This document shows, in pieces, positions 1-64,000 of a stretch of DNA of 64,000 nt. Made by a program: the position numbers and the translations under genes. The DNA comes from Methanosaeta sp. PtaU1.Bin112 (GTDB taxonomy: Archaea; Halobacteriota; Methanosarcinia; Methanotrichales; Methanotrichaceae): assembly GCA_002067705.1 (NCBI GenBank), contig MVRL01000136.1, positions 1-64,000 of the forward strand, read 5' to 3'. The notes beneath the pieces are model-generated. The model ran no database searches and was not told the origin of the DNA. It worked only from the letters and a program-made list of their open reading frames with translations. Within the stretch, counting starts at the first letter, position 1, and each line of letters begins with the position of its first letter.

Positions 1-1950
1 GCCGGTGACTAACACGGCAACGGCGACTGTCGCCCTGACTTACACCACCAAACTGGAAGTAGCCAAGGCGGCATCAACGGACAGCGCAGCAGTAGGAGCT
101 ACCATTACCTATAGCTACACGGTCAGAAACACCGGAACTGTCACCATTAATGGTCTCTCCATGAATGATGACAAGCTCGGCGCCATCACCTTGGACGCAG
201 ACACTCTCGCACCGGGCGCAACTGCCACGGGAACGGCTAATTACCTGGTCATTGAAGGCGATCTGCCCGGACCTCTGACCAATACAGTGACTGTGACAGG
301 CACTGACAGCCAGAACAATCCAGCCAGCGCCACGACAACGGCAACGGTTAAGCTTACCTATACCGCTGCCCTGCAGGTGACCAAAACACCGTCCGCAACC
401 ACGGCTGCAATCGGTGAGACGGTAACCTACCAGTACTCTATCGAGAACACTGGAAACGTTACAGTAAATGCCCTCACCCTGACGGATGACAAGCTCGGAG
501 ATATCACCCTGAACGCCGCCTCGCTGGCACCTGGAGAGACGGCCACAGGAACGGCGACGCACACCATAGTCGAGGCAGACCTGCCCGGACCTCTGACCAA
601 CACGGCTACAGCCAAAGCCACAGACAGTCAGAATAAGCCGGTTACAGCTAAGGCCACGGCTGCGGTCGCTCTGACCTACACGTCCAGCATAAGCGTGACC
701 AAGGTGCCTTCCAGCACAACTGCTGCTGTCGGAGAGCAGGTGACATACACCTACACCGTCGAAAACACGGGAAGCATCAGCATCAGTGGACTGGCTCTGA
801 ACGACGATAAGCTGGGCAAGGTAGCCATAGACAGGAACTCGCTGGCACCCGGCGAGAGCGCAACCGGCGCTGTCACTTACACCGTCCTCGAAAGCGACCT
901 GCCCGGACCTATCACCAACACCGTAACCGCTACTGCCACCGATGGCCTGAGAACGCCGCTTACAGCAACAGCTACAGCTTCGGTTGCTCTGACCTACACG
1001 GCCAGCATGAGCGTCGACAAGGTACCGTCCAGCACAGAGGCCAGAGTGGGTGACAGGTTAACCTACACCTACACCATCGTAAACACTGGTGACGTGACCC
1101 TCAGCGGCCTCGCCATGAGCGATGACAAGATCGGCGCCATAACGCCGGCCAAGACCACTCTCGCCTCAGGAGAGACCACGACGGCCACCGCCACCTACAC
1201 CGTGCTCGAAACCGATCTGCCAGGACCGCTCACCAACATCGTAACGGTAACGGCCACAGACAGCCAGAACCAGCCGGTCACCAATACGGCAACGGCAACG
1301 GTTACCCTGAGCTATGTAGCCAGCGTGAGCGTGACCAAGGTGCCATCCAGCACAACGGCTGCCGTCGGAGAGCAGGTGACATACACCTACACCATTGTGA
1401 ACACGGGCAATGTGACCCTCAACGGCCTCGCACTGAGCGATGACAAGATCGGCACCGTAACACCGGCACAGACCACTCTCGCCTCAGGAGCAACCACGAC
1501 GGCCACTGCCACCTACACCGTAGTCGAAAGCGATCTGCCCGGACCGCTTACCAACATAGTAACGGTAACGGCCACAGACAGCCAGAACCAGCCGGTGACT
1601 AACACGGCAACGGCGACTGTCGCCCTGACTTACACCACCAAACTGGAAGTAGCCAAGGCGGCATCGTCGGATAGCGCAGCTGTAGGATCTACCATTACCT
1701 ATAGCTACACAATCAGCAACACCGGATCTGTCACCATAAATGGTCTTACCATGAATGATGACAAGCTCGGCGTCATCGCTCTGGAGTCGAATATCCTGGC
1801 CCCAGGCGCAACTGCCACCGTCACGGCAACTCACCTCGTGGTCGAGGCGGATCTGCCCGGACCTTTGACCAATACGGTAACAGTGACAGGCACTGACAGC
1901 CAGAACAATCCGGCCAGCGCCACAGCAACAGCAACGGTCACCCTGACCTA
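1..1950 (+). repeat. In-frame tandem repeat array, 318-bp period
   Basis: The DUF11 array is also a DNA repeat. Bases 1-74 and 1591-1664 are identical, exactly 1590 bp (five units of 318 bp) apart, and the copies diverge by scattered substitutions after that. Units four and five are also close to each other. The array continues beyond the left edge. Confidence 0.8.
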
Positions 1951-2935
1951 TACCTCATCCATCAGCCTGGATAAGACAGCAACTTCAACATCCCCGCTTT
2001 GGATTGCTGGAGGCGGTGCAAAGATCGGCGATGATATCGTCTATACCTATGTTGTGTCCAACACGGGTACTACAACGGTTAGCGGTATTGTTGTCACGGA
2101 TGATAAGCTTGGCCAGGTCACACTGGACAGGACCACTCTGGCACCGGGAGAGAAGGCTACCGGCACCTCTACCCATAAGGTCGTCCAGGACGATATGGGC
2201 GAGGAGCTCAAGTCAACCATCGTCAATACGGCCACATCTACGGGAACCTCTGTGGGCCAGCAGATATCCTCAAACGTCGCCACTGTTACGGCAGGCGTCT
2301 ACAGAGATGCGATCAAGCCAACCCTGGAATGCGTGTCTTACACTGGAGTGAGCACTTCCGATAAGCAGAGTGAGCAGGCTGCCAATGTGGAAGGAACTTA
2401 CACCGCCTTCTTCGGATACAGCAACACCAATAGCGTTGCCGTCAGCCTCCCGGTGGGAGAGAATAACCTGTTCACGCCATCCCCAGACGACCAGGGACAG
2501 CCCACCACCTTTGAGCCGGGAACCCAGACTGCAGTCTTTGCAGTAGATTTCAAGGGCAATTCACTGGTCTGGCATCTGGACGGCAGTACTGTAGAAGCAA
2601 ACAAGAACTCGCCGGGATGCTCGCAGGCTTCTTGCAGCCTGGATGGACCGGAAGCACTCTGCCGGAATAAGGAAGAGACCTACACCTACACTGCGAAAGA
2701 GGACTCAAAGTTTGAGCACAAATACGAATGGTTCATGGACGAAAAATCTGTGGGCAAAGAGAAGAGCATCACCCTCTCCGGAAGCAATTTCGAGATGGGA
2801 GAGCATAAGCTCATTCTGAAGGTCGGCAGGAATTACAAAGAAAAGCTCTGGTCGAGCGCAGAATGCAGCATGGCGGTCAAGGTCATTCCCGAACCGAACG
2901 CAGACATATCCATGACTGAGGAGGTAACCGAGTAG
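2..2935 (+). CDS. DUF11-repeat cell-surface protein, 5' end outside the window
   Basis: The reading frame is open to the left edge, so the true start and signal peptide lie outside the window. What is visible is about 978 residues. Seven tandem DUF11-type Ig-like repeats, each about 106 residues (318 bp), fill roughly residues 1-745; each has a conserved DDKLG or DDKIG turn, an LAPG or LASG turn and a DLPGPLTN motif. The seventh repeat carries a small insertion (WIAGGG). They are followed by a domain with an FTPSPDDQGQP segment and a VWHLDG segment, and a Cys-containing PKD-like end domain ending VIPEP. No C-terminal membrane anchor is seen. Such proteins are exported surface or sheath components in Methanothrix-type archaea; the exact role is unknown. 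It is the first of three surface-protein genes on this strand. Confidence 0.85.
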   Translation, partial: PVTNTATATVALTYTTKLEVAKAASTDSAAVGATITYSYTVRNTGTVTINGLSMNDDKLGAITLDADTLAPGATATGTANYLVIEGDLPGPLTNTVTVTGTDSQNNPASATTTATVKLTYTAALQVTKTPSATTAAIGETVTYQYSIENTGNVTVNALTLTDDKLGDITLNAASLAPGETATGTATHTIVEADLPGPLTNTATAKATDSQNKPVTAKATAAVALTYTSSISVTKVPSSTTAAVGEQVTYTYTVENTGSISISGLALNDDKLGKVAIDRNSLAPGESATGAVTYTVLESDLPGPITNTVTATATDGLRTPLTATATASVALTYTASMSVDKVPSSTEARVGDRLTYTYTIVNTGDVTLSGLAMSDDKIGAITPAKTTLASGETTTATATYTVLETDLPGPLTNIVTVTATDSQNQPVTNTATATVTLSYVASVSVTKVPSSTTAAVGEQVTYTYTIVNTGNVTLNGLALSDDKIGTVTPAQTTLASGATTTATATYTVVESDLPGPLTNIVTVTATDSQNQPVTNTATATVALTYTTKLEVAKAASSDSAAVGSTITYSYTISNTGSVTINGLTMNDDKLGVIALESNILAPGATATVTATHLVVEADLPGPLTNTVTVTGTDSQNNPASATATATVTLTYTSSISLDKTATSTSPLWIAGGGAKIGDDIVYTYVVSNTGTTTVSGIVVTDDKLGQVTLDRTTLAPGEKATGTSTHKVVQDDMGEELKSTIVNTATSTGTSVGQQISSNVATVTAGVYRDAIKPTLECVSYTGVSTSDKQSEQAANVEGTYTAFFGYSNTNSVAVSLPVGENNLFTPSPDDQGQPTTFEPGTQTAVFAVDFKGNSLVWHLDGSTVEANKNSPGCSQASCSLDGPEALCRNKEETYTYTAKEDSKFEHKYEWFMDEKSVGKEKSITLSGSNFEMGEHKLILKVGRNYKEKLWSSAECSMAVKVIPEPNADISMTEEVTE

Positions 2936-2969
2936 GGATAAGGCCATAAAGCTGAAAATCTGCCTGAAT

Positions 2970-2996
2970 GCGCCTGGCGGCATCTCTGCCAGGTGC
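2970..2996 (+). terminator. Hairpin after the DUF11 gene
   Basis: A 9-bp stem (2970-2978 with 2988-2996, one G-U pair) closes a 9-base loop about 35 bp after the stop codon at 2935, and is followed after about 20 bases by a T-rich run (near 3018-3035). It may be a transcription terminator or an mRNA 3'-end hairpin. The rest of the 238-bp gap to 3174 is AT-rich and shows no gene. Confidence 0.45.
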
Positions 2997-3173
2997 AACC
3001 ATTTTCATGTGCAAACTTTTTTATTATTTTCTTTTACAAAAGACTTGTTTTCTAGCTTAACCATGAAAAACCTATCTTATTGAACATATGCAACCGCATA
3101 GTAATAAATACGATCATGGCTCAGATATAAGCAAAAAAAGGGAAAATGATAAATCGTCTCGCATAGGTGGATT

Positions 3174-4226
3174 ATGACTAAAAATTGGACTGGAGCTTTT
3201 GGCCTCATCCTTTTCGCTCTGATAGCTCAGCCCGCTCTATCCGCAGACTGGCCGGACTGCAAATTCCAGTGCCAGGCCAATGACGTAATTGTAGAAAGGT
3301 TATGGCTGGGCGATGATAGCGGAGAAGTGATCTCTTCCCCGGTTGCAGGTGAGGCGCGGTCCTGCTATCTCTGGGCTGCATTTCGCAATAATGCCAATGC
3401 TCCTCGATATGCCGCTATTCTGCTCGCCGACCTGTACCAGGGGGGCACTTTAAGCCAATCCTTCTATGACGATGGCCTTTGCGTCCTTGATGAAATTGAG
3501 GCCAAGTCAAGAGTAAGCCATCCTCTCTGCAGTCTTGAATGGAAGGCGGGAGAAGAGGTAATCCTAAAGAGGCTTGTGCTGAGCTGGGAGACGGCCAAAG
3601 GCACAAGTTGCAGCCAGGCAAATCGCAAGTGCAGCAATCGAAACACAAAGTGCTATGGGGGCCGGGAAGCAGAGCTGCTGGCAGAGTCGCCCCTCCTCGC
3701 CTCCTATGAGGTGAACTCACAGGATTGCTCCGGTCTCGTCAATTTCGTGGACAGGACAACCGGTGGAATTGGGCCGTATACCTGCAATTGGGATTTCGGA
3801 GATGAAGCTTTCAGCACCGAGAACAACCCTGATCATACCTATAGCCAGCCTGGAGACTATCTGGTGAAATTGCTCGTGAGAGATGAATCCGGAAAGACGG
3901 CTTCAGTCAGCCGGTCTCTCACCATCGATCTCTGTACCTGCGCTATCATCGGACAGAATCACGCCTGTTTGAGCAAGACCGAGACCTACTCGGTCAGCCC
4001 GAAGAGCCCGATTCATGGAATGGTTCGATGGTATCTGGATGGCAGAGAGATCTATGAAAATGAGAGCATAGATATCCATTGGAAGAATTATGGAGCTGGG
4101 CTGCATGATTTGATGGTTTATGTTGATAATAATAGCTCAACTAACGGCAAAAAGCCGTGGGCGACATGCAATATGACCATAACTGTTACACCTGAGCCGT
4201 TAGCTGTAATTGGCTGGGTTGTGTGA
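3174..4226 (+). CDS. Secreted PKD-domain surface protein
   Basis: 350 residues. The start ATG is preceded by an AGGTGG ribosome-binding site (3165-3170), and the protein opens with a clear signal peptide (about residues 1-23, cleavage after ALS). The middle is Cys-rich (for example CxxxC near residues 29-33). A PKD domain lies at about residues 185-250, with the classic WDFGD motif and an HTYSQPGDY end strand. The C-terminal 90 residues form a Cys-containing PKD-like module ending VTPEP that resembles the end module of the upstream DUF11 protein. There is no transmembrane anchor. Known: PKD domains mediate surface interactions. Inferred: a small companion of the two large neighbours. Confidence 0.8.
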   Translation: MTKNWTGAFGLILFALIAQPALSADWPDCKFQCQANDVIVERLWLGDDSGEVISSPVAGEARSCYLWAAFRNNANAPRYAAILLADLYQGGTLSQSFYDDGLCVLDEIEAKSRVSHPLCSLEWKAGEEVILKRLVLSWETAKGTSCSQANRKCSNRNTKCYGGREAELLAESPLLASYEVNSQDCSGLVNFVDRTTGGIGPYTCNWDFGDEAFSTENNPDHTYSQPGDYLVKLLVRDESGKTASVSRSLTIDLCTCAIIGQNHACLSKTETYSVSPKSPIHGMVRWYLDGREIYENESIDIHWKNYGAGLHDLMVYVDNNSSTNGKKPWATCNMTITVTPEPLAVIGWVV

Positions 4227-4265
4227 GACCGATTGGACCGGCCTTCTTGTTCATCCGGTATTTTA

Positions 4266-7200
4266 ATGCAGCTATTGAAGCGAAGGACAATATCGGCAAT
4301 CATAGCGTATGCTCTAATTCTATCATTCTTGGGCTCTGCCTTCGGCCAAGCCACTAACGAAAGAGAGGTGCGGTCAGGGACCGTCTGCATCTTTTCTGCC
4401 CAGAACATCTCTCAAGAGGATGCTACCATCGAATGGATAGCGTCCGACGGAAGCCCGATGAGCTTTGCAGGAAGATCCATGCGCTGGACGGCACCAGTTG
4501 TCGACTCTCCCCGGGATGTTATCATATCGCTAAATCTGACCAACTCCTATGGTTGCTGCAAATTCTATGAAAAATTGTATAGCATTCATGTAGTTCCCAG
4601 TTACTTTGCCCAAATCAGCCTGAAAAAAAATTGTCTGTTTACAGAACCGGTCAAGATAGGAGACCGGGTGATATACACCTATAATGTAACCAATCCGGGA
4701 ACCCTACCCCTCAGGGATCTGAATCTCACCGATCTGCAGAGCTGGGGACCGAACTGCCAGCCGGTTTACATGTCCGGAGATGATGGAAATCAGCTGCTTG
4801 ATCCCGAAGAATCCTGGCGGTATGAATGCGATTATAAGATCATGGACCCGGCCGATTACCCAACGCTTCACATCATGCAGAGTGATAGAGACTCTGCACA
4901 GCTATCGAGGGTCATACAGAGGCTTATGGAGATAAAAGCTCGCATGGAGATCGTAATGGATAACTTGCGTCTATCCGAAAGGCAATTCGACATGCAAGCT
5001 GCCAGGCTGGTTACAACAAAGCAGATGCAAAGAGGACTAAATTACACATATTATAATTATAGCAACGAAGTTACCGGCGAGTCCTTTAGCAGAATTGTCG
5101 ATCCTCAGGGATATTTGAATAAGACCATCTACCAGGATCCCACAGCCGGCGCTGTGCTAACAGCATATTTTACAAAATATAGCAAGATGCTCTTTATAGA
5201 ACTCTACTATCCACCACCAGGGACCAATGAGTACCTGAAAATAGAGTACGACATGCCGTCCGTAGGATATAATACAATTACAGTAACAGATTATAAATCA
5301 GGAGATACACTGATATTGATTGTGGACGGCAGGGGAAACGTCCTGAGCAAGGAGTACAGGAAGACCCCGGGATATCAGCTCTATGCAGAGAAATACTCCC
5401 TCAAGAATAAGGCCACGGTTACTGCCAAGTATGGGGAAGGAAATGAGATTTCAGACTGGGACTCATTTGCACTGGAGGTCATCCGGCCTCTGCCCGATTT
5501 GCTTATATCAAAGACCGCCCAATCAGAATCGACAATTGCAGGCAGTCTCCTGAATTATACCATTCTCTACAAGAACACAGGCGGTTCAGATGCACATGAT
5601 ATTGTGATCAAGGAGACGTACGACAGCAACCTCACCTTCGTGAGGTCGGATCCACCGCCTGACACAGGCAGCACAGATCGGTGGAGCCTGGAAGCGCTCA
5701 AGATAGGTGAATCCGGGAATATACGGGTCCAGGTCAGAGCAAAATCCACGGTAGCTGCTGGAACAGAAATCACCAATAAGGTAGTTCTGACCGCCCGGGA
5801 AAACGCTTCCGCAATCAGTATCATCAACACCACCGTGGCAAGCGCTGATTTGAATATCACCAAGATTGCCTCCCCTGATTTTGCGCTGCCTGGCAAGAAC
5901 CTGACTTACACCATGATTTACAGAAACAATGGTTCTATAAAGCAGAATAATGTGACGATTCATGATTGGCTGGACCCATATGTTTATCTGGCAAACGCAA
6001 GCGAACAGAGAGATCTCATATGGCGACTTGGTGATCTGAATCCGGGCGAAGGGGGCATAATAACCATAAATGTAGTGGCAAAGAATGCAATAGCTACGAA
6101 TGTCTCAAAGATTGTCAATAGATACAGAATAAGTTCTTACCAGTTTGCCGGAAAGACGAAAGAACTGGTGACGGCATTATTAAGCGGCAAGCTGAATATC
6201 ACCAAAATCGCCTCGTCGGATTTCGTTCCACCGGGCAGAGAGCTGACCTATACTATAACCTATCGAAATGAGGGATTGGCAAACCAGACCGATGTGATGA
6301 TTCATGATTGGCTGGACCCATATGTTGACCTGGTCGATGTTGCGGCCAATCCTCCCCTAATCAGCGGCGGATCCGGAAACTACCTCTGGTGGTATCGCGA
6401 GTACTTGAATTCGGGAGAAGAGGGTACAATAACCATAAAGGCAAAAGCGAATTCAAATATCCCAGAAAATGTCTCTCAAATCGTCAATACATACAGAATA
6501 AACTCCAGCCAGTTTGAAAGGAAGAATTCAACCCTGAAGACGGATGTGGTTCATTCTCTCTGGATTCGAAAGAAGGCTGATAAGAGCACCTATAACAGGG
6601 AAGATAATATAACTTATACTATTTATTATGGAAATTATGGAAAAGCGTCCGCTTATTTTGTCAATGTCACCGATCTTCTTCCTAAGGTGACGCTGATCAG
6701 CGTTTATCCAGCTCCCACCACCATAAGCGGCAATAATCTGACCTGGAGAGTGGGAACGCTGGGCGAAAATGAGTCGAGATCTATCCAAATAGTCGTCCAG
6801 GTTCCAAAGAAAGCAAAGGCGAACTATTATGAGACATCTCTGGTGCAGGGCAATGGATATGCTAATGTTCGAAAAGGATTTTCCACCGAAGATAAGAAGG
6901 AAGGTCTTACAAATCTAGCGATGATATCCGGGTACTATGGAGTATATCCATTCAAAGTTAGAGCCAATTCATCCGTGACGGTTCTCGGATCTCCGGGAAC
7001 GAGCATCTCCAGCCAGGAGCATGGAAGCGGTTACTACAGCGAAGAGACAAAGAGTATCCTGCACCAGGAAAATCGGAGCATCAGCCTGGAGAAGAGTCTG
7101 TTTGCCAACTATAGGAAGACTTCATTTCTCCTGCCCGGGAAGAGGAGAGTCGATTACGATTCATTGTGGTCGGACAGGACTAATGTTGAAAACAGGATAA

Positions 7201-8477
7201 TGAGCGACAGCCTAGAGGAAAAATATCTGTACACTGATACTCTGAATCAAAACAGCACTTTTGCAGCAGATATGAACCAGACCGTTTACAGTTCTGATGC
7301 GGATTTCCGGTCGGCAGTCGCTCAGATAGGCTATAAGAAAGGTGTCCCTGAAGAGGAAAAGGTCATCCAGAAGATAGATGAAAACTACCATGGCACCTTC
7401 CGGTTAAAGGAGGCAGTGGATTCATACGGCGAAAGCGTCAAATTTACTAAATCAGCAGTAGGCAAAGGATTCGTCTCCTCAGATAAATGGGTGAGAGGAC
7501 GACAGAGATCCTATGAATCGGGCAGCGGTTACTACTCATCCCAGGAGAGAATGGAGCTTGGATCAATTGACAAATACATAAAGATGCAACATGCGCCGCT
7601 CAGCCTCCGGGCGGGATCACAAAACCTCAGTTATGCGAATTTATGGAATGAAGGGCTGCGGACACAGGACGAGAAGACTGGGGCGCAAATTGGCAAGGAT
7701 ATCCGTTATGCTTCATCGGTTGATATGGACGCCATGATGATGGAGTCTTCACTGTCAATTCTCGGCAAGTTCAATGGAACACTCGATATAGATACTAAAA
7801 ACGGTCCCAGAATCGATCTGGATCAGACCTTCACCGGCAGCTTCCAGATAGATACGGCAATTGCCATTCACGATATGCCCCGGCACCTATACCCCCATGT
7901 GAACATCAGCAAGACGGCTTCTATGCTGGATGAGGAGACAGTCCTCTTCTTGATCAACGTCAGCAACGACGGCAATAAGCTGCTCAAACCACTGAACATA
8001 ACCGATTATCTTCCGGAAGGATGCAGCTACATCAACTCCAGCATCAGAGCGAAGACAAACGGCAGCATGGTCAACTGGACGATTCCCTCTCTTGATATAG
8101 GCAGGAAGCTGACCATAAAGATGAGGGCCAAGGTGGATGGCAGCCGCGCCATCTATACCAATACGGTGAGCGTGAGGGCAACCTCTAAGGAGAGCATAGT
8201 TGAGGCCAAGAACTCCACCACCTTCGAGGCATTCTATGAGCCACTCCCCTGCTGTCCGGGAGGCATTGACAGCAGCATCGCCAAAAACAAGATCAATGTG
8301 ACCCGCCTCTTCAACACAACTCCTACCTTTGGATATTGGGGCTCATGGAGTCCGTCACCATGTTTCAATATCACCGGCAATATTACAGAATGCTCTGCTG
8401 AGTCGGAGGCATATTATAATGAGATGGAAAAGTATGCCAGCCTGTGCAGCTGTGCATCCAATTACGAGGTGCCTTAA
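4266..8477 (+). CDS. Large secreted DUF11-domain surface protein
   Basis: About 1403 residues from ATG 4266, chosen because it places a hydrophobic signal peptide (QLLKRR, then a hydrophobic stretch to AFG) at the N-terminus; an in-frame TTG at 4233 is the alternative. A Cys-containing PKD-like module (about residues 30-95) is followed by a split DUF11 unit, a unique region with coiled-coil character (about 205-270), four DUF11-type repeats (about 415-810, with paired ITKIAS starts), a unique region holding two GSGYY-starting modules (about 915-1210), another DUF11 repeat (from HVNISKTAS) and a Cys-rich tail. N-glycosylation sequons are abundant. No membrane anchor is visible. It lies 39 bp after the PKD gene, so the two are probably co-transcribed. 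Role unknown; likely cell surface or sheath. Confidence 0.8.
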   Translation: MQLLKRRTISAIIAYALILSFLGSAFGQATNEREVRSGTVCIFSAQNISQEDATIEWIASDGSPMSFAGRSMRWTAPVVDSPRDVIISLNLTNSYGCCKFYEKLYSIHVVPSYFAQISLKKNCLFTEPVKIGDRVIYTYNVTNPGTLPLRDLNLTDLQSWGPNCQPVYMSGDDGNQLLDPEESWRYECDYKIMDPADYPTLHIMQSDRDSAQLSRVIQRLMEIKARMEIVMDNLRLSERQFDMQAARLVTTKQMQRGLNYTYYNYSNEVTGESFSRIVDPQGYLNKTIYQDPTAGAVLTAYFTKYSKMLFIELYYPPPGTNEYLKIEYDMPSVGYNTITVTDYKSGDTLILIVDGRGNVLSKEYRKTPGYQLYAEKYSLKNKATVTAKYGEGNEISDWDSFALEVIRPLPDLLISKTAQSESTIAGSLLNYTILYKNTGGSDAHDIVIKETYDSNLTFVRSDPPPDTGSTDRWSLEALKIGESGNIRVQVRAKSTVAAGTEITNKVVLTARENASAISIINTTVASADLNITKIASPDFALPGKNLTYTMIYRNNGSIKQNNVTIHDWLDPYVYLANASEQRDLIWRLGDLNPGEGGIITINVVAKNAIATNVSKIVNRYRISSYQFAGKTKELVTALLSGKLNITKIASSDFVPPGRELTYTITYRNEGLANQTDVMIHDWLDPYVDLVDVAANPPLISGGSGNYLWWYREYLNSGEEGTITIKAKANSNIPENVSQIVNTYRINSSQFERKNSTLKTDVVHSLWIRKKADKSTYNREDNITYTIYYGNYGKASAYFVNVTDLLPKVTLISVYPAPTTISGNNLTWRVGTLGENESRSIQIVVQVPKKAKANYYETSLVQGNGYANVRKGFSTEDKKEGLTNLAMISGYYGVYPFKVRANSSVTVLGSPGTSISSQEHGSGYYSEETKSILHQENRSISLEKSLFANYRKTSFLLPGKRRVDYDSLWSDRTNVENRIMSDSLEEKYLYTDTLNQNSTFAADMNQTVYSSDADFRSAVAQIGYKKGVPEEEKVIQKIDENYHGTFRLKEAVDSYGESVKFTKSAVGKGFVSSDKWVRGRQRSYESGSGYYSSQERMELGSIDKYIKMQHAPLSLRAGSQNLSYANLWNEGLRTQDEKTGAQIGKDIRYASSVDMDAMMMESSLSILGKFNGTLDIDTKNGPRIDLDQTFTGSFQIDTAIAIHDMPRHLYPHVNISKTASMLDEETVLFLINVSNDGNKLLKPLNITDYLPEGCSYINSSIRAKTNGSMVNWTIPSLDIGRKLTIKMRAKVDGSRAIYTNTVSVRATSKESIVEAKNSTTFEAFYEPLPCCPGGIDSSIAKNKINVTRLFNTTPTFGYWGSWSPSPCFNITGNITECSAESEAYYNEMEKYASLCSCASNYEVP

Positions 8478-8625
8478 GCAGACCCGGATACATTAAGCCG
8501 CTCTCGATCCAGGAGATTCCCGATCCAGGAGATTATGCCTGTTTCCTGAGAAGGGAGGGCTCGCCGGATTTTCCCGGGAGCAGAATTCCGCTAGTTGTCG
8601 GTCCTTTCCGGCAGACGGAATGAGC
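8478..8625 (+). other. Coding-like remnant after the DUF11 protein
   Basis: In the +2 frame relative to the upstream gene an open stretch reads KPLSIQEIPDPGDYACF and on to VVGPFRQTE, then stops at 8623-8625. It has no start codon. It may be a former C-terminal extension of the upstream protein lost by a frameshift, or chance. It contains a 14-base direct repeat (8505-8518 and 8521-8534). The two flanking genes are convergent. Confidence 0.25.
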
Positions 8626-8642
8626 CGGCTCGCCCTGCAATC

Positions 8643-10724
8643 CTACAGTGACCGCTCTCTGCTCACCCTCTTGTGGTGGCGATACATGATGCCCAGAGCG
8701 TCTGCAACCTGCTCAGGAGTGCCGAAGACGGGAATTCCGGCCTTTTCCAGCTTGATGACATCGGTCTGAGCGAACTCCTTTCCAGCCACACAGGCGATGA
8801 TGGGTTTGCCTTTGTAATCGATCTTCCCGAGAGCATCCACATAGCTGCCCAAGATCTCAGCCTGCAATACCACGATGAAGCTTCCCACATCATCGCTGTC
8901 CACACCGATCTCAATGGTACTCTTTACGGTCTCAGCGTCCTGGCTGAATGTGTAATCCACCGGATTGGTGCCGCAGACATAGTCGGGCAGCAGATCCTTG
9001 AGCCTCTCCAGCAGGTGCGGCTCCAGCACAGAGAGACGCATGCCGTTGTCGGTGATGGCATCGGCGGCGATGACACCAAGCGAGCCGGCGTAGGTTATAA
9101 TGAATACTCCTTCTCTTGTGGGCAGAGGCTGCTTGGAGATGGCGCGGGCCAGGTTGAACATGTGCTCATAATCCCGGGCTCGTATGATTGCAGACTGGCG
9201 GAAGACAGCGCTGAAGATCTGGTCGTTGCCAGCAAGAGACGCAGTGTGGGAAGCCACCGCCTTCTTTCCGGCTGCGGTTCTGCCGGACTTGAGAACCACT
9301 ACGGGCTTATCTTTAGTGATGCGCCGGGCCACATCGATGAAACGTCGCCCTCCTTTCACAGACTCAAGGTACATGCAGATAACATTGATGTTCTCGTCCC
9401 TGCTCACCGCCTCTAAAATGTCGGTCTCGTTGATGTCCAGCTTGTTGCCGATGGTGGCGATGATGCCGAAATCCATTATATGGCGTAGACCCCAGAGCAT
9501 GCCGGCGGCGCAGACGCCCGCCTGGGAGACCAGGCCGATATTGCCCATCGAGAGGGCGTCGACAATGCCGATGGACTGGACCATGCTGCAGTGAGTGTTG
9601 ATGATGCCGGAGCAGTTGGGGCCAAGAAGCCGGACGCCATATCTGTCGGCAATATCCTTCATCAGCAGTTCGATCTTCTTGCCGTCCTCTCCCAATTCGG
9701 CGAAGCCCGCGGACTCGACAACGATGTAGCGAACGCCGCACTTGCAGCACTCCTCAACTACATCCGGGGTTATGCCTGCGGAGACGAGGATAATTGCCAC
9801 GTCCACCGGTTCCGGAACAGAGCTGATGCAGGGATAGGCTTTGCAGCCGCAAATCGCATCTGCTTTGGGGTTGATGGGATAGAGCTTGCCCTTGAAATTG
9901 TGGCTGACAAGATTGGTAAAGACATTCCAGCCCAGCTTTCCTGGGGTGCCTGAGGCTCCGATGACTGCGATGCTCCTTGGATAAAACAGATCGTGCAGGT
10001 CCTGTTTCATAGCTGCCTGCGGTGCGGGCGCGGGACGCGGCTCGCCCAGGATTATCCGGGCGTCAACCACCAGATAGCCGTCCGGATAGAGAAATACTGG
10101 ATTGAGATCCATCTCCGATATCTCAGGATTGGCTACAACGAATTCGGATATGGTCATGAGCAGCTTTTCCAGGGCCTTGATATCAGAGGAGATGCCTCGA
10201 TAGCCGCGGAGCAGAGCATAGCCTTTGATCTCTTCAATCATATCCTGGGCATCAGAGGCAGAGATAGGGATAGAGCGGAAGGAGACATCCTTCAGGATCT
10301 CCACGAATATTCCGCCCAGACCGAACATCAGCACCGGTCCGAAGGTCTCATCGTTGGCCACGCCTACGATAGCCTCCACGCCAGGCCGCGCCATCTTCTG
10401 CACCGAGACGCCTACGACCTTTTTGCCCGGAAATGCGGCAATGATCTCCCGATAGGCTTTTCTTACCTCGCCAGCGTCCCTCAGGTCCAGCTTGACTCCG
10501 CCTGCATCGGTTTTATGGACTACATCCGGTGAGAGAACCTTCATGGCCACCGGTGATGCCAGGGACTGAAAGATCTCCACAGCTTCGTCTTCCGATGTGG
10601 CCACTCCTGCCCCAGTGGTGGCGATCTTTAGGCTTTCCAAAACGGATTTGCTCTCATGCTCCATCAGGTAGGTGCGGCCCTCGGCCAATGCCCTATCAAT
10701 AATCTCTCGATATTGCTTTGCCAT
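8643..10724 (-). CDS. Acetate/acyl-CoA ligase (ADP-forming), fused beta-alpha chain
   Basis: About 693 residues from ATG 10724 (an in-frame GTG lies at 10733). Cytoplasmic enzyme interconverting acyl-CoA + ADP + Pi and acid + CoA + ATP. The N-terminal third (about 1-230) is an ATP-grasp domain (VMKVLSPDVVHK-type segment, DLNPVF motif), followed by a CoA-binding Rossmann domain (YPRSIAVIGAS) and the succinyl-CoA-ligase-like part (GPNCSGI, GNKLDI). The SHTASLAG loop, with His at about 493, corresponds to the phosphohistidine loop of the family. The beta-then-alpha fusion order is one of the known arrangements. In a Methanothrix-type host it could take part in acetate or amino-acid-derived acyl-CoA metabolism, but substrate cannot be read from sequence. 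Confidence 0.9.
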   Translation of the reverse strand: MAKQYREIIDRALAEGRTYLMEHESKSVLESLKIATTGAGVATSEDEAVEIFQSLASPVAMKVLSPDVVHKTDAGGVKLDLRDAGEVRKAYREIIAAFPGKKVVGVSVQKMARPGVEAIVGVANDETFGPVLMFGLGGIFVEILKDVSFRSIPISASDAQDMIEEIKGYALLRGYRGISSDIKALEKLLMTISEFVVANPEISEMDLNPVFLYPDGYLVVDARIILGEPRPAPAPQAAMKQDLHDLFYPRSIAVIGASGTPGKLGWNVFTNLVSHNFKGKLYPINPKADAICGCKAYPCISSVPEPVDVAIILVSAGITPDVVEECCKCGVRYIVVESAGFAELGEDGKKIELLMKDIADRYGVRLLGPNCSGIINTHCSMVQSIGIVDALSMGNIGLVSQAGVCAAGMLWGLRHIMDFGIIATIGNKLDINETDILEAVSRDENINVICMYLESVKGGRRFIDVARRITKDKPVVVLKSGRTAAGKKAVASHTASLAGNDQIFSAVFRQSAIIRARDYEHMFNLARAISKQPLPTREGVFIITYAGSLGVIAADAITDNGMRLSVLEPHLLERLKDLLPDYVCGTNPVDYTFSQDAETVKSTIEIGVDSDDVGSFIVVLQAEILGSYVDALGKIDYKGKPIIACVAGKEFAQTDVIKLEKAGIPVFGTPEQVADALGIMYRHHKRVSRERSL

Positions 10725-10869
10725 TTTGACCACTAGATTTGCATATTATCGAATGCAGCTATGCTTTTCCTAAGCGGGATTGCATGCATGCTTAAAAAGC
10801 TTGCCGACCTACCAGCCTATATTCATTGAAGCGATGCTCTTATCTCTGATAAGTGGCTAAGTTTTTTTT

Positions 10870-11613
10870 ATGGATAAGGAAATCGTCCAGGTTATCCTCG
10901 AGAAAGAACCTGCCGTCAAGAACCCCATCTTGATAGAGGGATTTCCGGGAATTGGCCTGGTAGGCAACATCGCCAGCCAGTACATAGTCAACGAACTGAA
11001 GATGACCTATCTCGGAGCCATGAACTCCAGGTACTTCCCTCCGCTGGCCGTTCTCCTGGGTGGCGTTGTTAACATGCCGGTTCGCATTTATGAAGATGAA
11101 GCCAAGGGCCTGGTTATCCTCACCGCCGATATTCCTGTGCACCCCCTGGCCTCTTATGAGATTGGAAAGGAGATCGTATCCTTTGCCCAGTCGCTCGGAG
11201 CCCGGGAGATGATCTGTCTTGCAGGCATTACGGTGATGGGCGACGAGCACCGGGTCTTTGGTGCGGTGAGCCGGCAGGATCTGCTCGATAAGATCAAGGA
11301 TAAAGCAGAGGTCTTTGAGCTGGGGACGATTACCGGCATTACCGGAAGCATCATGAATGAGTGCCGCATAAAGAATCTGCCTGCGATCTGCCTTCTGGGA
11401 GAGACGGCTTCGGCAGAACCGGATCCAAGAGCGGCCATTGCCACCATTGAAGCGCTCAACAAGATCTACGATCTGGGAATAAGCACTGCCAAACTCGCCG
11501 AGCAGACGCAGCAGATAGAGGTACAGATGGCTCAATTAGCCCAACAGATGAAGGCGACCTCTGCCGAGGAACAGCAAGCTCAGGTGCCCAAAGAGCTATC
11601 CATGTACGGGTGA
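10870..11613 (+). CDS. PAC2-family (proteasome assembly chaperone-like) protein
   Basis: 247 residues. The N-terminal motif LIEGFPGIGLVGNIA and a later HPLASYE segment are typical of the archaeal PAC2 family, related to eukaryotic proteasome assembly chaperone 2. The last 45 residues form a Gln/Ala-rich helix that looks like a coiled coil. No ribosome-binding site is visible: the start follows a T-run, so translation may be leaderless. It is divergent from the acyl-CoA synthetase and heads a short operon with the DUF473 gene 6 bp downstream. Function in archaea is unproven. Confidence 0.85.
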   Translation: MDKEIVQVILEKEPAVKNPILIEGFPGIGLVGNIASQYIVNELKMTYLGAMNSRYFPPLAVLLGGVVNMPVRIYEDEAKGLVILTADIPVHPLASYEIGKEIVSFAQSLGAREMICLAGITVMGDEHRVFGAVSRQDLLDKIKDKAEVFELGTITGITGSIMNECRIKNLPAICLLGETASAEPDPRAAIATIEALNKIYDLGISTAKLAEQTQQIEVQMAQLAQQMKATSAEEQQAQVPKELSMYG

Positions 11614-11619
11614 TCTCTC

Positions 11620-12009
11620 ATGATCTACATAGCGCTAACAGGATTGGCAAGACATGTGATGAATGAGCTTGCCGCTGCCCGAGTCAGGACGGTAGAGATT
11701 TCAAGCCCTAACAACTTCTTTGCGCTTCTGCGAGTTCAGCCGGGGGAGAGGATCTTTCTCACGCAGTCCAGTGCTCCGGATGTAGTTCCTGGAACCGGGG
11801 GGCTGATCGCCAGCGTGAGAGCCCTGCAGATCATAACTCATCGCACAGTTCAATCGAATGAGGACTTTTACGAGGAGCGGGAGTCCCAGGCGGCCAGGGC
11901 GCAGCTGCAGCTCGTGAGCGTCGGAAAGGTGCGAAAGATCACCAACTTTGAGCCGGGAACGCCTCTCATGCTGGATGTGGATGAGGTGAGGTACTGCGAC
12001 GCCCGGTGA
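11620..12009 (+). CDS. DUF473-family protein
   Basis: 129 residues, 6 bp after the PAC2 gene. The opening (IYIALTGLARHV), the SSPNNFF segment and the PGTGGLI segment match my memory of DUF473, a small cytoplasmic protein family largely restricted to methanogens and relatives. No catalytic motif is evident. Function unknown; the co-directional tight spacing suggests co-expression with the PAC2 protein. Confidence 0.65.
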   Translation: MIYIALTGLARHVMNELAAARVRTVEISSPNNFFALLRVQPGERIFLTQSSAPDVVPGTGGLIASVRALQIITHRTVQSNEDFYEERESQAARAQLQLVSVGKVRKITNFEPGTPLMLDVDEVRYCDAR

Positions 12010-12012
12010 GAT

Positions 12013-12171
12013 ATGAGCTATCTGGAAATCAGGACGATAAGAATGAAAACTCGTCTGGTTTTTTCCAAGTCTCTCTTTGGGGGTGGGACGCCGCGTGTGG
12101 CAAAACACACCATAGAGCGCAAGCCACCCTCAGAGCTGAGCAGGCTTGAGTATCTGGCGGTTTGCGGTTGA
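12013..12171 (+). CDS. Candidate small protein, 52 residues
   Basis: An ATG three bases after the DUF473 stop, with GGTGAG just upstream, opens a 52-codon frame (MSYLEIRTIR to LEYLAVCG). It is basic and has no recognised domain. Position and spacing fit a third operon gene, but codon evidence alone is thin and it could be chance. From here to 12301 I see no other gene. Confidence 0.3.
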   Translation: MSYLEIRTIRMKTRLVFSKSLFGGGTPRVAKHTIERKPPSELSRLEYLAVCG

Positions 12172-12301
12172 TTGAATCGGCAGCCAAAGAATTGATTCAG
12201 ATCGCGGGCCAATAGGGCTATTAGTAATATCCGCTATCCGCAGAAAGCAGGTTTTGAAACGGCCAAAAACCTTATTGCCATCAAAAAGAGACTGCAGTTC
12301 C

Positions 12302-13486
12302 ATGGAAAAAGCTGGCGCTGTAAGGCAGTTGGCATTGATAATTCTCGCATATTTTTTGATATTTCCATGCATGGCTAAGGCTTTAGAGGACAACACCAGC
12401 CTGGCGCTGCTGTCGCAATATGATGACGGCAAGCTCTATAAAATCGATAAGCTGCTGGTTTTGCAGCTGTCCGGAAGCTATCGAGAGATGGGGAGGCAAG
12501 AGGGATACCTTCTGAAGGATCTGATTAATGATTACTACAATGATAGCGTAATAAATTATTTTATTCGAGAAAATAATATGTCTTATGAGCGCCTGGCTCT
12601 GGATTCACTGGAGAGATTTAGCCATTACCCAAAGAGGTTCAGGGACATAATCTCTGGCATATCAGAGACATCGGGGCAGTCTCTGGCGAATGTGACAATT
12701 CTGAGCAGAGTTCCATACATAGCCCCGGGCTGCTCTGCGGTCTTCGCATGGAAAGACTATTCCAGGGATGGGTCGACTGTGGCAGGAAGAAATCTCGATT
12801 TCTATTCGAGCATGGAGGATTTCATCAATTATACCATCGTCTGCATTTACAATCCGACGGACGGCAGTCACTGCGTGGCCAGCGTATGCCGTTTGACTCA
12901 GCTGGAGATCCATACAGGGATGAACGATCAAGGAATCTTCCTGGAGGCCAATGACGGATCATCGTCTGGGGGAAGCATCTTCTTCCCGAACAGGATTACG
13001 TATCTTGGATCGCTGCTATTCGATTATTCCACTTTGGAGCAGCTGGATGCCGCCGTCCATTCCTCAAAGATCGATTGGGCTACTTTGCTGAATGTGGCAG
13101 ATGAGAGAGAAGCAAGATCTTACGAGTGGGCGACCTTCGACCTTAAAAGAGCCATGCCGAGGAGAGACGGTTTCCTGGCCAGCACAAACCATTTTGTCGA
13201 TCCGGAATGGGGACTTGTGCATCTCCAGGGGGACCCATACAATACCACAATTCGGCGAGACAATCTGCTCGATATGGGGGAGAGATACAGAGGCAAATTC
13301 GATGCCCGAGCCATGATGAGCGTTCTGGATACGGATATTGAAAACGGCGGGCCTTCCGGCGATTTCACCCGGCTTAAGGTCGTGGCCCTTCCAAAGGAGA
13401 GAGTGCTTTGGGTGAAGATTCCGAAATATCAGAACTGGACAGAGGTTGATCTCAAGGAGCTCTTCCTGAATGAGCAGCCCACGTGA
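12302..13486 (+). CDS. Secreted C45-type Ntn-hydrolase (acyltransferase/amidase-like)
   Basis: About 394 residues from ATG 12302, chosen because it starts a clean signal peptide (VRQLALIILAYFLIF); an in-frame TTG at 12254 would add 16 charged residues. The APGCSAVFAW segment holds the probable nucleophile Cys (about 144), followed by TVAGRNLDFY, the hallmark arrangement of the C45/choloylglycine-hydrolase Ntn family, whose members self-cleave before this Cys and hydrolyse or transfer acyl-amide groups. Later landmarks are GMNDQGIFLEAND and ASTNHFVDP. Inferred location is outside the cytoplasmic membrane. The substrate is unknown. It stands alone between the PAC2 operon and a convergent surface-protein pair. 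Confidence 0.75.
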   Translation: MEKAGAVRQLALIILAYFLIFPCMAKALEDNTSLALLSQYDDGKLYKIDKLLVLQLSGSYREMGRQEGYLLKDLINDYYNDSVINYFIRENNMSYERLALDSLERFSHYPKRFRDIISGISETSGQSLANVTILSRVPYIAPGCSAVFAWKDYSRDGSTVAGRNLDFYSSMEDFINYTIVCIYNPTDGSHCVASVCRLTQLEIHTGMNDQGIFLEANDGSSSGGSIFFPNRITYLGSLLFDYSTLEQLDAAVHSSKIDWATLLNVADEREARSYEWATFDLKRAMPRRDGFLASTNHFVDPEWGLVHLQGDPYNTTIRRDNLLDMGERYRGKFDARAMMSVLDTDIENGGPSGDFTRLKVVALPKERVLWVKIPKYQNWTEVDLKELFLNEQPT

Positions 13487-13495
13487 TTCTGATTT

Positions 13496-13512
13496 GGCTT
13501 TTTTTTATTTTG
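13496..13512 (+). terminator. T-rich terminator after the Ntn-hydrolase
   Basis: A GC-type lead into a run of eight T followed by ATTTTG occurs just after the stop at 13486, a typical archaeal oligo-T termination signal. The rest of the gap to 13606 contains A/T runs that could end the convergent gene. Confidence 0.4.
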
Positions 13513-13606
13513 TCTGAATGCCGCCTTTGAAAATGGGCAGACTGGCCCTGAGTTCGTCAAAAAAAATACAACAAAAAATAGGGTAATGAGTTCCACAGAT
13601 ATTGCT

Positions 13607-16600
13607 TCAGCGGAACTCCAGCTTGGCCTCGTCCATCGCCTCGAACAGATAGGCCATTCCCGGTTGTAAAGTCTCATTCTTGTCCAGATGGGTCCAACCC
13701 TGTCCCTCATACTTCCAGACGAAAGCCGAGACCACGCCTTTGTCTACTGCTTCCTGATACTTGTACCTCTTATGCTCGGCATTCACGGTAATGTTGCTTA
13801 AATCCACCGTTTTATTCACGGGCAGTCCAATCATATTCCATCCGGAATGCAGATTGAGGCGATAAGGCAGATCGACAGGCTTTCCGGATATCTCTATTGT
13901 GAAGTTGCCTGCGCTATCGATGAGATAGCCCTCACCAGGAGAAAACCGGGTAACATTGATCATGCCTTCATCCTTCATTCCATAGTCCCATCCCTCTCCT
14001 GCAATGGAGAATATGCTCCGATAGGGCTTATTGGCCAGATACTTGGAGGCAGTTGCATCCTTTGGCTTGAGGTATATGGCTATGGCATTCCACCCTGCAG
14101 TAATACTGATGCGCTGGACCTGTCCTGGAATGATCACATACTCTATCTCAAAGCTCCTCTGCTCAGCGAGCTTGGGCCGCAATATTGGCCACATCACCTT
14201 TTTCTTTTCGCCAATCGTATATTCATCATGCCATACGGAGAGGCCGTCTTCCTTGACGACGATCTTATCTGCATCTTTGGGCAGCAATACCTCGCCGATG
14301 ATGACGGGCGGAGCATTAAGATTGAGCTTTCCGCTGCTGCTATCCGTCTCAATCCAGTAGATCCAGTCGGTTGCGCTCTCGTTTATTGGCGTCACAGATG
14401 CTCTGACTATGCTCTTGTTCTCCCCCGTGGTGTTGATGGTTTGCAGCGCTGTGCTGTATGGAAGAGCTGGCCTCTTTGGCAAGCTCGGCCGGAAGCTTGG
14501 GTCTCCCAGCATGACATCCATGTAGGCCGTCTGATTGAGCATTTCGGAGACCGAGATATCCCAGTCCGGCAATTTTTCGTCGTAATCGGAGACCTCCTTG
14601 ATGTTCCCGGCAGCCTGAAACTTCAATCGGTAGAGGTTATCTGCGTCGAGAACGGCCTGTCCAACGGTAGCGTTCTCAAAGACCAGAGATTGATAGAACC
14701 TCTTCAAGGAGTCATCTGAGAGGAAGATCCAGGATAGAGCCGAATCGCCGATATAATTAACAGACCCAGCTCTTATGAAAGCCAGGGCGATGGAGTCATC
14801 GAGGTTTATGGGGATGTACATTCTTGTGCCGGTTACATTGAGGTAGTATCCCTTGAGGTTGGCAGTAACACAGGCACTGGAGGTGGTCGTCTGAGGCGAA
14901 AGGGCCAGCTCCTTTACATGCTCTGCGGTTAGCGTAGCATCCATCATAGACCAATCTGACAGCTGCCATGCGTTTTCATTGCCGTGATGATCGAAATGCA
15001 CGATGTTCTGGCCGTTATTCATCTGAGATATGACCTGCTGGTAGGTGGCTTCCTCGTAACGCAGGTCTTTGACCTGCAGCCCGGCCTCAGCCAGGTAATC
15101 TCTGACTCTCATGGCGATAGGTGCCTGCGGATAGGAGAGCGGAGGCGAAGATATGACGAGGGCGCGGTCTATCCAGGATCCGTTCAATCGGTCATAAGCC
15201 AGGGTGCGAGCCAGAAGCTGAGAGGCATCATAAACGGAGAGCGCCATGATCCGGCCTACGGCTACGCTGCTGTAATTTTCATCATACAGCGGCAATTGAT
15301 AGTCTCTGTAGACCTCGTACTCCATGATATCCGATAGCTTCTGAATCAGGCCGGTGGACATGAATGGCATCGATCCTGGGTCTCCCACCACCATCAGATA
15401 GCGAGGTGACAGCATGAGATCTTCGACCTTCTGCCTCAATGCCTGCTCCTCTACCAGAGGATCGATCTGCTGAGGATCCTTGGCCACATCCAGCAGAATG
15501 GCCTTACGGGCTGCTGCCGCTGCCGGTGCAACCATCGATAGCCTGGGAACTTTGGTGTGGCTGAAGGAAGTAACGTTCAAAGCCTCAATATTGGAGCGAA
15601 CATCAATGGTGTAGTTCTCAGTCTTATGAGTAAAACCATTTCCTGCCTCGATATTGAATATCCACTTGCCAGGAGTCAGCATCTGGACCCTCACCTCATA
15701 GAGCTTATCAGGCTTGATATCAGTGATTCTGATGCTTGCGGTCCGTTTTTCCGGGCTGTAGAGATTCAGCGAGGTGTAACTGGCTTCCCTATCGAGATTC
15801 CAGCTGATGTTGGTTCGGCCTGAGTAGATCCAGGTGGGGTAGGTCAGGTTGATTACCGCCCCGTCATCGAGGTTATGAATTGTGTGGTTATAGGAAAAGC
15901 CCTCGTATGCGGCTGTAGCTCCGGTGTCCAGCCTCTCCTTCCAGCCGGAGTCCATGGGGTAGAGCAACTCTACCTCCACATTCAAGCTGGTGGACTGGTC
16001 AGGCTCAAGTCGATTCATATTCCAGCGAAGCATGGATCCATTGAGGAATGCATTAATGGCATCGGATGGCTGGCCTGTATAGGGATCGGTAATATTCGCT
16101 TCGCCTAACAGCGGCCGCGGCCATTTGATAAACCGTCCCATTGGGAAGACGTCCAGCATCCGCACGCCTTTCAGCGTCTCTTTGCCGGTATTGGTCATGG
16201 TGATATTGAGCCTTACAATCTCCCCCAACTCCTCAGCCGGTATCTGGCTCGGACTCTCTTCCATTCTTATCAGCAGATCGTTGATAAGCGTTCTCTTTAC
16301 CACGGGATTTGCTGTTGGTGGCAGAAGCGAGAGATCATGCGAGTTGGTAAAGACAACCATATCTGGATGATCCCCTCTCTTGCTCATCTCCTGGGCGAGA
16401 AATTCCGCGCTTCCTTCCATCAGAGTTATATTCATCTGGCTCAAATTCTGCCTGACAACCGTTGAGACTGGACCGACGATGACCGCTTCTCTTGCATTCA
16501 GGCTTGATAATGCCGCTTCCGTCTCATTGGACAGACTGCTGCCGACAAAGAGGAGCGGCCAGTTCAGATAGGAGGCAATTGGTGCGGCCGCGAGAGATGC

Positions 16601-17965
16601 GCTGTAATTTTCGCCCACAATTACCGCTCCAGGAGAGCTTTTCCAGTACCGGCTAATCTGCAGCGCCATCTCATAGCTGCTATTTGCCGCTACTCGTTCA
16701 TCGCAATTGCAGGAGACGTTGCCTATGGCGAGGGTCTTTCCGCCCAATTGGCTCAGCAGCCATAAAGATGCCTTTGAAGCCGGCTGCAGCTCCGGCCAAA
16801 CGGAGGTATGAACGACGTTGTACTCAAAAGATATACCTGCTGAGCCGGATTTTATGAGGTCCTCGATATACTTGATAGCTCCCTGCACATTCATTGTGGA
16901 GAGGACATATCCCAGGTAATCGTCACTCAAACGAACATATACCGGCTTTTTGCTGAGCAGGCAAAAGCCTGCCACATCTTGAGCGGAAAGAGAGGATATT
17001 ATGGAGAAGTCCACCATCTTTGAGATCTCGGCAAAGTTGTATCCTCGGCTGCGATCGGCAGGATTATCGATAGCCACACCGAGATTCACTGGACCCAAAT
17101 CCGTGGTTATATTCCGGGCGTATTTTACAATCTCCATGAGCTGATCCTGTTTCCATTGGGTCCATCTCTCCTGGTTGTATCTGTTGGCATTGGCTTTGCT
17201 GAGGTCGATTCCAGTATCCTGATAGAACTTTTCCTTGCAGATGTTGCAGTAGCAGTAACTCTCGTCCTGGAAACCGAAATTGTAAAGCACAATGCCGTCT
17301 GCCTTGTAGTCATCGATAAGCGTTTCAATAAGATTGTAGAGAATCTCCCTAGTCTCCGGGTTCACCGGGCAGTAATATGTTGCATTGCCGCCAATATCGG
17401 GATTTGCAACCTGCAGCAAGCTCTTGTCTATCTTTGAGTCATCCGGCACGGTAAGGTCGAGGCCAGCCTCCGCAAGCATGGCTTTTCTGGCCTCTGGCAG
17501 TTCTTTGATGTCTTCCGCAGAGAGCGGCTCGGAGATGACGGGAACCTCAAGTGTCGCTGTAACGTAGGCCTTCAGTCCGTCTTTGTGGGCGGCTTCGACC
17601 ATAGACCTAACCAGATCTCCAGGGGTCGCATGAATGGTTATGGTGCTGATACTTCCGGCCTTAAATGTGCTGAGGATCGCGGAGACGCCATATTTTTGCA
17701 GATCGCTCTCCTCTACCCAGCCGCATCGCTCTCCTGCCTGGACTGCTTTGGGAAGGATCAACATGGGCACGGTTTTTGTCTGATTCTCCTCGGACCAGAT
17801 GGCCAGAGGGGTAGCTGCAATGGCTGCATGCCAGTCATCTGCTCCGACAAGAACCACATCCGCGATCTCGCCCTTAACCCCTCTTTCCAGAGGCGCATCT
17901 TCCGCCAATGATAGCCCTGAAATGGACATGATTGCGATGAATATTATTAGATATTGCAGCCTCAT
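13607..17965 (-). CDS. Giant secreted protein with CWB2-like and gingipain (C25)-like regions
   Basis: 1452 residues with a signal peptide (about 1-21). The N-terminal third resembles a TIM-barrel glycosidase-like fold: DGIVLYNFGFQDE (near 220) precedes CYCNICKEKF, a pattern of family-10-like putative hydrolases. At about 440-520 the VIVGENYSASLAAAPIA and AVIVGP segments resemble cell-wall-binding repeat 2 (CWB2). A CARDB/DUF11-like stretch follows. At about 880-1080 lies a caspase-fold peptidase resembling C25 gingipains: His in HFDHHGNE (about 992) and Cys in TSSACVT (about 1032) are the likely dyad. The C-terminus has two GWN-type beta modules (SAGWN-like, HSGWNMIGLP). No membrane anchor. 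Start ATG overlaps the stop of the upstream gene by 4 bp. Domain calls are by eye. Confidence 0.7.
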   Translation of the reverse strand: MRLQYLIIFIAIMSISGLSLAEDAPLERGVKGEIADVVLVGADDWHAAIAATPLAIWSEENQTKTVPMLILPKAVQAGERCGWVEESDLQKYGVSAILSTFKAGSISTITIHATPGDLVRSMVEAAHKDGLKAYVTATLEVPVISEPLSAEDIKELPEARKAMLAEAGLDLTVPDDSKIDKSLLQVANPDIGGNATYYCPVNPETREILYNLIETLIDDYKADGIVLYNFGFQDESYCYCNICKEKFYQDTGIDLSKANANRYNQERWTQWKQDQLMEIVKYARNITTDLGPVNLGVAIDNPADRSRGYNFAEISKMVDFSIISSLSAQDVAGFCLLSKKPVYVRLSDDYLGYVLSTMNVQGAIKYIEDLIKSGSAGISFEYNVVHTSVWPELQPASKASLWLLSQLGGKTLAIGNVSCNCDERVAANSSYEMALQISRYWKSSPGAVIVGENYSASLAAAPIASYLNWPLLFVGSSLSNETEAALSSLNAREAVIVGPVSTVVRQNLSQMNITLMEGSAEFLAQEMSKRGDHPDMVVFTNSHDLSLLPPTANPVVKRTLINDLLIRMEESPSQIPAEELGEIVRLNITMTNTGKETLKGVRMLDVFPMGRFIKWPRPLLGEANITDPYTGQPSDAINAFLNGSMLRWNMNRLEPDQSTSLNVEVELLYPMDSGWKERLDTGATAAYEGFSYNHTIHNLDDGAVINLTYPTWIYSGRTNISWNLDREASYTSLNLYSPEKRTASIRITDIKPDKLYEVRVQMLTPGKWIFNIEAGNGFTHKTENYTIDVRSNIEALNVTSFSHTKVPRLSMVAPAAAAARKAILLDVAKDPQQIDPLVEEQALRQKVEDLMLSPRYLMVVGDPGSMPFMSTGLIQKLSDIMEYEVYRDYQLPLYDENYSSVAVGRIMALSVYDASQLLARTLAYDRLNGSWIDRALVISSPPLSYPQAPIAMRVRDYLAEAGLQVKDLRYEEATYQQVISQMNNGQNIVHFDHHGNENAWQLSDWSMMDATLTAEHVKELALSPQTTTSSACVTANLKGYYLNVTGTRMYIPINLDDSIALAFIRAGSVNYIGDSALSWIFLSDDSLKRFYQSLVFENATVGQAVLDADNLYRLKFQAAGNIKEVSDYDEKLPDWDISVSEMLNQTAYMDVMLGDPSFRPSLPKRPALPYSTALQTINTTGENKSIVRASVTPINESATDWIYWIETDSSSGKLNLNAPPVIIGEVLLPKDADKIVVKEDGLSVWHDEYTIGEKKKVMWPILRPKLAEQRSFEIEYVIIPGQVQRISITAGWNAIAIYLKPKDATASKYLANKPYRSIFSIAGEGWDYGMKDEGMINVTRFSPGEGYLIDSAGNFTIEISGKPVDLPYRLNLHSGWNMIGLPVNKTVDLSNITVNAEHKRYKYQEAVDKGVVSAFVWKYEGQGWTHLDKNETLQPGMAYLFEAMDEAKLEFR

Positions 17966-19548
17966 GCTTCCACCTCTTCGATTTTGATGCCTGCATTCTG
18001 TAGTGGCCTGGTATATTCCGCACCAATCTCGCCTACGAGAAGGGCCTTGGAGAGGGTGGCATTTCGTTTGGTCATTTCCGCTATCAAGGTACCGACCTTT
18101 TCAGTCACATTGCCCTCGCATACGATTATTGGCGCTCCGGATATCCTGGCTTTCTGATAGGCTCTGAAGATCTCTGCAGTCTTAGAGCTGGACAATACCG
18201 CTTCCGCTGTTCCGTTCAGCCAGATTTCTGCAGCATATTGCCAGCACTCTTCGTAAAGGCTGTCGTTACCAATGCGATTTATTTCCGCATCTTGCAATGC
18301 TTTTTCCGCATCCTTGGTGATGATGGATTGATTGCCCAATATCAAGATCCTGGAATAGTCCTGCAGCTTCTCCAGATCCGTTTCGCTTATCTTTCCAGGG
18401 GGAACCGTCATCAGGTCGAAATCCGCGGTTCCATTGCCCATAGTGGATACGGATGCGATAGTGCTGTAGAGGAAGTCGTCTCCCGTGAGAACAATCATGC
18501 CTTCCGGCTGAACGACTTTCACGGATGCTACTTCTTCGGGCATGGGAATGCCCTGGGAGTCCATGAGACGGAAGATGAGCGGATAGTCGCCGCTCTTTGA
18601 TGCGAGCAAAGTGAAGTTGGCAATTCCGGGCTTGACCGGTGTGACATCTACCATTTGGGCTAATGGTATAACCATAAGCTCAGGTGGCGTTACTATCCCA
18701 ACCATTACCCTTTCCTTAACATCCAGCATTATATTGAAGGAGCCCTTGTAGGTCTTGTTGGCAACCACCTTTTCCGGAACCTTGATGTCCACGTTATAGC
18801 CCCTAACCTCTGCGGCGAAATCAACCTCTGCCTCAACGGAAGATTTCATTGACTGGTTGCCAAGAGATTTGGCAATTATTGCGCAATTGCCCTTCTTGCC
18901 CGGGGATGATGTCTGCACCTGAAGCTTCATGGTATGGGTTGTGCCCGGGTCTAAAGGAACATCGTAGGGGAGACCCTGAGTCTTATCTCCATCGAGGAGC
19001 GTCACGCTCCAACCCTCGGGCAGAGGCCCGGATTCGATTGAAGCGACATCTCTAAAGACGCCCAGATTCTTTACCGCCAGCTCGAACTGAGCGATATCGT
19101 TGGCATTGGCAGATAGCTGGGCAGCTTTAGCATCATCTATGGTCATGCTTATGCCGTAGCTCTCCTGTCCTATGACCGTCAGGTTGAAGTCAATTCTCAT
19201 GGGAAGAGAGGGCGGGGCGCTATCCAGCAAATACAAAAATCCTGTGTAAGATCCAGGTCGCGTCTCCGGAGGCAAAGCGAAGTATATCTTAATCTCCGCC
19301 TTATCCTCAGGCTTGAGTGGTTTTTCTTCAGGCATATCCAGGAATATGTAATCCCTGGCGGTCCCGCTTACCTCGGTTTTTGATATCTTCAGGATTGTAG
19401 CATCTCCGATATTAGTTACTTTAAGCGTTCTTTCCTCCAAGTCACCGGAATGGAGCACAACATCGAATCGTTCCTTGTCTGCTTCCAGCTGGGCCGAGCT
19501 GGAGGCAATCAGCAGGAATAGAATAATGATCGGGTATATCTGCCTCAT
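17962..19548 (-). CDS. Secreted protein with Ig-like and CWB2-like regions
   Basis: 528 residues with a signal peptide (residues 1-19, cleavage after SSA). Two or three Ig-like (NEW3/CARDB-type) beta domains occupy about 20-340. The last 180 residues (MIVLTGDDFLYSTI, ILILGNQSIITKDA, SGAPIIVCEGNVT) alternate beta and alpha elements much like CWB2 modules, as does part of its downstream partner. The stop overlaps the partner's ATG by 4 bp (17962-17965), so the two are translationally coupled and probably work together outside the cell. No catalytic motif is seen. Divergent from the DUF2240 gene; the 156-bp gap holds both promoters. Confidence 0.65.
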   Translation of the reverse strand: MRQIYPIIILFLLIASSSAQLEADKERFDVVLHSGDLEERTLKVTNIGDATILKISKTEVSGTARDYIFLDMPEEKPLKPEDKAEIKIYFALPPETRPGSYTGFLYLLDSAPPSLPMRIDFNLTVIGQESYGISMTIDDAKAAQLSANANDIAQFELAVKNLGVFRDVASIESGPLPEGWSVTLLDGDKTQGLPYDVPLDPGTTHTMKLQVQTSSPGKKGNCAIIAKSLGNQSMKSSVEAEVDFAAEVRGYNVDIKVPEKVVANKTYKGSFNIMLDVKERVMVGIVTPPELMVIPLAQMVDVTPVKPGIANFTLLASKSGDYPLIFRLMDSQGIPMPEEVASVKVVQPEGMIVLTGDDFLYSTIASVSTMGNGTADFDLMTVPPGKISETDLEKLQDYSRILILGNQSIITKDAEKALQDAEINRIGNDSLYEECWQYAAEIWLNGTAEAVLSSSKTAEIFRAYQKARISGAPIIVCEGNVTEKVGTLIAEMTKRNATLSKALLVGEIGAEYTRPLQNAGIKIEEVEA

Positions 19549-19704
19549 CTAACACCACACGACGGCATAAGCCAGATTTTGATATAGTTAGTATCCAACT
19601 GCTTTTCCCATTTATAAATTCTCACTCGAAGGATTAAATAACCATCTCCTCTCAACGGGCTAGTTTATATCTGTTATGCATTAGACACGCATTCAGGTGT
19701 TTGC

Positions 19705-20175
19705 TTGGATCCCGAAAAAGCCTTTCTGGTAGCCACGCCATTCAAGAAGCGCGGCAAGACTTGTCTGAAGATCAGCGACTTCATCTTTGCTCTATCCCTC
19801 GACCTGAAATGGGGACCGCCGGAGAAGGTGCGCGCCCTCCTGCGGGAAGCGGAAGCTCTAGGCATGGTAAAGATGGAGGGAGAGATGGTGACTGCCACCT
19901 TCGATGCCGCGGCTGTGGAGGTTCCCCTCGGATTCAAGCCATCCACAGAGGAGGGAATACTGGATCAGGGGATCAGGCTCATCACATCTCATACCGGTAT
20001 GAGCCGAAAGGAGGTTATTGCCCTTGCCAATGAGAAGCAGGATTGCTTGAAGAAGCTGGTGGAGCTGGACGCCGTGGTGCTGCTGATCGCAAAAGAGATG
20101 GGCATCGATGTCAGCGAGCTGGCTGCCAGTGCCTACGCAAACCTGCTGGCCCGTGGCAAGGAAGAGAAGGTTTAA
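19705..20175 (+). CDS. DUF2240-family archaeal protein
   Basis: 156 residues, starting at TTG 19705 because AGGTG (19695-19699) sits five bases upstream; no in-frame ATG is available. The opening LVATPFKKRGKTCLKISDF and the middle helix-rich part fit DUF2240, a family conserved in archaea with a winged-helix-like N-terminus. It has no known role. The radical SAM gene follows 63 bp downstream on the same strand. Confidence 0.6.
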   Translation: MDPEKAFLVATPFKKRGKTCLKISDFIFALSLDLKWGPPEKVRALLREAEALGMVKMEGEMVTATFDAAAVEVPLGFKPSTEEGILDQGIRLITSHTGMSRKEVIALANEKQDCLKKLVELDAVVLLIAKEMGIDVSELAASAYANLLARGKEEKV

Positions 20176-20238
20176 AGGGCATCTTCGATCGCATGGAATC
20201 GTAAGATTAATCTTGCATGGGGACGGGAGAATGCATTC

Positions 20239-21627
20239 ATGACCCCCCGGGTTCTATTCACAACTGTTTATAGAAAGGGCTCCGAGCCTTACGACTACAT
20301 CGGGGCCAATACCAGGTCCTGGTTCAGATTCTACTGGCCGCGCATCCAGTCGTTTGGCCTGAGGTTTTTAAAGCAGAACATCCCTGAGCTGGAGATCCTG
20401 GAGTTTCCCAGCTGGGATGAGTATAATAAGAAGCTGCAAGAGGGATGGGATGTCGTGGGCCTCTCGTTTTACCTCAGCGAAACCCATGAAGCCGTAGAGA
20501 TGGCAGATGCAGCGCGTTCTGCCGGCATCGGCGAGGTTTGGGCGGGAAACTATGGGGCGCTGACCACTGCTGTGCAGGACAAATTCGACAGGATCTTTGT
20601 GGGCTATTCTGAGAGAGAGCTGGCACCCTATTTCGGACGGCAGATCAAAGATATCATCCATCCTCCTCTTATCGAATATCTCAATACGCCCTTTAAGATT
20701 AAGCTGAACATTTACGGGGTGCTCTTCACCACGCGCGGCTGTCCGGTGGGCTGCAAATTCTGTCAGACCCCGGTCTTCTGCAGCAAGCCCAATATCATAT
20801 CCTTACAGAGCATCGAGAGAGTTTTAGCTTATTACAAAGAGCAGGGCATCAATGTGGTCCTGATCGAGGATGAGAACTTCGGCTGCAACCGCCGCCATGC
20901 CGACGAGGTTGTGCAGCTGCTGGACAAGTATCAGATGGTCTGGGGGTGCATGGCCAGGGCCGACTATCTGAGAAAGAAGATAAATGATTGGGCAGACATG
21001 AGAAAAAAGAATGGCAGAAAGGTGGCCGGTTTCGGCGGTGCGGCCATCGGCATTGAGAATCTTCATCAGGAGCGTCTGGACGAGATCAAGAAAAAGGAAG
21101 GCACAGAAGACATCTTGGAGACGGTGCGCCTGCTTCAGGCCCGGGGCCTGGGAACAATAGGCTATTACATGATCGGCTTTGAGGATGACACAAAGCAGTC
21201 GCTTCGTGAGGACATAAAGAAGCTCGCGGCTCTCAAGCTGGATATAACCCAGATCTGTGTGATCACCCCTCTGCCCCAGACGCCCATGTGGACGGAACTC
21301 GAAGAGAAGTACGGCATATGGGATCAGGATTATCATCATTATGATGGCAAGCATATGGTCTGGAATCATCCTCACATCAAGCCAGAGGAGTTTCCGGAGA
21401 TCCTGGACTGGTCCTTAAAGCAGGTCTATCCCTGGAAGACGCCTCTTCGCACCTCTGCCAGGGTATGGGCCAATGCCTATCGCTACGGCGGCTGGTCAGG
21501 GATTAAAGAGGTTGCGTCCTACATCGCCCGAGCCAACAGGTTCGACTGGAATTTTGGCCCGCGGTTTTTGAAGATGGATGAGATCCAGAACAGAAAAGCT
21601 CCAGATGAGGCAAGCACAGGACAATAA
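20239..21627 (+). CDS. B12-binding-type radical SAM protein
   Basis: 462 residues. The N-terminal 150 residues form a cobalamin-binding-like Rossmann region (WDVVGLSFYLSETHEA, VWAGNYGALT) that lacks the DxHxxG motif, as usual in this class. The radical SAM core follows, with the cluster motif GCPVGCKFC (CxxxCxxC, near 174-181), GIENL, and a TPLPQTPMW strand. A C-terminal extension carries Trp/Tyr-rich sequence. Members catalyse radical methylations, ring contractions or cyclisations. It forms a pair with the next gene (21 bp apart). Substrate unknown. Confidence 0.8.
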   Translation: MTPRVLFTTVYRKGSEPYDYIGANTRSWFRFYWPRIQSFGLRFLKQNIPELEILEFPSWDEYNKKLQEGWDVVGLSFYLSETHEAVEMADAARSAGIGEVWAGNYGALTTAVQDKFDRIFVGYSERELAPYFGRQIKDIIHPPLIEYLNTPFKIKLNIYGVLFTTRGCPVGCKFCQTPVFCSKPNIISLQSIERVLAYYKEQGINVVLIEDENFGCNRRHADEVVQLLDKYQMVWGCMARADYLRKKINDWADMRKKNGRKVAGFGGAAIGIENLHQERLDEIKKKEGTEDILETVRLLQARGLGTIGYYMIGFEDDTKQSLREDIKKLAALKLDITQICVITPLPQTPMWTELEEKYGIWDQDYHHYDGKHMVWNHPHIKPEEFPEILDWSLKQVYPWKTPLRTSARVWANAYRYGGWSGIKEVASYIARANRFDWNFGPRFLKMDEIQNRKAPDEASTGQ

Positions 21628-21648
21628 AGGCATACACAGAAGGCATAG

Positions 21649-23118
21649 ATGAAAGTATTATTACTATCTTCACCCATAGTACAGCTGGATTTTGACCGAA
21701 TTGCTCGTATTCCCAATCTTGGCCTAGTCTCTTTAGCGGCACATGTTGATGACCTCTGCACGGTGCATGTGGCGGACATTCACGGCCTGAAGGACCACCG
21801 GGAATATGTCAGCAAGATGGTGAATGGATACGATCTGGTAGGCCTGACTGCCATGAGTTTTCAGTACCAGGAAGCTCTGTGCCTGGCGAAGATCGCGAAA
21901 GATGCCGGCGCAGAGACGGTTTTCGGGGGCTACCATCCCACTCTGGCCGCAGAGGAGATTGGCAATAGCAGGGATGCAGAACTGATCGATTATATTGTTC
22001 GCGGCGAGGGCGAAGCCACCTTCCGGGAGCTGGTGCAGTCCAAACTTGCCGGAAAGAGCCAGCGAGGCATTCTCGGTCTCTCCTATCACGAGCATGATAA
22101 TAATGGCAAAGACAGGATGGTCCACAATCCCCCCAGGCCCCTGCTCAGGGTGGAGGAGATCGCAATGCCCAAGAGGGATGCCCGTCTCATCACCCAGGGC
22201 TTCTGCAGCTTTGATGTACCCATCGATAGCGTCGAGACCAGCCGTGGCTGCACCCAAGGCTGCAAGTTTTGTTCCATCAATCTCATGTACGGCCGCAGGT
22301 TCCGGCGGTTTTCCATAGAGAGGGTGATCGAGGATATTCGGGACGCTGAGGCACACGGGGCAGGCTCCATCTTCTTTCCGGATGATAACATCACTTTGGA
22401 CCCGAAGAGGCTGGAGCGGCTATGTCAGGCCATCATCGATGCCGGGCTTACCCATCTGCGTTACAAGACGCAGGCCTCTGCTTCGGGAATAGCCTCCAGC
22501 AAGCAGCTCGTTGATAAGATGGGCGAAGCTGGTTTTGACGGAGTCTTCCTGGGTGTAGAGAGCATAAACAAGAGAAACCTGGAGTTCCTCGGCAAGGGCA
22601 AGATGTCCAATGATGCCGATAGAGCTGTTCAGTACCTTCATGATAATAATATAATCGTCTCCACTGGCCTGATTGGCGGCAATCCCGATGATGATGAAGA
22701 GGACCTGTGGGAGAACTTCCGGCTTGCAAGGCGTCTGAAGGTGGACTTTCCCATCTTTTATATCTCCACGCCCTACCCCAGAACGGAGATGAGAGCGGAG
22801 CTGGAGGAGATGGGCCTGGTCACCAACAGCGACTTCACCAGATACGATGGGCTTCATGCCAATCTCAGGACCAAGCACCTCTCTGAGGAAGAGGTGCAAT
22901 TCATCACCTGGAAGATGAACGCCCGCTACTATGACCTGGAGTGGATGCGGTACAACAAGGTAAAAAGGATCTATCCCAAATGGTTTGCCAGAGAGGTTCG
23001 CAGGCTTGCGCCTTTCTATGCCAGGAGAAAGCTGGACCTGGCACTGGGAAGGAGGACCGTACGCGACTTCTTCCAGGAAGATTTAGCGAGCGGGGAGCTG
23101 TGCAAGGGAGTGGTTTAG
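21649..23118 (+). CDS. B12-binding-type radical SAM protein
   Basis: 489 residues. Cobalamin-binding-like N-terminus (about 1-140; IPNLGLVSLAA, VFGGYHPTLAAEEI, DYIVRGEGE), then a radical SAM domain with GCTQGCKFC (near 205-212), a VFLGVES strand and STPYPRTEM. The layout matches Elp3/MiaB/BchE-like B12 radical SAM enzymes. It differs clearly from its upstream partner, so the two are not a recent duplication. Both probably belong to one transcription unit. Product unknown. Confidence 0.85.
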   Translation: MKVLLLSSPIVQLDFDRIARIPNLGLVSLAAHVDDLCTVHVADIHGLKDHREYVSKMVNGYDLVGLTAMSFQYQEALCLAKIAKDAGAETVFGGYHPTLAAEEIGNSRDAELIDYIVRGEGEATFRELVQSKLAGKSQRGILGLSYHEHDNNGKDRMVHNPPRPLLRVEEIAMPKRDARLITQGFCSFDVPIDSVETSRGCTQGCKFCSINLMYGRRFRRFSIERVIEDIRDAEAHGAGSIFFPDDNITLDPKRLERLCQAIIDAGLTHLRYKTQASASGIASSKQLVDKMGEAGFDGVFLGVESINKRNLEFLGKGKMSNDADRAVQYLHDNNIIVSTGLIGGNPDDDEEDLWENFRLARRLKVDFPIFYISTPYPRTEMRAELEEMGLVTNSDFTRYDGLHANLRTKHLSEEEVQFITWKMNARYYDLEWMRYNKVKRIYPKWFAREVRRLAPFYARRKLDLALGRRTVRDFFQEDLASGELCKGVV

Positions 23119-23226
23119 ATCGGTTTTCGGCAATCAATTTTATCCTGCAATCAAGAAAAGCATAATTCATGTGTGTATCGATATCTTTACCTACAATAGG
23201 CCACCACTGGGCAAGAGGTTATTGAT

Positions 23227-23625
23227 ATGTTTCCAGGACTTTCAGGATTAGGCGGAAGGGGCGGTTTGAGCCCCAAGAAGATGAAAGGCATGCTCAAGAA
23301 TATGGGCATCAATATCGATGAGCTGGAGAACGTCTCCGAGGTGGTTATTCGTCTGCCGGACAAGGAGATCGTCATATCCAATCCATCGGTCGCGATCATG
23401 GACTCTCACGGCTCACGAAGCTACCAGATATCCGGCGATGAGACGGAACGGGCGCCGTCTTCTGCCGGCAGCGAGCAGGCGGCAGAAGCTCCCGTCGAGA
23501 TCCTGGACTCCGATGTCCAGCTGGTAGCATCACAAACGGGCGCGAGCCTGCCGGAGGCGAGAGCTGCTTTGCAGGAGGCCAAAGGAGACCTGGCCGCAGC
23601 CATAATAAAACTCACATCAAAGTAA
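23227..23625 (+). CDS. nac: Nascent polypeptide-associated complex protein (aNAC)
   Basis: 132 residues. A Gly-rich start (FPGLSGLGGRGG) and KKMKGMLKNMGI, a NAC beta-barrel (EVVIRLPDKEIVI), a short acidic/Ala linker, and a C-terminal UBA domain (QTGASLPEARAALQEAKGDLAAAI). Length and order are those of archaeal NAC, a homodimeric ribosome-associated chaperone at the polypeptide exit. GTTATTGAT precedes the start without a strong Shine-Dalgarno. The HD gene starts 4 bp later. Confidence 0.95.
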   Translation: MFPGLSGLGGRGGLSPKKMKGMLKNMGINIDELENVSEVVIRLPDKEIVISNPSVAIMDSHGSRSYQISGDETERAPSSAGSEQAAEAPVEILDSDVQLVASQTGASLPEARAALQEAKGDLAAAIIKLTSK

Positions 23626-23629
23626 ATTT

Positions 23630-25387
23630 ATGTGCAGCACCATTCGCGACCCTGTTCACGGAGCGATTCAGGTCGATGAACTGGAATGGCATCTCATCCA
23701 TTCCAGACCGGTGCAGCGGCTCAAAAGCATCAAACAGCTCGGGCTGGTAGAGGCGGTCTACCCGGGAGCGATTCACAGCAGATTCGAGCACTCCCTGGGA
23801 ACCATGTACATGGCCGGAAAGATGGCCGAGCACCTGGGACTCTCTGGAGAAGAGAAGCGCAAGGCGCGCCTCGCCGGGCTCTTGCATGACCTGGGGCACT
23901 CGGCTCTCTCTCATGCGGTAGAGGGCGTTCTTCGCAGAAACCCGGATATCCAGCCCACCCTCTCAGGCAAACGTGTCTCCAGACATGAGGAGTTCACCCG
24001 CCAGATCATAGCGGATCATCCCTTCGGCGATCAAACTCTGCAGATCGCTGAGAGGGACTTCGGCAACGCCGATGAGCTATTTCTAGAGGTAGCAGATATC
24101 GCTTCCGGAAAAAGGCCCCCCCTCGGCCAGATCATTGTGGGCGATCTTGATGCGGACAGAATAGACTTCCTTTTGCGTGATTCGCATCATTCGGGCGTCT
24201 CCCTGGGTCTTGTGGATACCGATCAGATACTGGAGTCTCTGACCATCAGCAATGGCCGGATTGTGCTGGCGGGGGATGGCGACTACCGGGCCGAGATGTC
24301 CCATACCGCAGCTGAGTCGATGCTCATTGCCCGGTCTCATCACTATAATGCACTTATCTACCATCCCACCGTCCAGTCGATTCGGGCAATGCTTCTCGCG
24401 GCGCTGGAGCGGGCACTGAGCCGGATGGATATTGATGAGGCCAGAAGAAGCATTGTTTTATTCTTTCAGGAGTATACGGACCCCGATCTTCTGGATTTCA
24501 TCCGCCAGAAGGGGGATAGCACATCTCGCAACCTGCTGGAGCGGATAAAATATGGCCTGCCGCTTCCTCTTGCGGCCAGGTTTGATCACCGGTCTCTCTC
24601 CCCGGAGATCAGAATGGCTCTCTCCACAGTCTCCCGCCATGGACAGATGAGAAAGCTGTTCGAGGACGCTCTGGGCAGGAAATATGGGGCACTGGTAGAT
24701 GTAACCATGGGCAGTGGAGTTCCCAGGTCCATGAGAACAAAGGCAAACGGATTTTTTTATGACGAATCGGCTTTGGCTGCGGGCCTGGTAAAATCTCTGA
24801 CCCGTCAGATTGCCATCTCTTTCTTCTCGGACGAATTGCCGAGCATATCATTAGAGGAGGTGAACAGCCAGGCGCAGCGTCTGCTCTCCTTTATTCGCGC
24901 TGAGAGCTACCTTCCTATCGACGGGCTGCTTCTGCTATTTTACACCCTGCATCGAATGCTCTCCGAAACCTACGGGCAAAGGATCCTTGTTCCCAGGATC
25001 CGAAACATAACCTGGTTCTACAGGACAGTGGCCAGGCTGAAAGATCTGCGTCCGACGGAACTGCGCGGTCTTTTTGACTACACCTTTCATTCCGATTACG
25101 GTTTTCCCTATAGCGAGAAGCTATTCGAGGATATCCAAATCCTGGTGGCGGGCGGCATGATCTATCAGGATGAGCGGCACTATGAGCAGAATGGACGATG
25201 GCACCTGCGATACGAGTACATGCTAACTGCGGAAGGAATAAGGTACGCGGAAATGGTGGCGGGCTCCTACAGCAGAGAAGCGGAGGCACTGGCTGATTAT
25301 CTTCGCCAGGAGAAGCATACGATTCCTTACGATGTGGTGAGCCTTTATCTCAAGAGATATGGCGGATCGGCAGGCAAAAAGGTTTAG
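23630..25387 (+). CDS. HD-domain phosphohydrolase, SAMHD1/dGTPase-like
   Basis: 585 residues, 4 bp after nac. The opening IRDPVHGAI and the metal-binding residues His54 (RFEHS), His86-Asp87 (LLHDLGHSALSH) and a later Asp in GDLDADRIDFLLRDS define the SAMHD1/dNTP triphosphohydrolase type of HD superfamily. About 200 extra C-terminal residues, rich in helices, contain a winged-helix-like end. Likely substrate is a (deoxy)nucleotide, but specificity residues cannot be assigned by eye. Cytoplasmic. Confidence 0.85.
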   Translation: MCSTIRDPVHGAIQVDELEWHLIHSRPVQRLKSIKQLGLVEAVYPGAIHSRFEHSLGTMYMAGKMAEHLGLSGEEKRKARLAGLLHDLGHSALSHAVEGVLRRNPDIQPTLSGKRVSRHEEFTRQIIADHPFGDQTLQIAERDFGNADELFLEVADIASGKRPPLGQIIVGDLDADRIDFLLRDSHHSGVSLGLVDTDQILESLTISNGRIVLAGDGDYRAEMSHTAAESMLIARSHHYNALIYHPTVQSIRAMLLAALERALSRMDIDEARRSIVLFFQEYTDPDLLDFIRQKGDSTSRNLLERIKYGLPLPLAARFDHRSLSPEIRMALSTVSRHGQMRKLFEDALGRKYGALVDVTMGSGVPRSMRTKANGFFYDESALAAGLVKSLTRQIAISFFSDELPSISLEEVNSQAQRLLSFIRAESYLPIDGLLLLFYTLHRMLSETYGQRILVPRIRNITWFYRTVARLKDLRPTELRGLFDYTFHSDYGFPYSEKLFEDIQILVAGGMIYQDERHYEQNGRWHLRYEYMLTAEGIRYAEMVAGSYSREAEALADYLRQEKHTIPYDVVSLYLKRYGGSAGKKV

Positions 25388-25404
25388 GATTAAAAAAGTG
25401 GATC

Positions 25405-25875
25405 TCAATTCATCTGATGCATCTTGTAGGGAGATTGAGCGTAGGTCTCGACTTTAGTGGATGGGGACCATGCATCATTTAGGAACTGATAGATGCTCTC
25501 GCCTGTCCAGGCTATCTTCTTATCCTTTCCGGCGGCGGTAGCGGTGTAAATCGGCGAGGAGGCGGCAGGTGAGGTGTAATTGTCTTTCAGGAAGTCATAA
25601 ATGGCATAGTTGGAGCTGTTCAGGGTGGTGTTGTTGCGGGTCATGTTCTTCAGCACACCTGTGGCCTGGCTAGCCAGGGGTGCTACAAAGGCGGTCGGGG
25701 TCCAGCTATCATTGATAAATGCAGCCATGGATGGTGTGGTCATTAATGATGTTTCTGCGGGTGACGCCATAGCAGCGAGTTCATCCTTTAAAACCGTCGA
25801 AGGAAGAGCTATAACAGAAGGCAATAGCCCGCCCAGAGCTACCAGAGCAAATAGCACAAGTATAATATGTCTCAT
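25405..25875 (-). CDS. Small secreted protein of unknown function
   Basis: About 156 residues from ATG 25875, chosen because it starts a signal peptide (RHIILVLFALVALGGLLPSV). The same frame stays open up to 25986, but that would bury the signal and overlap the GDPD gene. The mature part has two similar blocks (SMAAFINDSWTPTAFV and SIYQFLNDAWSPSTKVE), suggesting a duplicated element, and several N-glycosylation sequons. No family recognised. Convergent with the HD gene (17 bp gap). Confidence 0.55.
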   Translation of the reverse strand: MRHIILVLFALVALGGLLPSVIALPSTVLKDELAAMASPAETSLMTTPSMAAFINDSWTPTAFVAPLASQATGVLKNMTRNNTTLNSSNYAIYDFLKDNYTSPAASSPIYTATAAGKDKKIAWTGESIYQFLNDAWSPSTKVETYAQSPYKMHQMN

Positions 25876-25975
25876 GGGGTCTGCATTATCCCTCAGGTGT
25901 CCATAAAGCTTTCCGTCGGCAAGGTCAGCCTCAGACACTGAAATAAAATAAGCTTGATAATAATTTCTAAGCTTC

Positions 25976-26947
25976 TCACTTTTCATTGATATCGTTTTTT
26001 GATCCGGCCGAGACCTGCAGAGCCTTCAGCTCAGTCGTGGTCGCCTCCGGATGCTGCAGCAGGTATGCGGCCACATCTTTGTGGTGCACCAGTCGGCAAT
26101 TGATGCAGCTCCAAAACCTCTTTCCTTTCTTGGTTCTCACATAGCTGCCAAGCTCTTCATCCTTGCAGGGATATAGTGGGCAGAAGCAGTGCGTGCAGTC
26201 CTGATCGGGAAAGTGATGGCAGGGGTAATACTGGCAGTTTTCTTTGCCGGTTGCCTCTGCCGGCAGGTCTGCAGCTTCCCTAATCAGGCAGGGATCATCG
26301 GTCACCAGTCCGTCAGCGCCCAGACGGAGCAGCCACCTCGCCTCTTGCTGGCTATTGATGGTCCAGGGAAAGACCGCGATGTTCTGCTGATGGGCTTCCT
26401 TGAAGAGCCTGGCATTGACCCTTTTTGGAAAGATTGCCGTCGCTTTGGCCCAGACGGCCAGAGCAACGGGATTTATGGGCAGAGCAGAGATGATGATACC
26501 GGTCATAAGATCCGAAATATCTGCTAGTTCGCGCAGGCTGCTATGATAAAAGGAGGCCACAATGCTTTTCTTGCCGTTCAGAGCCTCAGCGACCAATCCC
26601 TCCAGCCCTTCTTCCTTCATCTCCACTACCAGGCCAATGCCAAGCTCGCCAGCTAGGTTGACTGCCTCTTTTAGTGTCGCTATTCTCTGATTTTCTAAAA
26701 TCCGACCGGTTTGATCTCTTACCGCCAGTGCCTTCAGCTCCTCAAGGCTCAGATCTTCTACCGGGCCTCGGCCATTGGTGGTCCTGTCCACACTCTCATC
26801 ATGCATCAAGACCAATTCGCCATCGTGAGACAGCCTTACATCCAGCTCCACATAATCTGCTCTGCATAAAGCGGCAGCTTTGATGCCCTCTAGGGTATTT
26901 TCCGCGGCTAATGCGGCTGCCGCCCGGTGCCCTATCACTAAAGCCAT
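25976..26947 (-). CDS. Glycerophosphodiester phosphodiesterase fused to a Cys-rich domain
   Basis: About 323 residues from ATG 26947 (MALVIGHRAAAA); an in-frame start 39 bp upstream would add a hydrophobic lead. The GDPD TIM barrel (about 1-230) shows GHR, ENTLEGI, ELDVRLSHDGELVLMHDE and an FPWTIN-type strand, the catalytic and metal-binding set of UgpQ/GlpQ enzymes that hydrolyse glycerophosphodiesters. The C-terminal 90 residues hold a Cys-rich small domain (CQYYPCHHFPDQDC, CFCPLYPC, SCINC) expected to bind metal. The fusion is unusual. Without a signal it probably acts in the cytoplasm on lipid-derived head groups. Confidence 0.8.
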   Translation of the reverse strand: MALVIGHRAAAALAAENTLEGIKAAALCRADYVELDVRLSHDGELVLMHDESVDRTTNGRGPVEDLSLEELKALAVRDQTGRILENQRIATLKEAVNLAGELGIGLVVEMKEEGLEGLVAEALNGKKSIVASFYHSSLRELADISDLMTGIIISALPINPVALAVWAKATAIFPKRVNARLFKEAHQQNIAVFPWTINSQQEARWLLRLGADGLVTDDPCLIREAADLPAEATGKENCQYYPCHHFPDQDCTHCFCPLYPCKDEELGSYVRTKKGKRFWSCINCRLVHHKDVAAYLLQHPEATTTELKALQVSAGSKNDINEK

Positions 26948-27032
26948 TAAATGAGAGATGACTGTAAAATATATCATTTTTTGCACAAAGCTGGCAAAGG
27001 ATTATACTTGCGGAGGAACATGGGTAGGATGA

Positions 27033-28175
<1,143 letters not shown>

Positions 28176-28230
28176 GGAGGGATAATTAACGAATTGCAGA
28201 TCACACAATGCCCACTTAGCAATTGTTGCA

Positions 28231-28683
28231 GTGGCACTGGCTTGTGGCTTTTTAGTATCGGTCTGTGTTGGAGTAAATGAGACCTCGACTGAATGGTTCA
28301 TGAAGGGTCTCGACCTCTATAACGATGACAAAATCGAAGAATCATTGCAAGCCTACAATAGGGCTCTTGAGCTGAATCCCAATGATGCGGAGGCATGGAA
28401 CAATAAAGGAATTGATGAGGGGCTATTGGGAAGATATGACGATGCTCTGGTCTCCTTTAGCAATGCTGTGGCCATCAATGAGTCCTATGCCGAAGCCTGG
28501 TACAATATGGGTGTTATCTACGATTACAAAGGATATTACATGACTGCTGTTCAGGCATATAAGAAAGCCACCCAGCTAAATCCTTCCTATCAGAAGGCTC
28601 TGGTGAGGAGAAATGCAGATACAGATATCGTAATGGCCCGATCGCTCTCCTGTGCCTGCAGTGATCCAATAATTCTAGTGTAG
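28231..28683 (+). CDS. TPR-repeat protein with disturbed 5' end
   Basis: The listed frame uses GTG 28231 (150 residues) and has about three TPR units (WFMKGLDLYNDDKIEESLQAY, AWNNKGIDEGLLGRY, AWYNMGVIYDYKGYY). In-frame codons upstream of GTG read a perfect signal-peptide n-region (RSHNAHLAIVAVALACGF) but contain no normal start codon after the stop at 28183. AAGGAGG (28174-28180) and TTG 28194 sit in another frame; removal of one base at 28197 would join TTG to the signal peptide. So the gene is probably a secreted TPR protein with a one-base frameshift or an unusual start. The C-terminus (ARSLSCACSDPIILV) is short. Confidence 0.55.
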   Translation: MALACGFLVSVCVGVNETSTEWFMKGLDLYNDDKIEESLQAYNRALELNPNDAEAWNNKGIDEGLLGRYDDALVSFSNAVAINESYAEAWYNMGVIYDYKGYYMTAVQAYKKATQLNPSYQKALVRRNADTDIVMARSLSCACSDPIILV

Positions 28684-28741
28684 GCGTTCTCGCTGACTGG
28701 TCGGGCCTTTATTTTATTTGCTCTCGCGCCGGACTGATCAA

Positions 28742-30043
28742 CTATCGAATTGGCTGTTTCATCCGATCTTCGCATCTATGCAGAACCCTTTCAAGTTCCT
28801 TTATCTGGATTGGCTTGCTGATGTAATCATCCATCCCGGCTTTCAGGCATCCTTCTTTGTCGCCGTTCAGAGCGTAAGCGGTCATGGCAATGATACAGGG
28901 TCTATCGTTAGGGTGCATTTTTTCTCGGATGATGCGCGTGGCCTCTAGCCCATCCATCTGGGGCATCTGGATATCCATCAGAATTATATTATATTTCTTA
29001 TTATCCAGTAAATTTAGAGCTTCCAATCCATTAGCTGCTACATCTGCTCTGTATCCCAGACGCTTTAGCATCATTTGGGCAACCTTTTGGTTAACCATGT
29101 TGTCCTCCGCAAGCAATATGGAAACACCGTTCTCATGCTCTATTTTGGTATCAGGTTTCTTGAGCCGAGTGGGTTTCAAGCCATTTTCTGTGCTGAAGAG
29201 CTTAAGGGCGAGATTGTGCAGTGACTGAGATTTTACCGGTTTGGCCAGCCATCCGCTTACAAAATCATCTGATTGAATATTGCTGCCAACGTAGCTCATT
29301 ATAGCAATGTTCACCCTGGAATACCTCTTCGATTTTATCCTATGTGCAAGGTCTATGCCGCTCATATCCGGGAGGACGGCATCGACAATTGCCAGGTCAA
29401 TCTCATCCAATTTTATCGCTTCCAGAGCTTCATTGCCGTTAGGATACTCATTAACTGCCATCCCCCATGGAGAAATGATTCGAGAGAGCATAGTTCTGAC
29501 TGATTTATTGTCAGAAACGATTATCGCTCTCTTTCCCAAAAGGGCTTGATCCCTGACATTTTGCGCATCATTTTCTCTGGTTGCTTCTGCTTTTATCGTA
29601 AAGTGAAAGGCGCTTCCCTTTCCAATTTCGCTCTCAATCCAGATCCTCCCTCCCATGAGTTCCACAAGCCGTTTGCTGATGACCAGGCCCAAACCGGTGC
29701 CGCTGAAATTTTTGGTTTTGGAGGAGTCGCCCTGTGTGAATGGCTGGAATAATTTCTCTGCATCGTCCTGTGTTATCCCGATACCGGTATCTTTTACGAT
29801 GAAGTGAAATTCATTCAGGCCACCTACGGCGTCGCAATTTGCAGATCCAACTTCTTTATAAGCAAGGCCAACGAAAAGGACGGCCTCTCCGTGCTCTGTA
29901 AATTTTACTGCATTGCCCAGAAGATTGATGAGAATCTGTCGCAACCTGGATTCGTCTCCTGAGAGCGTCGTTGGAATGTCCTTTTCCAGAATGTATGCCA
30001 GCTCCAATCCTTTTGCTGCTGCTTGCGCTGACACTATGTCCAT
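28742..30043 (-). CDS. Hybrid histidine kinase, C-terminal part (after frameshift)
   Basis: 433 residues holding the HATPase domain (LRQILINLLGNAVKFTEHG N-box, DTGIGI, GTGLGLVISKRL G-boxes), a receiver domain (IIVSDNKS to LAIVDAVLPDMSG) and a second receiver (ILLAEDNMVNQ, IILMDIQMPQMDG with the phospho-acceptor Asp). The frame is open upstream to about 30085 ([12 protein letters not shown]), continuing the kinase coded just upstream in another frame. A start at 30043 would be artificial. The first receiver has SDNKS instead of the acidic pair, so its phosphorylation is doubtful. Confidence 0.75.
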   Translation of the reverse strand: MDIVSAQAAAKGLELAYILEKDIPTTLSGDESRLRQILINLLGNAVKFTEHGEAVLFVGLAYKEVGSANCDAVGGLNEFHFIVKDTGIGITQDDAEKLFQPFTQGDSSKTKNFSGTGLGLVISKRLVELMGGRIWIESEIGKGSAFHFTIKAEATRENDAQNVRDQALLGKRAIIVSDNKSVRTMLSRIISPWGMAVNEYPNGNEALEAIKLDEIDLAIVDAVLPDMSGIDLAHRIKSKRYSRVNIAIMSYVGSNIQSDDFVSGWLAKPVKSQSLHNLALKLFSTENGLKPTRLKKPDTKIEHENGVSILLAEDNMVNQKVAQMMLKRLGYRADVAANGLEALNLLDNKKYNIILMDIQMPQMDGLEATRIIREKMHPNDRPCIIAMTAYALNGDKEGCLKAGMDDYISKPIQIKELERVLHRCEDRMKQPIR

Positions 30044-30050
30044 CGAATTC

Positions 30051-31553
30051 TCAATGCAGGCCTTCAGATCGAACTTCTCGATTAGACAGCTGCATCTTTC
30101 CTCCTTCTATCTTGGAGATATCCAGGATGTCATTGATTATTGCGAGCAATGTGTTTCCGCTTTTTTTGATCGTCTCCAGGTATTCGCACTGTTCTTCGTG
30201 AGTCTGGTTTGATTGCAGCATCAGTTCCGTCATGCCAATTACGGCATTCATGGGAGTTCGTATCTCATGGCTCATATTGGCCAAAAATTCGGATTTGGCG
30301 CGAGTGGCGGATTCCGCTAGCTCCTTGGCTCTTTGCAGATCCCGATTCGTTGCTTGCAGCTGGGATGTGCGCATCTTGATTCTTTGCTCCAGCTCCATAT
30401 TGAGTCTCGATATCTCCAATTGAGTCCTCTTGCGCTCTGAAATCTCTTCTTTGGCTTCCTGGAAAAGCCTGGAGTTTTCATGCAGGACAAGGATCTGGCG
30501 CGCAATAACAATGCATATAATGGCGGCAATGGCGATGGAGAGATCATAAAAAGTGAGTGGCAATGGATGATCATGGCTCCAGACCAATAGCAAAAATGCT
30601 CCCCCGACGCAGATATAGGGAAGATAAAGGGGCCATGTCAATTCACCATAATGCGGTTCAATCTGATTATTGGTGTTATATTTGCCGGATTTAAGGGCGT
30701 CTACATGAGAGAGTGCCGCAAGTCCGATAGTCATGAATCCCAGTATCCATCCTGCATCCAGCAGTCCTCCTGATTGGTAAGTGCCTTCCAGGGATTGTTG
30801 CATATAATTGGCATCTGTTATGATATTTATTGCGCAAAATGCCATCAGCAGCAATATGGGCTTAGATACGGAGATGCTCTGCCTTCGTAACAGGAGGTCG
30901 ACAAGAGCAAAAAATAAAACAAGATCCATAATTGGATAGGCCACAGAAAGGATGGTGATTATCGGATCTGCATCGGAATTTGCGCTCAATGTAGGGGCTA
31001 TTATCGTTGACCAATAGATTATAAATGATGAAATAAGAACAATGCTTGTATCAAGCAGCAGCTTGACTCGATCGCTGGCATTGAATCGAAACGAAGGAAG
31101 GACTATGACACCCGCCAGAAAGAGCGGGAATGATAGGAGATAGAATACATCCGCAGCCGATGGAGACGGGCTTTGATGGAGAACAATCTCATAGTAAGCC
31201 CAAAATGCGTCGCCGATGGTGAAGAATGCCTGAAATAAAAACAGCAGCATCCAACCGGGGAAAAACTCCTTCCTGATTTTATATGAGGCATATGCAGCGT
31301 AAAACAAACATAAAGATGCAAGAGCGTTTAATATAACCGCAGATATATCTGCAAATATCGTGTTTTTCCAGTCATCGAATTTGAGCACGAACAAAATGCT
31401 CAGATATGATAGGAAGATTGCAGCCGCTATGATGATTGCCAAGGAGAATGGGATATCTCCTCTTCTCAGGCTGAAAGTTGCTTTCTCTTCCGAAGCAGAA
31501 TGCTCCTCTAAAGAAGCTATTGCATTACATTCGCTTTGTTCATATGACTTCAT
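30051..31553 (-). CDS. Hybrid histidine kinase, N-terminal part (frameshifted)
   Basis: 500 residues: about nine hydrophobic membrane helices (MASE-like, including a conserved [15 protein letters not shown] loop), a coiled coil, and the HisKA domain with phospho-acceptor His429 ([13 protein letters not shown]). The frame ends prematurely at LH-stop. Skipping base 30086 restores a continuous reading [14 protein letters not shown] into the next fragment, exactly where related kinases continue. The intact paralogue at 45890-48928 has the same membrane region, confirming that this is one broken or mis-sequenced gene. Membrane sensor; the signal is unknown. Confidence 0.75.
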
Positions 31554-31880
31554 GCTATCCGATCTATATAATTTTGTAATATTTTTTATTGGTTTTTTTG
31601 AATCACATGTGAGAAAATTTTTGTTTATCAGTATTAATATTATTTAATATAGCTCACATCTTCTTTTTCTCTCCTTTTATTATCCAAGGACGAAATTGTA
31701 ATTCATACATCGAGATCTTATATGTTTCCCTATTTATGGACGGGACAGATATTTGTCTTGAATCTGTTATCCTTTAAAAGTATTTCATAATAAAAATTTT
31801 TATAATATCTCCTGTTCAGCGAGAAAATAGCTCATCAGCTTGAATGCTGTTGGATGCATTTGAAGGTTCAGCCTAAACCA
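31554..31880 (-). other. AT-rich intergenic region upstream of the kinase
   Basis: This 327-bp gap separates the end of the ABC-2 permease gene from the kinase start. It is very AT-rich, with TATA-like stretches (for example around 31640-31650) and the small palindrome TCACATGTGA (near 31601-31611), partly repeated as CTCACAT further along. I see no open frame with coding character. It presumably contains the kinase promoter. Confidence 0.4.
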
Positions 31881-32609
31881 TCATTCAAATTTTTTTTCCA
31901 ACAGCCTTGTTGCCGGAACAATGAGAATTATGAAAAATACGATAAGCACAAGCAGATCCGTGAACATTGATGAGGTCGAGCTTAGGTAAAACGACCTGCG
32001 CAGGCCATCAACGGTATATGTGAGCGGCAAAATATAAGCAAGATCTTGCAGCCATTTGGGCATAGCTGATATCGGATAGACTACACCACAAAGAAATATC
32101 ATGAAGAACCTTGGAAGATTGAGCAGAGTTTGGGCCTCGAAGACCTCTTTCACTGCGACGCTGAAGAATGCGCCCAGAGAGGAGAATACAAGCAGGGAAG
32201 GAACAGCAATTGCGGTCAATAGAAGTGCGTTTGGATGAAGCCCGAGATAAATTGACGATGCAATTGTCAAAATTGCGGTCATTATAAGACCAAAAATGAA
32301 GCCTCCAAGTACTTTGCCTATGAGAACCGACGCTATGCTTATAGGGGCCAATAACAGCCTCTCAATAGAACCTAACTTCAGTTCGAAGTTTATGACCACA
32401 GCTTCTGCGGCAGTTGTGCTGAATAGAATGGTCATAGCTATAAGCCCCGGAATAAGATCCTCGAAGTTTCCAGGATTTCTCAGGTAGAACGCCAAAATCC
32501 ATACAACCGGGAATATGACTCCCCAGCTTATAGCGGGCGGTTTGAGGTAGTAGGTCCTCATATCCTTCAGAGCAATGCAATAGACTGCCCGCAGATCATC
32601 TTGCCACAT
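31881..32609 (-). CDS. ABC-2 type transporter permease
   Basis: About 242 residues from ATG 32609, just after the stop of the ATPase gene (TAA 32611-32613) with AGGTA upstream; an in-frame TTG at 32630 would overlap the ATPase by 20 bp. Six membrane helices, an ABC-2 signature in the fifth loop (LNLPRFFMIFLCGVVYP, LPLTYTVDGLRR). Forms the membrane part of an export system with the ATPase encoded upstream. Substrate unknown; drug, lipid or surface polymer are possible. Confidence 0.85.
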   Translation of the reverse strand: MWQDDLRAVYCIALKDMRTYYLKPPAISWGVIFPVVWILAFYLRNPGNFEDLIPGLIAMTILFSTTAAEAVVINFELKLGSIERLLLAPISIASVLIGKVLGGFIFGLIMTAILTIASSIYLGLHPNALLLTAIAVPSLLVFSSLGAFFSVAVKEVFEAQTLLNLPRFFMIFLCGVVYPISAMPKWLQDLAYILPLTYTVDGLRRSFYLSSTSSMFTDLLVLIVFFIILIVPATRLLEKKFE

Positions 32610-32610
32610 T

Positions 32611-33648
32611 TTACCTGCCCGTTTTTTCAATTGCCATGATTTTCGGGCTGAGGCCGGTTATTCTCATGAATGCATCCTCCAGACTTGGCCTTATGCTGTT
32701 AACGAATTCCAGCCCGATCCCGGCGTCTTTTGCAAACTGAAACGCTCCCTCGAATATCTTCGCAGGATCGCCTCCACAAATACGCACTTTATCGTCATCC
32801 AAAGCATATATTTTTGTTCCTGGAATCTTGATGGATAGTTCATCCAGCCTTGTACGAATATTGCCAGTGAAGGTAATCTCTATCGCCGCTTTTCCTTTTG
32901 CGGAGTTCTTTAGTTCCAGGGGTGTATCGATCTTTATGATCTTTCCTTTGACTAAAATGGCAATTCGATCGCATAACCGATCTGCCTCCTCAAGGTAATG
33001 AGTTGTAAGGAATATGGTCTGCCCCTGACTATGCAAATTGGAGATCAAATTGCGGAGGGATTGTGCTGCTACTACATCCAGCCCGGTTGTTGGCTCATCC
33101 AGAAATAATATTTTGGGGCTGTGTATCAATGCGGCTGCAATTGTCAAGGCACGCTTCATACCCCTGGAGAATGTGCCGAAAGGATCATCTCTTCGTTCGT
33201 AGAGGCCGAAGATCTTCAGCAATTCATCGGCCTTTGCTTCACGTAGGTCACGTGCAACTCCGTATAGTCTAGCCATGAAGAGCAGGTTGTTTCTGGCTGA
33301 GAGCTCATCATAAAGGTTTGAAACGTCAGGGACCACGCCTATGGATCTTTTGGCCTCTGCCATGCTGGTAAGGATATCGTAGCCCAGGATGCTTGCTCTG
33401 CCTTCGGTTGGTTTCGAGAGGCCGACGAGCATACGGATGGTTGTGGTCTTTCCTGATCCATTTGGGCCCAGAAATCCAAAGGTCTCACCTTTTTGAACAC
33501 TGAAATTCAGGTGATCCACGGCAAGGAAATTGCCATAGTATTTTGTCAGATCGAAGGTTTGGATTACGGCTTTGTCGGTCAAGACCGGATTTGCAGCCAC
33601 AGTTCCACTGCCAGTTATATTTGGTTGGCAAGGAGAATAGCGGGTCAT
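32611..33648 (-). CDS. ABC transporter ATP-binding protein (ABC-2 type, DrrA-like)
   Basis: 345 residues. Walker A GPNGSGKTTT, a Q/V-loop region GVVPDVSNLYDELS, signature FSRGMKRAL, Walker B ILFLDEPTTGLD and H-loop LTTHYLEEADRL are all intact. The C-terminal 100 residues resemble the DUF4162-type extension of drug-exporter ATPases. Energises the downstream permease. The extra N-terminal 25 residues before IQTFDLTKYYG suggest the true start might be later. Third gene of a four-gene minus-strand operon headed by a winged-helix regulator. Confidence 0.9.
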   Translation of the reverse strand: MTRYSPCQPNITGSGTVAANPVLTDKAVIQTFDLTKYYGNFLAVDHLNFSVQKGETFGFLGPNGSGKTTTIRMLVGLSKPTEGRASILGYDILTSMAEAKRSIGVVPDVSNLYDELSARNNLLFMARLYGVARDLREAKADELLKIFGLYERRDDPFGTFSRGMKRALTIAAALIHSPKILFLDEPTTGLDVVAAQSLRNLISNLHSQGQTIFLTTHYLEEADRLCDRIAILVKGKIIKIDTPLELKNSAKGKAAIEITFTGNIRTRLDELSIKIPGTKIYALDDDKVRICGGDPAKIFEGAFQFAKDAGIGLEFVNSIRPSLEDAFMRITGLSPKIMAIEKTGR

Positions 33649-33657
33649 CTGATCCGC

Positions 33658-33876
33658 TTACTCTCCTTTGAGGGCTTTTAATTCTTCCTCAACGCCTTCC
33701 AGCTCTCTTTTAAGCGACTCTTTATACTCTTCGAGCATCTCTTTTCGTTCATTCTTGCTCAGAAATCTCCGTCCTCCACAGCTGCATCCGCACGTTCCGT
33801 GTGGCATGCCTCTGTGATGAGCGCCGTGTCTGATCTGTCCTGCGTTGTGTCCGCGCATTTCTTCACCAAAGCACAT
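33658..33876 (-). CDS. Small His/Cys-rich coiled-coil protein
   Basis: 72 residues: an N-terminal half rich in His, Gly and Cys (CFGEEMRGHNAG, HGTCGCSCGGRRFL), then a charged amphipathic helix (KNERKEMLEEYKESLKREL). The GRRFLxKxExxEMLxEYKxxLxxE pattern recurs in small archaeal proteins near regulators; the Cys/His part may bind metal. It starts 1 bp after the regulator gene ends and lies 9 bp before the ATPase, so it is part of the operon. Function unknown. Confidence 0.6.
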   Translation of the reverse strand: MCFGEEMRGHNAGQIRHGAHHRGMPHGTCGCSCGGRRFLSKNERKEMLEEYKESLKRELEGVEEELKALKGE

Positions 33877-33877
33877 T

Positions 33878-34288
33878 TTATTTCACCTCGTTTTCTTCCA
33901 ATAGATTGATTACTATTTTTGTAGTCTTCAGTTTCCATACCTTCTCAGGTATGCCGCCTTGTGTTTCACGGTAGGAGGCCACCTCAATGATTCCCGCTTT
34001 GCGGAGAGCTGCTAGATGGTAGTAAAGCCCAGCAAGGCTTATTCCAGCCTCGCCAAGCCCTAGATCATCGTAGATCTCCCTGGAAGTCCTCTGACCAATG
34101 CCGATGCAGTCTATGATATCCCATCGAGTAGGACAGTGTAATGCATGGATGTACTTTCGAATGTCCTTGATTCGTTCTGGCAGGTCGTGGCCTTCGCACA
34201 TGGCGCTCCTTGAATATTCAAGTATTTTGCTTAACCTTTCTAGCGCATGATTATAAAACTTTCGATAAAGGTTTGAAGGTGCGAGCAT
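33878..34288 (-). CDS. Winged-helix (ArsR-like) transcriptional regulator
   Basis: 136 residues with a C-terminal winged helix: LHCPTRWDIIDCIG, SREIYDDLGL, SLAGLYYHLAALRKAGIIEV, and a wing ending KVWKLKTTKI. The N-terminus contains a Cys-His pair (AMCEGHDLP) and another Cys in the first helix (HALHC), which could sense metal or redox state. It heads the exporter operon and likely controls it. It is divergent from feoA. Confidence 0.75.
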   Translation of the reverse strand: MLAPSNLYRKFYNHALERLSKILEYSRSAMCEGHDLPERIKDIRKYIHALHCPTRWDIIDCIGIGQRTSREIYDDLGLGEAGISLAGLYYHLAALRKAGIIEVASYRETQGGIPEKVWKLKTTKIVINLLEENEVK

Positions 34289-34391
34289 GCCGGCGGACGA
34301 CGGCTGCAGCCCAGATTGGCCTTTGCCTCTGGCGGTACATGGATCCTTCGATGTGCCTTTGCTTACAGTGATGGGAGAAACGATCTATGAT

Positions 34392-34448
34392 TTTTTTAGA
34401 GTCACCGAAATATTTATCTACAAAAATCCTTTTTTAGGCTTACCTAAA
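34392..34448 (+). promoter_or_regulatory. feo promoter with two DtxR-like boxes flanking a TATA element
   Basis: A perfect inverted repeat TTTAGG-CTTA-CCTAAA lies at 34433-34448. A related, less perfect copy (TTTTTTAGAGTCACCGAAA) lies at 34392-34410. The TATA-like TATTTAT (34411-34417) sits between them, so the downstream box would cover the expected start of transcription. A DtxR-family gene is the last gene of this operon. Inference: iron-dependent self-repression of feoAB-dtxR. Confidence 0.6.
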
Positions 34449-34491
34449 TTTGCCCCAGATGGCAATCCGTCTGAGGCGCAAGGGGTGCATA

Positions 34492-34731
34492 ATGCAAAGT
34501 CCGATTACTAGCTTGAGGGTGGGCTCTGTAGCGAAAATAGCCACATTGCAGGGCCAGGGTTCATCTTTTCAGAGAAAGCTGAGGACCATGGGAATTCGAG
34601 AGGGAAAGAGCCTGAAGGTGGTGGCTGCCTACCCATTGGCCGGCCCGATAGTTATCGACATTGAGGGCCGCCAGATCACACTGGGCAGAGGCATTGCCAG
34701 GCGCATTCTCGTGGAGGCAGGAGATTGTTGA
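34492..34731 (+). CDS. feoA: FeoA ferrous-iron transport accessory protein
   Basis: About 79 residues from ATG 34492, which has GGGGTG five to ten bases upstream. SH3-like fold with LRVGSVAKIATLQGQGSS, KLRTMGIREGKSLKV and IDIEGRQITLGRGIARRI, the normal FeoA pattern. Cytoplasmic partner of FeoB. The stop codon overlaps the FeoB start region (34725-34731), so the two are translationally coupled. Confidence 0.93.
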   Translation: MQSPITSLRVGSVAKIATLQGQGSSFQRKLRTMGIREGKSLKVVAAYPLAGPIVIDIEGRQITLGRGIARRILVEAGDC

Positions 34732-36437
34732 GGATCGTTCTGATGGGCAATCCCAACATAGGAAAGAGCGTAGTCTTCTCCCGGCTCACTGGTGCGGAGG
34801 TGATAACCTCCAACTATCCGGGAACTACGGTTGACTTTTCCCAGGGCAGGGCCTCTCTTCAGGGAGAGCAGTGCGAGATCTTCGATGCACCTGGAACATA
34901 CTCCCTCCAGCCGACCAACCGGGCAGAGGAGGTGGCAGCAGAGGTGTTGCGCTGGGCGGACCTGGTAATCAATGTCATTGATGCCACCAACCTGGAGAGA
35001 AACCTCTTCCTGACGCTGGAGCTGCTGGAGATGGATAAGCCCATGATTCTGGTCCTCAATATGTGGGATGAAGCGGAGCGATCAGGAATAGAGATAGATC
35101 GGAGATCCCTGGAAGAGCGTCTTGGTCTGCCGGTGGTTGCCACCACTGCCCTGACCGGCGAAGGGATACGGGAGCTGGTGGACAGGCTGGCAGAGGCCCG
35201 ATTACCTCCCCACGTCAGGCCCCTCTCAGAGGAAGAGAAATGGGTGGAGATCGGGCGCATATCCAGGGCTGTCCAGAAGGTAACACACAGGCACCCGGGT
35301 TTGGCTGACCGTCTCTCTGAAGCCACCATCAGGCCTCTGACCGGAACACCCATCGCTCTGATGGTCATTCTGGGCACCTTCTGGATGGTGAGGCTGGTCG
35401 GCGAGGGACTGATTGCCCATCTCTTTCAGCCTATGTTTGAGCTGTACCGTCCCCTGGCCATGGCAATCAGCGATGAGCTTGGACCGGGGATGCTGCACGA
35501 CCTGCTCATCGGCAAGATCATTAACGGTGATATCGATTACGTTCAGTCCATGGGGCTATTGACCACGGGAATCTATGTTCCCCTGGGAATGGTCCTGCCT
35601 TACATAGTGGGCTTCTACCTGGCCCTCTCTCTTCTGGAGGATTCCGGATATCTGCCCAGGCTGGCTACGCTATCAGATAACCTCTTTCACCGGCTGGGCA
35701 TGCACGGCACAGCCATAATACCTCTCTTTCTGGGACTGGGCTGCAATGTTCCTGGCGCTCTCTCTGCTCGAGTGCTGGAGACCAGAAAGCAACGCTTCAT
35801 ATCTCTTACACTGCTCGGCCTGGCTGTGCCCTGCACTGCCAAGTCGGCCATGATCTTCGGTGTGCTGGGCTCATACGGCCAGATGTATGTGCTTTTAGTC
35901 TTTTCAGTGCTCGCTCTGGTTTATCTGGTTGCGGGGCTCGTGCTGAACCGGGTGGTAAAGGGCGAAAGCCCGGAGATATTCCTGGAGATACCTCCTTACC
36001 GGCGTCCGAACGTCTCTATGATTCTTAAGAAGACCTGGATGCGCATCAGATGGTTTCTGGCTGAGGCCATACCATTTCTGTTTCTGGGTGTGCTTCTGGT
36101 CAACGTTCTCTACACCGTGGGCTTCATGACCTGGGTCGCCCGCATCTTTTCGCCATTCATGCAGTGGTATCTTGCCATCCCCGGCGAGGCTGTGGCCGCA
36201 CTGCTGGTCGGTTTCTTCCGAAAGGATCTGGCGGTGGGCATGCTTCTTCCTCTAGGCCTGAGCGCAGGACAGATGGTTGTGGCTACTACCTTGCTCTCCC
36301 TATATTTTCCCTGTGTAGCCACATTTGCGTTGCTGGTAAAGGAGCTGGGGCTGAAGGACACGCTGAAATCATCAGCCATAATGTTAGCCACTGCCTTGCT
36401 GGTGGGCGGAGCCATGCGATGGGCTTTGATAGGATAA
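34725..36437 (+). CDS. feoB: FeoB ferrous-iron transporter
   Basis: 570 residues, starting at TTG 34725 or 34728. G domain (about 1-165): GNPNIGKS (G1), NYPGTTV (G2), DAPGTYSL (G3), NMWD (G4). G1 has GKS rather than the usual GKT. The membrane part has two Gate regions; GLGCNVPG is conserved, while the second Cys motif is VPCTAKSAM instead of a more usual CxARLP form. At 570 residues it is shorter than typical 650-770-residue FeoB, mainly in the linker and C-terminal tail. Imports ferrous iron across the cytoplasmic membrane; regulated probably by the adjacent DtxR-type protein. Confidence 0.93.
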   Translation: MLRIVLMGNPNIGKSVVFSRLTGAEVITSNYPGTTVDFSQGRASLQGEQCEIFDAPGTYSLQPTNRAEEVAAEVLRWADLVINVIDATNLERNLFLTLELLEMDKPMILVLNMWDEAERSGIEIDRRSLEERLGLPVVATTALTGEGIRELVDRLAEARLPPHVRPLSEEEKWVEIGRISRAVQKVTHRHPGLADRLSEATIRPLTGTPIALMVILGTFWMVRLVGEGLIAHLFQPMFELYRPLAMAISDELGPGMLHDLLIGKIINGDIDYVQSMGLLTTGIYVPLGMVLPYIVGFYLALSLLEDSGYLPRLATLSDNLFHRLGMHGTAIIPLFLGLGCNVPGALSARVLETRKQRFISLTLLGLAVPCTAKSAMIFGVLGSYGQMYVLLVFSVLALVYLVAGLVLNRVVKGESPEIFLEIPPYRRPNVSMILKKTWMRIRWFLAEAIPFLFLGVLLVNVLYTVGFMTWVARIFSPFMQWYLAIPGEAVAALLVGFFRKDLAVGMLLPLGLSAGQMVVATTLLSLYFPCVATFALLVKELGLKDTLKSSAIMLATALLVGGAMRWALIG

Positions 36438-36458
36438 GAGTGGAATGATGGGATTGAA

Positions 36459-37016
36459 ATGAGACGCAAGACCATGGAGGAGTACATCGAAACCATTCAT
36501 TCTCTGGAGATTGCCGAGGGGCGTGCGGCCACAGGAAGTATCGCCAGAGAGATGGGCGTAAAGCCATCCTCGGCAACGGAGATGCTGCAGAAGCTGCAGA
36601 AGGAGGGGTTATTGCAGTATGAGAGCTATGCGGGAGCCACTCTGACCGACGCCGGAAGAAGGCTGGCTATGGAGCTTGTGGGCAAGCACAGGGCCATCGC
36701 TGATTTCCTGGAGATCATCGGGGTGCGCAGGCCTGTGGCAGAGCGGGATGCCTGCCAGATGGAACACCACGTCGGCAGGGAGACAATGGAGCAGCTGGAG
36801 AAGTTTGTGCAGTTTGCGGACTTGTCATCCCGGGACTCGATCTGGATTGAGAGCTTCAGGAGATACTGTCAGACTGAAGAAGCGGATCGGCCTCATTTGG
36901 GCGACCGCGACGATGATTGCCCTAATGATCACCTTGATGACCCCCCTGATTATTGTCCGATGGGGGCTAATGTTCCCGGCCAGCCTGAATTTGCAAAACG
37001 CAAAAGGCGGAGGTAA
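36459..37016 (+). CDS. DtxR-family metal-dependent regulator
   Basis: 185 residues, 21 bp after feoB. N-terminal winged helix (EEYIETIHSLE, GSIAREMGVKPSSATEMLQKL), then the metal-binding dimerisation domain with ERDACQMEHHVGRETMEQL, matching the Cys/Glu-His ligand pattern of DtxR/MntR proteins. The last 40 residues are unusual: acidic and Cys-containing (HLGDRDDDCPNDHLDDPPDYC), then basic. The 3' end overlaps the convergent HEAT-repeat gene by 50 bp. Expected to repress the feo operon when iron (or manganese) is plentiful. Confidence 0.88.
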   Translation: MRRKTMEEYIETIHSLEIAEGRAATGSIAREMGVKPSSATEMLQKLQKEGLLQYESYAGATLTDAGRRLAMELVGKHRAIADFLEIIGVRRPVAERDACQMEHHVGRETMEQLEKFVQFADLSSRDSIWIESFRRYCQTEEADRPHLGDRDDDCPNDHLDDPPDYCPMGANVPGQPEFAKRKRRR

Positions 37017-38658
37017 TGTGAATGGTCCGTATCAGTTCGGGCACCGGGAAGGGTCCATGAACTCGCCCTAGGTGCTGACCGGGCTCTGAGCCAGCAGCGC
37101 ATCTGTCAAGCTCCATCTCCTCCGCCATCGCAGCGGCCAGACGATCCCAGTCAATGACCTCATCAAGCTCTGGCGGGCTTATAGAAAGGGTGCGCAGATA
37201 TTCAACAAAGCAATCTCTGAGGATGGATTTCAGAGCATCGCAGTCACAGTGGCCTCTGTTTCTGAAGTAGCTTGCTAAAATCAGGCTCATGGAGAGAAGC
37301 TGCCCTCCAATGTGATATTGCAGTTTTTCAGGCGAGATCTCCCTGAATACCTCGATATGCTCCAGATCGGCAATTCCGGAGAGGCGCAGGTTGGGATATC
37401 GGCATGAATCCATCCATCGCTCTATCCTTCCGGCAACCTTTTTCTGCCAGCAGTATCCGGTATCCTCGCAAGGTCGGTCTCTTCTTTTATGAAAGAGCGC
37501 AATCAAGGATGTATGAATCAGTCCGCATCCGGACAATTCGGCCAGATCTATCGCGCAGCGCAAAAGCCCTTCATGCAGCTGCTCGATGGACAGCTGCCTA
37601 TCGTTTAGGTAGGTGAAGTAGCGATCTCCAGCAATGTAGCCGATAGCGATGGGATCTCTCGGCTCCTGATCCATTCGAAGATGCTCTGGCAGGCCTTTTA
37701 CCCTGAAGGTGCCCTGCAGAGGATGGGGCAATAGGCTTTGCAGGGGCAGATTCAGGAGACTGCCCTGCAGTTTACTCTCAGTGGACAGAGCGATCTCCTC
37801 TCCCGGATGCAGGCTCAATTTCAGCGCCAGAAATCCATTTTTAACTGGTGCCAGGATCGTCCGGCCCATTCTTTCCGGCTTGCCGGCGCCATACTGTGCC
37901 AGAAGGTCGCCATAATCAACCTCCTTTTTAGTATCTGTCACATAATTAAAATTTATTGATTTTATTGGAAATATTATTTTTTTATATCCGCAGATCGCCC
38001 GGGAGATGCCATCAAATCCCGTATTTGTCACCTCATCGATGGAAACGCCCCTACGGATTGCGCTGAAACAGTACAGGTCCGATATCGCTTGAGCGGTGAT
38101 ATTGTGCTCTTTAAGCCATGAAAAGGGCTCTACTCCTCGAGGGATCCGTTCAAGGGTGTTTCTTATGTGTTTTGCCAGGGTTTGTGCTGCCAGCTGGCGT
38201 TCAGCCGAGGTGGCAGCTTCCAGCTTCTCAGTGAGAAAGGTCAGAGCTGGCGATCCCATTCGCAGAATTGCGTTTTCTATGCGGGATTCTTCAGAATGGA
38301 GCAGCTTGAAGAGAAGCTCAAGGTTGTCAGGACGGCTCTCCGGGACTCCTGATATTTCAACCAGCGTTCTGGCAGCTTCGCTTCGCACCCAAGGACTCCT
38401 GCTGAAGAGAAGTTGCTGCAGGACGGCCTCACTCTCCTTGCCGCCCAGCCCGGCCAAGGCAGAGATAGCGCCATGCCTTACCGCAGGATATTCGTCCTTC
38501 AGGGCTCTGAGGAGGGCTCCTTCGGAGCGGGGGTCATTCATCCTCCCCAATGTCCGGACGGCATGAAGTCGCTCTATGTGGGTTATCCTTTCGTCCAGGG
38601 CAGTTTTCTCTATCTCTTCTCTGTTATTCTGCATGCTTATAAGTGAATTATAGCTCAT
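36967..38658 (-). CDS. HEAT-repeat protein with an unrecognised C-terminal domain
   Basis: 563 residues. The first 190 residues are HEAT/PBS-lyase-like helical repeats (RLHAVRTLGRMNDPRSEGALLRAL, AVRHGAISALAGLG, WVRSEAARTLVEI). The remaining 370 residues show mixed alpha/beta sequence (ILAPVKNGFLALKLSLHPGEE, IAIGYIAGDRYFTYLNDRQLS, SGCGLIHTSLIALFHKR, HIGGQLLSMSLILASYF) that I cannot place; it vaguely recalls a kinase-like or siderophore-synthetase-like fold without firm motifs. No signal or membrane helices. Its 3' end overlaps dtxR by 50 bp, tail to tail, which might couple their expression. Confidence 0.65.
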   Translation of the reverse strand: MSYNSLISMQNNREEIEKTALDERITHIERLHAVRTLGRMNDPRSEGALLRALKDEYPAVRHGAISALAGLGGKESEAVLQQLLFSRSPWVRSEAARTLVEISGVPESRPDNLELLFKLLHSEESRIENAILRMGSPALTFLTEKLEAATSAERQLAAQTLAKHIRNTLERIPRGVEPFSWLKEHNITAQAISDLYCFSAIRRGVSIDEVTNTGFDGISRAICGYKKIIFPIKSINFNYVTDTKKEVDYGDLLAQYGAGKPERMGRTILAPVKNGFLALKLSLHPGEEIALSTESKLQGSLLNLPLQSLLPHPLQGTFRVKGLPEHLRMDQEPRDPIAIGYIAGDRYFTYLNDRQLSIEQLHEGLLRCAIDLAELSGCGLIHTSLIALFHKRRDRPCEDTGYCWQKKVAGRIERWMDSCRYPNLRLSGIADLEHIEVFREISPEKLQYHIGGQLLSMSLILASYFRNRGHCDCDALKSILRDCFVEYLRTLSISPPELDEVIDWDRLAAAMAEEMELDRCAAGSEPGQHLGRVHGPFPVPELIRTIHITSAFCVLQIQAGREH

Positions 38659-38764
38659 GCGAATATATACTTAACTTTATTCCATCGCGTATCTGCGATT
38701 GATGTCGTTTTACCATGCGCCATGTTTATTTACGATCGAATTATCACCATTATTATCATTTGGG

Positions 38765-38914
38765 ATGCTCACCGCCGAGCAGGTGAAGCGGGTGGTAGAG
38801 GTATCAGCCAGATACAGTTCGGAGATCCATCTCACAGTGCGCCAGGGCATGAGGATGATGAAGTTTATAAACTCAAGTGGATTTGAGGTGTTTCAGAAGA
38901 GGGTTCTGGGCTGA
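38765..38914 (+). pseudogene. Fragment of a nitrite/sulfite reductase-type protein
   Basis: About 49 residues (MLTAEQVKRVVEVSARYSS, EIHLTVRQGMRM) match the ferredoxin-like half domain that starts nitrite/sulfite reductases, then the frame stops at 38914 without the siroheme/FeS domains. The open frame extends upstream to 38699. Most likely a truncated remnant. The rest of the 38659-38982 gap contains the promoters of the flanking divergent genes. Confidence 0.45.
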
Positions 38915-38982
38915 AGCTTTCTGTTATCCATTTTATTTTTTTTCTGCAGCTATAGGATCGCACGCTTTGGAGGTTTCGTTAA

Positions 38983-39633
38983 ATGGACAGTCTCATCAAA
39001 GGATTGAACGCCCCACGGAACAGCCTCTATCGAGAGGTAGCAGATGCTGCTTGCGCTAAAGTGCCCGTGGGAAGCGTTCTGGACATCGGCACTGGACGGG
39101 GAGTGCTTCCCTTAATGATCGCTGAGAAGAATGCCCGCCTGAAGGCATACGGGATCGACATCTCCCGGAAGGCAGTTTCCGCTTCCAGGAAAAGCGCAGG
39201 CAAGAGCAGGCTTTCCAATCCCCCTCAATTCGATCTGGGCGAAGCAAGCAGCCTGCCCTATGAAGATGAGTTCTTTGACCTGGTGGTCAGCACCTTCAGC
39301 CTGCACCACTGGCCGGACAAGGCTGCAGGGCTCAATGAGATCCACAGGGTATTGAAGCCCGGGAGAGAAGCCTGGATTTACGATCACTGGAAGGAGGTTT
39401 CTCAAGAGGCCAGGCAGCAGCTGAAGAGAGATTTCGGTCTCATGGCAGCCTGGTTTGCCCTAGCTCACCTGAGAATGGTCCACTCGGCTATGACTCTCGA
39501 GACGGCGAGGAGCATCCTGGAGGATCCGTCTCTGAAGTTTCAGGAGAAAAGGCTGGAGACAAGAGGCATCTTTCTTCTCTTGAAGTTTAGAAAGGCCGGG
39601 GCGGGTGTTCGGCAGGTACCACGGAAGCCATAG
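38983..39633 (+). CDS. Class I SAM-dependent methyltransferase
   Basis: 216 residues. Motif I VLDIGTGRGVLPL, motif II YGIDISRKAV, an acidic DLVVSTFSLHHW motif IV segment and VLKPGREAWIYD post-IV, all in the usual order for small-molecule methyltransferases (UbiE/Methyltransf_11 group). Cytoplasmic, soluble. The substrate is unknown. The MFS gene converges from the right, 2 bp away. Confidence 0.85.
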   Translation: MDSLIKGLNAPRNSLYREVADAACAKVPVGSVLDIGTGRGVLPLMIAEKNARLKAYGIDISRKAVSASRKSAGKSRLSNPPQFDLGEASSLPYEDEFFDLVVSTFSLHHWPDKAAGLNEIHRVLKPGREAWIYDHWKEVSQEARQQLKRDFGLMAAWFALAHLRMVHSAMTLETARSILEDPSLKFQEKRLETRGIFLLLKFRKAGAGVRQVPRKP

Positions 39634-39635
39634 CT

Positions 39636-40805
39636 TCAGGCTATATTCTTATCCTGCCATTTCATCCCCCACATGAGCCCCACCGCGGCCAGTGCCGCTG
39701 CTCCCGCCCCGAAGAGAAATGTCGCCTCTGCTCCCCACCAGGACCAGAGGGCTCCTGCCACCAGGCTTGACGCAATGGCCGCAACTCCCGTAGCGCCGTA
39801 ATAGATTCCCAGAGAGCTGCCGCGAAGAGAAGCGGAGCTGAGGTCGGATACAAACGCCCTCTCTGATCCGTCGACCAGGGCATAGACCAGCCCGTAGAGG
39901 GCAAAGAGTGCTATCAGCCCGGAGAGGGAGGTGACAGATGCAAATCCCAGGGCGGTGAGGGCAAAGACGGCATAGCCCAGGGCCAGGACTTTTCTTCTTC
40001 CCACCCGGTCAGACCAGATTCCCACCGGCATGGCCAGGACGGCATAAATAAGGTTAAAGAGTGCATAAAGCAAGAGGGGCGCAGCCACTGCCAGAGCCCC
40101 GGAAAAGAGCGCCTGGGTGCGCAGGATGAAGAACATGTAGCTGAAGTTGCCAAGAGCAAAGAGGCTGGCAATGACCAGAAAGCGGCGCAAATCTGGAGAG
40201 AGATCTGACAGCTTCAGACTTACATCGCATCTCGGTGAGACAAAGCTCTCCTTAACGCGCCAAAAAGGAAGCAGTGCTGCAACAGACAGCATTCCCGCCA
40301 CCAGGAAGATGGAGCTGTAGCTCATGCCTGCCTGCCAGAGAAGATAGGCCAGCATCGATCCGATAACCGCTCCTGCCGAGTCCATGCTTCTATGCAGGCC
40401 AAATCCTCTTCCCCGCTTTTCCTTCGGGGCTGATTCGGAGATCATGGCATCTCTGGGCGCGGAGCGAACTCCTTTGCCGCTTCTCTCCAGGGTCTTGAGC
40501 AGGAAGACCTGCTGCCAGCAGCAGGCAGCGGAGAGGAGGAGCTTGCCTACCGCCGAGAGGGCATAACCGGCCACTACCAGCGGCTTTCTCTTGCCCAGAC
40601 GATCCGAACCATATCCAGCCAAGACCTTGAGAATGCTGGGCAGCCCATCGCTCACACCTCCTATGAGGCCCACTGCCATACCTCCCCCACCCAGAGAAGC
40701 GATAAAGAGCGGCAGGATTGGCTGGATGATCTCGCTGCTGATGTCATTTAGCAGGCTCACAAAACCCAATAATAGTATATTCTTGCTGGTTTTTGGATCG
40801 GACAC
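39636..40805 (-). CDS. Major facilitator superfamily transporter
   Basis: 389 residues with about twelve membrane helices. The N-terminal half has DISSEIIQPILPLF, the loop motif GYGSDRLGKRKPLV (MFS motif A) and LERSGKGVRSAPRDAMISE; the second half repeats motif A as GIWSDRVGRRKVL. Resembles drug or sugar-phosphate efflux-type permeases in archaea. Substrate cannot be inferred. It probably has its own promoter in the 90-bp gap to ksgA. Confidence 0.88.
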   Translation of the reverse strand: MSDPKTSKNILLLGFVSLLNDISSEIIQPILPLFIASLGGGGMAVGLIGGVSDGLPSILKVLAGYGSDRLGKRKPLVVAGYALSAVGKLLLSAACCWQQVFLLKTLERSGKGVRSAPRDAMISESAPKEKRGRGFGLHRSMDSAGAVIGSMLAYLLWQAGMSYSSIFLVAGMLSVAALLPFWRVKESFVSPRCDVSLKLSDLSPDLRRFLVIASLFALGNFSYMFFILRTQALFSGALAVAAPLLLYALFNLIYAVLAMPVGIWSDRVGRRKVLALGYAVFALTALGFASVTSLSGLIALFALYGLVYALVDGSERAFVSDLSSASLRGSSLGIYYGATGVAAIASSLVAGALWSWWGAEATFLFGAGAAALAAVGLMWGMKWQDKNIA

Positions 40806-40895
40806 CTAGGGTCAGTCGCTTCGAACAGCGTGATTATAATATATACTTTTCGTCATTGATCAGATTGTTTTTATTGCTTGACTCTAATTATTCTG

Positions 40896-41645
40896 TTAAC
40901 GAACGAATTTTCCGGGCAGAGCCTCCAGCAGGCTCGCTGCCTCGTCAGGAGTCAGCTCCTCCGGCCTTTTCTCCAGAAGGACAGGGTCAAGCTCAGCCAG
41001 AGCCAGGCGGCCCACACCCAGTGCAGCCAGGCCTTTCTTTACCTTCTTGCGCCGGTTATTAAAGAGCCCTTCGGCGAGCCTTATCAAGGCTGCAGCCTCG
41101 ATTTCGTCGACTACGGGCCGATCCAGTTTAGGACGGAGCCGCACTACAGCCGAATCAACCTGGGGCACTGGCCGGAAAGCCATCTTGGAGACCTTCTCCA
41201 GGATTTCAATCTGGCAGAAGAAGCCCACAGTCATTGCCAGGCGGCCGTACTCATCGCTTCCCGCCTTTGCGTTAAGCCGCCTGGCAAACTCCCACTGATA
41301 CATCAGAACAGCCACCTCAAAAGGCCGGGTGAGCAATCGATAGGTCATCTTGGACGAGATCTGATAAGGAAGGTTGGAGACGATCTTGTTGTAAAGGGGA
41401 AGCTCTACCTTCAGTGCGTCTTCATTTATCACCTGAACATTGGAAAAACGACCGGAAAGTTTCCCGGCGAGGTCGGGATCTATCTCCACCGCATAGACCC
41501 GGCCGGCGCGAGTGGCCAGTTCCTGCGTGAGATTTCCCGGTCCAGGCCCGATCTCCAGGACAATGTCCCCCGGTTTCAAATCGGCATAACTTGCGATGCG
41601 CACCGTCGCATCGCAATCCATTAGAAAATGCTGCCCCAGCTTCAT
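40896..41645 (-). CDS. ksgA: 16S rRNA (adenine-N6,N6)-dimethyltransferase
   Basis: 249 residues. KLGQHFLMD start, SAM motif EIGPGPGNLTQEL, VEIDPDLA, the catalytic NLPYQIS motif IV, and RPVPQVDSAVV, the full KsgA/Dim1 pattern. Dimethylates two adjacent adenines in helix 45 of 16S rRNA. The ATG overlaps the DUF655 stop by 4 bp (41642-41645). Last gene of a five-gene translation/RNA operon. Confidence 0.96.
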   Translation of the reverse strand: MKLGQHFLMDCDATVRIASYADLKPGDIVLEIGPGPGNLTQELATRAGRVYAVEIDPDLAGKLSGRFSNVQVINEDALKVELPLYNKIVSNLPYQISSKMTYRLLTRPFEVAVLMYQWEFARRLNAKAGSDEYGRLAMTVGFFCQIEILEKVSKMAFRPVPQVDSAVVRLRPKLDRPVVDEIEAAALIRLAEGLFNNRRKKVKKGLAALGVGRLALAELDPVLLEKRPEELTPDEAASLLEALPGKFVR

Positions 41646-42223
41646 CTCATACGCGGCGCTGTGGTAAAGACGCGATACTTGATCTTGTCATCTATCAGTT
41701 CGTCCTCGACGCGCTTGCAGATGATCTTCTCAGGATTGTGCAGCCCTTTGACCCTCTCCATCAGATCGGCAAAGCTCTTGAAAGCGCCTTTCTTGCGCTC
41801 ATTGAGCACCGCCCACATCAGCTTTTTGCCGATTCCCGGCAAGAGCTCCAAAGCATGCATTCGGGTGGTGATGGGCCCGGCCTCATTGAAGTAGCGGATG
41901 AATCGGGCCTCGTTGTCCATGATGATGTTCACTATCTGGTAGGTTAGCTCCAACTTAGCGTTATTGGACAGCTCTGAATATTCGATTCTGCGGTTGACAT
42001 GATCGATGATATCTCGACTGCCGCTGCCAATATAGACTCGAGTTCCGGCTGTAGGAATCGCTCCTTCCTTTGGCGTCATCTCCATGAGAACGAAGTTTGC
42101 CTCTCCTACGGCCTGGATAAGTGGCTGCTTCTGGTAGCCCCTGGAGTCCTGACTGCGTCCATAGGGGAGGTAATCGAGAATCCTAGCTATCTCTTCTCTC
42201 TTCGGCGGTCTCCCCTCAGGCAT
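41642..42223 (-). CDS. DUF655-family protein with helix-hairpin-helix
   Basis: 193 residues. An N-terminal OB-like part (VLMEMTPKEGAIPTAGTRVYIG) and a C-terminal helix-hairpin-helix (HALELLPGIGKKLMWAVLNERK) define DUF655, an archaeal family nearly always located between rpoF and ksgA, as here. Probably binds RNA or DNA; role unproven. It starts 6 bp after rpoF. Confidence 0.92.
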   Translation of the reverse strand: MPEGRPPKREEIARILDYLPYGRSQDSRGYQKQPLIQAVGEANFVLMEMTPKEGAIPTAGTRVYIGSGSRDIIDHVNRRIEYSELSNNAKLELTYQIVNIIMDNEARFIRYFNEAGPITTRMHALELLPGIGKKLMWAVLNERKKGAFKSFADLMERVKGLHNPEKIICKRVEDELIDDKIKYRVFTTAPRMR

Positions 42224-42229
42224 CTGCCT

Positions 42230-42574
42230 TTACCCCCTGAATACAATCTCTAAAATATTGTCGAGCTCTTCTTCGCTTAAAGTGAACCGTTCCTTGGCAT
42301 AGATCGCCCTCAGCTCGTCCTTGGTGACTGGCCTGATATCTGCGATCTTAACTGCAATTGCCTTGTTCATCTTTTCCAGCTTCATAAGCTCCGCTACCAT
42401 CGCCCGGCTCTCTTCAGCCGTGCCTTTGCTAAAGAACTCGGCATGTCTGATAGCCCGACGCAGTTCGTAACCCAGTTCTTCTTCATCGGCACGATGTTGC
42501 CGGATCTGGTCCAGGATTTCCTTAACCTCCGCCAGGGTCAGGATATCCTCCTGCAATACGCTTTTGACAATCAT
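42230..42574 (-). CDS. rpoF: DNA-directed RNA polymerase subunit F (Rpb4)
   Basis: 114 residues. Opening IVKSVLQEDILTLAEVKEIL and the HRDC-like C-terminus (RPVTKDELRAIYAKERFTLSEEELDNIL) are typical of archaeal RpoF, which pairs with RpoE to form the polymerase stalk. The start overlaps the L21e stop by 4 bp. Chromosomal order L21e-RpoF-DUF655-KsgA is the conserved archaeal arrangement. Confidence 0.95.
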   Translation of the reverse strand: MIVKSVLQEDILTLAEVKEILDQIRQHRADEEELGYELRRAIRHAEFFSKGTAEESRAMVAELMKLEKMNKAIAVKIADIRPVTKDELRAIYAKERFTLSEEELDNILEIVFRG

Positions 42575-42864
42575 CTATTTTGTGCTGTCAGATGTTCTGG
42601 CAATGTGATCAGTGTCTTGCTTGCGTTGCCATCATTGACCTTCAGGACAAAGGCTCTTCCTCGCGTTCCTACAACCTCACCCGTCTTTCCATGAAATCTT
42701 GGATGAGGCATACCCTTGTGTATGCTGGGGTCGATAATTACGTGGACCATTGCGCCCGTCTCAAACTCCTGAATCGCCCTGACTACCGAGGATTTGCCTT
42801 TGGATCTGATATTCCTGTTCAGCTTACCTCTGGACTTCTTTCTCATTCCGTGATGATGTGCCAT
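42571..42864 (-). CDS. rpl21e: Ribosomal protein L21e
   Basis: About 97 residues from ATG 42864 (MAHHHGMRKKSRGKL), the conserved start; an in-frame ATG 12 bp upstream is less likely. Basic SH3-like protein with VVRAIQEFETGAMVHVIIDPSIHKGMPHPRFHGKTG-type sequence (shown here in part: PHPRFHGKTGEVVG). Large-subunit protein. Its 5' end overlaps the pus10 3' end by 41 bp. Confidence 0.95.
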   Translation of the reverse strand: MAHHHGMRKKSRGKLNRNIRSKGKSSVVRAIQEFETGAMVHVIIDPSIHKGMPHPRFHGKTGEVVGTRGRAFVLKVNDGNASKTLITLPEHLTAQNR

Positions 42865-44194
42865 CTGATTCTCCACCTACGTCAATTACATCTAATTCTT
42901 CGACGATCGCGTCGACTTTGAGGATTTCGGCGAGGTTCGGGCGGGTTCTGCCTCCGTCTCCGGAGATTAACTCCTTGATATATAAACCGCTGTCGCCTCT
43001 TATATTTATGCGGGCGAAATTGCCCGTAACCTCCAACAAATCAGCGCTATGAACTCTCCTCACCCTGACTTTATCAGCTCTTCGGTGAGAGACGCGAGTT
43101 GGCGTACGCTGATCGATCGGCCCTTCCAATTCTTTCAGGACGGATTTAAGCTTTTCTTCTGAAACATCTGCACCCAGCCTAACCAGAGCGAAATAGGTCT
43201 TCTCAAATTTGGCCTCTTTGATCATCTCAACCATTGAGCTATCAGCTTCGGCCAGCCCCGAAACCTCCACTTTGCCTGCCGCATGGCGGTTGATCTCTGC
43301 CTCCAGTGCCTCCAGGTTAGCGGTCCTGATGAAGGGGCGCACCGCTTCTACTATGAAGGGGCGGCCTCTGCCCAGCATGCGGGCATCGATATCCTCGCGA
43401 CCTGCGCCGTGAAAGACTGTGTCTTCTGCTGTGAAGGCTTGCATCACCGCAGGACGGATCAGCTCATCTACAGATTCCTGATACATTTTGCCTGTGCCCT
43501 GGCAGCGCGGGCAACCCCGGCCGTGACACTCGCGACAGGGCCAGCGCGTCTGGGGAATTCCGCGGACAAGTTTTCTGTACCGTCCCCGGATGAAGATGGA
43601 AGCAACTTGCAGCTCAGCCTCGCCCTTCTCCAAGTTGAGGTGGACCACCACATCCGGGCTTTTCAGGTCAACCGACCTTGCAGTCAGGGCAGAGAGCCTC
43701 TTTCCAACCTCGCGATTCAGCTCCGACTTCATCGGCTCGGCATGGGTGCTGCCGCCGTCGGCGAGGAGCAGCTCCTCGTTCTCGGCGAGAAGGCCGGACA
43801 TCCTCGTTCCTACGAGCAGAGTCTTGATCTCTCGGTCTGCGATGGCTGTAGCCGCTTTCTTGGCCCAGGCGTCCAGATTTGCGGGAGCCATCTCCCCCAG
43901 ACAGACGGTGCAGCGGGCGTCCTCTTCGTCTTTGCGCCCCAGCTTGAGTCGCGCCGATCGGAAGGACGGCGCCAGCTCTTCCTGCAGGGCGCGGTCCTCA
44001 GCAGCGGCGGCCTGCATGGCCAGCACCGTCTTGAGGGAGCGGCCTCGCTCTGCATTGGTAAGGCCGGTGGAGAGCATGGCAAACTGGCGGCCCAGACAGC
44101 TGTCGCAGATGGGACCGAGGGCGATGATCTTCCTGGCGGTGTCAAGGATGCTTTCCTGGGGGTTTTCGGGATTAGCAGGGTTGTTTTCACTCAT
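42824..44194 (-). CDS. pus10: tRNA pseudouridine(54/55) synthase Pus10
   Basis: 456 residues. An N-terminal zinc-binding part (CDSCLGRQF, CTVCLGE), a THUMP-like region, a second Cys cluster (CRECHGRGCPRCQGTG) and the catalytic domain with HGAGREDIDARMLGRGRPF, where the Asp of the EDIDAR segment is the catalytic residue of archaeal Pus10. Makes pseudouridine 54 and 55 in tRNA. First gene of the operon; overlaps rpl21e. Confidence 0.93.
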   Translation of the reverse strand: MSENNPANPENPQESILDTARKIIALGPICDSCLGRQFAMLSTGLTNAERGRSLKTVLAMQAAAAEDRALQEELAPSFRSARLKLGRKDEEDARCTVCLGEMAPANLDAWAKKAATAIADREIKTLLVGTRMSGLLAENEELLLADGGSTHAEPMKSELNREVGKRLSALTARSVDLKSPDVVVHLNLEKGEAELQVASIFIRGRYRKLVRGIPQTRWPCRECHGRGCPRCQGTGKMYQESVDELIRPAVMQAFTAEDTVFHGAGREDIDARMLGRGRPFIVEAVRPFIRTANLEALEAEINRHAAGKVEVSGLAEADSSMVEMIKEAKFEKTYFALVRLGADVSEEKLKSVLKELEGPIDQRTPTRVSHRRADKVRVRRVHSADLLEVTGNFARINIRGDSGLYIKELISGDGGRTRPNLAEILKVDAIVEELDVIDVGGESDGTSSRNEKEVQR

Positions 44195-44204
44195 AATGAA
44201 CTCT

Positions 44205-44561
44205 TCAGGACTTAAATTCGATCTTCTGGTTTATTAGAGCTTGCAATTGATCCATCCAGGAGAGGTCTTTTCCAATAACCAGTTCCTGCATTTTCGCATG
44301 GTGCGTATTCTTCATGGAAACCAGACGCATGGAAAATCCATGACTTATGGCCAGATCTTTTACTTCATCGGCATTGTCATAGGTGATCAGGAAATCTCCT
44401 GTGATCAAGAAATCTCCTCGCAGCTTTCCACAGGCAGCAAACAACTCCTCGCGATCTATGTCGCAGTATTTGTAGAGCCTCCTGCCCGCTTTCTTTCCTC
44501 CTGCTGTATACGGAGGATCGATGAAGAATACTACATCACTTCGGTTGGAAAAATCTCTCAA
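44205..44561 (-). pseudogene. DNA adenine methyltransferase (D12 class), C-terminal half
   Basis: 118 residues with the catalytic motif IV FIDPPYTAGGKKA and the C-terminal part (MKNTHHAKMQELVIG). It starts with TTG overlapping the stop of the N-terminal half by 4 bp; adding one T to the T4 run at 44560-44563 restores a continuous protein (RFLRDFSN). It also contains an in-frame 18-bp tandem duplication giving GDFLITGDFLIT where one copy is expected. Either a broken gene, a sequencing error or two coupled half-proteins. Confidence 0.65.
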
Positions 44562-45163
44562 AACCTTATGCCTTCATCTAAGCGAAGGTCGATTCTGCCT
44601 GAGATTTTTTCCAGATTCAGGACTCTATCTGCAAGTGTTCGAGGATACCATCGAGATCCTATGGATTTTCCATTCTCCCCATACTTGATGAGGCCGGACC
44701 CCTTGGCAAGCACGCCGACATGATAGGTGCGATTTTTCAGGATGGTTTGAAAAGCTCTCTCATTAATATCAGTTGCCGGTTTGGAAAGTTCGGAGAGCAG
44801 AGATTCACGGGACAGCTTGAAGGACAGGATGCGATCTGCCAGCCACGGACCATTTCCCGATACGACTGATTGCCAGACTGCGGCGACATCTTCATCAATT
44901 TCAATCATGATCACACGATTGACATATTTTTCAAATAATGCGGTCAGGCTGATGATCCCTCCGCCTGCAAATGGTTCAATAAGCATCTCCGGCTTCGTAC
45001 GCATGTGATTCATCTCTTCTCTGAAGTTAGGAACGAACCAGGTCTTCCCACCGGGATAGCGAAAGGGGCTCCGCTGGGGCACTGATCTTAGGTTCACTGG
45101 TTTTAAAGTGTAGTTATTATTATATTCCTGGAAGAGCCCAGCTTGCCTGGTTGCGGTCATCAA
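44558..45163 (-). pseudogene. DNA adenine methyltransferase (D12 class), N-terminal half
   Basis: 201 residues with the SAM-binding motifs FRYPGGKTW and LIEPFAGGGIISL of Dam/M.DpnII-type N6-adenine methyltransferases, ending just before the catalytic DPPY that lies in the next frame. Together the two halves make about 320 residues, the usual size. The 5' end overlaps the stop of the endonuclease remnant, as in an R-M operon. Target sequence cannot be read off. Confidence 0.7.
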
Positions 45164-45510
45164 AACACCTTATCAATCGTATTGTTTACCGGTGCAGTCT
45201 CAAGATGCTCATCGAGCTTATCTTGCAGGCATTTCAGAAAATCGTCAACCTTGCCAGGCTGGGGGGTGGTGATTGATTTCAAGGATGACTCAAATTCCTT
45301 GTAAACTTCATCGACTTTCTTAAGGATACATCTCTCTTGGCGGTTATGGTCAACAAGCCCCTGGCCATATATCAACCATGTATTCGGCATGGTCCTTGCT
45401 GATGCGCTTCATTGGTGGCAGGGTCTCAAAGAATCCTTTGCTCAGAACCACAGCTTTGCAGCGAGGACCTATCTGCTGAATCTCAGAGATATTTCTCCAG
45501 GAAATCGAAT
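45160..45510 (-). pseudogene. Type II restriction endonuclease remnant
   Basis: Two frames together read like the C-terminus of a type II endonuclease: EIQQIGPRCKAVVLSKGFFETLPPM and RISKDHAE in one, then WLIYGQGLVDHNRQERCILKK and VDEVYKEFESSLKSI in the other; joining them needs skipping one base near 45381. The N-terminal part is missing: upstream sequence is the end of a membrane-protein gene (stop at 45483). Position directly before the methyltransferase supports an R-M pair. Family assignment is by resemblance only. Confidence 0.45.
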
Positions 45511-45740
45511 GGTGCAGGCTGGTTATTGGCAAGCTGCCAGGCATCATATGAGCAGAGGAGCACTCCCACAATCCAGCCCAATCCCGAGCTGATGACTGCT
45601 ATAAATCCTGATAAAAAGAACAGGACTATTCCCCGTTTTGTGTATCCCAGATAGACGTGCCCCAGACCGGCAATGAGAAGATTTAGTATCACTGCGATTA
45701 ACGGGCTTTTGGATCTGATGCAGCAATTTCTTCCATTCAT
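45483..45740 (-). CDS. Small TM2-like membrane protein
   Basis: 85 residues. NGRNCCIRSKSP start, then two hydrophobic helices around a GLGHVYLGYTKRGIVLFFLSG motif, which is the hallmark of TM2-type small membrane proteins, and a cytoplasmic tail (YDAWQLANNQPAPF). Function unknown; often found in archaea as a single gene. Its 3' end overlaps the truncated endonuclease frame. Confidence 0.7.
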   Translation of the reverse strand: MNGRNCCIRSKSPLIAVILNLLIAGLGHVYLGYTKRGIVLFFLSGFIAVISSGLGWIVGVLLCSYDAWQLANNQPAPFDFLEKYL

Positions 45741-45756
45741 TATGAAAATATTACCT

Positions 45757-45882
45757 TCATTCTGGCATAAGTACCTTGGTATCGCTAAGCCAGTTCAAGG
45801 GCACAATGCAGTGGTCAGCGCAAAAGCTTGTCTGCCCCAGGGAGATGACCTTTGCTCCCGCCAGCACCAGCAGAGCTTCAGT
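45757..45882 (-). other. Coding-like remnant
   Basis: On the minus strand an open stretch reads STEALLVLAGAKVISLGQTSF, CADHCIVPLNWLSD and ends TKVLMPE-stop at 45757. No good start codon precedes it (only an internal GTG) and it begins right at the kinase stop. It looks like the tail of a lost gene, but I recognise no family. Confidence 0.3.
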
Positions 45883-45889
45883 ACTTATA

Positions 45890-48800
45890 TTATTGCATGT
45901 TGTGATTTTTGCCCTTGCCGCGCCCCTCCAGCGCGGCCCTGAGCATCTCTATCTTGACCGGCTTGCTCACGTAGTCATCCATTCCCACGGCCAGACATTC
46001 CTCTCGGTCGCCCTTGAGCGCGGAAGCAGTCATTGCGATGATCACAGGCGCATCTTCACCTGCAATTGTTTTTCGTATCAGCCGCGTGGCTTCCAGCCCA
46101 TCCATCTCCGGCATCTGCACGTCCATTAAGATAACATCATAATGCTGGCGCTCCAGGGCCTGCAAGACCTCAAATCCATTGGCTGCTACATCCGATCTAT
46201 ATCCCAGCTTGCTGAGCATCTTCTGAGTGACTATCTGATTTACCACGTTATCTTCTGCCAGCAATATGCTTAGACTCTTATCGAGATTTCCCTGTTCTTG
46301 GGCAGTCGATGTGTGCCTATCCGTTTCAATGAGATCGCTAGTGGTCGGTTCTAAGGCGATTGTGAAATAAAAAGCAGAACCCTTGCCAACTTCACTATCC
46401 ATCCACATCTTTCCTCCCATCAGCTCCGCCAGTCGCTTGCTTATAGCCAGTCCTAAACCGGTTCCACCGTACCGACGTGCTGTCGAGGCATCTACCTGAC
46501 AAAAGGATTGGAACAGGCGCTCCATCTTATCTTTCGGAATGCCGATACCCGTATCGATTACGGCAAAATGGATCTCATAACTGTTGCTGTCTACTTTTTT
46601 ACCAGATACATGGATCGTGATCGTGCCCTTTTCTGTAAACTTCACAGCATTATTGAGCAGATTGATCAGGATCTGATTGATCCTGGTGGGATCTCCCATC
46701 ATTAAGGTTGGGAAATTTCCTTCAATGATGCACTCTATCTTCAGACCTTTCTTCTTGGCATCTATCGCCACCATATCCAAAGAGACCTCAAGGCAGTCGC
46801 GCAAGTCAAATGACCGGTGCTCCAGCTCCATCATACCTGACTCGATCTTTGTGAGATCGAGAATGTTGTTTATAATGGTAAGAAGAGTGTCTCCGCTGCG
46901 ACGGATGATTTCAACGTCCTCCCTTTGATTCTCTGTAAGATTCTCATCCAGAAGAAGTCCTGTCATTCCTATTATGGCATTCATGGGCGTGCGGATCTCA
47001 TGACTCATATTGGCCAGAAACTCAGATTTGGCAATCGTAGCAGATTCTGCGTTCTCTTTAGCCACCTCCAGGTTTTTTTCTGCATGTTTTCTCTCTGTGA
47101 TGTCACGGATGGACTCAATTGCTCCCCAGTAATTTCCATCTGAGTCATAAAGTGCCGATGCGCTGCCAAGAAGGTAGGTCTCATTTCCGCGAAGATTCGA
47201 AATGTAGGTCTCGGCAGTCAGAGTGCCGTCTTCATACCTCTTTACGGCATTGTATCTTTTTTCTAGATCATGATGAGATCCACAGAATGCATCAATCAAT
47301 ATCGGCCTGCGTTCGCCATAGAAGGGAACCGCATATTCAAAATCCCCTTTTCCCAGGATCTGATCCGCTTTGACGCCGGTCATCTTCTCCATCGACTGAT
47401 TCCAGGATATCGCTCTTCCTTCCTTGTCTATTACAAGTGTCGCGTCGGGGAGAAAGTCTATAATGCTTGCAAGGAGACGCTCGGACTGACGCAGAGCGCT
47501 CTCCGCTTTCTTTCGATCGCTGATGTTCAGAGCCACTTGAACCACTCCCGTGACCATCTGATTTTCACTCGTGATAGGGCTGCTTCGAGAGAGCCAGGTC
47601 TTTTCGTCTGAGGTGATCAATTCTCCTTCTTGTGATTGGCCGGTCCGCAAAGCCATGACTGCCGTGCAGCCTTCACAGGGCCTGTCGATTCCCTGGAGCA
47701 GCTCAAAGCAGTGTCTGCCCTTGATCTCTTCTTCAGGGATGTGCAGGTGGTCTCTTACGGATGAATTGACCCAGATGATGCGCATCTGCGAATCGAGATA
47801 AATGACTGCCACCTTTTTAAGGCCGCTGAGAATTGCTCCTTTCTCTTTTTCCGATTCGCGTAATGCATCTTCGGTCCGGCTTCGTTCTGCCGTCTCTGCC
47901 AGGGTCATGGCTAGAAATTCATTATTTTCATCAAAGACCACCTTCTGACGGATAAACATAAGGCAAATGAGGAGGGCGAATGCAGCGGTTACAATGGAAT
48001 AGTTGTTGATACGCGAGAATTCCTGGCCCCAGACGAAGAGCAAAAAAACGGTTGCTATCCCTAAGAAAGGCAAATTTGAAGTCCAATTTTCCCTCCTGTT
48101 TTGAAAAACGGCAATACGTTCAGGTCGATCCGACGGACAAGCACTTGCCTGCAGAATTCCTGCCAGCCCGAGAAGGAGGTAACAGACCACCCAGCCGCTA
48201 TCCAGAATGCTTCCGGAGACGAAGGTTCCCTGTTGAGTCTGAATGCTGAAGATCAAATCAGTCAATATCAATATCGCACAGTATAGCGCCAGAATGATTA
48301 GCGGACCCTTATCTTGAGGGGCGAGCTTTTTAAAGAGCAGCTCAATAAGGGCAATGAAAAGTATTAGATCCATGACTGGATATGCCAGAGAAACAATAGA
48401 CCTCCAATCTAGCGCCTCAATAGAAATGACAATTGGGCCTATCAGCAGGACCCAAAACACCAAAGCGACCGAGACGATAACGATCAATGAATCAAGCAGT
48501 ATCTTGATTTTTTCCTTGGAAGAGAGAGAGACATCTGGAAGGATGAATATGCCTAAAGCGAAGAGCGGATAGAACATGAGGTAGCCTATATCAGCAGCAG
48601 AAGGGAATGGGTCCTGATGGAAAATGGTCTCTATCAACGACCAGGAGAGGTCTCCAAGAGTATTAAAAAACATGGCGGCGCCGATGACCATCCAGGCTTT
48701 TCTGGTCCTGCCCACAGATCGGCTTCCTGCAAAGAACAAAGCAAGCGTAGATAGTCCACTGATTAATGTTATAAATCCATCCTCAACTGCAAGGAGAGCC

Positions 48801-48928
48801 TGATTTGTCATGCTGAAGACTACCAGCGTCAAGTGAAGAAGAGCCATTATGGCGGCGAGAATAGCAGCGTTGCGAAAAGATAAATATGTATTAAATTTTG
48901 AACAACTCAACATATTTATCACTACCAC
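45890..48928 (-). CDS. Hybrid sensor histidine kinase with two PAS domains
   Basis: 1012 residues: about nine membrane helices (1-335, with the HQDPFPSAADIGYLMF loop), two PAS domains (about 360-480 and 485-610; first has a PCEGCTAV Cys pair), HisKA with phospho-acceptor His642 ([13 protein letters not shown]), HATPase (NAVKFTEKG, DTGIGIP, GTGLGLAISKRL) and one receiver with Asp936 (VILMDVQMPEMDG). It is the intact paralogue of the frameshifted kinase at 28742-31553, which lacks PAS domains and has two receivers. Membrane sensor; ligand unknown. A later start (48913) is possible. Confidence 0.9.
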   Translation of the reverse strand: MVVINMLSCSKFNTYLSFRNAAILAAIMALLHLTLVVFSMTNQALLAVEDGFITLISGLSTLALFFAGSRSVGRTRKAWMVIGAAMFFNTLGDLSWSLIETIFHQDPFPSAADIGYLMFYPLFALGIFILPDVSLSSKEKIKILLDSLIVIVSVALVFWVLLIGPIVISIEALDWRSIVSLAYPVMDLILFIALIELLFKKLAPQDKGPLIILALYCAILILTDLIFSIQTQQGTFVSGSILDSGWVVCYLLLGLAGILQASACPSDRPERIAVFQNRRENWTSNLPFLGIATVFLLFVWGQEFSRINNYSIVTAAFALLICLMFIRQKVVFDENNEFLAMTLAETAERSRTEDALRESEKEKGAILSGLKKVAVIYLDSQMRIIWVNSSVRDHLHIPEEEIKGRHCFELLQGIDRPCEGCTAVMALRTGQSQEGELITSDEKTWLSRSSPITSENQMVTGVVQVALNISDRKKAESALRQSERLLASIIDFLPDATLVIDKEGRAISWNQSMEKMTGVKADQILGKGDFEYAVPFYGERRPILIDAFCGSHHDLEKRYNAVKRYEDGTLTAETYISNLRGNETYLLGSASALYDSDGNYWGAIESIRDITERKHAEKNLEVAKENAESATIAKSEFLANMSHEIRTPMNAIIGMTGLLLDENLTENQREDVEIIRRSGDTLLTIINNILDLTKIESGMMELEHRSFDLRDCLEVSLDMVAIDAKKKGLKIECIIEGNFPTLMMGDPTRINQILINLLNNAVKFTEKGTITIHVSGKKVDSNSYEIHFAVIDTGIGIPKDKMERLFQSFCQVDASTARRYGGTGLGLAISKRLAELMGGKMWMDSEVGKGSAFYFTIALEPTTSDLIETDRHTSTAQEQGNLDKSLSILLAEDNVVNQIVTQKMLSKLGYRSDVAANGFEVLQALERQHYDVILMDVQMPEMDGLEATRLIRKTIAGEDAPVIIAMTASALKGDREECLAVGMDDYVSKPVKIEMLRAALEGRGKGKNHNMQ

Positions 48929-49234
48929 CCTATTATCGTTGTAGAATAACTAATGAAAAAGCTTTTGGTCTCCTGCTTTCACTGAGCAATGCTACTACTA
49001 AGAATTATGGCCAAAAATAGCTATGAAAAGTCGCTTTGGAACCTAATTAAATGGAGAATGTTTATCTTATCGTTCTAATTAGGTTCGATTGGAAGAGGGC
49101 AAGCTGGAATAGAGACATAAGCGGCAACTTCGATCTGGATCTGGCTGCCTGCCACATCGTAATTCAAATGATCCAGCTGCCTTTAGATCTGATGCCCTCG
49201 CCGGAAGCTACGCCGTCCTTCACGATCCTGCAAG
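48929..49234. other. Intergenic region without a clear gene
   Basis: About 306 bp between the kinase start and the last nickel-transporter permease gene. Open frames exist on both strands (for example 49051-49275 plus, and a minus-strand stretch NYDVAGSQIQIEVAAYV ending near 49082), but none has a start, ribosome-binding site or recognisable domain. The kinase promoter is presumably in the AT-rich part at 48929-49050. Confidence 0.35.
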
Positions 49235-50068
49235 CTAAAACCGCAACTGCTTTTCCCACTCTGATCTGGGATTAAGCTTCTTTCTGATCCCGTCACCGAG
49301 CAAATGAAAGGCCAATACGGTGATGGTTATCGCTGTTCCCGGAAAGATCATCATCAACGGGTGGGATCTTATGAACGGTCGGGCGTCGTTCATCATCGAT
49401 CCCCACTCAGGAGTAGGTGGCTGAACGCCAAGGCCGAGAAAGCTCAAGGAGGCTGCACCTAAAATAGCATAGCCCACGCTCAAAGTGGCCATAACCAGGA
49501 GAGAAGGAAGGATATTGGGCAGGATGTGTCTGCTCATGATGCAAAGATCTGAGGCTCCGAGACTCCTGGCAGCCTCTAAAAACTCTTTTCCCTGAAGCGA
49601 TAGAACCTCGCTTCTCACCAGCCTGGCATAGCCGGTCCATTCCACCAGAATTAATGAGAGCATCAGATTGGTCAGGCCGGACCCAAGGAATCCTATCACC
49701 GCCAGGGCGAGAAAGATGCTGGGAAAGGAAAGGAAGGCGTCAACCAGGCGCATGATTGCCTCATCCAAAATGCCTCCATAGTATCCTGCCGCTTCTCCCA
49801 GGATCATGCCGATCGAGGCAGAGATGAGCACCACTACAAGCCCTATAAAAAGGGATATTCTGATTCCGAAAACCACGCGGCTGAATATGCAGCGGCCCAG
49901 ATGGTCCGTGCCCAGGGGATACGCTCCGCAGGGATCCTTCAGCCTCAGTTCCGGCTGGGCTCTTTCGGGATCATGTGGCGCAATGCATGGAGCCGCAATC
50001 GCGAGCAACAATAGAGCGGCTATGGCGCAGATCGATAAACGAAATCCGAGGTCAGTTCCCAGCTTCAT
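49235..50068 (-). CDS. nikC: Nickel/peptide-type ABC transporter permease, NikC-like
   Basis: 277 residues. N-terminal LAIAAPCIAPHDPERAQ and YPLGTDHLGRCIFSRV are the DppC/NikC signature, followed by five or six membrane helices and the EAA loop (EFLEAARSLGASDLCIMSRHILPN). Inner-membrane half of an importer for nickel (free or chelated) or peptides. Start overlaps nikB by 17 bp. In most operons nikD and nikE ATPase genes would follow; here none does. Confidence 0.85.
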   Translation of the reverse strand: MKLGTDLGFRLSICAIAALLLLAIAAPCIAPHDPERAQPELRLKDPCGAYPLGTDHLGRCIFSRVVFGIRISLFIGLVVVLISASIGMILGEAAGYYGGILDEAIMRLVDAFLSFPSIFLALAVIGFLGSGLTNLMLSLILVEWTGYARLVRSEVLSLQGKEFLEAARSLGASDLCIMSRHILPNILPSLLVMATLSVGYAILGAASLSFLGLGVQPPTPEWGSMMNDARPFIRSHPLMMIFPGTAITITVLAFHLLGDGIRKKLNPRSEWEKQLRF

Positions 50069-51011
50069 GCCTCATCCTCGGATTAAGATAATAATAACAG
50101 ATGTCGGTCAGCAAATTGAGTGCTAAGGTAATAAAAGCCAAAAAAAGCATACATCCAAGGATCATCGGGTAGTCTCTGCTGAATATGCAGCGCGTCATGA
50201 GGTTGCCGATGCCAGGCCAGGCGAAGACCGTCTCCACAACCGCAGAACCGTTGAGCAGATAGGTGAAGTTCAGACTCACTACAGTGATCACGGGCAAGAG
50301 GACATTTCTCAGAGCGTGTCTGAGCACGACCGATCTCTCCGGCAGGCCTCTCGCTCGAGCGGCGGCAATATAATCCTGCCCTAAAGCCTCCAGCATGCTG
50401 GTGCGTATCATTCTGCAGGTAACCGCGGCAGCCGAGATGCCCAGGGTGGCCGCCGGCAGGATAAGGTGCAATATGTCTCCTTCCTGGCCGTATCCGGCAA
50501 CGGGCAGAATGTCCAGATTAAGTGCAAAGAGAATGATAAGCAGATAGGCCAGCCAGAAATTGGGAACCGATACACCCAGCAAGGATATGGTCATCCCCAG
50601 GCAGTCAATGGCCGATCCGCGCTTGACCGCGGAGAGAATTCCCAGAGGAAATGAGATCATTAATGAGATCAGCAGGCTGATAAGAGACAAGCGCAATGTA
50701 GGCATGAAGCTGCCCAATACGGCATCAGAAACCCTTTCACCTGAGACGTAGGAGTAGCCCAGGTCTCCCTGCGCGACCTTGGAGAGCCACCGCATATACA
50801 AAATGGCAGCAGGATCATTCAATCCTTCTCTCTCCCGAAACTCCTGGACTGCAGCAGGATCGGGCGGACCCTGTGGTCCAGTGAGCAGTATCTCGGCAGG
50901 ATCACCTGGAGATAGATAGAATAGGGAAAACGCAATTATGGAAACGAGAAGCAATACCGGCAGCAGGAGAAGAAGCCTTTTTGCAAGAAACGAAAGCATT
51001 CTTTGGTCCAT
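50052..51011 (-). CDS. nikB: Nickel/peptide-type ABC transporter permease, NikB-like
   Basis: 319 residues. LAKRLLLLLPVLLLVSIIAFSLFYLSPGDPAE is cut here to its key end (SLFYLSPGDPAE), the DppB/NikB start, followed by membrane helices and the EAA loop (DYIAAARARGLPERSVVLRHALRN). Pairs with the NikC-like subunit. Located 13 bp after the methyltransferase gene. Substrate class (nickel versus peptide) is inferred from host and family only. Confidence 0.85.
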   Translation of the reverse strand: MDQRMLSFLAKRLLLLLPVLLLVSIIAFSLFYLSPGDPAEILLTGPQGPPDPAAVQEFREREGLNDPAAILYMRWLSKVAQGDLGYSYVSGERVSDAVLGSFMPTLRLSLISLLISLMISFPLGILSAVKRGSAIDCLGMTISLLGVSVPNFWLAYLLIILFALNLDILPVAGYGQEGDILHLILPAATLGISAAAVTCRMIRTSMLEALGQDYIAAARARGLPERSVVLRHALRNVLLPVITVVSLNFTYLLNGSAVVETVFAWPGIGNLMTRCIFSRDYPMILGCMLFLAFITLALNLLTDICYYYLNPRMRHEAGN

Positions 51012-51024
51012 CCTCCCAGGCCAC

Positions 51025-51795
51025 TTACCTCAACTGCCCAGCGCCCTTCTCGCCCATTACAAGAAAGACGGCATCGGCATTGGCCAGCCGATAAGATAGA
51101 TTTGTATGCCCTCTGTAAAATCGATTGACCTCTTGCAGGCGATCAATGGCGACGTCCTTCAGCCCTGAGGCCTCAAAGAGTGCATGACATCGATTTGGTT
51201 CGGATTTCTGATAGAGCGGCAGATGCTTCTCGATTGGCTGGTAGAACTTCTGGAAGGGTATCGGATTGCGATTCTGAGAACGGCTGGAAAGCAAGTTTGA
51301 TATACCTCTTGCCAGCCTCTTCTTGGGGCTGGGATCAAACCAGTTTCCGTCAATTGCCAGGATTCTTCCTCCTGGCCTAAGGATGCGCATCCATTCGTTC
51401 AGAGCGCGGGCGGGATCTGGCAGAGTCCAGAGCAGATGCCTGCTTACTACCATATCGAAGGAGGAGGAGCGAAAGGGCAGAGACTCCGCATCTGCCTGAC
51501 ATAATTCAAGATGAAATCTCTGATGACTTGAGGCCTCTTTAGCCTGCGAGAGCATTCCCCTAGATAGGTCCATGCCGATAGCATCGATGCCCATATCAAT
51601 TAAAATGAAAGAGAGAAAACCCGCGCCGGTGCCCACGTCCAGAGCGCTGCGGATGTTGCAGTCTGCTGTAAAAGGCTCCAGGCATCTCTTCCAGACTCTT
51701 CTCTCTTCTGCCCCATTTGCAGTAACGCCCCTGGCATAGCTCTCGCTGCGCAGATCCCAATACTCAGCTATGATCTCTTTGGGATGACGATCCAT
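51025..51795 (-). CDS. SAM-dependent methyltransferase inside the nik operon
   Basis: 256 residues. Motif I ALDVGTGAGFLSF, motif II IGMDLSRGML, motif IV DMVVSRHLLWTLPDP, and ILRPGGRILAIDG, a Methyltransf_11-type enzyme. It lies between the binding-protein gene (53 bp) and nikB (13 bp), so it is co-transcribed with the transporter. A plausible, unproven role is modification of a small metal chelator carried by the transporter. No signal peptide. Confidence 0.8.
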   Translation of the reverse strand: MDRHPKEIIAEYWDLRSESYARGVTANGAEERRVWKRCLEPFTADCNIRSALDVGTGAGFLSFILIDMGIDAIGMDLSRGMLSQAKEASSHQRFHLELCQADAESLPFRSSSFDMVVSRHLLWTLPDPARALNEWMRILRPGGRILAIDGNWFDPSPKKRLARGISNLLSSRSQNRNPIPFQKFYQPIEKHLPLYQKSEPNRCHALFEASGLKDVAIDRLQEVNRFYRGHTNLSYRLANADAVFLVMGEKGAGQLR

Positions 51796-51848
51796 TCCCA
51801 GAGGTGCGGCATCATCGGGAACAGCTTTGCTATCCAGGAGCGTCAGAT

Positions 51849-53405
51849 TCAGTCCTCCAGGGATAGCTCTGGCGTCAGAAAGTTGATCTCGCTGGAAGGA
51901 TACATTACGAAGCCATCGACCTTCTTATTCTCGCCTACCAGAACATTCAGATAGAATAGGATGATCTCCGGAGAGTCCTTCATGATCTGCTCCTGAACCT
52001 TCTTGTAGTACTCCATCCTTTCGTCCTGGTTAGAGGTAGCCCTGGCTTCATCCAGCCATTTGTCAACATCCGGATTGGAATAGCCGGTCTTCTTAGCCTC
52101 AGATCCCGTGGACCCGAAGTGCTTAGAAAGTGTGTAGTCCGGATCTCCGGTCGTTCCCGTATTGAAGGAGCCCAATCCCAGGTCGTAGTTGCCTTGGGAC
52201 AGGTCGCTGCTAAATGCGCCCGACTCCACGACCTCAACATGGGACTTGATGCCTATATTCTCCAGTTGCGCAGCTACGACCTCTGCGGAGGGCTTGTTCT
52301 CTGATCGGGAGGTATAGGTCTTTATGGTGATCTCAAATGGCTTTCCATTAAAGTCCAGCCAGCCGTCGCCATCGGTGTAGTTTATGCCTGCCTGGATAAG
52401 AAGCTCCTTGGCCTTCGATGGATCATATTCGTATGGCTTAAGATCATCATTAGCTGACCATTTATCGCCGGATGATAATGGTCCGATTGCAGCAATGCCT
52501 CCCACTCCCTCCAGGGCTGTATCCACTATCACCTGGCGGTCGATAGCATGGTTTAATGCCTGACGAACCAGAAGGTTGTCAAAGGGCGCTTTCTTCATAT
52601 TAATATAAATCAAATTCTCGCGAAGAGTCACCTCGCTGAGCACCTCAAGATCCGACTGGCTCTTAAGATTCTCCACCTCAGTCTGCGGAATGCCCAGAGC
52701 GATGTCCACATCTCCGCCTTCCAGTTGCATGGCTCTCGTCATCGGGTCGCTGACAAAGTAAAGAACCGCCCCATCAAGCTTCGGCTTATCACCCCAATAG
52801 TCATCATTTCTCACTACGTTCAGCTTGACGTCCTTCTCAAAGGATTCGAATTTGAAGGGGCCGGTGCCCACCGGGGTTGAGTTCAGGTCCACATCTGGCT
52901 TGACTATGCTGACCAGCGGGTCTATCAAGGAAGCGATAGTTGGAGAATGCGGCTTTTTAGTTTTTATGGTTACAGTGTTATCATCAACGGCTTTAACCGA
53001 TTCTATGAATCCGAATTCGCCATGTCTGGAATTGGATGAATCCATGACTCGTTCCAGAGAGTAGACCACTGCATCGGCATTGAGAGGAGTACCATCGTGG
53101 AATTTCACGCCAGTTCTCAGATGAATCGTATACTCAGTATCGCTGATCTGATCGAAACCGGTGGCAAGAGTCGGGACAAGATTCATATTTTCGTCCAGTG
53201 AAAAAAGGGTCTCATATATTCCCGCCTCGTGCATGTACCAGCCTGTGTACTTGTAGGCGGGATCCAAATTCTCGTCTGGTCCGAAGATCAGATCGGCTTT
53301 CAGAATTTTGCCGGATGAGCTCGAATCTGCCAGAGATGTTGACGATATGGATAATAATATTAATAATATCGCCACCATTGCATAAAACGCTTTAATTCGT
53401 ATCAT
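51849..53405 (-). CDS. nikA: Extracellular solute-binding protein family 5 (NikA-like)
   Basis: 518 residues with a signal peptide (YAMVAILLILLSISSTSLA). Family-5 landmarks: NLVPTLATGFDQISDTEYTIHLR is represented by LRTGVKFHDGTPLNADAVVYSLER, then VGTGPFKFE, NDDYWG, RQALNHAIDRQVIV. These bind peptides, nickel or metal chelates outside the membrane. An AGAGGT ribosome-binding site sits about seven bases before the ATG. First gene of the operon with methyltransferase, nikB and nikC. The nickel assignment rests on gene order and methanogen need for nickel (F430, hydrogenase, CODH), not on seen ligands. Confidence 0.82.
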   Translation of the reverse strand: MIRIKAFYAMVAILLILLSISSTSLADSSSSGKILKADLIFGPDENLDPAYKYTGWYMHEAGIYETLFSLDENMNLVPTLATGFDQISDTEYTIHLRTGVKFHDGTPLNADAVVYSLERVMDSSNSRHGEFGFIESVKAVDDNTVTIKTKKPHSPTIASLIDPLVSIVKPDVDLNSTPVGTGPFKFESFEKDVKLNVVRNDDYWGDKPKLDGAVLYFVSDPMTRAMQLEGGDVDIALGIPQTEVENLKSQSDLEVLSEVTLRENLIYINMKKAPFDNLLVRQALNHAIDRQVIVDTALEGVGGIAAIGPLSSGDKWSANDDLKPYEYDPSKAKELLIQAGINYTDGDGWLDFNGKPFEITIKTYTSRSENKPSAEVVAAQLENIGIKSHVEVVESGAFSSDLSQGNYDLGLGSFNTGTTGDPDYTLSKHFGSTGSEAKKTGYSNPDVDKWLDEARATSNQDERMEYYKKVQEQIMKDSPEIILFYLNVLVGENKKVDGFVMYPSSEINFLTPELSLED

Positions 53406-53473
53406 ATATAACCTCTAATAGTAGAATTAAAGCATACCTAGTAATAAGCATTTCGAAAGCCAACCGCACTTTG

Positions 53474-53563
53474 CTCATGATAACCCTCGATCTGGCAGCC
53501 GCAGGGAAAGCCTGCGACAGGATTGCCGTCATGGAAAAAGGAAAGTTAGCCTGGGAAGCGTAA
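53474..53563 (+). pseudogene. C-terminal remnant of an ABC transporter ATPase (NikE/DppF type)
   Basis: On the plus strand, opposite to nikA, the codons read LMITLDLAAAGKACDRIAVM then EKGKLAWEA and stop at 53561-53563. This is the segment after Walker B of nickel/peptide transporter ATPases, usually LLITHDLxxAxxxCDRIAVMxxGKxVE. The H-loop His is Leu here. The remaining gene is gone. The rest of the 179-bp gap carries the divergent promoter of nikA. Confidence 0.6.
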
Positions 53564-53584
53564 TCTCAGGAATATATGGGCAAC

Positions 53585-55168
53585 TCAGAGATATCTGCTA
53601 ATGGCAGCCGACATCAATACTATAATTGTGATCAGCAGAGCAGGCAGATAGTCGTCTCCCCCATCTTTTATCCCCTCATTGGCGTCACCTGTCTTTTCGC
53701 CTGCGTTTTCCTTCTGAACATCGGCCTTTTCTGTTTGAACGCTGGCCTGGCCGGTCATATTTTGCGAATCCATCCTCCCAGTCCCATTCAGAGCTGCATC
53801 AGTTGAATTTCTCTTCATCCGATTATCCGTTTTCTTTTCTTGAACATCGATCTCAAGTGCCTTCATACTGGTATGGTATTCATTGCCCCGAGCATCTCGA
53901 TAATTGAGCTCTTGACAAGGAATAATCACGGTTCCCTTCTCCATACAGCGCAACTGGTAATCGTTTGAATAGGTCCCATTGGGTGGGAGTATGACCGATT
54001 GATTGACGGATCCAGAGACCAGTTCGGTTCCGTTGGGCACGCTCTCCTGCAGAGTGATTGCAGCCTGTTTATTTCCAGTATTGGTCAGCTGAATTGAAAC
54101 CGCGGCTACGTCACCTGGATGCAGCTTTGTGGGACTGACCTTTCTCTCCGCCTCGATCGATGGACCAAAGATATCTACCACAGGCTTCTCGGAGCGGACA
54201 ATGTATCTGTTCTCTCCCCAGAGGTAGCCGACCTCAGCATTCGGCAGCATCTGTCCCAGGCCGGGCTGTTGAGCCTCAATAAGATAGCTTATCGTCTTCG
54301 CCTCGCCTGGAGTGAGGGTGAATTTCCAGCTCAATGGACAATCTGCTCGAAAGCCTGACCCTGTCGAATCTGATAGCTCCAGGTCCAGAGTTCTGTTGCC
54401 GGAATTTCGCAGGGAATTGATGACGTAATAGCTCTCCTGGAATTCCTGTGTTTCTTCCACCCTCTTGTGCAGCTGGATGGGACCTCTTATGTGAAATGCC
54501 GCACCCCCCCAGGATTCATAAGCCTTTCCCTGAGGGTCAGAGTACAAAGCATGGGCCTCGATCCTCAAGTCGGTTGGATGTGGAAAATAGGGTGCTTTTA
54601 TATTTATTTTAAAATTATCTATATCATGGGTTTCCTTCTTTTTATCCCAGACCCTTCCTGCCTCTACTATCGAAATACTGTATCTTTCGTTTACAAAGGG
54701 CGGCGTCGAGTCCACTATTATCCTCAGATTCTCAGCGTCAACGATTCCTCTATTCTCAATCTGCAATTGCACCCTCATTTCATCGCCCCCCTGGTAAGTC
54801 TCTCTATCGCCTTTAAGGATGAGAGATATATCCGCAGCAGCGGGGAGCTGTAGCCTTATTATTGCAAAAGGATCATCCTCTATATCTCCTTTGACGATCT
54901 GCTCCGCAGTAACCTTTATGGAATCGTTCAGATCGAACCATTCTCCTGCCTGCAAAGCCCTGCGGGCAATGGTGAGATTATCGGCTTGCAGCTCTACAAG
55001 GACCTTGAAAGAATGGCTGTCTTCGATAGAAAAATCAGCCAGCTTCAGGGAATAGTTCTCTAAGAACATGGTCTCACCCCAGCGAAGCTCTCCTCTTATT
55101 CCCTCATTCCAGGCAACTGCCTGGGCAGAATATATCAGCGCTAGTATTATGAATATGCATTTGATCAT
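53585..55168 (-). CDS. Membrane-anchored surface protein with CARDB/DUF11-like domains
   Basis: 527 residues. Signal peptide (CIFIILALIYSAQAVA), several Ig-like beta domains (LILKGDRETYQGGDEMRVQLQIENRG shown in part; KVSPTKLHPGDVAAVSIQLTNTGN-like CARDB/DUF11 at about 345-430), a Ser/Thr/Asn/Gln-rich linker (430-500) and a C-terminal membrane helix (PALLITIIVLMSAAI). One end outside the cell, anchored at the C-terminus. One bp gap to the next gene (55168/55170), so they are co-transcribed. Confidence 0.7.
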   Translation of the reverse strand: MIKCIFIILALIYSAQAVAWNEGIRGELRWGETMFLENYSLKLADFSIEDSHSFKVLVELQADNLTIARRALQAGEWFDLNDSIKVTAEQIVKGDIEDDPFAIIRLQLPAAADISLILKGDRETYQGGDEMRVQLQIENRGIVDAENLRIIVDSTPPFVNERYSISIVEAGRVWDKKKETHDIDNFKINIKAPYFPHPTDLRIEAHALYSDPQGKAYESWGGAAFHIRGPIQLHKRVEETQEFQESYYVINSLRNSGNRTLDLELSDSTGSGFRADCPLSWKFTLTPGEAKTISYLIEAQQPGLGQMLPNAEVGYLWGENRYIVRSEKPVVDIFGPSIEAERKVSPTKLHPGDVAAVSIQLTNTGNKQAAITLQESVPNGTELVSGSVNQSVILPPNGTYSNDYQLRCMEKGTVIIPCQELNYRDARGNEYHTSMKALEIDVQEKKTDNRMKRNSTDAALNGTGRMDSQNMTGQASVQTEKADVQKENAGEKTGDANEGIKDGGDDYLPALLITIIVLMSAAISRYL

Positions 55169-55169
55169 A

Positions 55170-56270
55170 TCAATGCCTTAACAAAAGATAGACCGCTACT
55201 ATTACCAGTACAGCATACAGATAAATTCTATCGATATCTTGCAGAGACTCTCCATTCAGGGGATTATCCTTCTTATCATATGAGGCTTTATCCATCACGA
55301 CATTCGTTCTCGTCTCGGCTTTGGTTATGCTTTTTGAGTCTGCCCCATTTGCGCTGCTTTTCGTTTCATCTTTGGTCTTATCATCTGTCAAGGTTTTATC
55401 TTTGGCCTTATCATCCGCTATCGTATCATTTGTCAAGCTGGATTTTTCGCTTGCATTCTCATTTATTGTCGCTATTGTTGTCGATTTTATTGTCTCCTTT
55501 GCAGTCGATGTTGTCTCTTTTTTTCCTTTGGCATTCGTCGTCTTTTCCAGCTGAACATCGCTCTTTTTAGCCTCAAAGGAGACGCCCTCGGGTGCATAGA
55601 AGATTAAGACGTCATCTCTTGTAACCGTTATCTTTTTGGACTTCTCATACTCTATTTTGGTTTCTCTGTCCTGCCACCTTACAGATAAATTATGCACCCC
55701 CTCTTCCAGTTTTATCGTTCCAAGTTCAGAGGTACCGTCCTTGCTGACCTCTTTGCTCTTCTCGAAGCTATCATCTACATATAGGAAGGCCTCCAAATCG
55801 TTGCTGTTCTCATTGGTCAGCTTTACCAATATCTCGTACTTGTCTGGTGCCTCATGATTGGATGCATAGAGGTTGATGGAGGTCTCATTCTGGATATCCT
55901 TAAGCTCTTGCATCTCGAATGATCTCTTGACATCCTCGTCCCACCAGGTTATCTTGAAGAGGTGAGGCCCTTTTGAGAGAGGATAGCTATCGATCTTCGA
56001 TTCCGAATCAGAGGAAAGCTCTTTGGTTTCCTTAAGATCGGAATCGATGAACAGGGATATCTTGAGGCGCTCATTATCCTTATTGGAGACATAGACATGG
56101 ACATCATAAGTAGATAGATTCAGGGCTTCATTGATTGGCGAAGAGTCGCTCAGATTGCCATCAGCAGAAGATTGCAGCTCGAGCGATGCGTTCTCCCCTG
56201 CACAGAGCGCCGTCTGAAGAATGATGAGCCATGTCAGCAATATGAACGTGAAGGGGAGAAATCTCTTCAT
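55170..56270 (-). CDS. Membrane-anchored surface protein with Lys/Thr-rich stalk
   Basis: About 366 residues from ATG 56270, chosen because it begins a signal peptide (KRFLPFTFILLTWLIILQTALC). Three Ig-like repeats of about 75 residues follow (VYVSNKDNERLKISLFIDSDLKE and the similar ILVKLTNENSNDLEAFLYVDD), then a low-complexity stalk rich in Lys, Thr, Asp and Ser (about 245-330), and a C-terminal helix (IYLYAVLVIVAVYLLL) with a basic tail. First gene of a two-gene operon with the CARDB protein. Unknown function, likely surface architecture or adhesion. Confidence 0.65.
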   Translation of the reverse strand: MKRFLPFTFILLTWLIILQTALCAGENASLELQSSADGNLSDSSPINEALNLSTYDVHVYVSNKDNERLKISLFIDSDLKETKELSSDSESKIDSYPLSKGPHLFKITWWDEDVKRSFEMQELKDIQNETSINLYASNHEAPDKYEILVKLTNENSNDLEAFLYVDDSFEKSKEVSKDGTSELGTIKLEEGVHNLSVRWQDRETKIEYEKSKKITVTRDDVLIFYAPEGVSFEAKKSDVQLEKTTNAKGKKETTSTAKETIKSTTIATINENASEKSSLTNDTIADDKAKDKTLTDDKTKDETKSSANGADSKSITKAETRTNVVMDKASYDKKDNPLNGESLQDIDRIYLYAVLVIVAVYLLLRH

Positions 56271-56442
56271 ACTTTCAGGAACGGAGTTCGTGGACATGTC
56301 CGTTTCATATTGGCAATTCACCTTAAATAATATGTGGTTTAGGCACGATTCTGTTGGATAGCATTATGTGTTATTATTATAATCAATAAAGCGAAAAGAT
56401 TATTTATAGGTATGGTAGATAGTCATTATAGAGGATGAGATC

Positions 56443-56808
56443 TTGACTGATATAGCCATCCAGCTTCTGATATTGGAGGGCGTGCCCGTTCTGGCGTTCG
56501 TTTACTATCTGCTCCATAAAAAGCAGATGTATCAGCTGGAGAAGGGAATTATAGAGAAAGATGATAAACAGACCAGATCTGAACGCAGGATCATCAATGG
56601 GATCTTCTTGACACTGGCTGGATTTTCTATGGTCCTGGCGCCAAGATTTGCTTCCCTCATTGGCATCGAGGCAAATCTATCCTTCGAGCTTCTTCTGGCA
56701 AGCCTCGTGGTTCTCTGTGCGGGAATGGCGATGATAATAGGTGGCGAGCTAATAAAATACAAGGCCGGCTTTTCCAAGGATCAGGATTCGTTGATGGGAT
56801 TAAAATAA
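56443..56808 (+). CDS. Small membrane protein, two or three helices
   Basis: 121 residues starting at TTG 56443, supported by GAGG (56431-56434) eight bases upstream. It has an N-terminal helix (QLLILEGVPVLAFVYYLL), a charged loop with KKQMYQLEKGIIEKDDKQTRSERR, and two more helices. The layout recalls DUF6249-type membrane proteins. Function unknown. TATTTAT upstream near 56401 may be its TATA element. Confidence 0.6.
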   Translation: MTDIAIQLLILEGVPVLAFVYYLLHKKQMYQLEKGIIEKDDKQTRSERRIINGIFLTLAGFSMVLAPRFASLIGIEANLSFELLLASLVVLCAGMAMIIGGELIKYKAGFSKDQDSLMGLK

Positions 56809-56930
56809 TTTACACTCAATATCATATCAATTGCAATCATAATAGTTAGCACTTTATCAAATATATTTATTAACAAAAGAGACTTATATTTGAATTGTCC
56901 TAATAAGCGAAAATTATGAGGAGAATTGAT

Positions 56931-58040
56931 ATGAAGAATAGGATAGTTTCAGCTTTGCTGATTCTACCGCTAGTGGCATTGCTCTTCTGCATGTCCTGCG
57001 GGGCAGCAGATTATCCAATGACATTCACCGACTCAGCCGACAGAGAAGTCACCCTGCAAATGCCGGTGGAGAGAATTATAGTATTGAGCACCGATGCGGC
57101 AGAAGCAGTCGAGCTACTGGGAGCTGCGGACAAGATCGTCGGAGTTACAGATACCGTTCAAAAATACAGCTGGTACTTCCCGAATCTTAAAAATAAGGCA
57201 CTGGTGGGCAAATGGAGCGCACCTGATTATGAGGTCATAGCCCAAATCGCCAAGGGAAATGAGGATTCTATAACACCTAATATTCTTGTGCTGGGCTATC
57301 CTTCCGGCAAAATGGGCGGAAAGTCCTATGGTGTGGATGCGGTAGCTGAGGGACTTGCACCATTTAAAGACATCGCAATTGCCGGCTTCAGCTTCTATAA
57401 GGGTGATAGCATGGATGAAGAGATAACCATGCTGGGCAAGATTCTGGGCAAAGAGGATAAAGCTGCTGAGTATCTTGCCTGGAAGAACTCCAAGAAAGAG
57501 GCCATCACCAATGCCGTAGAGGGCAAGAACATTTTCAGGGTTTATTTTGAAAATACTCAGCCTAAGGGACTGGGAGAGCTCAAAACCAATGGCGGAGCAT
57601 CCGATATCGATAAGAGTATCCGGCTGGCTGGAGGGCTAAATATATTCGGATCTTCCTCAGATGAGTCAATTACAACCAGCTGGGAGGAGGTCATCAGCAA
57701 GAACCCCGATGTCATCTTCCAGGTAAAATCCGACGACATTTTGGGTTGGGGTGCCTTCCCATCCAGCAACACAATTGCCGCGCAGCAGGTTCGCGAAGAG
57801 ATCATGACCCGCACCGGTGGTAAATCAGTCCCTGCCATCAAGAATGATAGAGTCTGGATACTCTACCGCAAGATGCTCTATGGTCCGGGAGGCTTAGCCG
57901 GAACAGCTTTCATGGCCAAGCTAATGCATCCCGAAATAGATCTCGATCCGGTCGGCATCTATAAGGAGTACCTTGATCTGCTGGGCATCAAGTATCCGGA
58001 AGGCAGGACATTTGTATTCCCTGAGATGGAAAGTGAGTAA
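56931..58040 (+). CDS. ABC transporter binding protein, iron-chelate/B12 type
   Basis: About 369 residues from ATG 56931, preceded by GAGGAGA with six bases spacing (an earlier in-frame ATG at 56916 is less likely). Signal or lipoprotein-like start (LLILPLVALLFCMSCG). Class III periplasmic binding fold: MTFTDSADREVTLQMPVERI, LSTDAAEAVELLGAADKIVGV, and ending WEEVISKNPDVIFQV. Family members bind ferric chelates, heme or cobalamin. No permease or ATPase gene is adjacent, so the transporter partner is elsewhere or the protein acts with the dockerin-type homologue downstream. Confidence 0.82.
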   Translation: MKNRIVSALLILPLVALLFCMSCGAADYPMTFTDSADREVTLQMPVERIIVLSTDAAEAVELLGAADKIVGVTDTVQKYSWYFPNLKNKALVGKWSAPDYEVIAQIAKGNEDSITPNILVLGYPSGKMGGKSYGVDAVAEGLAPFKDIAIAGFSFYKGDSMDEEITMLGKILGKEDKAAEYLAWKNSKKEAITNAVEGKNIFRVYFENTQPKGLGELKTNGGASDIDKSIRLAGGLNIFGSSSDESITTSWEEVISKNPDVIFQVKSDDILGWGAFPSSNTIAAQQVREEIMTRTGGKSVPAIKNDRVWILYRKMLYGPGGLAGTAFMAKLMHPEIDLDPVGIYKEYLDLLGIKYPEGRTFVFPEMESE

Positions 58041-58061
58041 AGCTTTCTACAACCTTTTTTC

Positions 58062-58337
58062 CTATCCGGTAGCCATCAACAGAAACAAGAGAACCAATAG
58101 CCTGACCAGAACATTGATTCCTGTCGATACTACTACCAGTGACAGGCCTAGTCTCATGCCGAAGACCGAGGCATAGTTTGGCATCAGCGATTTTATGGCG
58201 TAGACGGGAAGCATGAACATGCTGCCCAGCATCAAGACGATCAGTGCCTGGATCTCAGATATGTTTCCATTCTGGATCATGGGTCCGAGAAGGGTCATGC
58301 CTGCTTTGGGGCTGGCCACATGAATAGAGAGGTTCAA
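58062..58337 (-). pseudogene. Truncated inverted copy of the Gate-domain protein
   Basis: 91 residues closely match the C-terminal quarter of the intact protein at 58910-59851 (HVASPKAGMTLLGPMIQNG, VLMLGSMFMLP, GMRLGLSLVVVSTG versus VASPKAGMSILGPMIQSG). Homology starts abruptly near 58320, the N-terminal three quarters are absent and the copy is on the other strand. A rearrangement breakpoint. Confidence 0.75.
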
Positions 58338-58909
58338 TCGCTGACTTCACAGCTTTTTTTATCTGCGCCTGTATCCAACCAGCAAATAGATGACGAATTC
58401 GGCAGGTTTGATGACATTTTTAAATCAATGGAGGAATCAGAATTGGATGGAGGAGAGGATGGGTGATTTAGAGGGGGAGTTTTAGGGCGGGGAGATCGAC
58501 GTCATCCCCGCTGATGAGGTAGCTGCCTGCAAGGAGAAGATGGCCGGGGTGATCGGCGAATAGATAGGACGGAAAACATCTCGAAGGACATGAGACCAAA
58601 GCAGATAATTTTGAAAAAGTTCATCATGATCTTTATCTCTTTAATGCAAGATATAAATTATAACTAATTACGATTTTAAAGATAATCAAAACCTATTTAA
58701 TCATATCTTGTTTAACTATAGTATTATGATAGAGGGAAAAATGGTAAGGGAAGAAAGGAAGGTGCAGAGAAATAAAATCGATTAGGGGATCTCAGGAGGT
58801 TGCAGATACCATTCTCGATGTCCGGAGAGTATTTGCGCTAATGCCGAAAAGATGGGATGAATAGAGCGAAATCTGAAAAATCTGAATATATGCGGTTGCA
58901 AGAAATCCG
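58320..58909 (+). other. Mosaic of gene debris upstream of the Gate-domain gene
   Basis: Right of the inverted copy, 58320-58466 reads a 48-residue acidic stretch (LFLSAPVSNQQIDDEFGRFD, DIFKSMEESELDGGEDG), and 58486-58563 reads GGEIDVIPADEVAACKEKMA then GVIGE. Neither has a recognised family. From about 58620 to 58740 the DNA is strongly AT-rich and may hold a promoter, then the ATPase remnant at 58789-58860. No intact gene. Confidence 0.4.
58789..58860 (+). pseudogene. Remnant of an ABC ATPase C-terminal (oligo-HPY) domain
   Basis: The codons read ISGGCRYHSRCPESICANAE KMG and stop at 58858-58860. The GCRYHSRCP pattern is the hallmark of the C-terminal extension of nickel/peptide transporter ATPases (GCRFHPRCP in NikD/DppD/OppD). 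An in-frame stop lies just upstream (58783-58785), so only this piece survives. It is on the plus strand, 5 kb from the ATPase-less nik operon. Confidence 0.55.
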
Positions 58910-59851
58910 ATGATGCTTGATATCATTCAAGAAGCGGCGAAATCGACGATATCAACAATGTCTACCGTCTTCTTGATGCTCTTTCTGACAGGCATAATGG
59001 CTGAGATGGGCCTATTTCATAAAATGGCATTCATTGCCGAGCCTCTCGCTTCGGCGTCGCATCTGCCTACCATTTCCGCCTCCTCCTTTGTAGTAAGCAT
59101 CGGCTCAAAGCTCGCCGCCAACGCAATGACTGCCAGGCTTAAGGAAGAAGGGCATTTGACTGAACGGCAGGCATTCCTCAGTGCCTTATTGAATACAGTC
59201 CCCGTCTATTTCCGGGAGATGTTCACATATCAGCTTGCCTACGTAATTCCGGTTTTAGGTCTGATTGTGGGAGGAGCATATGCAGTCATCTTTTCTGCGA
59301 CCGGGATCATAAAGCTGATAATAATCGTAATGCTGGGGCGAAGATTCCTTGATAGGGATTTGGCAAAGCCTGCGGAAGCGATTAAAATTGCACCCAAGAG
59401 AAGCATTATGCAGGCAGCGAAATCCTCATTGGCAGGAGAGATGCCGATGTTTATCCGGATGACAGTGATCTTCTTTTTAACGACATTTTTAATCATATAT
59501 TTGAATAAAAATGGAGCACTCGAATCGATGAACGTGCTTCCTTTGGCTCATCTCTTCCATGTCCCTCCCGAGACGATAGTTCCATTAACAGTATTCGTGG
59601 CCAGCCCCAAAGCAGGAATGTCCATTCTCGGGCCTATGATTCAAAGCGGCAGTTTATCCGAGGTCAAGGCATTAATGGTCTTGATGCTGGGCAGCATGTT
59701 CATGCTTCCGTTTATCGCCATCCGTTCAGAGATACCAAACCATGCGTCTTTGTTTGGCATGCGCATGGGACTTTCATTGGTGGCGACCTCTACAGCCATC
59801 AGCATGTTGGTGAGGCTGACTGCATTGTGCTTGCTGATGATAATGAATTGA
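58910..59851 (+). CDS. Nucleoside-recognition/Gate-domain membrane protein
   Basis: 313 residues with about seven to eight membrane helices and two Gate-type halves, the fold shared with nucleoside transporters, spore maturation proteins and the FeoB pore. Markers: FLTGIMAEMGLF, SIGSKLAANAMTAR, FVASPKAGMSILGP, MLGSMFMLP. The ATG (with a second ATG following) has no strong ribosome-binding site. Located between two iron/B12-type binding-protein genes, it may be a metal or small-molecule permease of this locus. Substrate unknown. Confidence 0.8.
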   Translation: MMLDIIQEAAKSTISTMSTVFLMLFLTGIMAEMGLFHKMAFIAEPLASASHLPTISASSFVVSIGSKLAANAMTARLKEEGHLTERQAFLSALLNTVPVYFREMFTYQLAYVIPVLGLIVGGAYAVIFSATGIIKLIIIVMLGRRFLDRDLAKPAEAIKIAPKRSIMQAAKSSLAGEMPMFIRMTVIFFLTTFLIIYLNKNGALESMNVLPLAHLFHVPPETIVPLTVFVASPKAGMSILGPMIQSGSLSEVKALMVLMLGSMFMLPFIAIRSEIPNHASLFGMRMGLSLVATSTAISMLVRLTALCLLMIMN

Positions 59852-59906
59852 TATGAATAATGTTTGAACACATTATATTATGAAATTAAATTATAATCAA
59901 ATTTAG

Positions 59907-59937
59907 TAAGATATGCTAAAATAGTTGTAATATCTTA
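59907..59937. promoter_or_regulatory. Inverted repeat upstream of the dockerin-binding protein
   Basis: TAAGATAT (59907-59914) and ATATCTTA (59930-59937) form a perfect 8-bp inverted repeat with 15 bases between, overlapped by a second weaker pair (ATTTAG and CTAAAAT, 59901-59922). It lies about 75 bp before the ATG at 60010, a fitting place for an operator. The whole 59852-60009 gap is AT-rich and holds no gene. Confidence 0.35.
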
Positions 59938-60009
59938 TGCTATTTCATTTGCGCATGGCAAGAGAGATGAAAGCATGGTTGATAAATTGATATCATCTGG
60001 GGTGGAAGC

Positions 60010-61269
60010 ATGAAATTTTCTGCCGTTTTTCTGGCATTGTTCCTGGCAGGTACATCGGTTGCATCAGGTGCTTCTGATTATGTCCTGGGAATCTTTGGAA
60101 ACGCAAATATGGATGGAACAATAGATGAAGCAGATGCCGCATACATTAAGGAGATCATCGATGCAAAGGCGAATACTACGGAGCTGGCCGACGCCAACCA
60201 TGACGGCATGGTGGATTCAAAGGATATAGACCAGGTAAAGATGATAATAAACGGCATTGAAGAAGAGCTTACTGTGCTCATGGATGTCAGGACCAGCATG
60301 GGGTCCACTGAGATATCAAAGACGCCGGTGACGATTCCTATTCCCGTGAATAGGATAGTTGTAACCTCACCGTACTCCCTTTCCATTCTCAGGTCGCTCA
60401 AGGTCGAGACGGACAGAATCGTCGGCATTCCGCTCATCAGCAAAGAAGCAACTGATTATTTCCCTGAGTTTGGCCAAATAGACTCCATCGGCGGCTCAAA
60501 CAACGTGGACTATGAGAAGATCCTCAGCCTCAACCCAGATCTGGTCATAGTCTTCACCTCGGGCCTGAAAGATGCTTCCGAGAAGCTTCCCGGTGTGACC
60601 ATAGCTACCTTTGATTTCTGGAGGCCTTCTTCCTACGTCGACGAGACCAGAAGGCTTGGATATATTCTGGGAAAGAATGAGGAGGCAGAGGAGTTTATCT
60701 CATTCTATAGCGGCGTCATGGACTCCATTAGCAAGAAGGTTGATGCGATTGCTTTAGACAAAAAACCAAAGATATACTTTGAGAGCGAGCAGCCCTATGC
60801 GACCAGCGGAAACGGTTCAGGATGGAACGAGAAGGCAACTTTAGCAGGAGGAAACAACATCTTCGGCGACCTTCCCGGATATCCGACTGTCGATGCTGAG
60901 ACTGTGATGACCAAGAATCCGGAGTTCATTGTCAAGCAGCCCAAATCCGGGCCGGTGACAAGCGCAGCTTACCTGCTCGGAACTAATGAAACGGCTCTCA
61001 GCCAGGCAAGAGATGAGATCATGCTGCGTCCCGAGCTATCCCAGGTGGATGCTGTCAAGAAGAGCAATGTCTACATCCTCTATGGAGACATCATTGGAGC
61101 GACACGACATTTTGTAGGCATCGCTTATATGGCCAAGTGGTTCTATCCTGACCTCTTCAAGGACCTCGATCCAAAGGGCATTCACCAGAGATATTTGACC
61201 GAGTTTCAGGGTTTGCCAAGCGATTTCCTGGAAAAGCACGGCGAATTCGCTTATCCTGAAGCGGCCTGA
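60010..61269 (+). CDS. Binding protein (iron-chelate/B12 type) with N-terminal dockerin module
   Basis: 419 residues. Signal peptide (FSAVFLALFLAGTSVASG). Residues about 28-85 form a type I dockerin: two EF-hand-like repeats (NANMDGTIDEADAAYIKEI and DANHDGMVDSKDIDQVKMI) each followed by a helix. Then a class III binding-protein fold (PVNRIVVTSPYSLSILRSL, DYEKILSLNPDLVIV, IFGDLPGYPTVDAETV, PEFIVKQPKSG). Dockerins normally dock to cohesins, so the binding protein may be tethered to a surface scaffold. Ligand likely a metal chelate or tetrapyrrole. A hairpin terminator follows. Confidence 0.85.
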   Translation: MKFSAVFLALFLAGTSVASGASDYVLGIFGNANMDGTIDEADAAYIKEIIDAKANTTELADANHDGMVDSKDIDQVKMIINGIEEELTVLMDVRTSMGSTEISKTPVTIPIPVNRIVVTSPYSLSILRSLKVETDRIVGIPLISKEATDYFPEFGQIDSIGGSNNVDYEKILSLNPDLVIVFTSGLKDASEKLPGVTIATFDFWRPSSYVDETRRLGYILGKNEEAEEFISFYSGVMDSISKKVDAIALDKKPKIYFESEQPYATSGNGSGWNEKATLAGGNNIFGDLPGYPTVDAETVMTKNPEFIVKQPKSGPVTSAAYLLGTNETALSQARDEIMLRPELSQVDAVKKSNVYILYGDIIGATRHFVGIAYMAKWFYPDLFKDLDPKGIHQRYLTEFQGLPSDFLEKHGEFAYPEAA

Positions 61270-61306
61270 TGGCTGATCTGGCCGGAAAATGAAACATGAA
61301 TGAGTA

Positions 61307-61322
61307 GGTCCATAATTGGACC
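61307..61322 (+). terminator. Hairpin terminator after the dockerin-binding protein
   Basis: GGTCCA-TAAT-TGGACC gives a perfect 6-bp stem with a 4-base loop, 38 bp after the stop codon, followed by T-rich sequence (61328-61355). It separates the binding-protein gene from the nitrogenase-like genes. Confidence 0.55.
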
Positions 61323-61359
61323 CCATCATTTTTGCTATTATTTTTAGTATTATGTAGTT

Positions 61360-61385
61360 TTTTTACATATAATTTATTAGCCTAA
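61360..61385 (+). promoter_or_regulatory. Candidate promoter with DtxR-like half site before the nitrogenase-like genes
   Basis: CATATAATTTATT (from 61366) resembles an archaeal TATA box, and the palindrome TTAGCCTAA (61377-61385) matches the core of the known DtxR consensus TTAGSCTAA. About 88 bp before the ATG at 61473. The match is short and could be chance. Confidence 0.3.
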
Positions 61386-61472
61386 AAATAACTGGTATGA
61401 TTTGTCGGGCAACATTTATATCCTGAATAGTAGGATTCCAAAAGATAGCCATGCAGCCGTTTAAGGTGCCGC

Positions 61473-62837
61473 ATGCAAGCGGGTGCCGAGGTTGGGAGAA
61501 TGATCGAATCGATATCTAATGACGCCGGTTTTAATGAAAAATGCCTTCGCTTGAGCAATCTGTCCGGGCCTGGTTTGATGCCCAAGACCGCCTGTGCTCA
61601 GTATCCAGGCACGCACTGCTCATTTCGGGCAGTGGCAGGAAGCTTGACTCTGATCAAAAACGCATATGCTCTTCTCCTTGGACCTGCCATCTGTCTTTAT
61701 AACGCCAAGCTCTCCATGAGCGTCAGATCTCTTACCTCGGACCCCAGGCCCAATAATCTGCTATTTCTTGAATACACTCAGGACGATGTGATATTCGGCT
61801 TTCGCAATAGAGTTATGCAGACAATACTGGAGATAGACCGCATATACCATCCCGAGCTTCTCTTCGTGGTAACTACATGCCTCCAGGAGATTGTAGGCGA
61901 GGATTTTGAGGCCACAATCGATGAGATAAGGTCGATAGTTAAGGCCAAGCTGCTGGTGATCCATACTGAGAATTTCACCTCTGAGGAGGCCACTCCCGGA
62001 ATCGAGAACCTGTTCTCTTCTTTCTTCGACTTAATGCAGCCAGAAACCGTTGTACCTAAATCTGTTAATATCCTGGGGCTCTGGACCTACCACGCCAGGG
62101 AGACCGAGCTGGCACTGCTCCTGAAGAGCAAGGGGGTAGAGGTCAGAAATGCGATACCATCATTCTGCACTCCGTCGGATCTTGCCGGAGCGACGGGAGC
62201 ACAGATGAACATAGTGCTGGATCAGTATGCTCTGCCTCTTGCCAAAAAGATGAGGGAGTGCTTTAGCACCGACTACATCTACTGTCGCAAACCCTATCAT
62301 CCGGATTCAATTGAGATCTGGTATAGAGATCTGGCCGGAGCGCTTGACATAGACCTGAGCGAGGAGATCCGGAGGATGAAGACGGAGTCTCTGGAGATGA
62401 TGGCACGGGCGAGAAGCCTTCTTTCCGGCAGGAGCTGCGCCCTAACCTGGAACACCGGAAGGACATTCGATCTGGCAAGGCTTCTCTCGGAGATTGGGAT
62501 CAAGATCGATGTGATTTTGGCCCAGACGATCCTGCCTGACGACCAGGAGGATATCCGAAAGCTTCTCTCTATGGGTGTTGATCCGTGGATCTTCAGAGGC
62601 GACAACTCTCTACAGACCGAGGCTCTTCTTTGCCGGCTCAAGCCAGACATATTCGTGGGCGGCCAGGACCCTCAGTCTCTTGCCAGGCTCGGAATAGAGC
62701 CATGCAGCATATCATTGTCACATTCCATGTTCGGCTTTGGGTGCTGCAAGGAGGTGCTAAGCCGCCTCTGCCGAAGGGCTCCAGGAATAGAGGCTCTTAT
62801 GTACAAAGAAGATCTGATCTCTCAGGGGGCGGTCTAG
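61473..62837 (+). CDS. Nitrogenase component 1-like subunit (NifD/NifE-type)
   Basis: 454 residues, start ATG 61473 supported by AAGGTG five bases upstream (61462-61467); ATG 61500 is an alternative. Nitrogenase-superfamily pattern: Cys49 (GTHCSF), Cys74 in LLLGPAICLYN (compare HGPxGC of NifD) and Cys136 in VTTCLQEIVGED (compare TTCxxExIGDD). Spacing 25 and 62 agrees with the three cluster-ligand Cys of NifD (62, 88, 154). The C-terminus has SLSHSMFGFGCCKEVL where NifD has its cofactor His region. Not a normal NifD: several cofactor-pocket segments differ. Followed without gap by the partner subunit. Substrate unknown. Confidence 0.8.
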   Translation: MQAGAEVGRMIESISNDAGFNEKCLRLSNLSGPGLMPKTACAQYPGTHCSFRAVAGSLTLIKNAYALLLGPAICLYNAKLSMSVRSLTSDPRPNNLLFLEYTQDDVIFGFRNRVMQTILEIDRIYHPELLFVVTTCLQEIVGEDFEATIDEIRSIVKAKLLVIHTENFTSEEATPGIENLFSSFFDLMQPETVVPKSVNILGLWTYHARETELALLLKSKGVEVRNAIPSFCTPSDLAGATGAQMNIVLDQYALPLAKKMRECFSTDYIYCRKPYHPDSIEIWYRDLAGALDIDLSEEIRRMKTESLEMMARARSLLSGRSCALTWNTGRTFDLARLLSEIGIKIDVILAQTILPDDQEDIRKLLSMGVDPWIFRGDNSLQTEALLCRLKPDIFVGGQDPQSLARLGIEPCSISLSHSMFGFGCCKEVLSRLCRRAPGIEALMYKEDLISQGAV

Positions 62838-64000
62838 ATGGATCTGAAGCATAGCGGCTTTCCGGTTCCCTCGGATTATTTTGGCGTCCTTTGGGGCCTT
62901 TCCGGCATCAAGGACCTTGTGATCCTGGAGCACGGCTCTCCTGGGACATGCAGCTACAATGCATTCAATTACAGAATCATGAACCGGCAGTCTCCCAAAG
63001 GCAAGCTCTTCTCCAGCGGAATGGACCAGGATGATGTGGTCATGGGCAGGGCCGATAAGGTCGTTGAGGCCGTAAGAGAGCTGGACCATAACCTTCATCC
63101 CAGGATCATTGCGCTTGTTGCTACGGGAGTCACCTCCGTGATTGGGCTGGACCTTGACGGGATCATCAGTGAGATCCAGCCTTTGACCCATGCAAGACTC
63201 GTATCCTTCCCGCACGGGGGATTTGCCGGAGACTACAACCAGGGGATAATGGAATCATTTCGCACTATGGTCGATCTGGCTAAAGAGCCGGCGGAGCATA
63301 AGCCGTTCTCAGTCAACATAATCGGTCCAACCATAGACTCCTTCAACAATGTCTCAGACCTGGCGGAGATAGAGAGGATGCTGGAGCTATTGGGTGCCGA
63401 GGTCAATACGGTATTCACCAGCCGGACCGCGGTTGAGGAGATTGAGCAGATGGCCTCTGCCTCTTTGAACCTGGTGACCAGGGATTTGGGACTTGAGACC
63501 GCTCAAATTCTCAAAGAACGGTTCGGCATGCCTTACATTCATGGCCTTCCTTTTGGAGTTCATGGCTCTGTCAGGTGGATGAATGATATAGCAGATAACC
63601 TGGGACTTCGCCTGGAGAAAAGGACTATTGCCCAAGAGCTTCTGAAGTACGGATATTCTGTGCTTGAGCTCTTCGGTTTCATGCAGAACTTCGACCATCT
63701 CAGGTCGCTCTTATCCTGCCCCTGCGATTACGCCCTGGGTCTGGCAGGTTGGATGGCTGAGGAGTGGGGTTTGCCCCCATCAGCTGTTGCCCTGCCAGCC
63801 AGGCCGCAGATGCCGCATGTCCCTGAGAAGCTGGAAAGGATGGGGGTCTCAAAGGTGCTCATAGAGCCAGAATCCCTGACAATCGAGGATGCCCTCAACA
63901 GCATCAAGCCGCATGTGATCTTTGGAAGCTCTTACGATCTGCAGATCGCCAGGAACGTTCCCGTCAAGATACATGCTGCATTTCCTGCCTTCGATTACAT
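62838..64000 (+). CDS. Nitrogenase component 1-like subunit (NifK-type), 3' end outside the window
   Basis: 387 codons visible from ATG 62838, immediately after the previous stop; no stop before the right edge. FGVLWGLSGIKDLVILEHGS precedes PGTCSYNAF, equivalent to the first NifK cluster Cys (Cys38 here). The other two NifK Cys are replaced: SSGMDQDDVVMG lacks the second, and VATGVTSVIGLDLDG has Val where TTC is expected. Later markers: FSVNIIGPTIDSF, MPYIHGLPFGVHG, SCPCDYALGLAGW. With one Cys here and three in the partner the pair predicts one bridging FeS cluster. No nifH-like reductase is within the window. Confidence 0.78.
   Translation, partial: MDLKHSGFPVPSDYFGVLWGLSGIKDLVILEHGSPGTCSYNAFNYRIMNRQSPKGKLFSSGMDQDDVVMGRADKVVEAVRELDHNLHPRIIALVATGVTSVIGLDLDGIISEIQPLTHARLVSFPHGGFAGDYNQGIMESFRTMVDLAKEPAEHKPFSVNIIGPTIDSFNNVSDLAEIERMLELLGAEVNTVFTSRTAVEEIEQMASASLNLVTRDLGLETAQILKERFGMPYIHGLPFGVHGSVRWMNDIADNLGLRLEKRTIAQELLKYGYSVLELFGFMQNFDHLRSLLSCPCDYALGLAGWMAEEWGLPPSAVALPARPQMPHVPEKLERMGVSKVLIEPESLTIEDALNSIKPHVIFGSSYDLQIARNVPVKIHAAFPAFDY

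Follow-up and report, generated by a model that had tools for sequence, protein, structure and literature searches.

The right-hand end of the window, as we call the whole 64,000-nucleotide stretch of DNA analysed here, carries two abutting genes, A and B, for component 1-like subunits of the nitrogenase type. Gene A (61473..62837, + strand) is an open reading frame for a NifD-like subunit of 454 aa. Gene B (62838-64106, + strand) encodes a NifK-like subunit of 422 aa; the window holds positions 62838..64000 of it and cuts the protein after residue 387. Both reading frames contain the PF00148 (Oxidored_nitro) domain at full length, with 186 bits for A and 235 bits for B at a cut-off of 28.6, which confirms the two adjacent component 1-like genes described in an earlier sequence-only reading of this DNA. 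Signal or transmembrane segments were predicted in neither protein. The same reading had pointed to the region right of position 64000 as the place to look for a NifH-like reductase gene. Such a gene, H, is present there on the same contig directly after B (64103-64846, corresponding to L009:12104-12847); it starts with TTG and overlaps the end of B by four bases. After a 213-base AT-rich gap follows, likewise past the window end, a gene for a CobN/Mg-chelatase-type protein of 1236 aa (65060-68770, L009:13061-16771). According to the gene maps, the order A-B-H is constant across all archaeal loci.

Directly upstream of A, an exported substrate-binding protein of the Peripla_BP_2 type with a dockerin domain is encoded (60010..61269, + strand), as shown by domain match and signal segment, and a domain match revealed a second exported Peripla_BP_2 protein at 56916..58040 (+ strand). 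The gene at 58910..59851 (+ strand) codes for a membrane protein whose homologue in L062 weakly matches the nucleoside-recognition 'Gate' domain (26.1 bits, under the cut-off of 29.6); open reading frames of similar size occur near A in L062 and L065. At 58444-58557 (+ strand) a 38-residue C-terminal CobN remnant with one in-frame stop matches the downstream CobN at 74%, and the segment beside it, 58062-58337 (- strand), encodes a C-terminal piece of the Gate-like protein. The two pieces show that parts of the cluster are present a second time, in decayed and rearranged form.

The source genome (G000) is a 3.44-Mb draft of 200 contigs with a completeness of 99.2% and a contamination of 3.7%. 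It carries mcrA and, on contigs other than that of the window (C136), its own cfbD (G000:C163) and a complete nifH-I1-I2-D-K-E-N set. These genes identify the organism as a methanogen or a close relative of one, equipped with a real nitrogenase set; we presume it to be Methanothrix-like.

Of the 50 genomes of the window's order, 6 contain relatives of A-B-H at an identity of about 57% or higher. The window's own genome is one of them and holds a second copy on contig C72. In genome G031 (L065:9894-12186) A and B are both broken by stops or frame changes, reflecting either decay or assembly errors. Outside the order, one clear archaeal relative was found in genome G420, with a B protein 43% identical; among 232 searched genomes of the order of G420 none came as close. 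Sporomusa termitida, a bacterium of the termite gut, carries a relative with 28-29% identity on a plasmid. Scanning genome contigs for relatives gave one locus, viral contigs scanned with B-family queries contained no relatives, and a match on a Nostoc plasmid was rejected as a vnf cluster. In the trees the Sporomusa proteins are joined with a support of 100/99 (A with D), 97/91 (B with K) and 95 (clade of both H proteins), and since the trees of A, B and H all agree, they describe one family. B and CfbD are not joined in the best tree, and their joint clade was not rejected by the AU test (p 0.38). Groupings of A with BchN/BchY (p 0.22), of B with BchB/BchZ (p 0.34) and of A with NifD/NifE (p 0.18) were not rejected either. 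In this phylogeny, a check named in the sequence-only reading, A, B and H form a distinct clade without close clustering with CfbD, NifDK or BchNB/YZ. Judged by the sequences compared, A-B-H is a distinct family close to none of these enzymes, for which a sister group is neither supported nor rejected.

The reductase H exhibits a P-loop (GKGGIGKST) and the motifs GCAGRG and DVVCGG, so that both cysteines for a [4Fe-4S] cluster are present. Its best curated score was obtained with the CfbC model (334, cut-off 402). The archaeal H proteins (L009:12104-12847 for the window copy) have an additional cysteine immediately ahead of the loop with the first cluster Cys (AECGGPTPG), which is common to G420 and absent from Sporomusa H and from NifH.

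Cluster ligands were assigned by aligning 65 component 1 proteins, namely those of the genome's nif set and of two bacterial ones, BchNB, BchYZ, CfbD and further nitrogenase-like proteins; the ligand columns of B were placed by a profile HMM built from other K-type proteins. Cys49 (codon 61617..61619, + strand), Cys74 (61692..61694, + strand) and Cys136 (61878..61880, + strand), already picked out in the first subunit from the sequence, fill the three P-cluster columns of NifD, i.e. Cys62, Cys88 and Cys154 in Azotobacter or Cys63, Cys89 and Cys155 in the Methylococcus row used. As they are invariant in all eight family members, the bacterial relative included, their occurrence is not a matter of chance. 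In B, Cys38 (codon 62949..62951, + strand) had been described as the only cysteine and assigned to the first NifK position. It is the only one at a P-cluster position, but further cysteines exist outside these positions (e.g. A Cys24 and B Cys294), and the profile HMM puts Cys38 on the second position instead (NifK Cys95, BchZ Cys35, BchB Asp36), with one residue inserted before it (HGSPGTC vs HGSQGC). The two remaining NifK positions are free of cysteine, as had been stated, but they are the first and the third, occupied by Ser12 and Gly97 in the alignment as well as in the profile HMM.

Among the aligned proteins, a cysteine at the fourth-ligand position of B occurs only in the six full-length sequences of the window's family; Thr37/Val38 is found in the G420 relative and His in Sporomusa termitida. 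Because of this variation the 3+1 arrangement is a feature of a clade and not a rule of the family. That the fourth ligand can vary has a precedent in DPOR structures, where an Asp occupies this place. A structure model of fused A-B (three sequences, inter-gene stop read as Gly) reached a pLDDT of 35.4 and a pTM of 0.24, values too low to be informative.

With regard to the known enzymes of the superfamily, A and B score far under every NCBIfam equivalog cut-off (NifDK, NifEN, BchNB, BchYZ and CfbD). An identity with a Mo, V or Fe nitrogenase of the NifDK type was rejected because of Ser12 and Gly97 of B at P-cluster positions, the low scores and the lack of FeMo-cofactor ligands in A, where Asp250 occupies the Cys275 column and the position of His442 is not His. 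For NifEN, the ligands, the number of genes and the curated scores led to rejection. The earlier statement that the enzyme is not a true nitrogenase therefore holds, and a separate nifHDKEN set is encoded elsewhere in the genome; judged from its residues, A-B-H cannot fix nitrogen. Mar and Isr (Group IV) share the arrangement of H, D and K and a tie to nutrient uptake and use, but their gene sets include a radical SAM gene, and none was recognised at the A-B-H locus. Membership of the same superfamily and weak similarity to NifE and NifD would be compatible with a nitrogenase or a Mar/Isr-like enzyme that houses a large cluster. The loss of the B-side P-cluster cysteines and of the cofactor Cys and His makes such an enzyme extremely improbable, since Mar uses all six P-cluster cysteines and carries an [8Fe-9S-C] cluster (PMC12552129). 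An identity with Mar was rejected because A-B does not offer these six cysteines.

The single-cluster enzymes are more similar to A-B-H. COR (BchXYZ) consists, like A-B-H, of an H-type reductase and two component 1 subunits and reduces a tetrapyrrole at a single interface cluster. Like the window's family, and unlike G420 and Sporomusa, it combines three cysteines in the first subunit with one in the second, at BchZ Cys35. However, the BchZ model gives 82.4 bits at a cut-off of 529 and no match to BchY was obtained; moreover, no bch genes lie near A-B-H, its fourth ligand is not constant and its host is a methanogen. In DPOR (BchLNB) three cysteines on N hold a single [4Fe-4S] cluster together with an Asp of BchB. 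Window B has Thr37/Cys38 instead of this Asp36, its BchB score is 133.9 at a cut-off of 490.35 and there is no chlorophyll pathway. CfbCD of coenzyme F430 synthesis is a tetrapyrrole reductase of methanogens, and H is closest to the CfbC model; yet CfbD is one subunit forming a homodimer, in comparison to the two different subunits A and B. The conclusion that A-B is not the single-gene CfbD was borne out: an identity with CfbD was rejected on the basis of two genes instead of one, TIGR03282 scores of 30.3 and 40.2 (cut-off 268.4) and the separate cfbD in the same genome. Tetrapyrroles are the substrates of both DPOR and CfbD, in each of which the interface holds one simple cluster (PMC12552129).

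The CobN-type gene lies 0.2 kb from H at the window locus, 2.5 kb at the C72 locus and 3.3 kb in G013. The three CobN proteins are only 29-33% alike and represent three different subfamilies, so that the association with A-B-H probably arose more than once. On the other hand, 40 of the 50 genomes in the order have a CobN, so that the association carries limited weight; adjacency could partly result from chance or from general clustering of metal genes. Near the G420 copy and in the 50 kb read of the Sporomusa plasmid CobN is absent. The window CobN is full-length and nearer to CobN (7c6o) than to ChlH or HmuS, and no transmembrane segment was predicted in it. HmuS takes iron out of haem, and its authors described the archaeal use of HmuS/CobN/ChlH homologues as unclear (PMC12583661). 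In contrast to the window CobN, HmuS is membrane-bound and needs NADH, and no hmu operon exists at the window locus. In G013 the CobN (L031:15360-20600, 1746 aa) has a signal segment, a fusion to a PQQ beta-propeller and a C-terminal hydrophobic segment and is, by these features, probably extracellular. A CobN-family gene is also situated between bchB and bchL in the bch cluster of Sulfitobacter.

The nearness of CobN at three loci, together with the cobaltochelatase partner subunits encoded elsewhere in genome G000, would suit a biosynthetic role, in which a tetrapyrrole cofactor, new or modified, has a double bond of its ring reduced by A-B-H and receives from CobN a metal that the importer merely supplies. 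The 3+1 cysteines as in BchYZ and the methyltransferases beside the related systems on contigs C88 and C154 (see below) point in the same direction. We regard this role as unlikely, since other tetrapyrrole biosynthesis genes were not recognised in the loci, an occurrence in 6 of 50 genomes would be odd for a core cofactor and the Sporomusa copy belongs to a siderophore-uptake operon.

Metal-chelate importers form the second recurring context. A Peripla_BP_2 gene was found near eight of nine loci, the ninth being located on a 5.9-kb contig. Because 69 Peripla_BP_2 matches occur in the 3.4 Mb of G000, many of them arranged in tandem and carrying dockerin domains, the nearness of binding proteins alone is weaker evidence. 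FecCD permease genes lie within 5 kb at five of seven loci (G010, G013, G031, G420 and Sporomusa), a count that leaves out the C72 copy and G035 on account of their short contigs. Near the window copy, which has binding proteins only, and near G034 no FecCD was found within 5 kb. With 5-17 FecCD matches in each of the archaeal genomes searched, we estimate that roughly one in twenty random loci would have FecCD within 5 kb. The importer arrangements of G010/G013, G031, G420 and Sporomusa differ from each other and hence do not represent one inherited block.

The plasmid operon of Sporomusa comprises genes for a TonB siderophore receptor, an AraC-type regulator, a binding protein, permeases and an ATPase, followed by H, D and K and an esterase. 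With TIGR01783 the receptor scores 339.6 bits (cut-off 223.5); its results for haem and B12 stay far under the respective cut-offs (55 bits against 599.7 for the B12 model). The binding protein is closest to the enterobactin and ferric-dicitrate models, the importer is completed by two iron permeases and a Fec-type ATPase, and the esterase shows weak similarity to enterochelin esterase. Siderophore operons commonly hold an iron-releasing enzyme, a reductase or an esterase, at the place taken by H-D-K in Sporomusa.

Such an operon suggests that the whole family might reduce ferric siderophores or other metallophores, with H-A-B stripping iron from very stable ferric complexes and CobN being incidental. 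The association of the archaeal copies with FecCD and Peripla_BP_2 genes agrees with this proposal. As a family-wide function it appears improbable to us, however, given that CobN from three subfamilies recurs by the archaeal copies, that the known single-cluster relatives act on tetrapyrroles and that some archaeal importer genes score best, all below cut-off, against BtuC, corrinoid or haem models. A corrinoid activator, reducing imported cob(II)amide to the cob(I) state for adenosylation or salvage, would fit the permease scores against BtuC and the G013 ATPase, whose best match is a corrinoid-ATPase model; corrinoids are required by methanogens growing on acetate. We consider this very unlikely, as genes for adenosyltransferase or cobalamin salvage were not recognised in the loci and the Sporomusa receptor remains so far from the B12 cut-off.

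From the observed gene content, ligand positions, family and genomic context we infer a cluster type, a pairing of A with B, a substrate class and a reaction that would make A-B-H an ATP-driven single-[4Fe-4S] reductase of an imported metal chelate, a reading with a probability of roughly 0.45. A, B and H would form a cytosolic nitrogenase-like enzyme. At the expense of ATP hydrolysis, H would deliver electrons of low potential from its own [4Fe-4S] cluster to a single [4Fe-4S] cluster lying between A and B. Three ligands of this second cluster would be Cys49, Cys74 and Cys136 of A, and the fourth a residue of B that varies in the family (Cys38 in the window), with the substrate bound directly beside the cluster as in DPOR. 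The substrate may be a metal chelate taken up by FecCD/BtuCD-type ABC importers with Peripla_BP_2 proteins; its reduction could either loosen the metal or saturate the ligand and thereby make metal or ligand available again. The CobN-type chelatase encoded nearby in the archaea might demetallate or remetallate the chelate. For the archaea we take a tetrapyrrole as the most likely chelate, because CobN is near and tetrapyrroles are what the functionally characterised single-cluster relatives reduce; for Sporomusa a ferric siderophore is the probable substrate. These two contexts point towards different ligands, and one substrate class may not cover the whole family. Against an importer-linked role speaks that the ATP cost would be unusual for simple iron release. 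In a wider and more tentative form, an ATP-driven nitrogenase-type reductase that evolved for nutrition could possibly free metal reductively from imported siderophores or tetrapyrroles in archaea and bacteria, with a fourth ligand that varies between lineages.

The roles known for nitrogenase relatives are nitrogen fixation, the synthesis of chlorophyll and F430, and sulfur salvage. If A-B-H is tied to metal-chelate import, both its role and the arrangement of its cluster ligands would be new among these relatives, and the Sporomusa operon provides a bacterial copy in which the link to import is testable. If true, the proposal would also offer an answer on the archaeal use of HmuS/CobN/ChlH homologues (PMC12583661). 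In the open literature searched, which covers Cfb, Mar, Isr, Nfa and HmuS as neighbouring subjects, we found no account of the A-B-H family, nor of siderophore or FecCD operons that contain nitrogenase-like genes; subscription papers lay outside the scope, and an earlier mention is possible.

Genome G000 contains two further families of nitrogenase-like D-K-H sets, with a 3+1 distribution of cysteines on contig C88 (L012) and a 2+2 style split on contig C154 (L011). No description of either family was found in the literature retrieved. The genes beside many of their relatives (L069-L072, L075-L077) code for FecCD importers, SAM methyltransferases and binding proteins with dockerin domains. One C88/C154-type set, in L072, is accompanied by a CobN that shares 62% identity with that of the window. 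Near the nitrogenase-like sets of L078, L080 and L081 no FecCD match was obtained. Single-gene NifD-like proteins of 390-417 aa with three cluster cysteines and a cysteine in the cofactor column are encoded at L073:9927-11117, L079:9450-10703 and L068:9380-10552, those of L073 and L079 being located near cfbD and cfbE.
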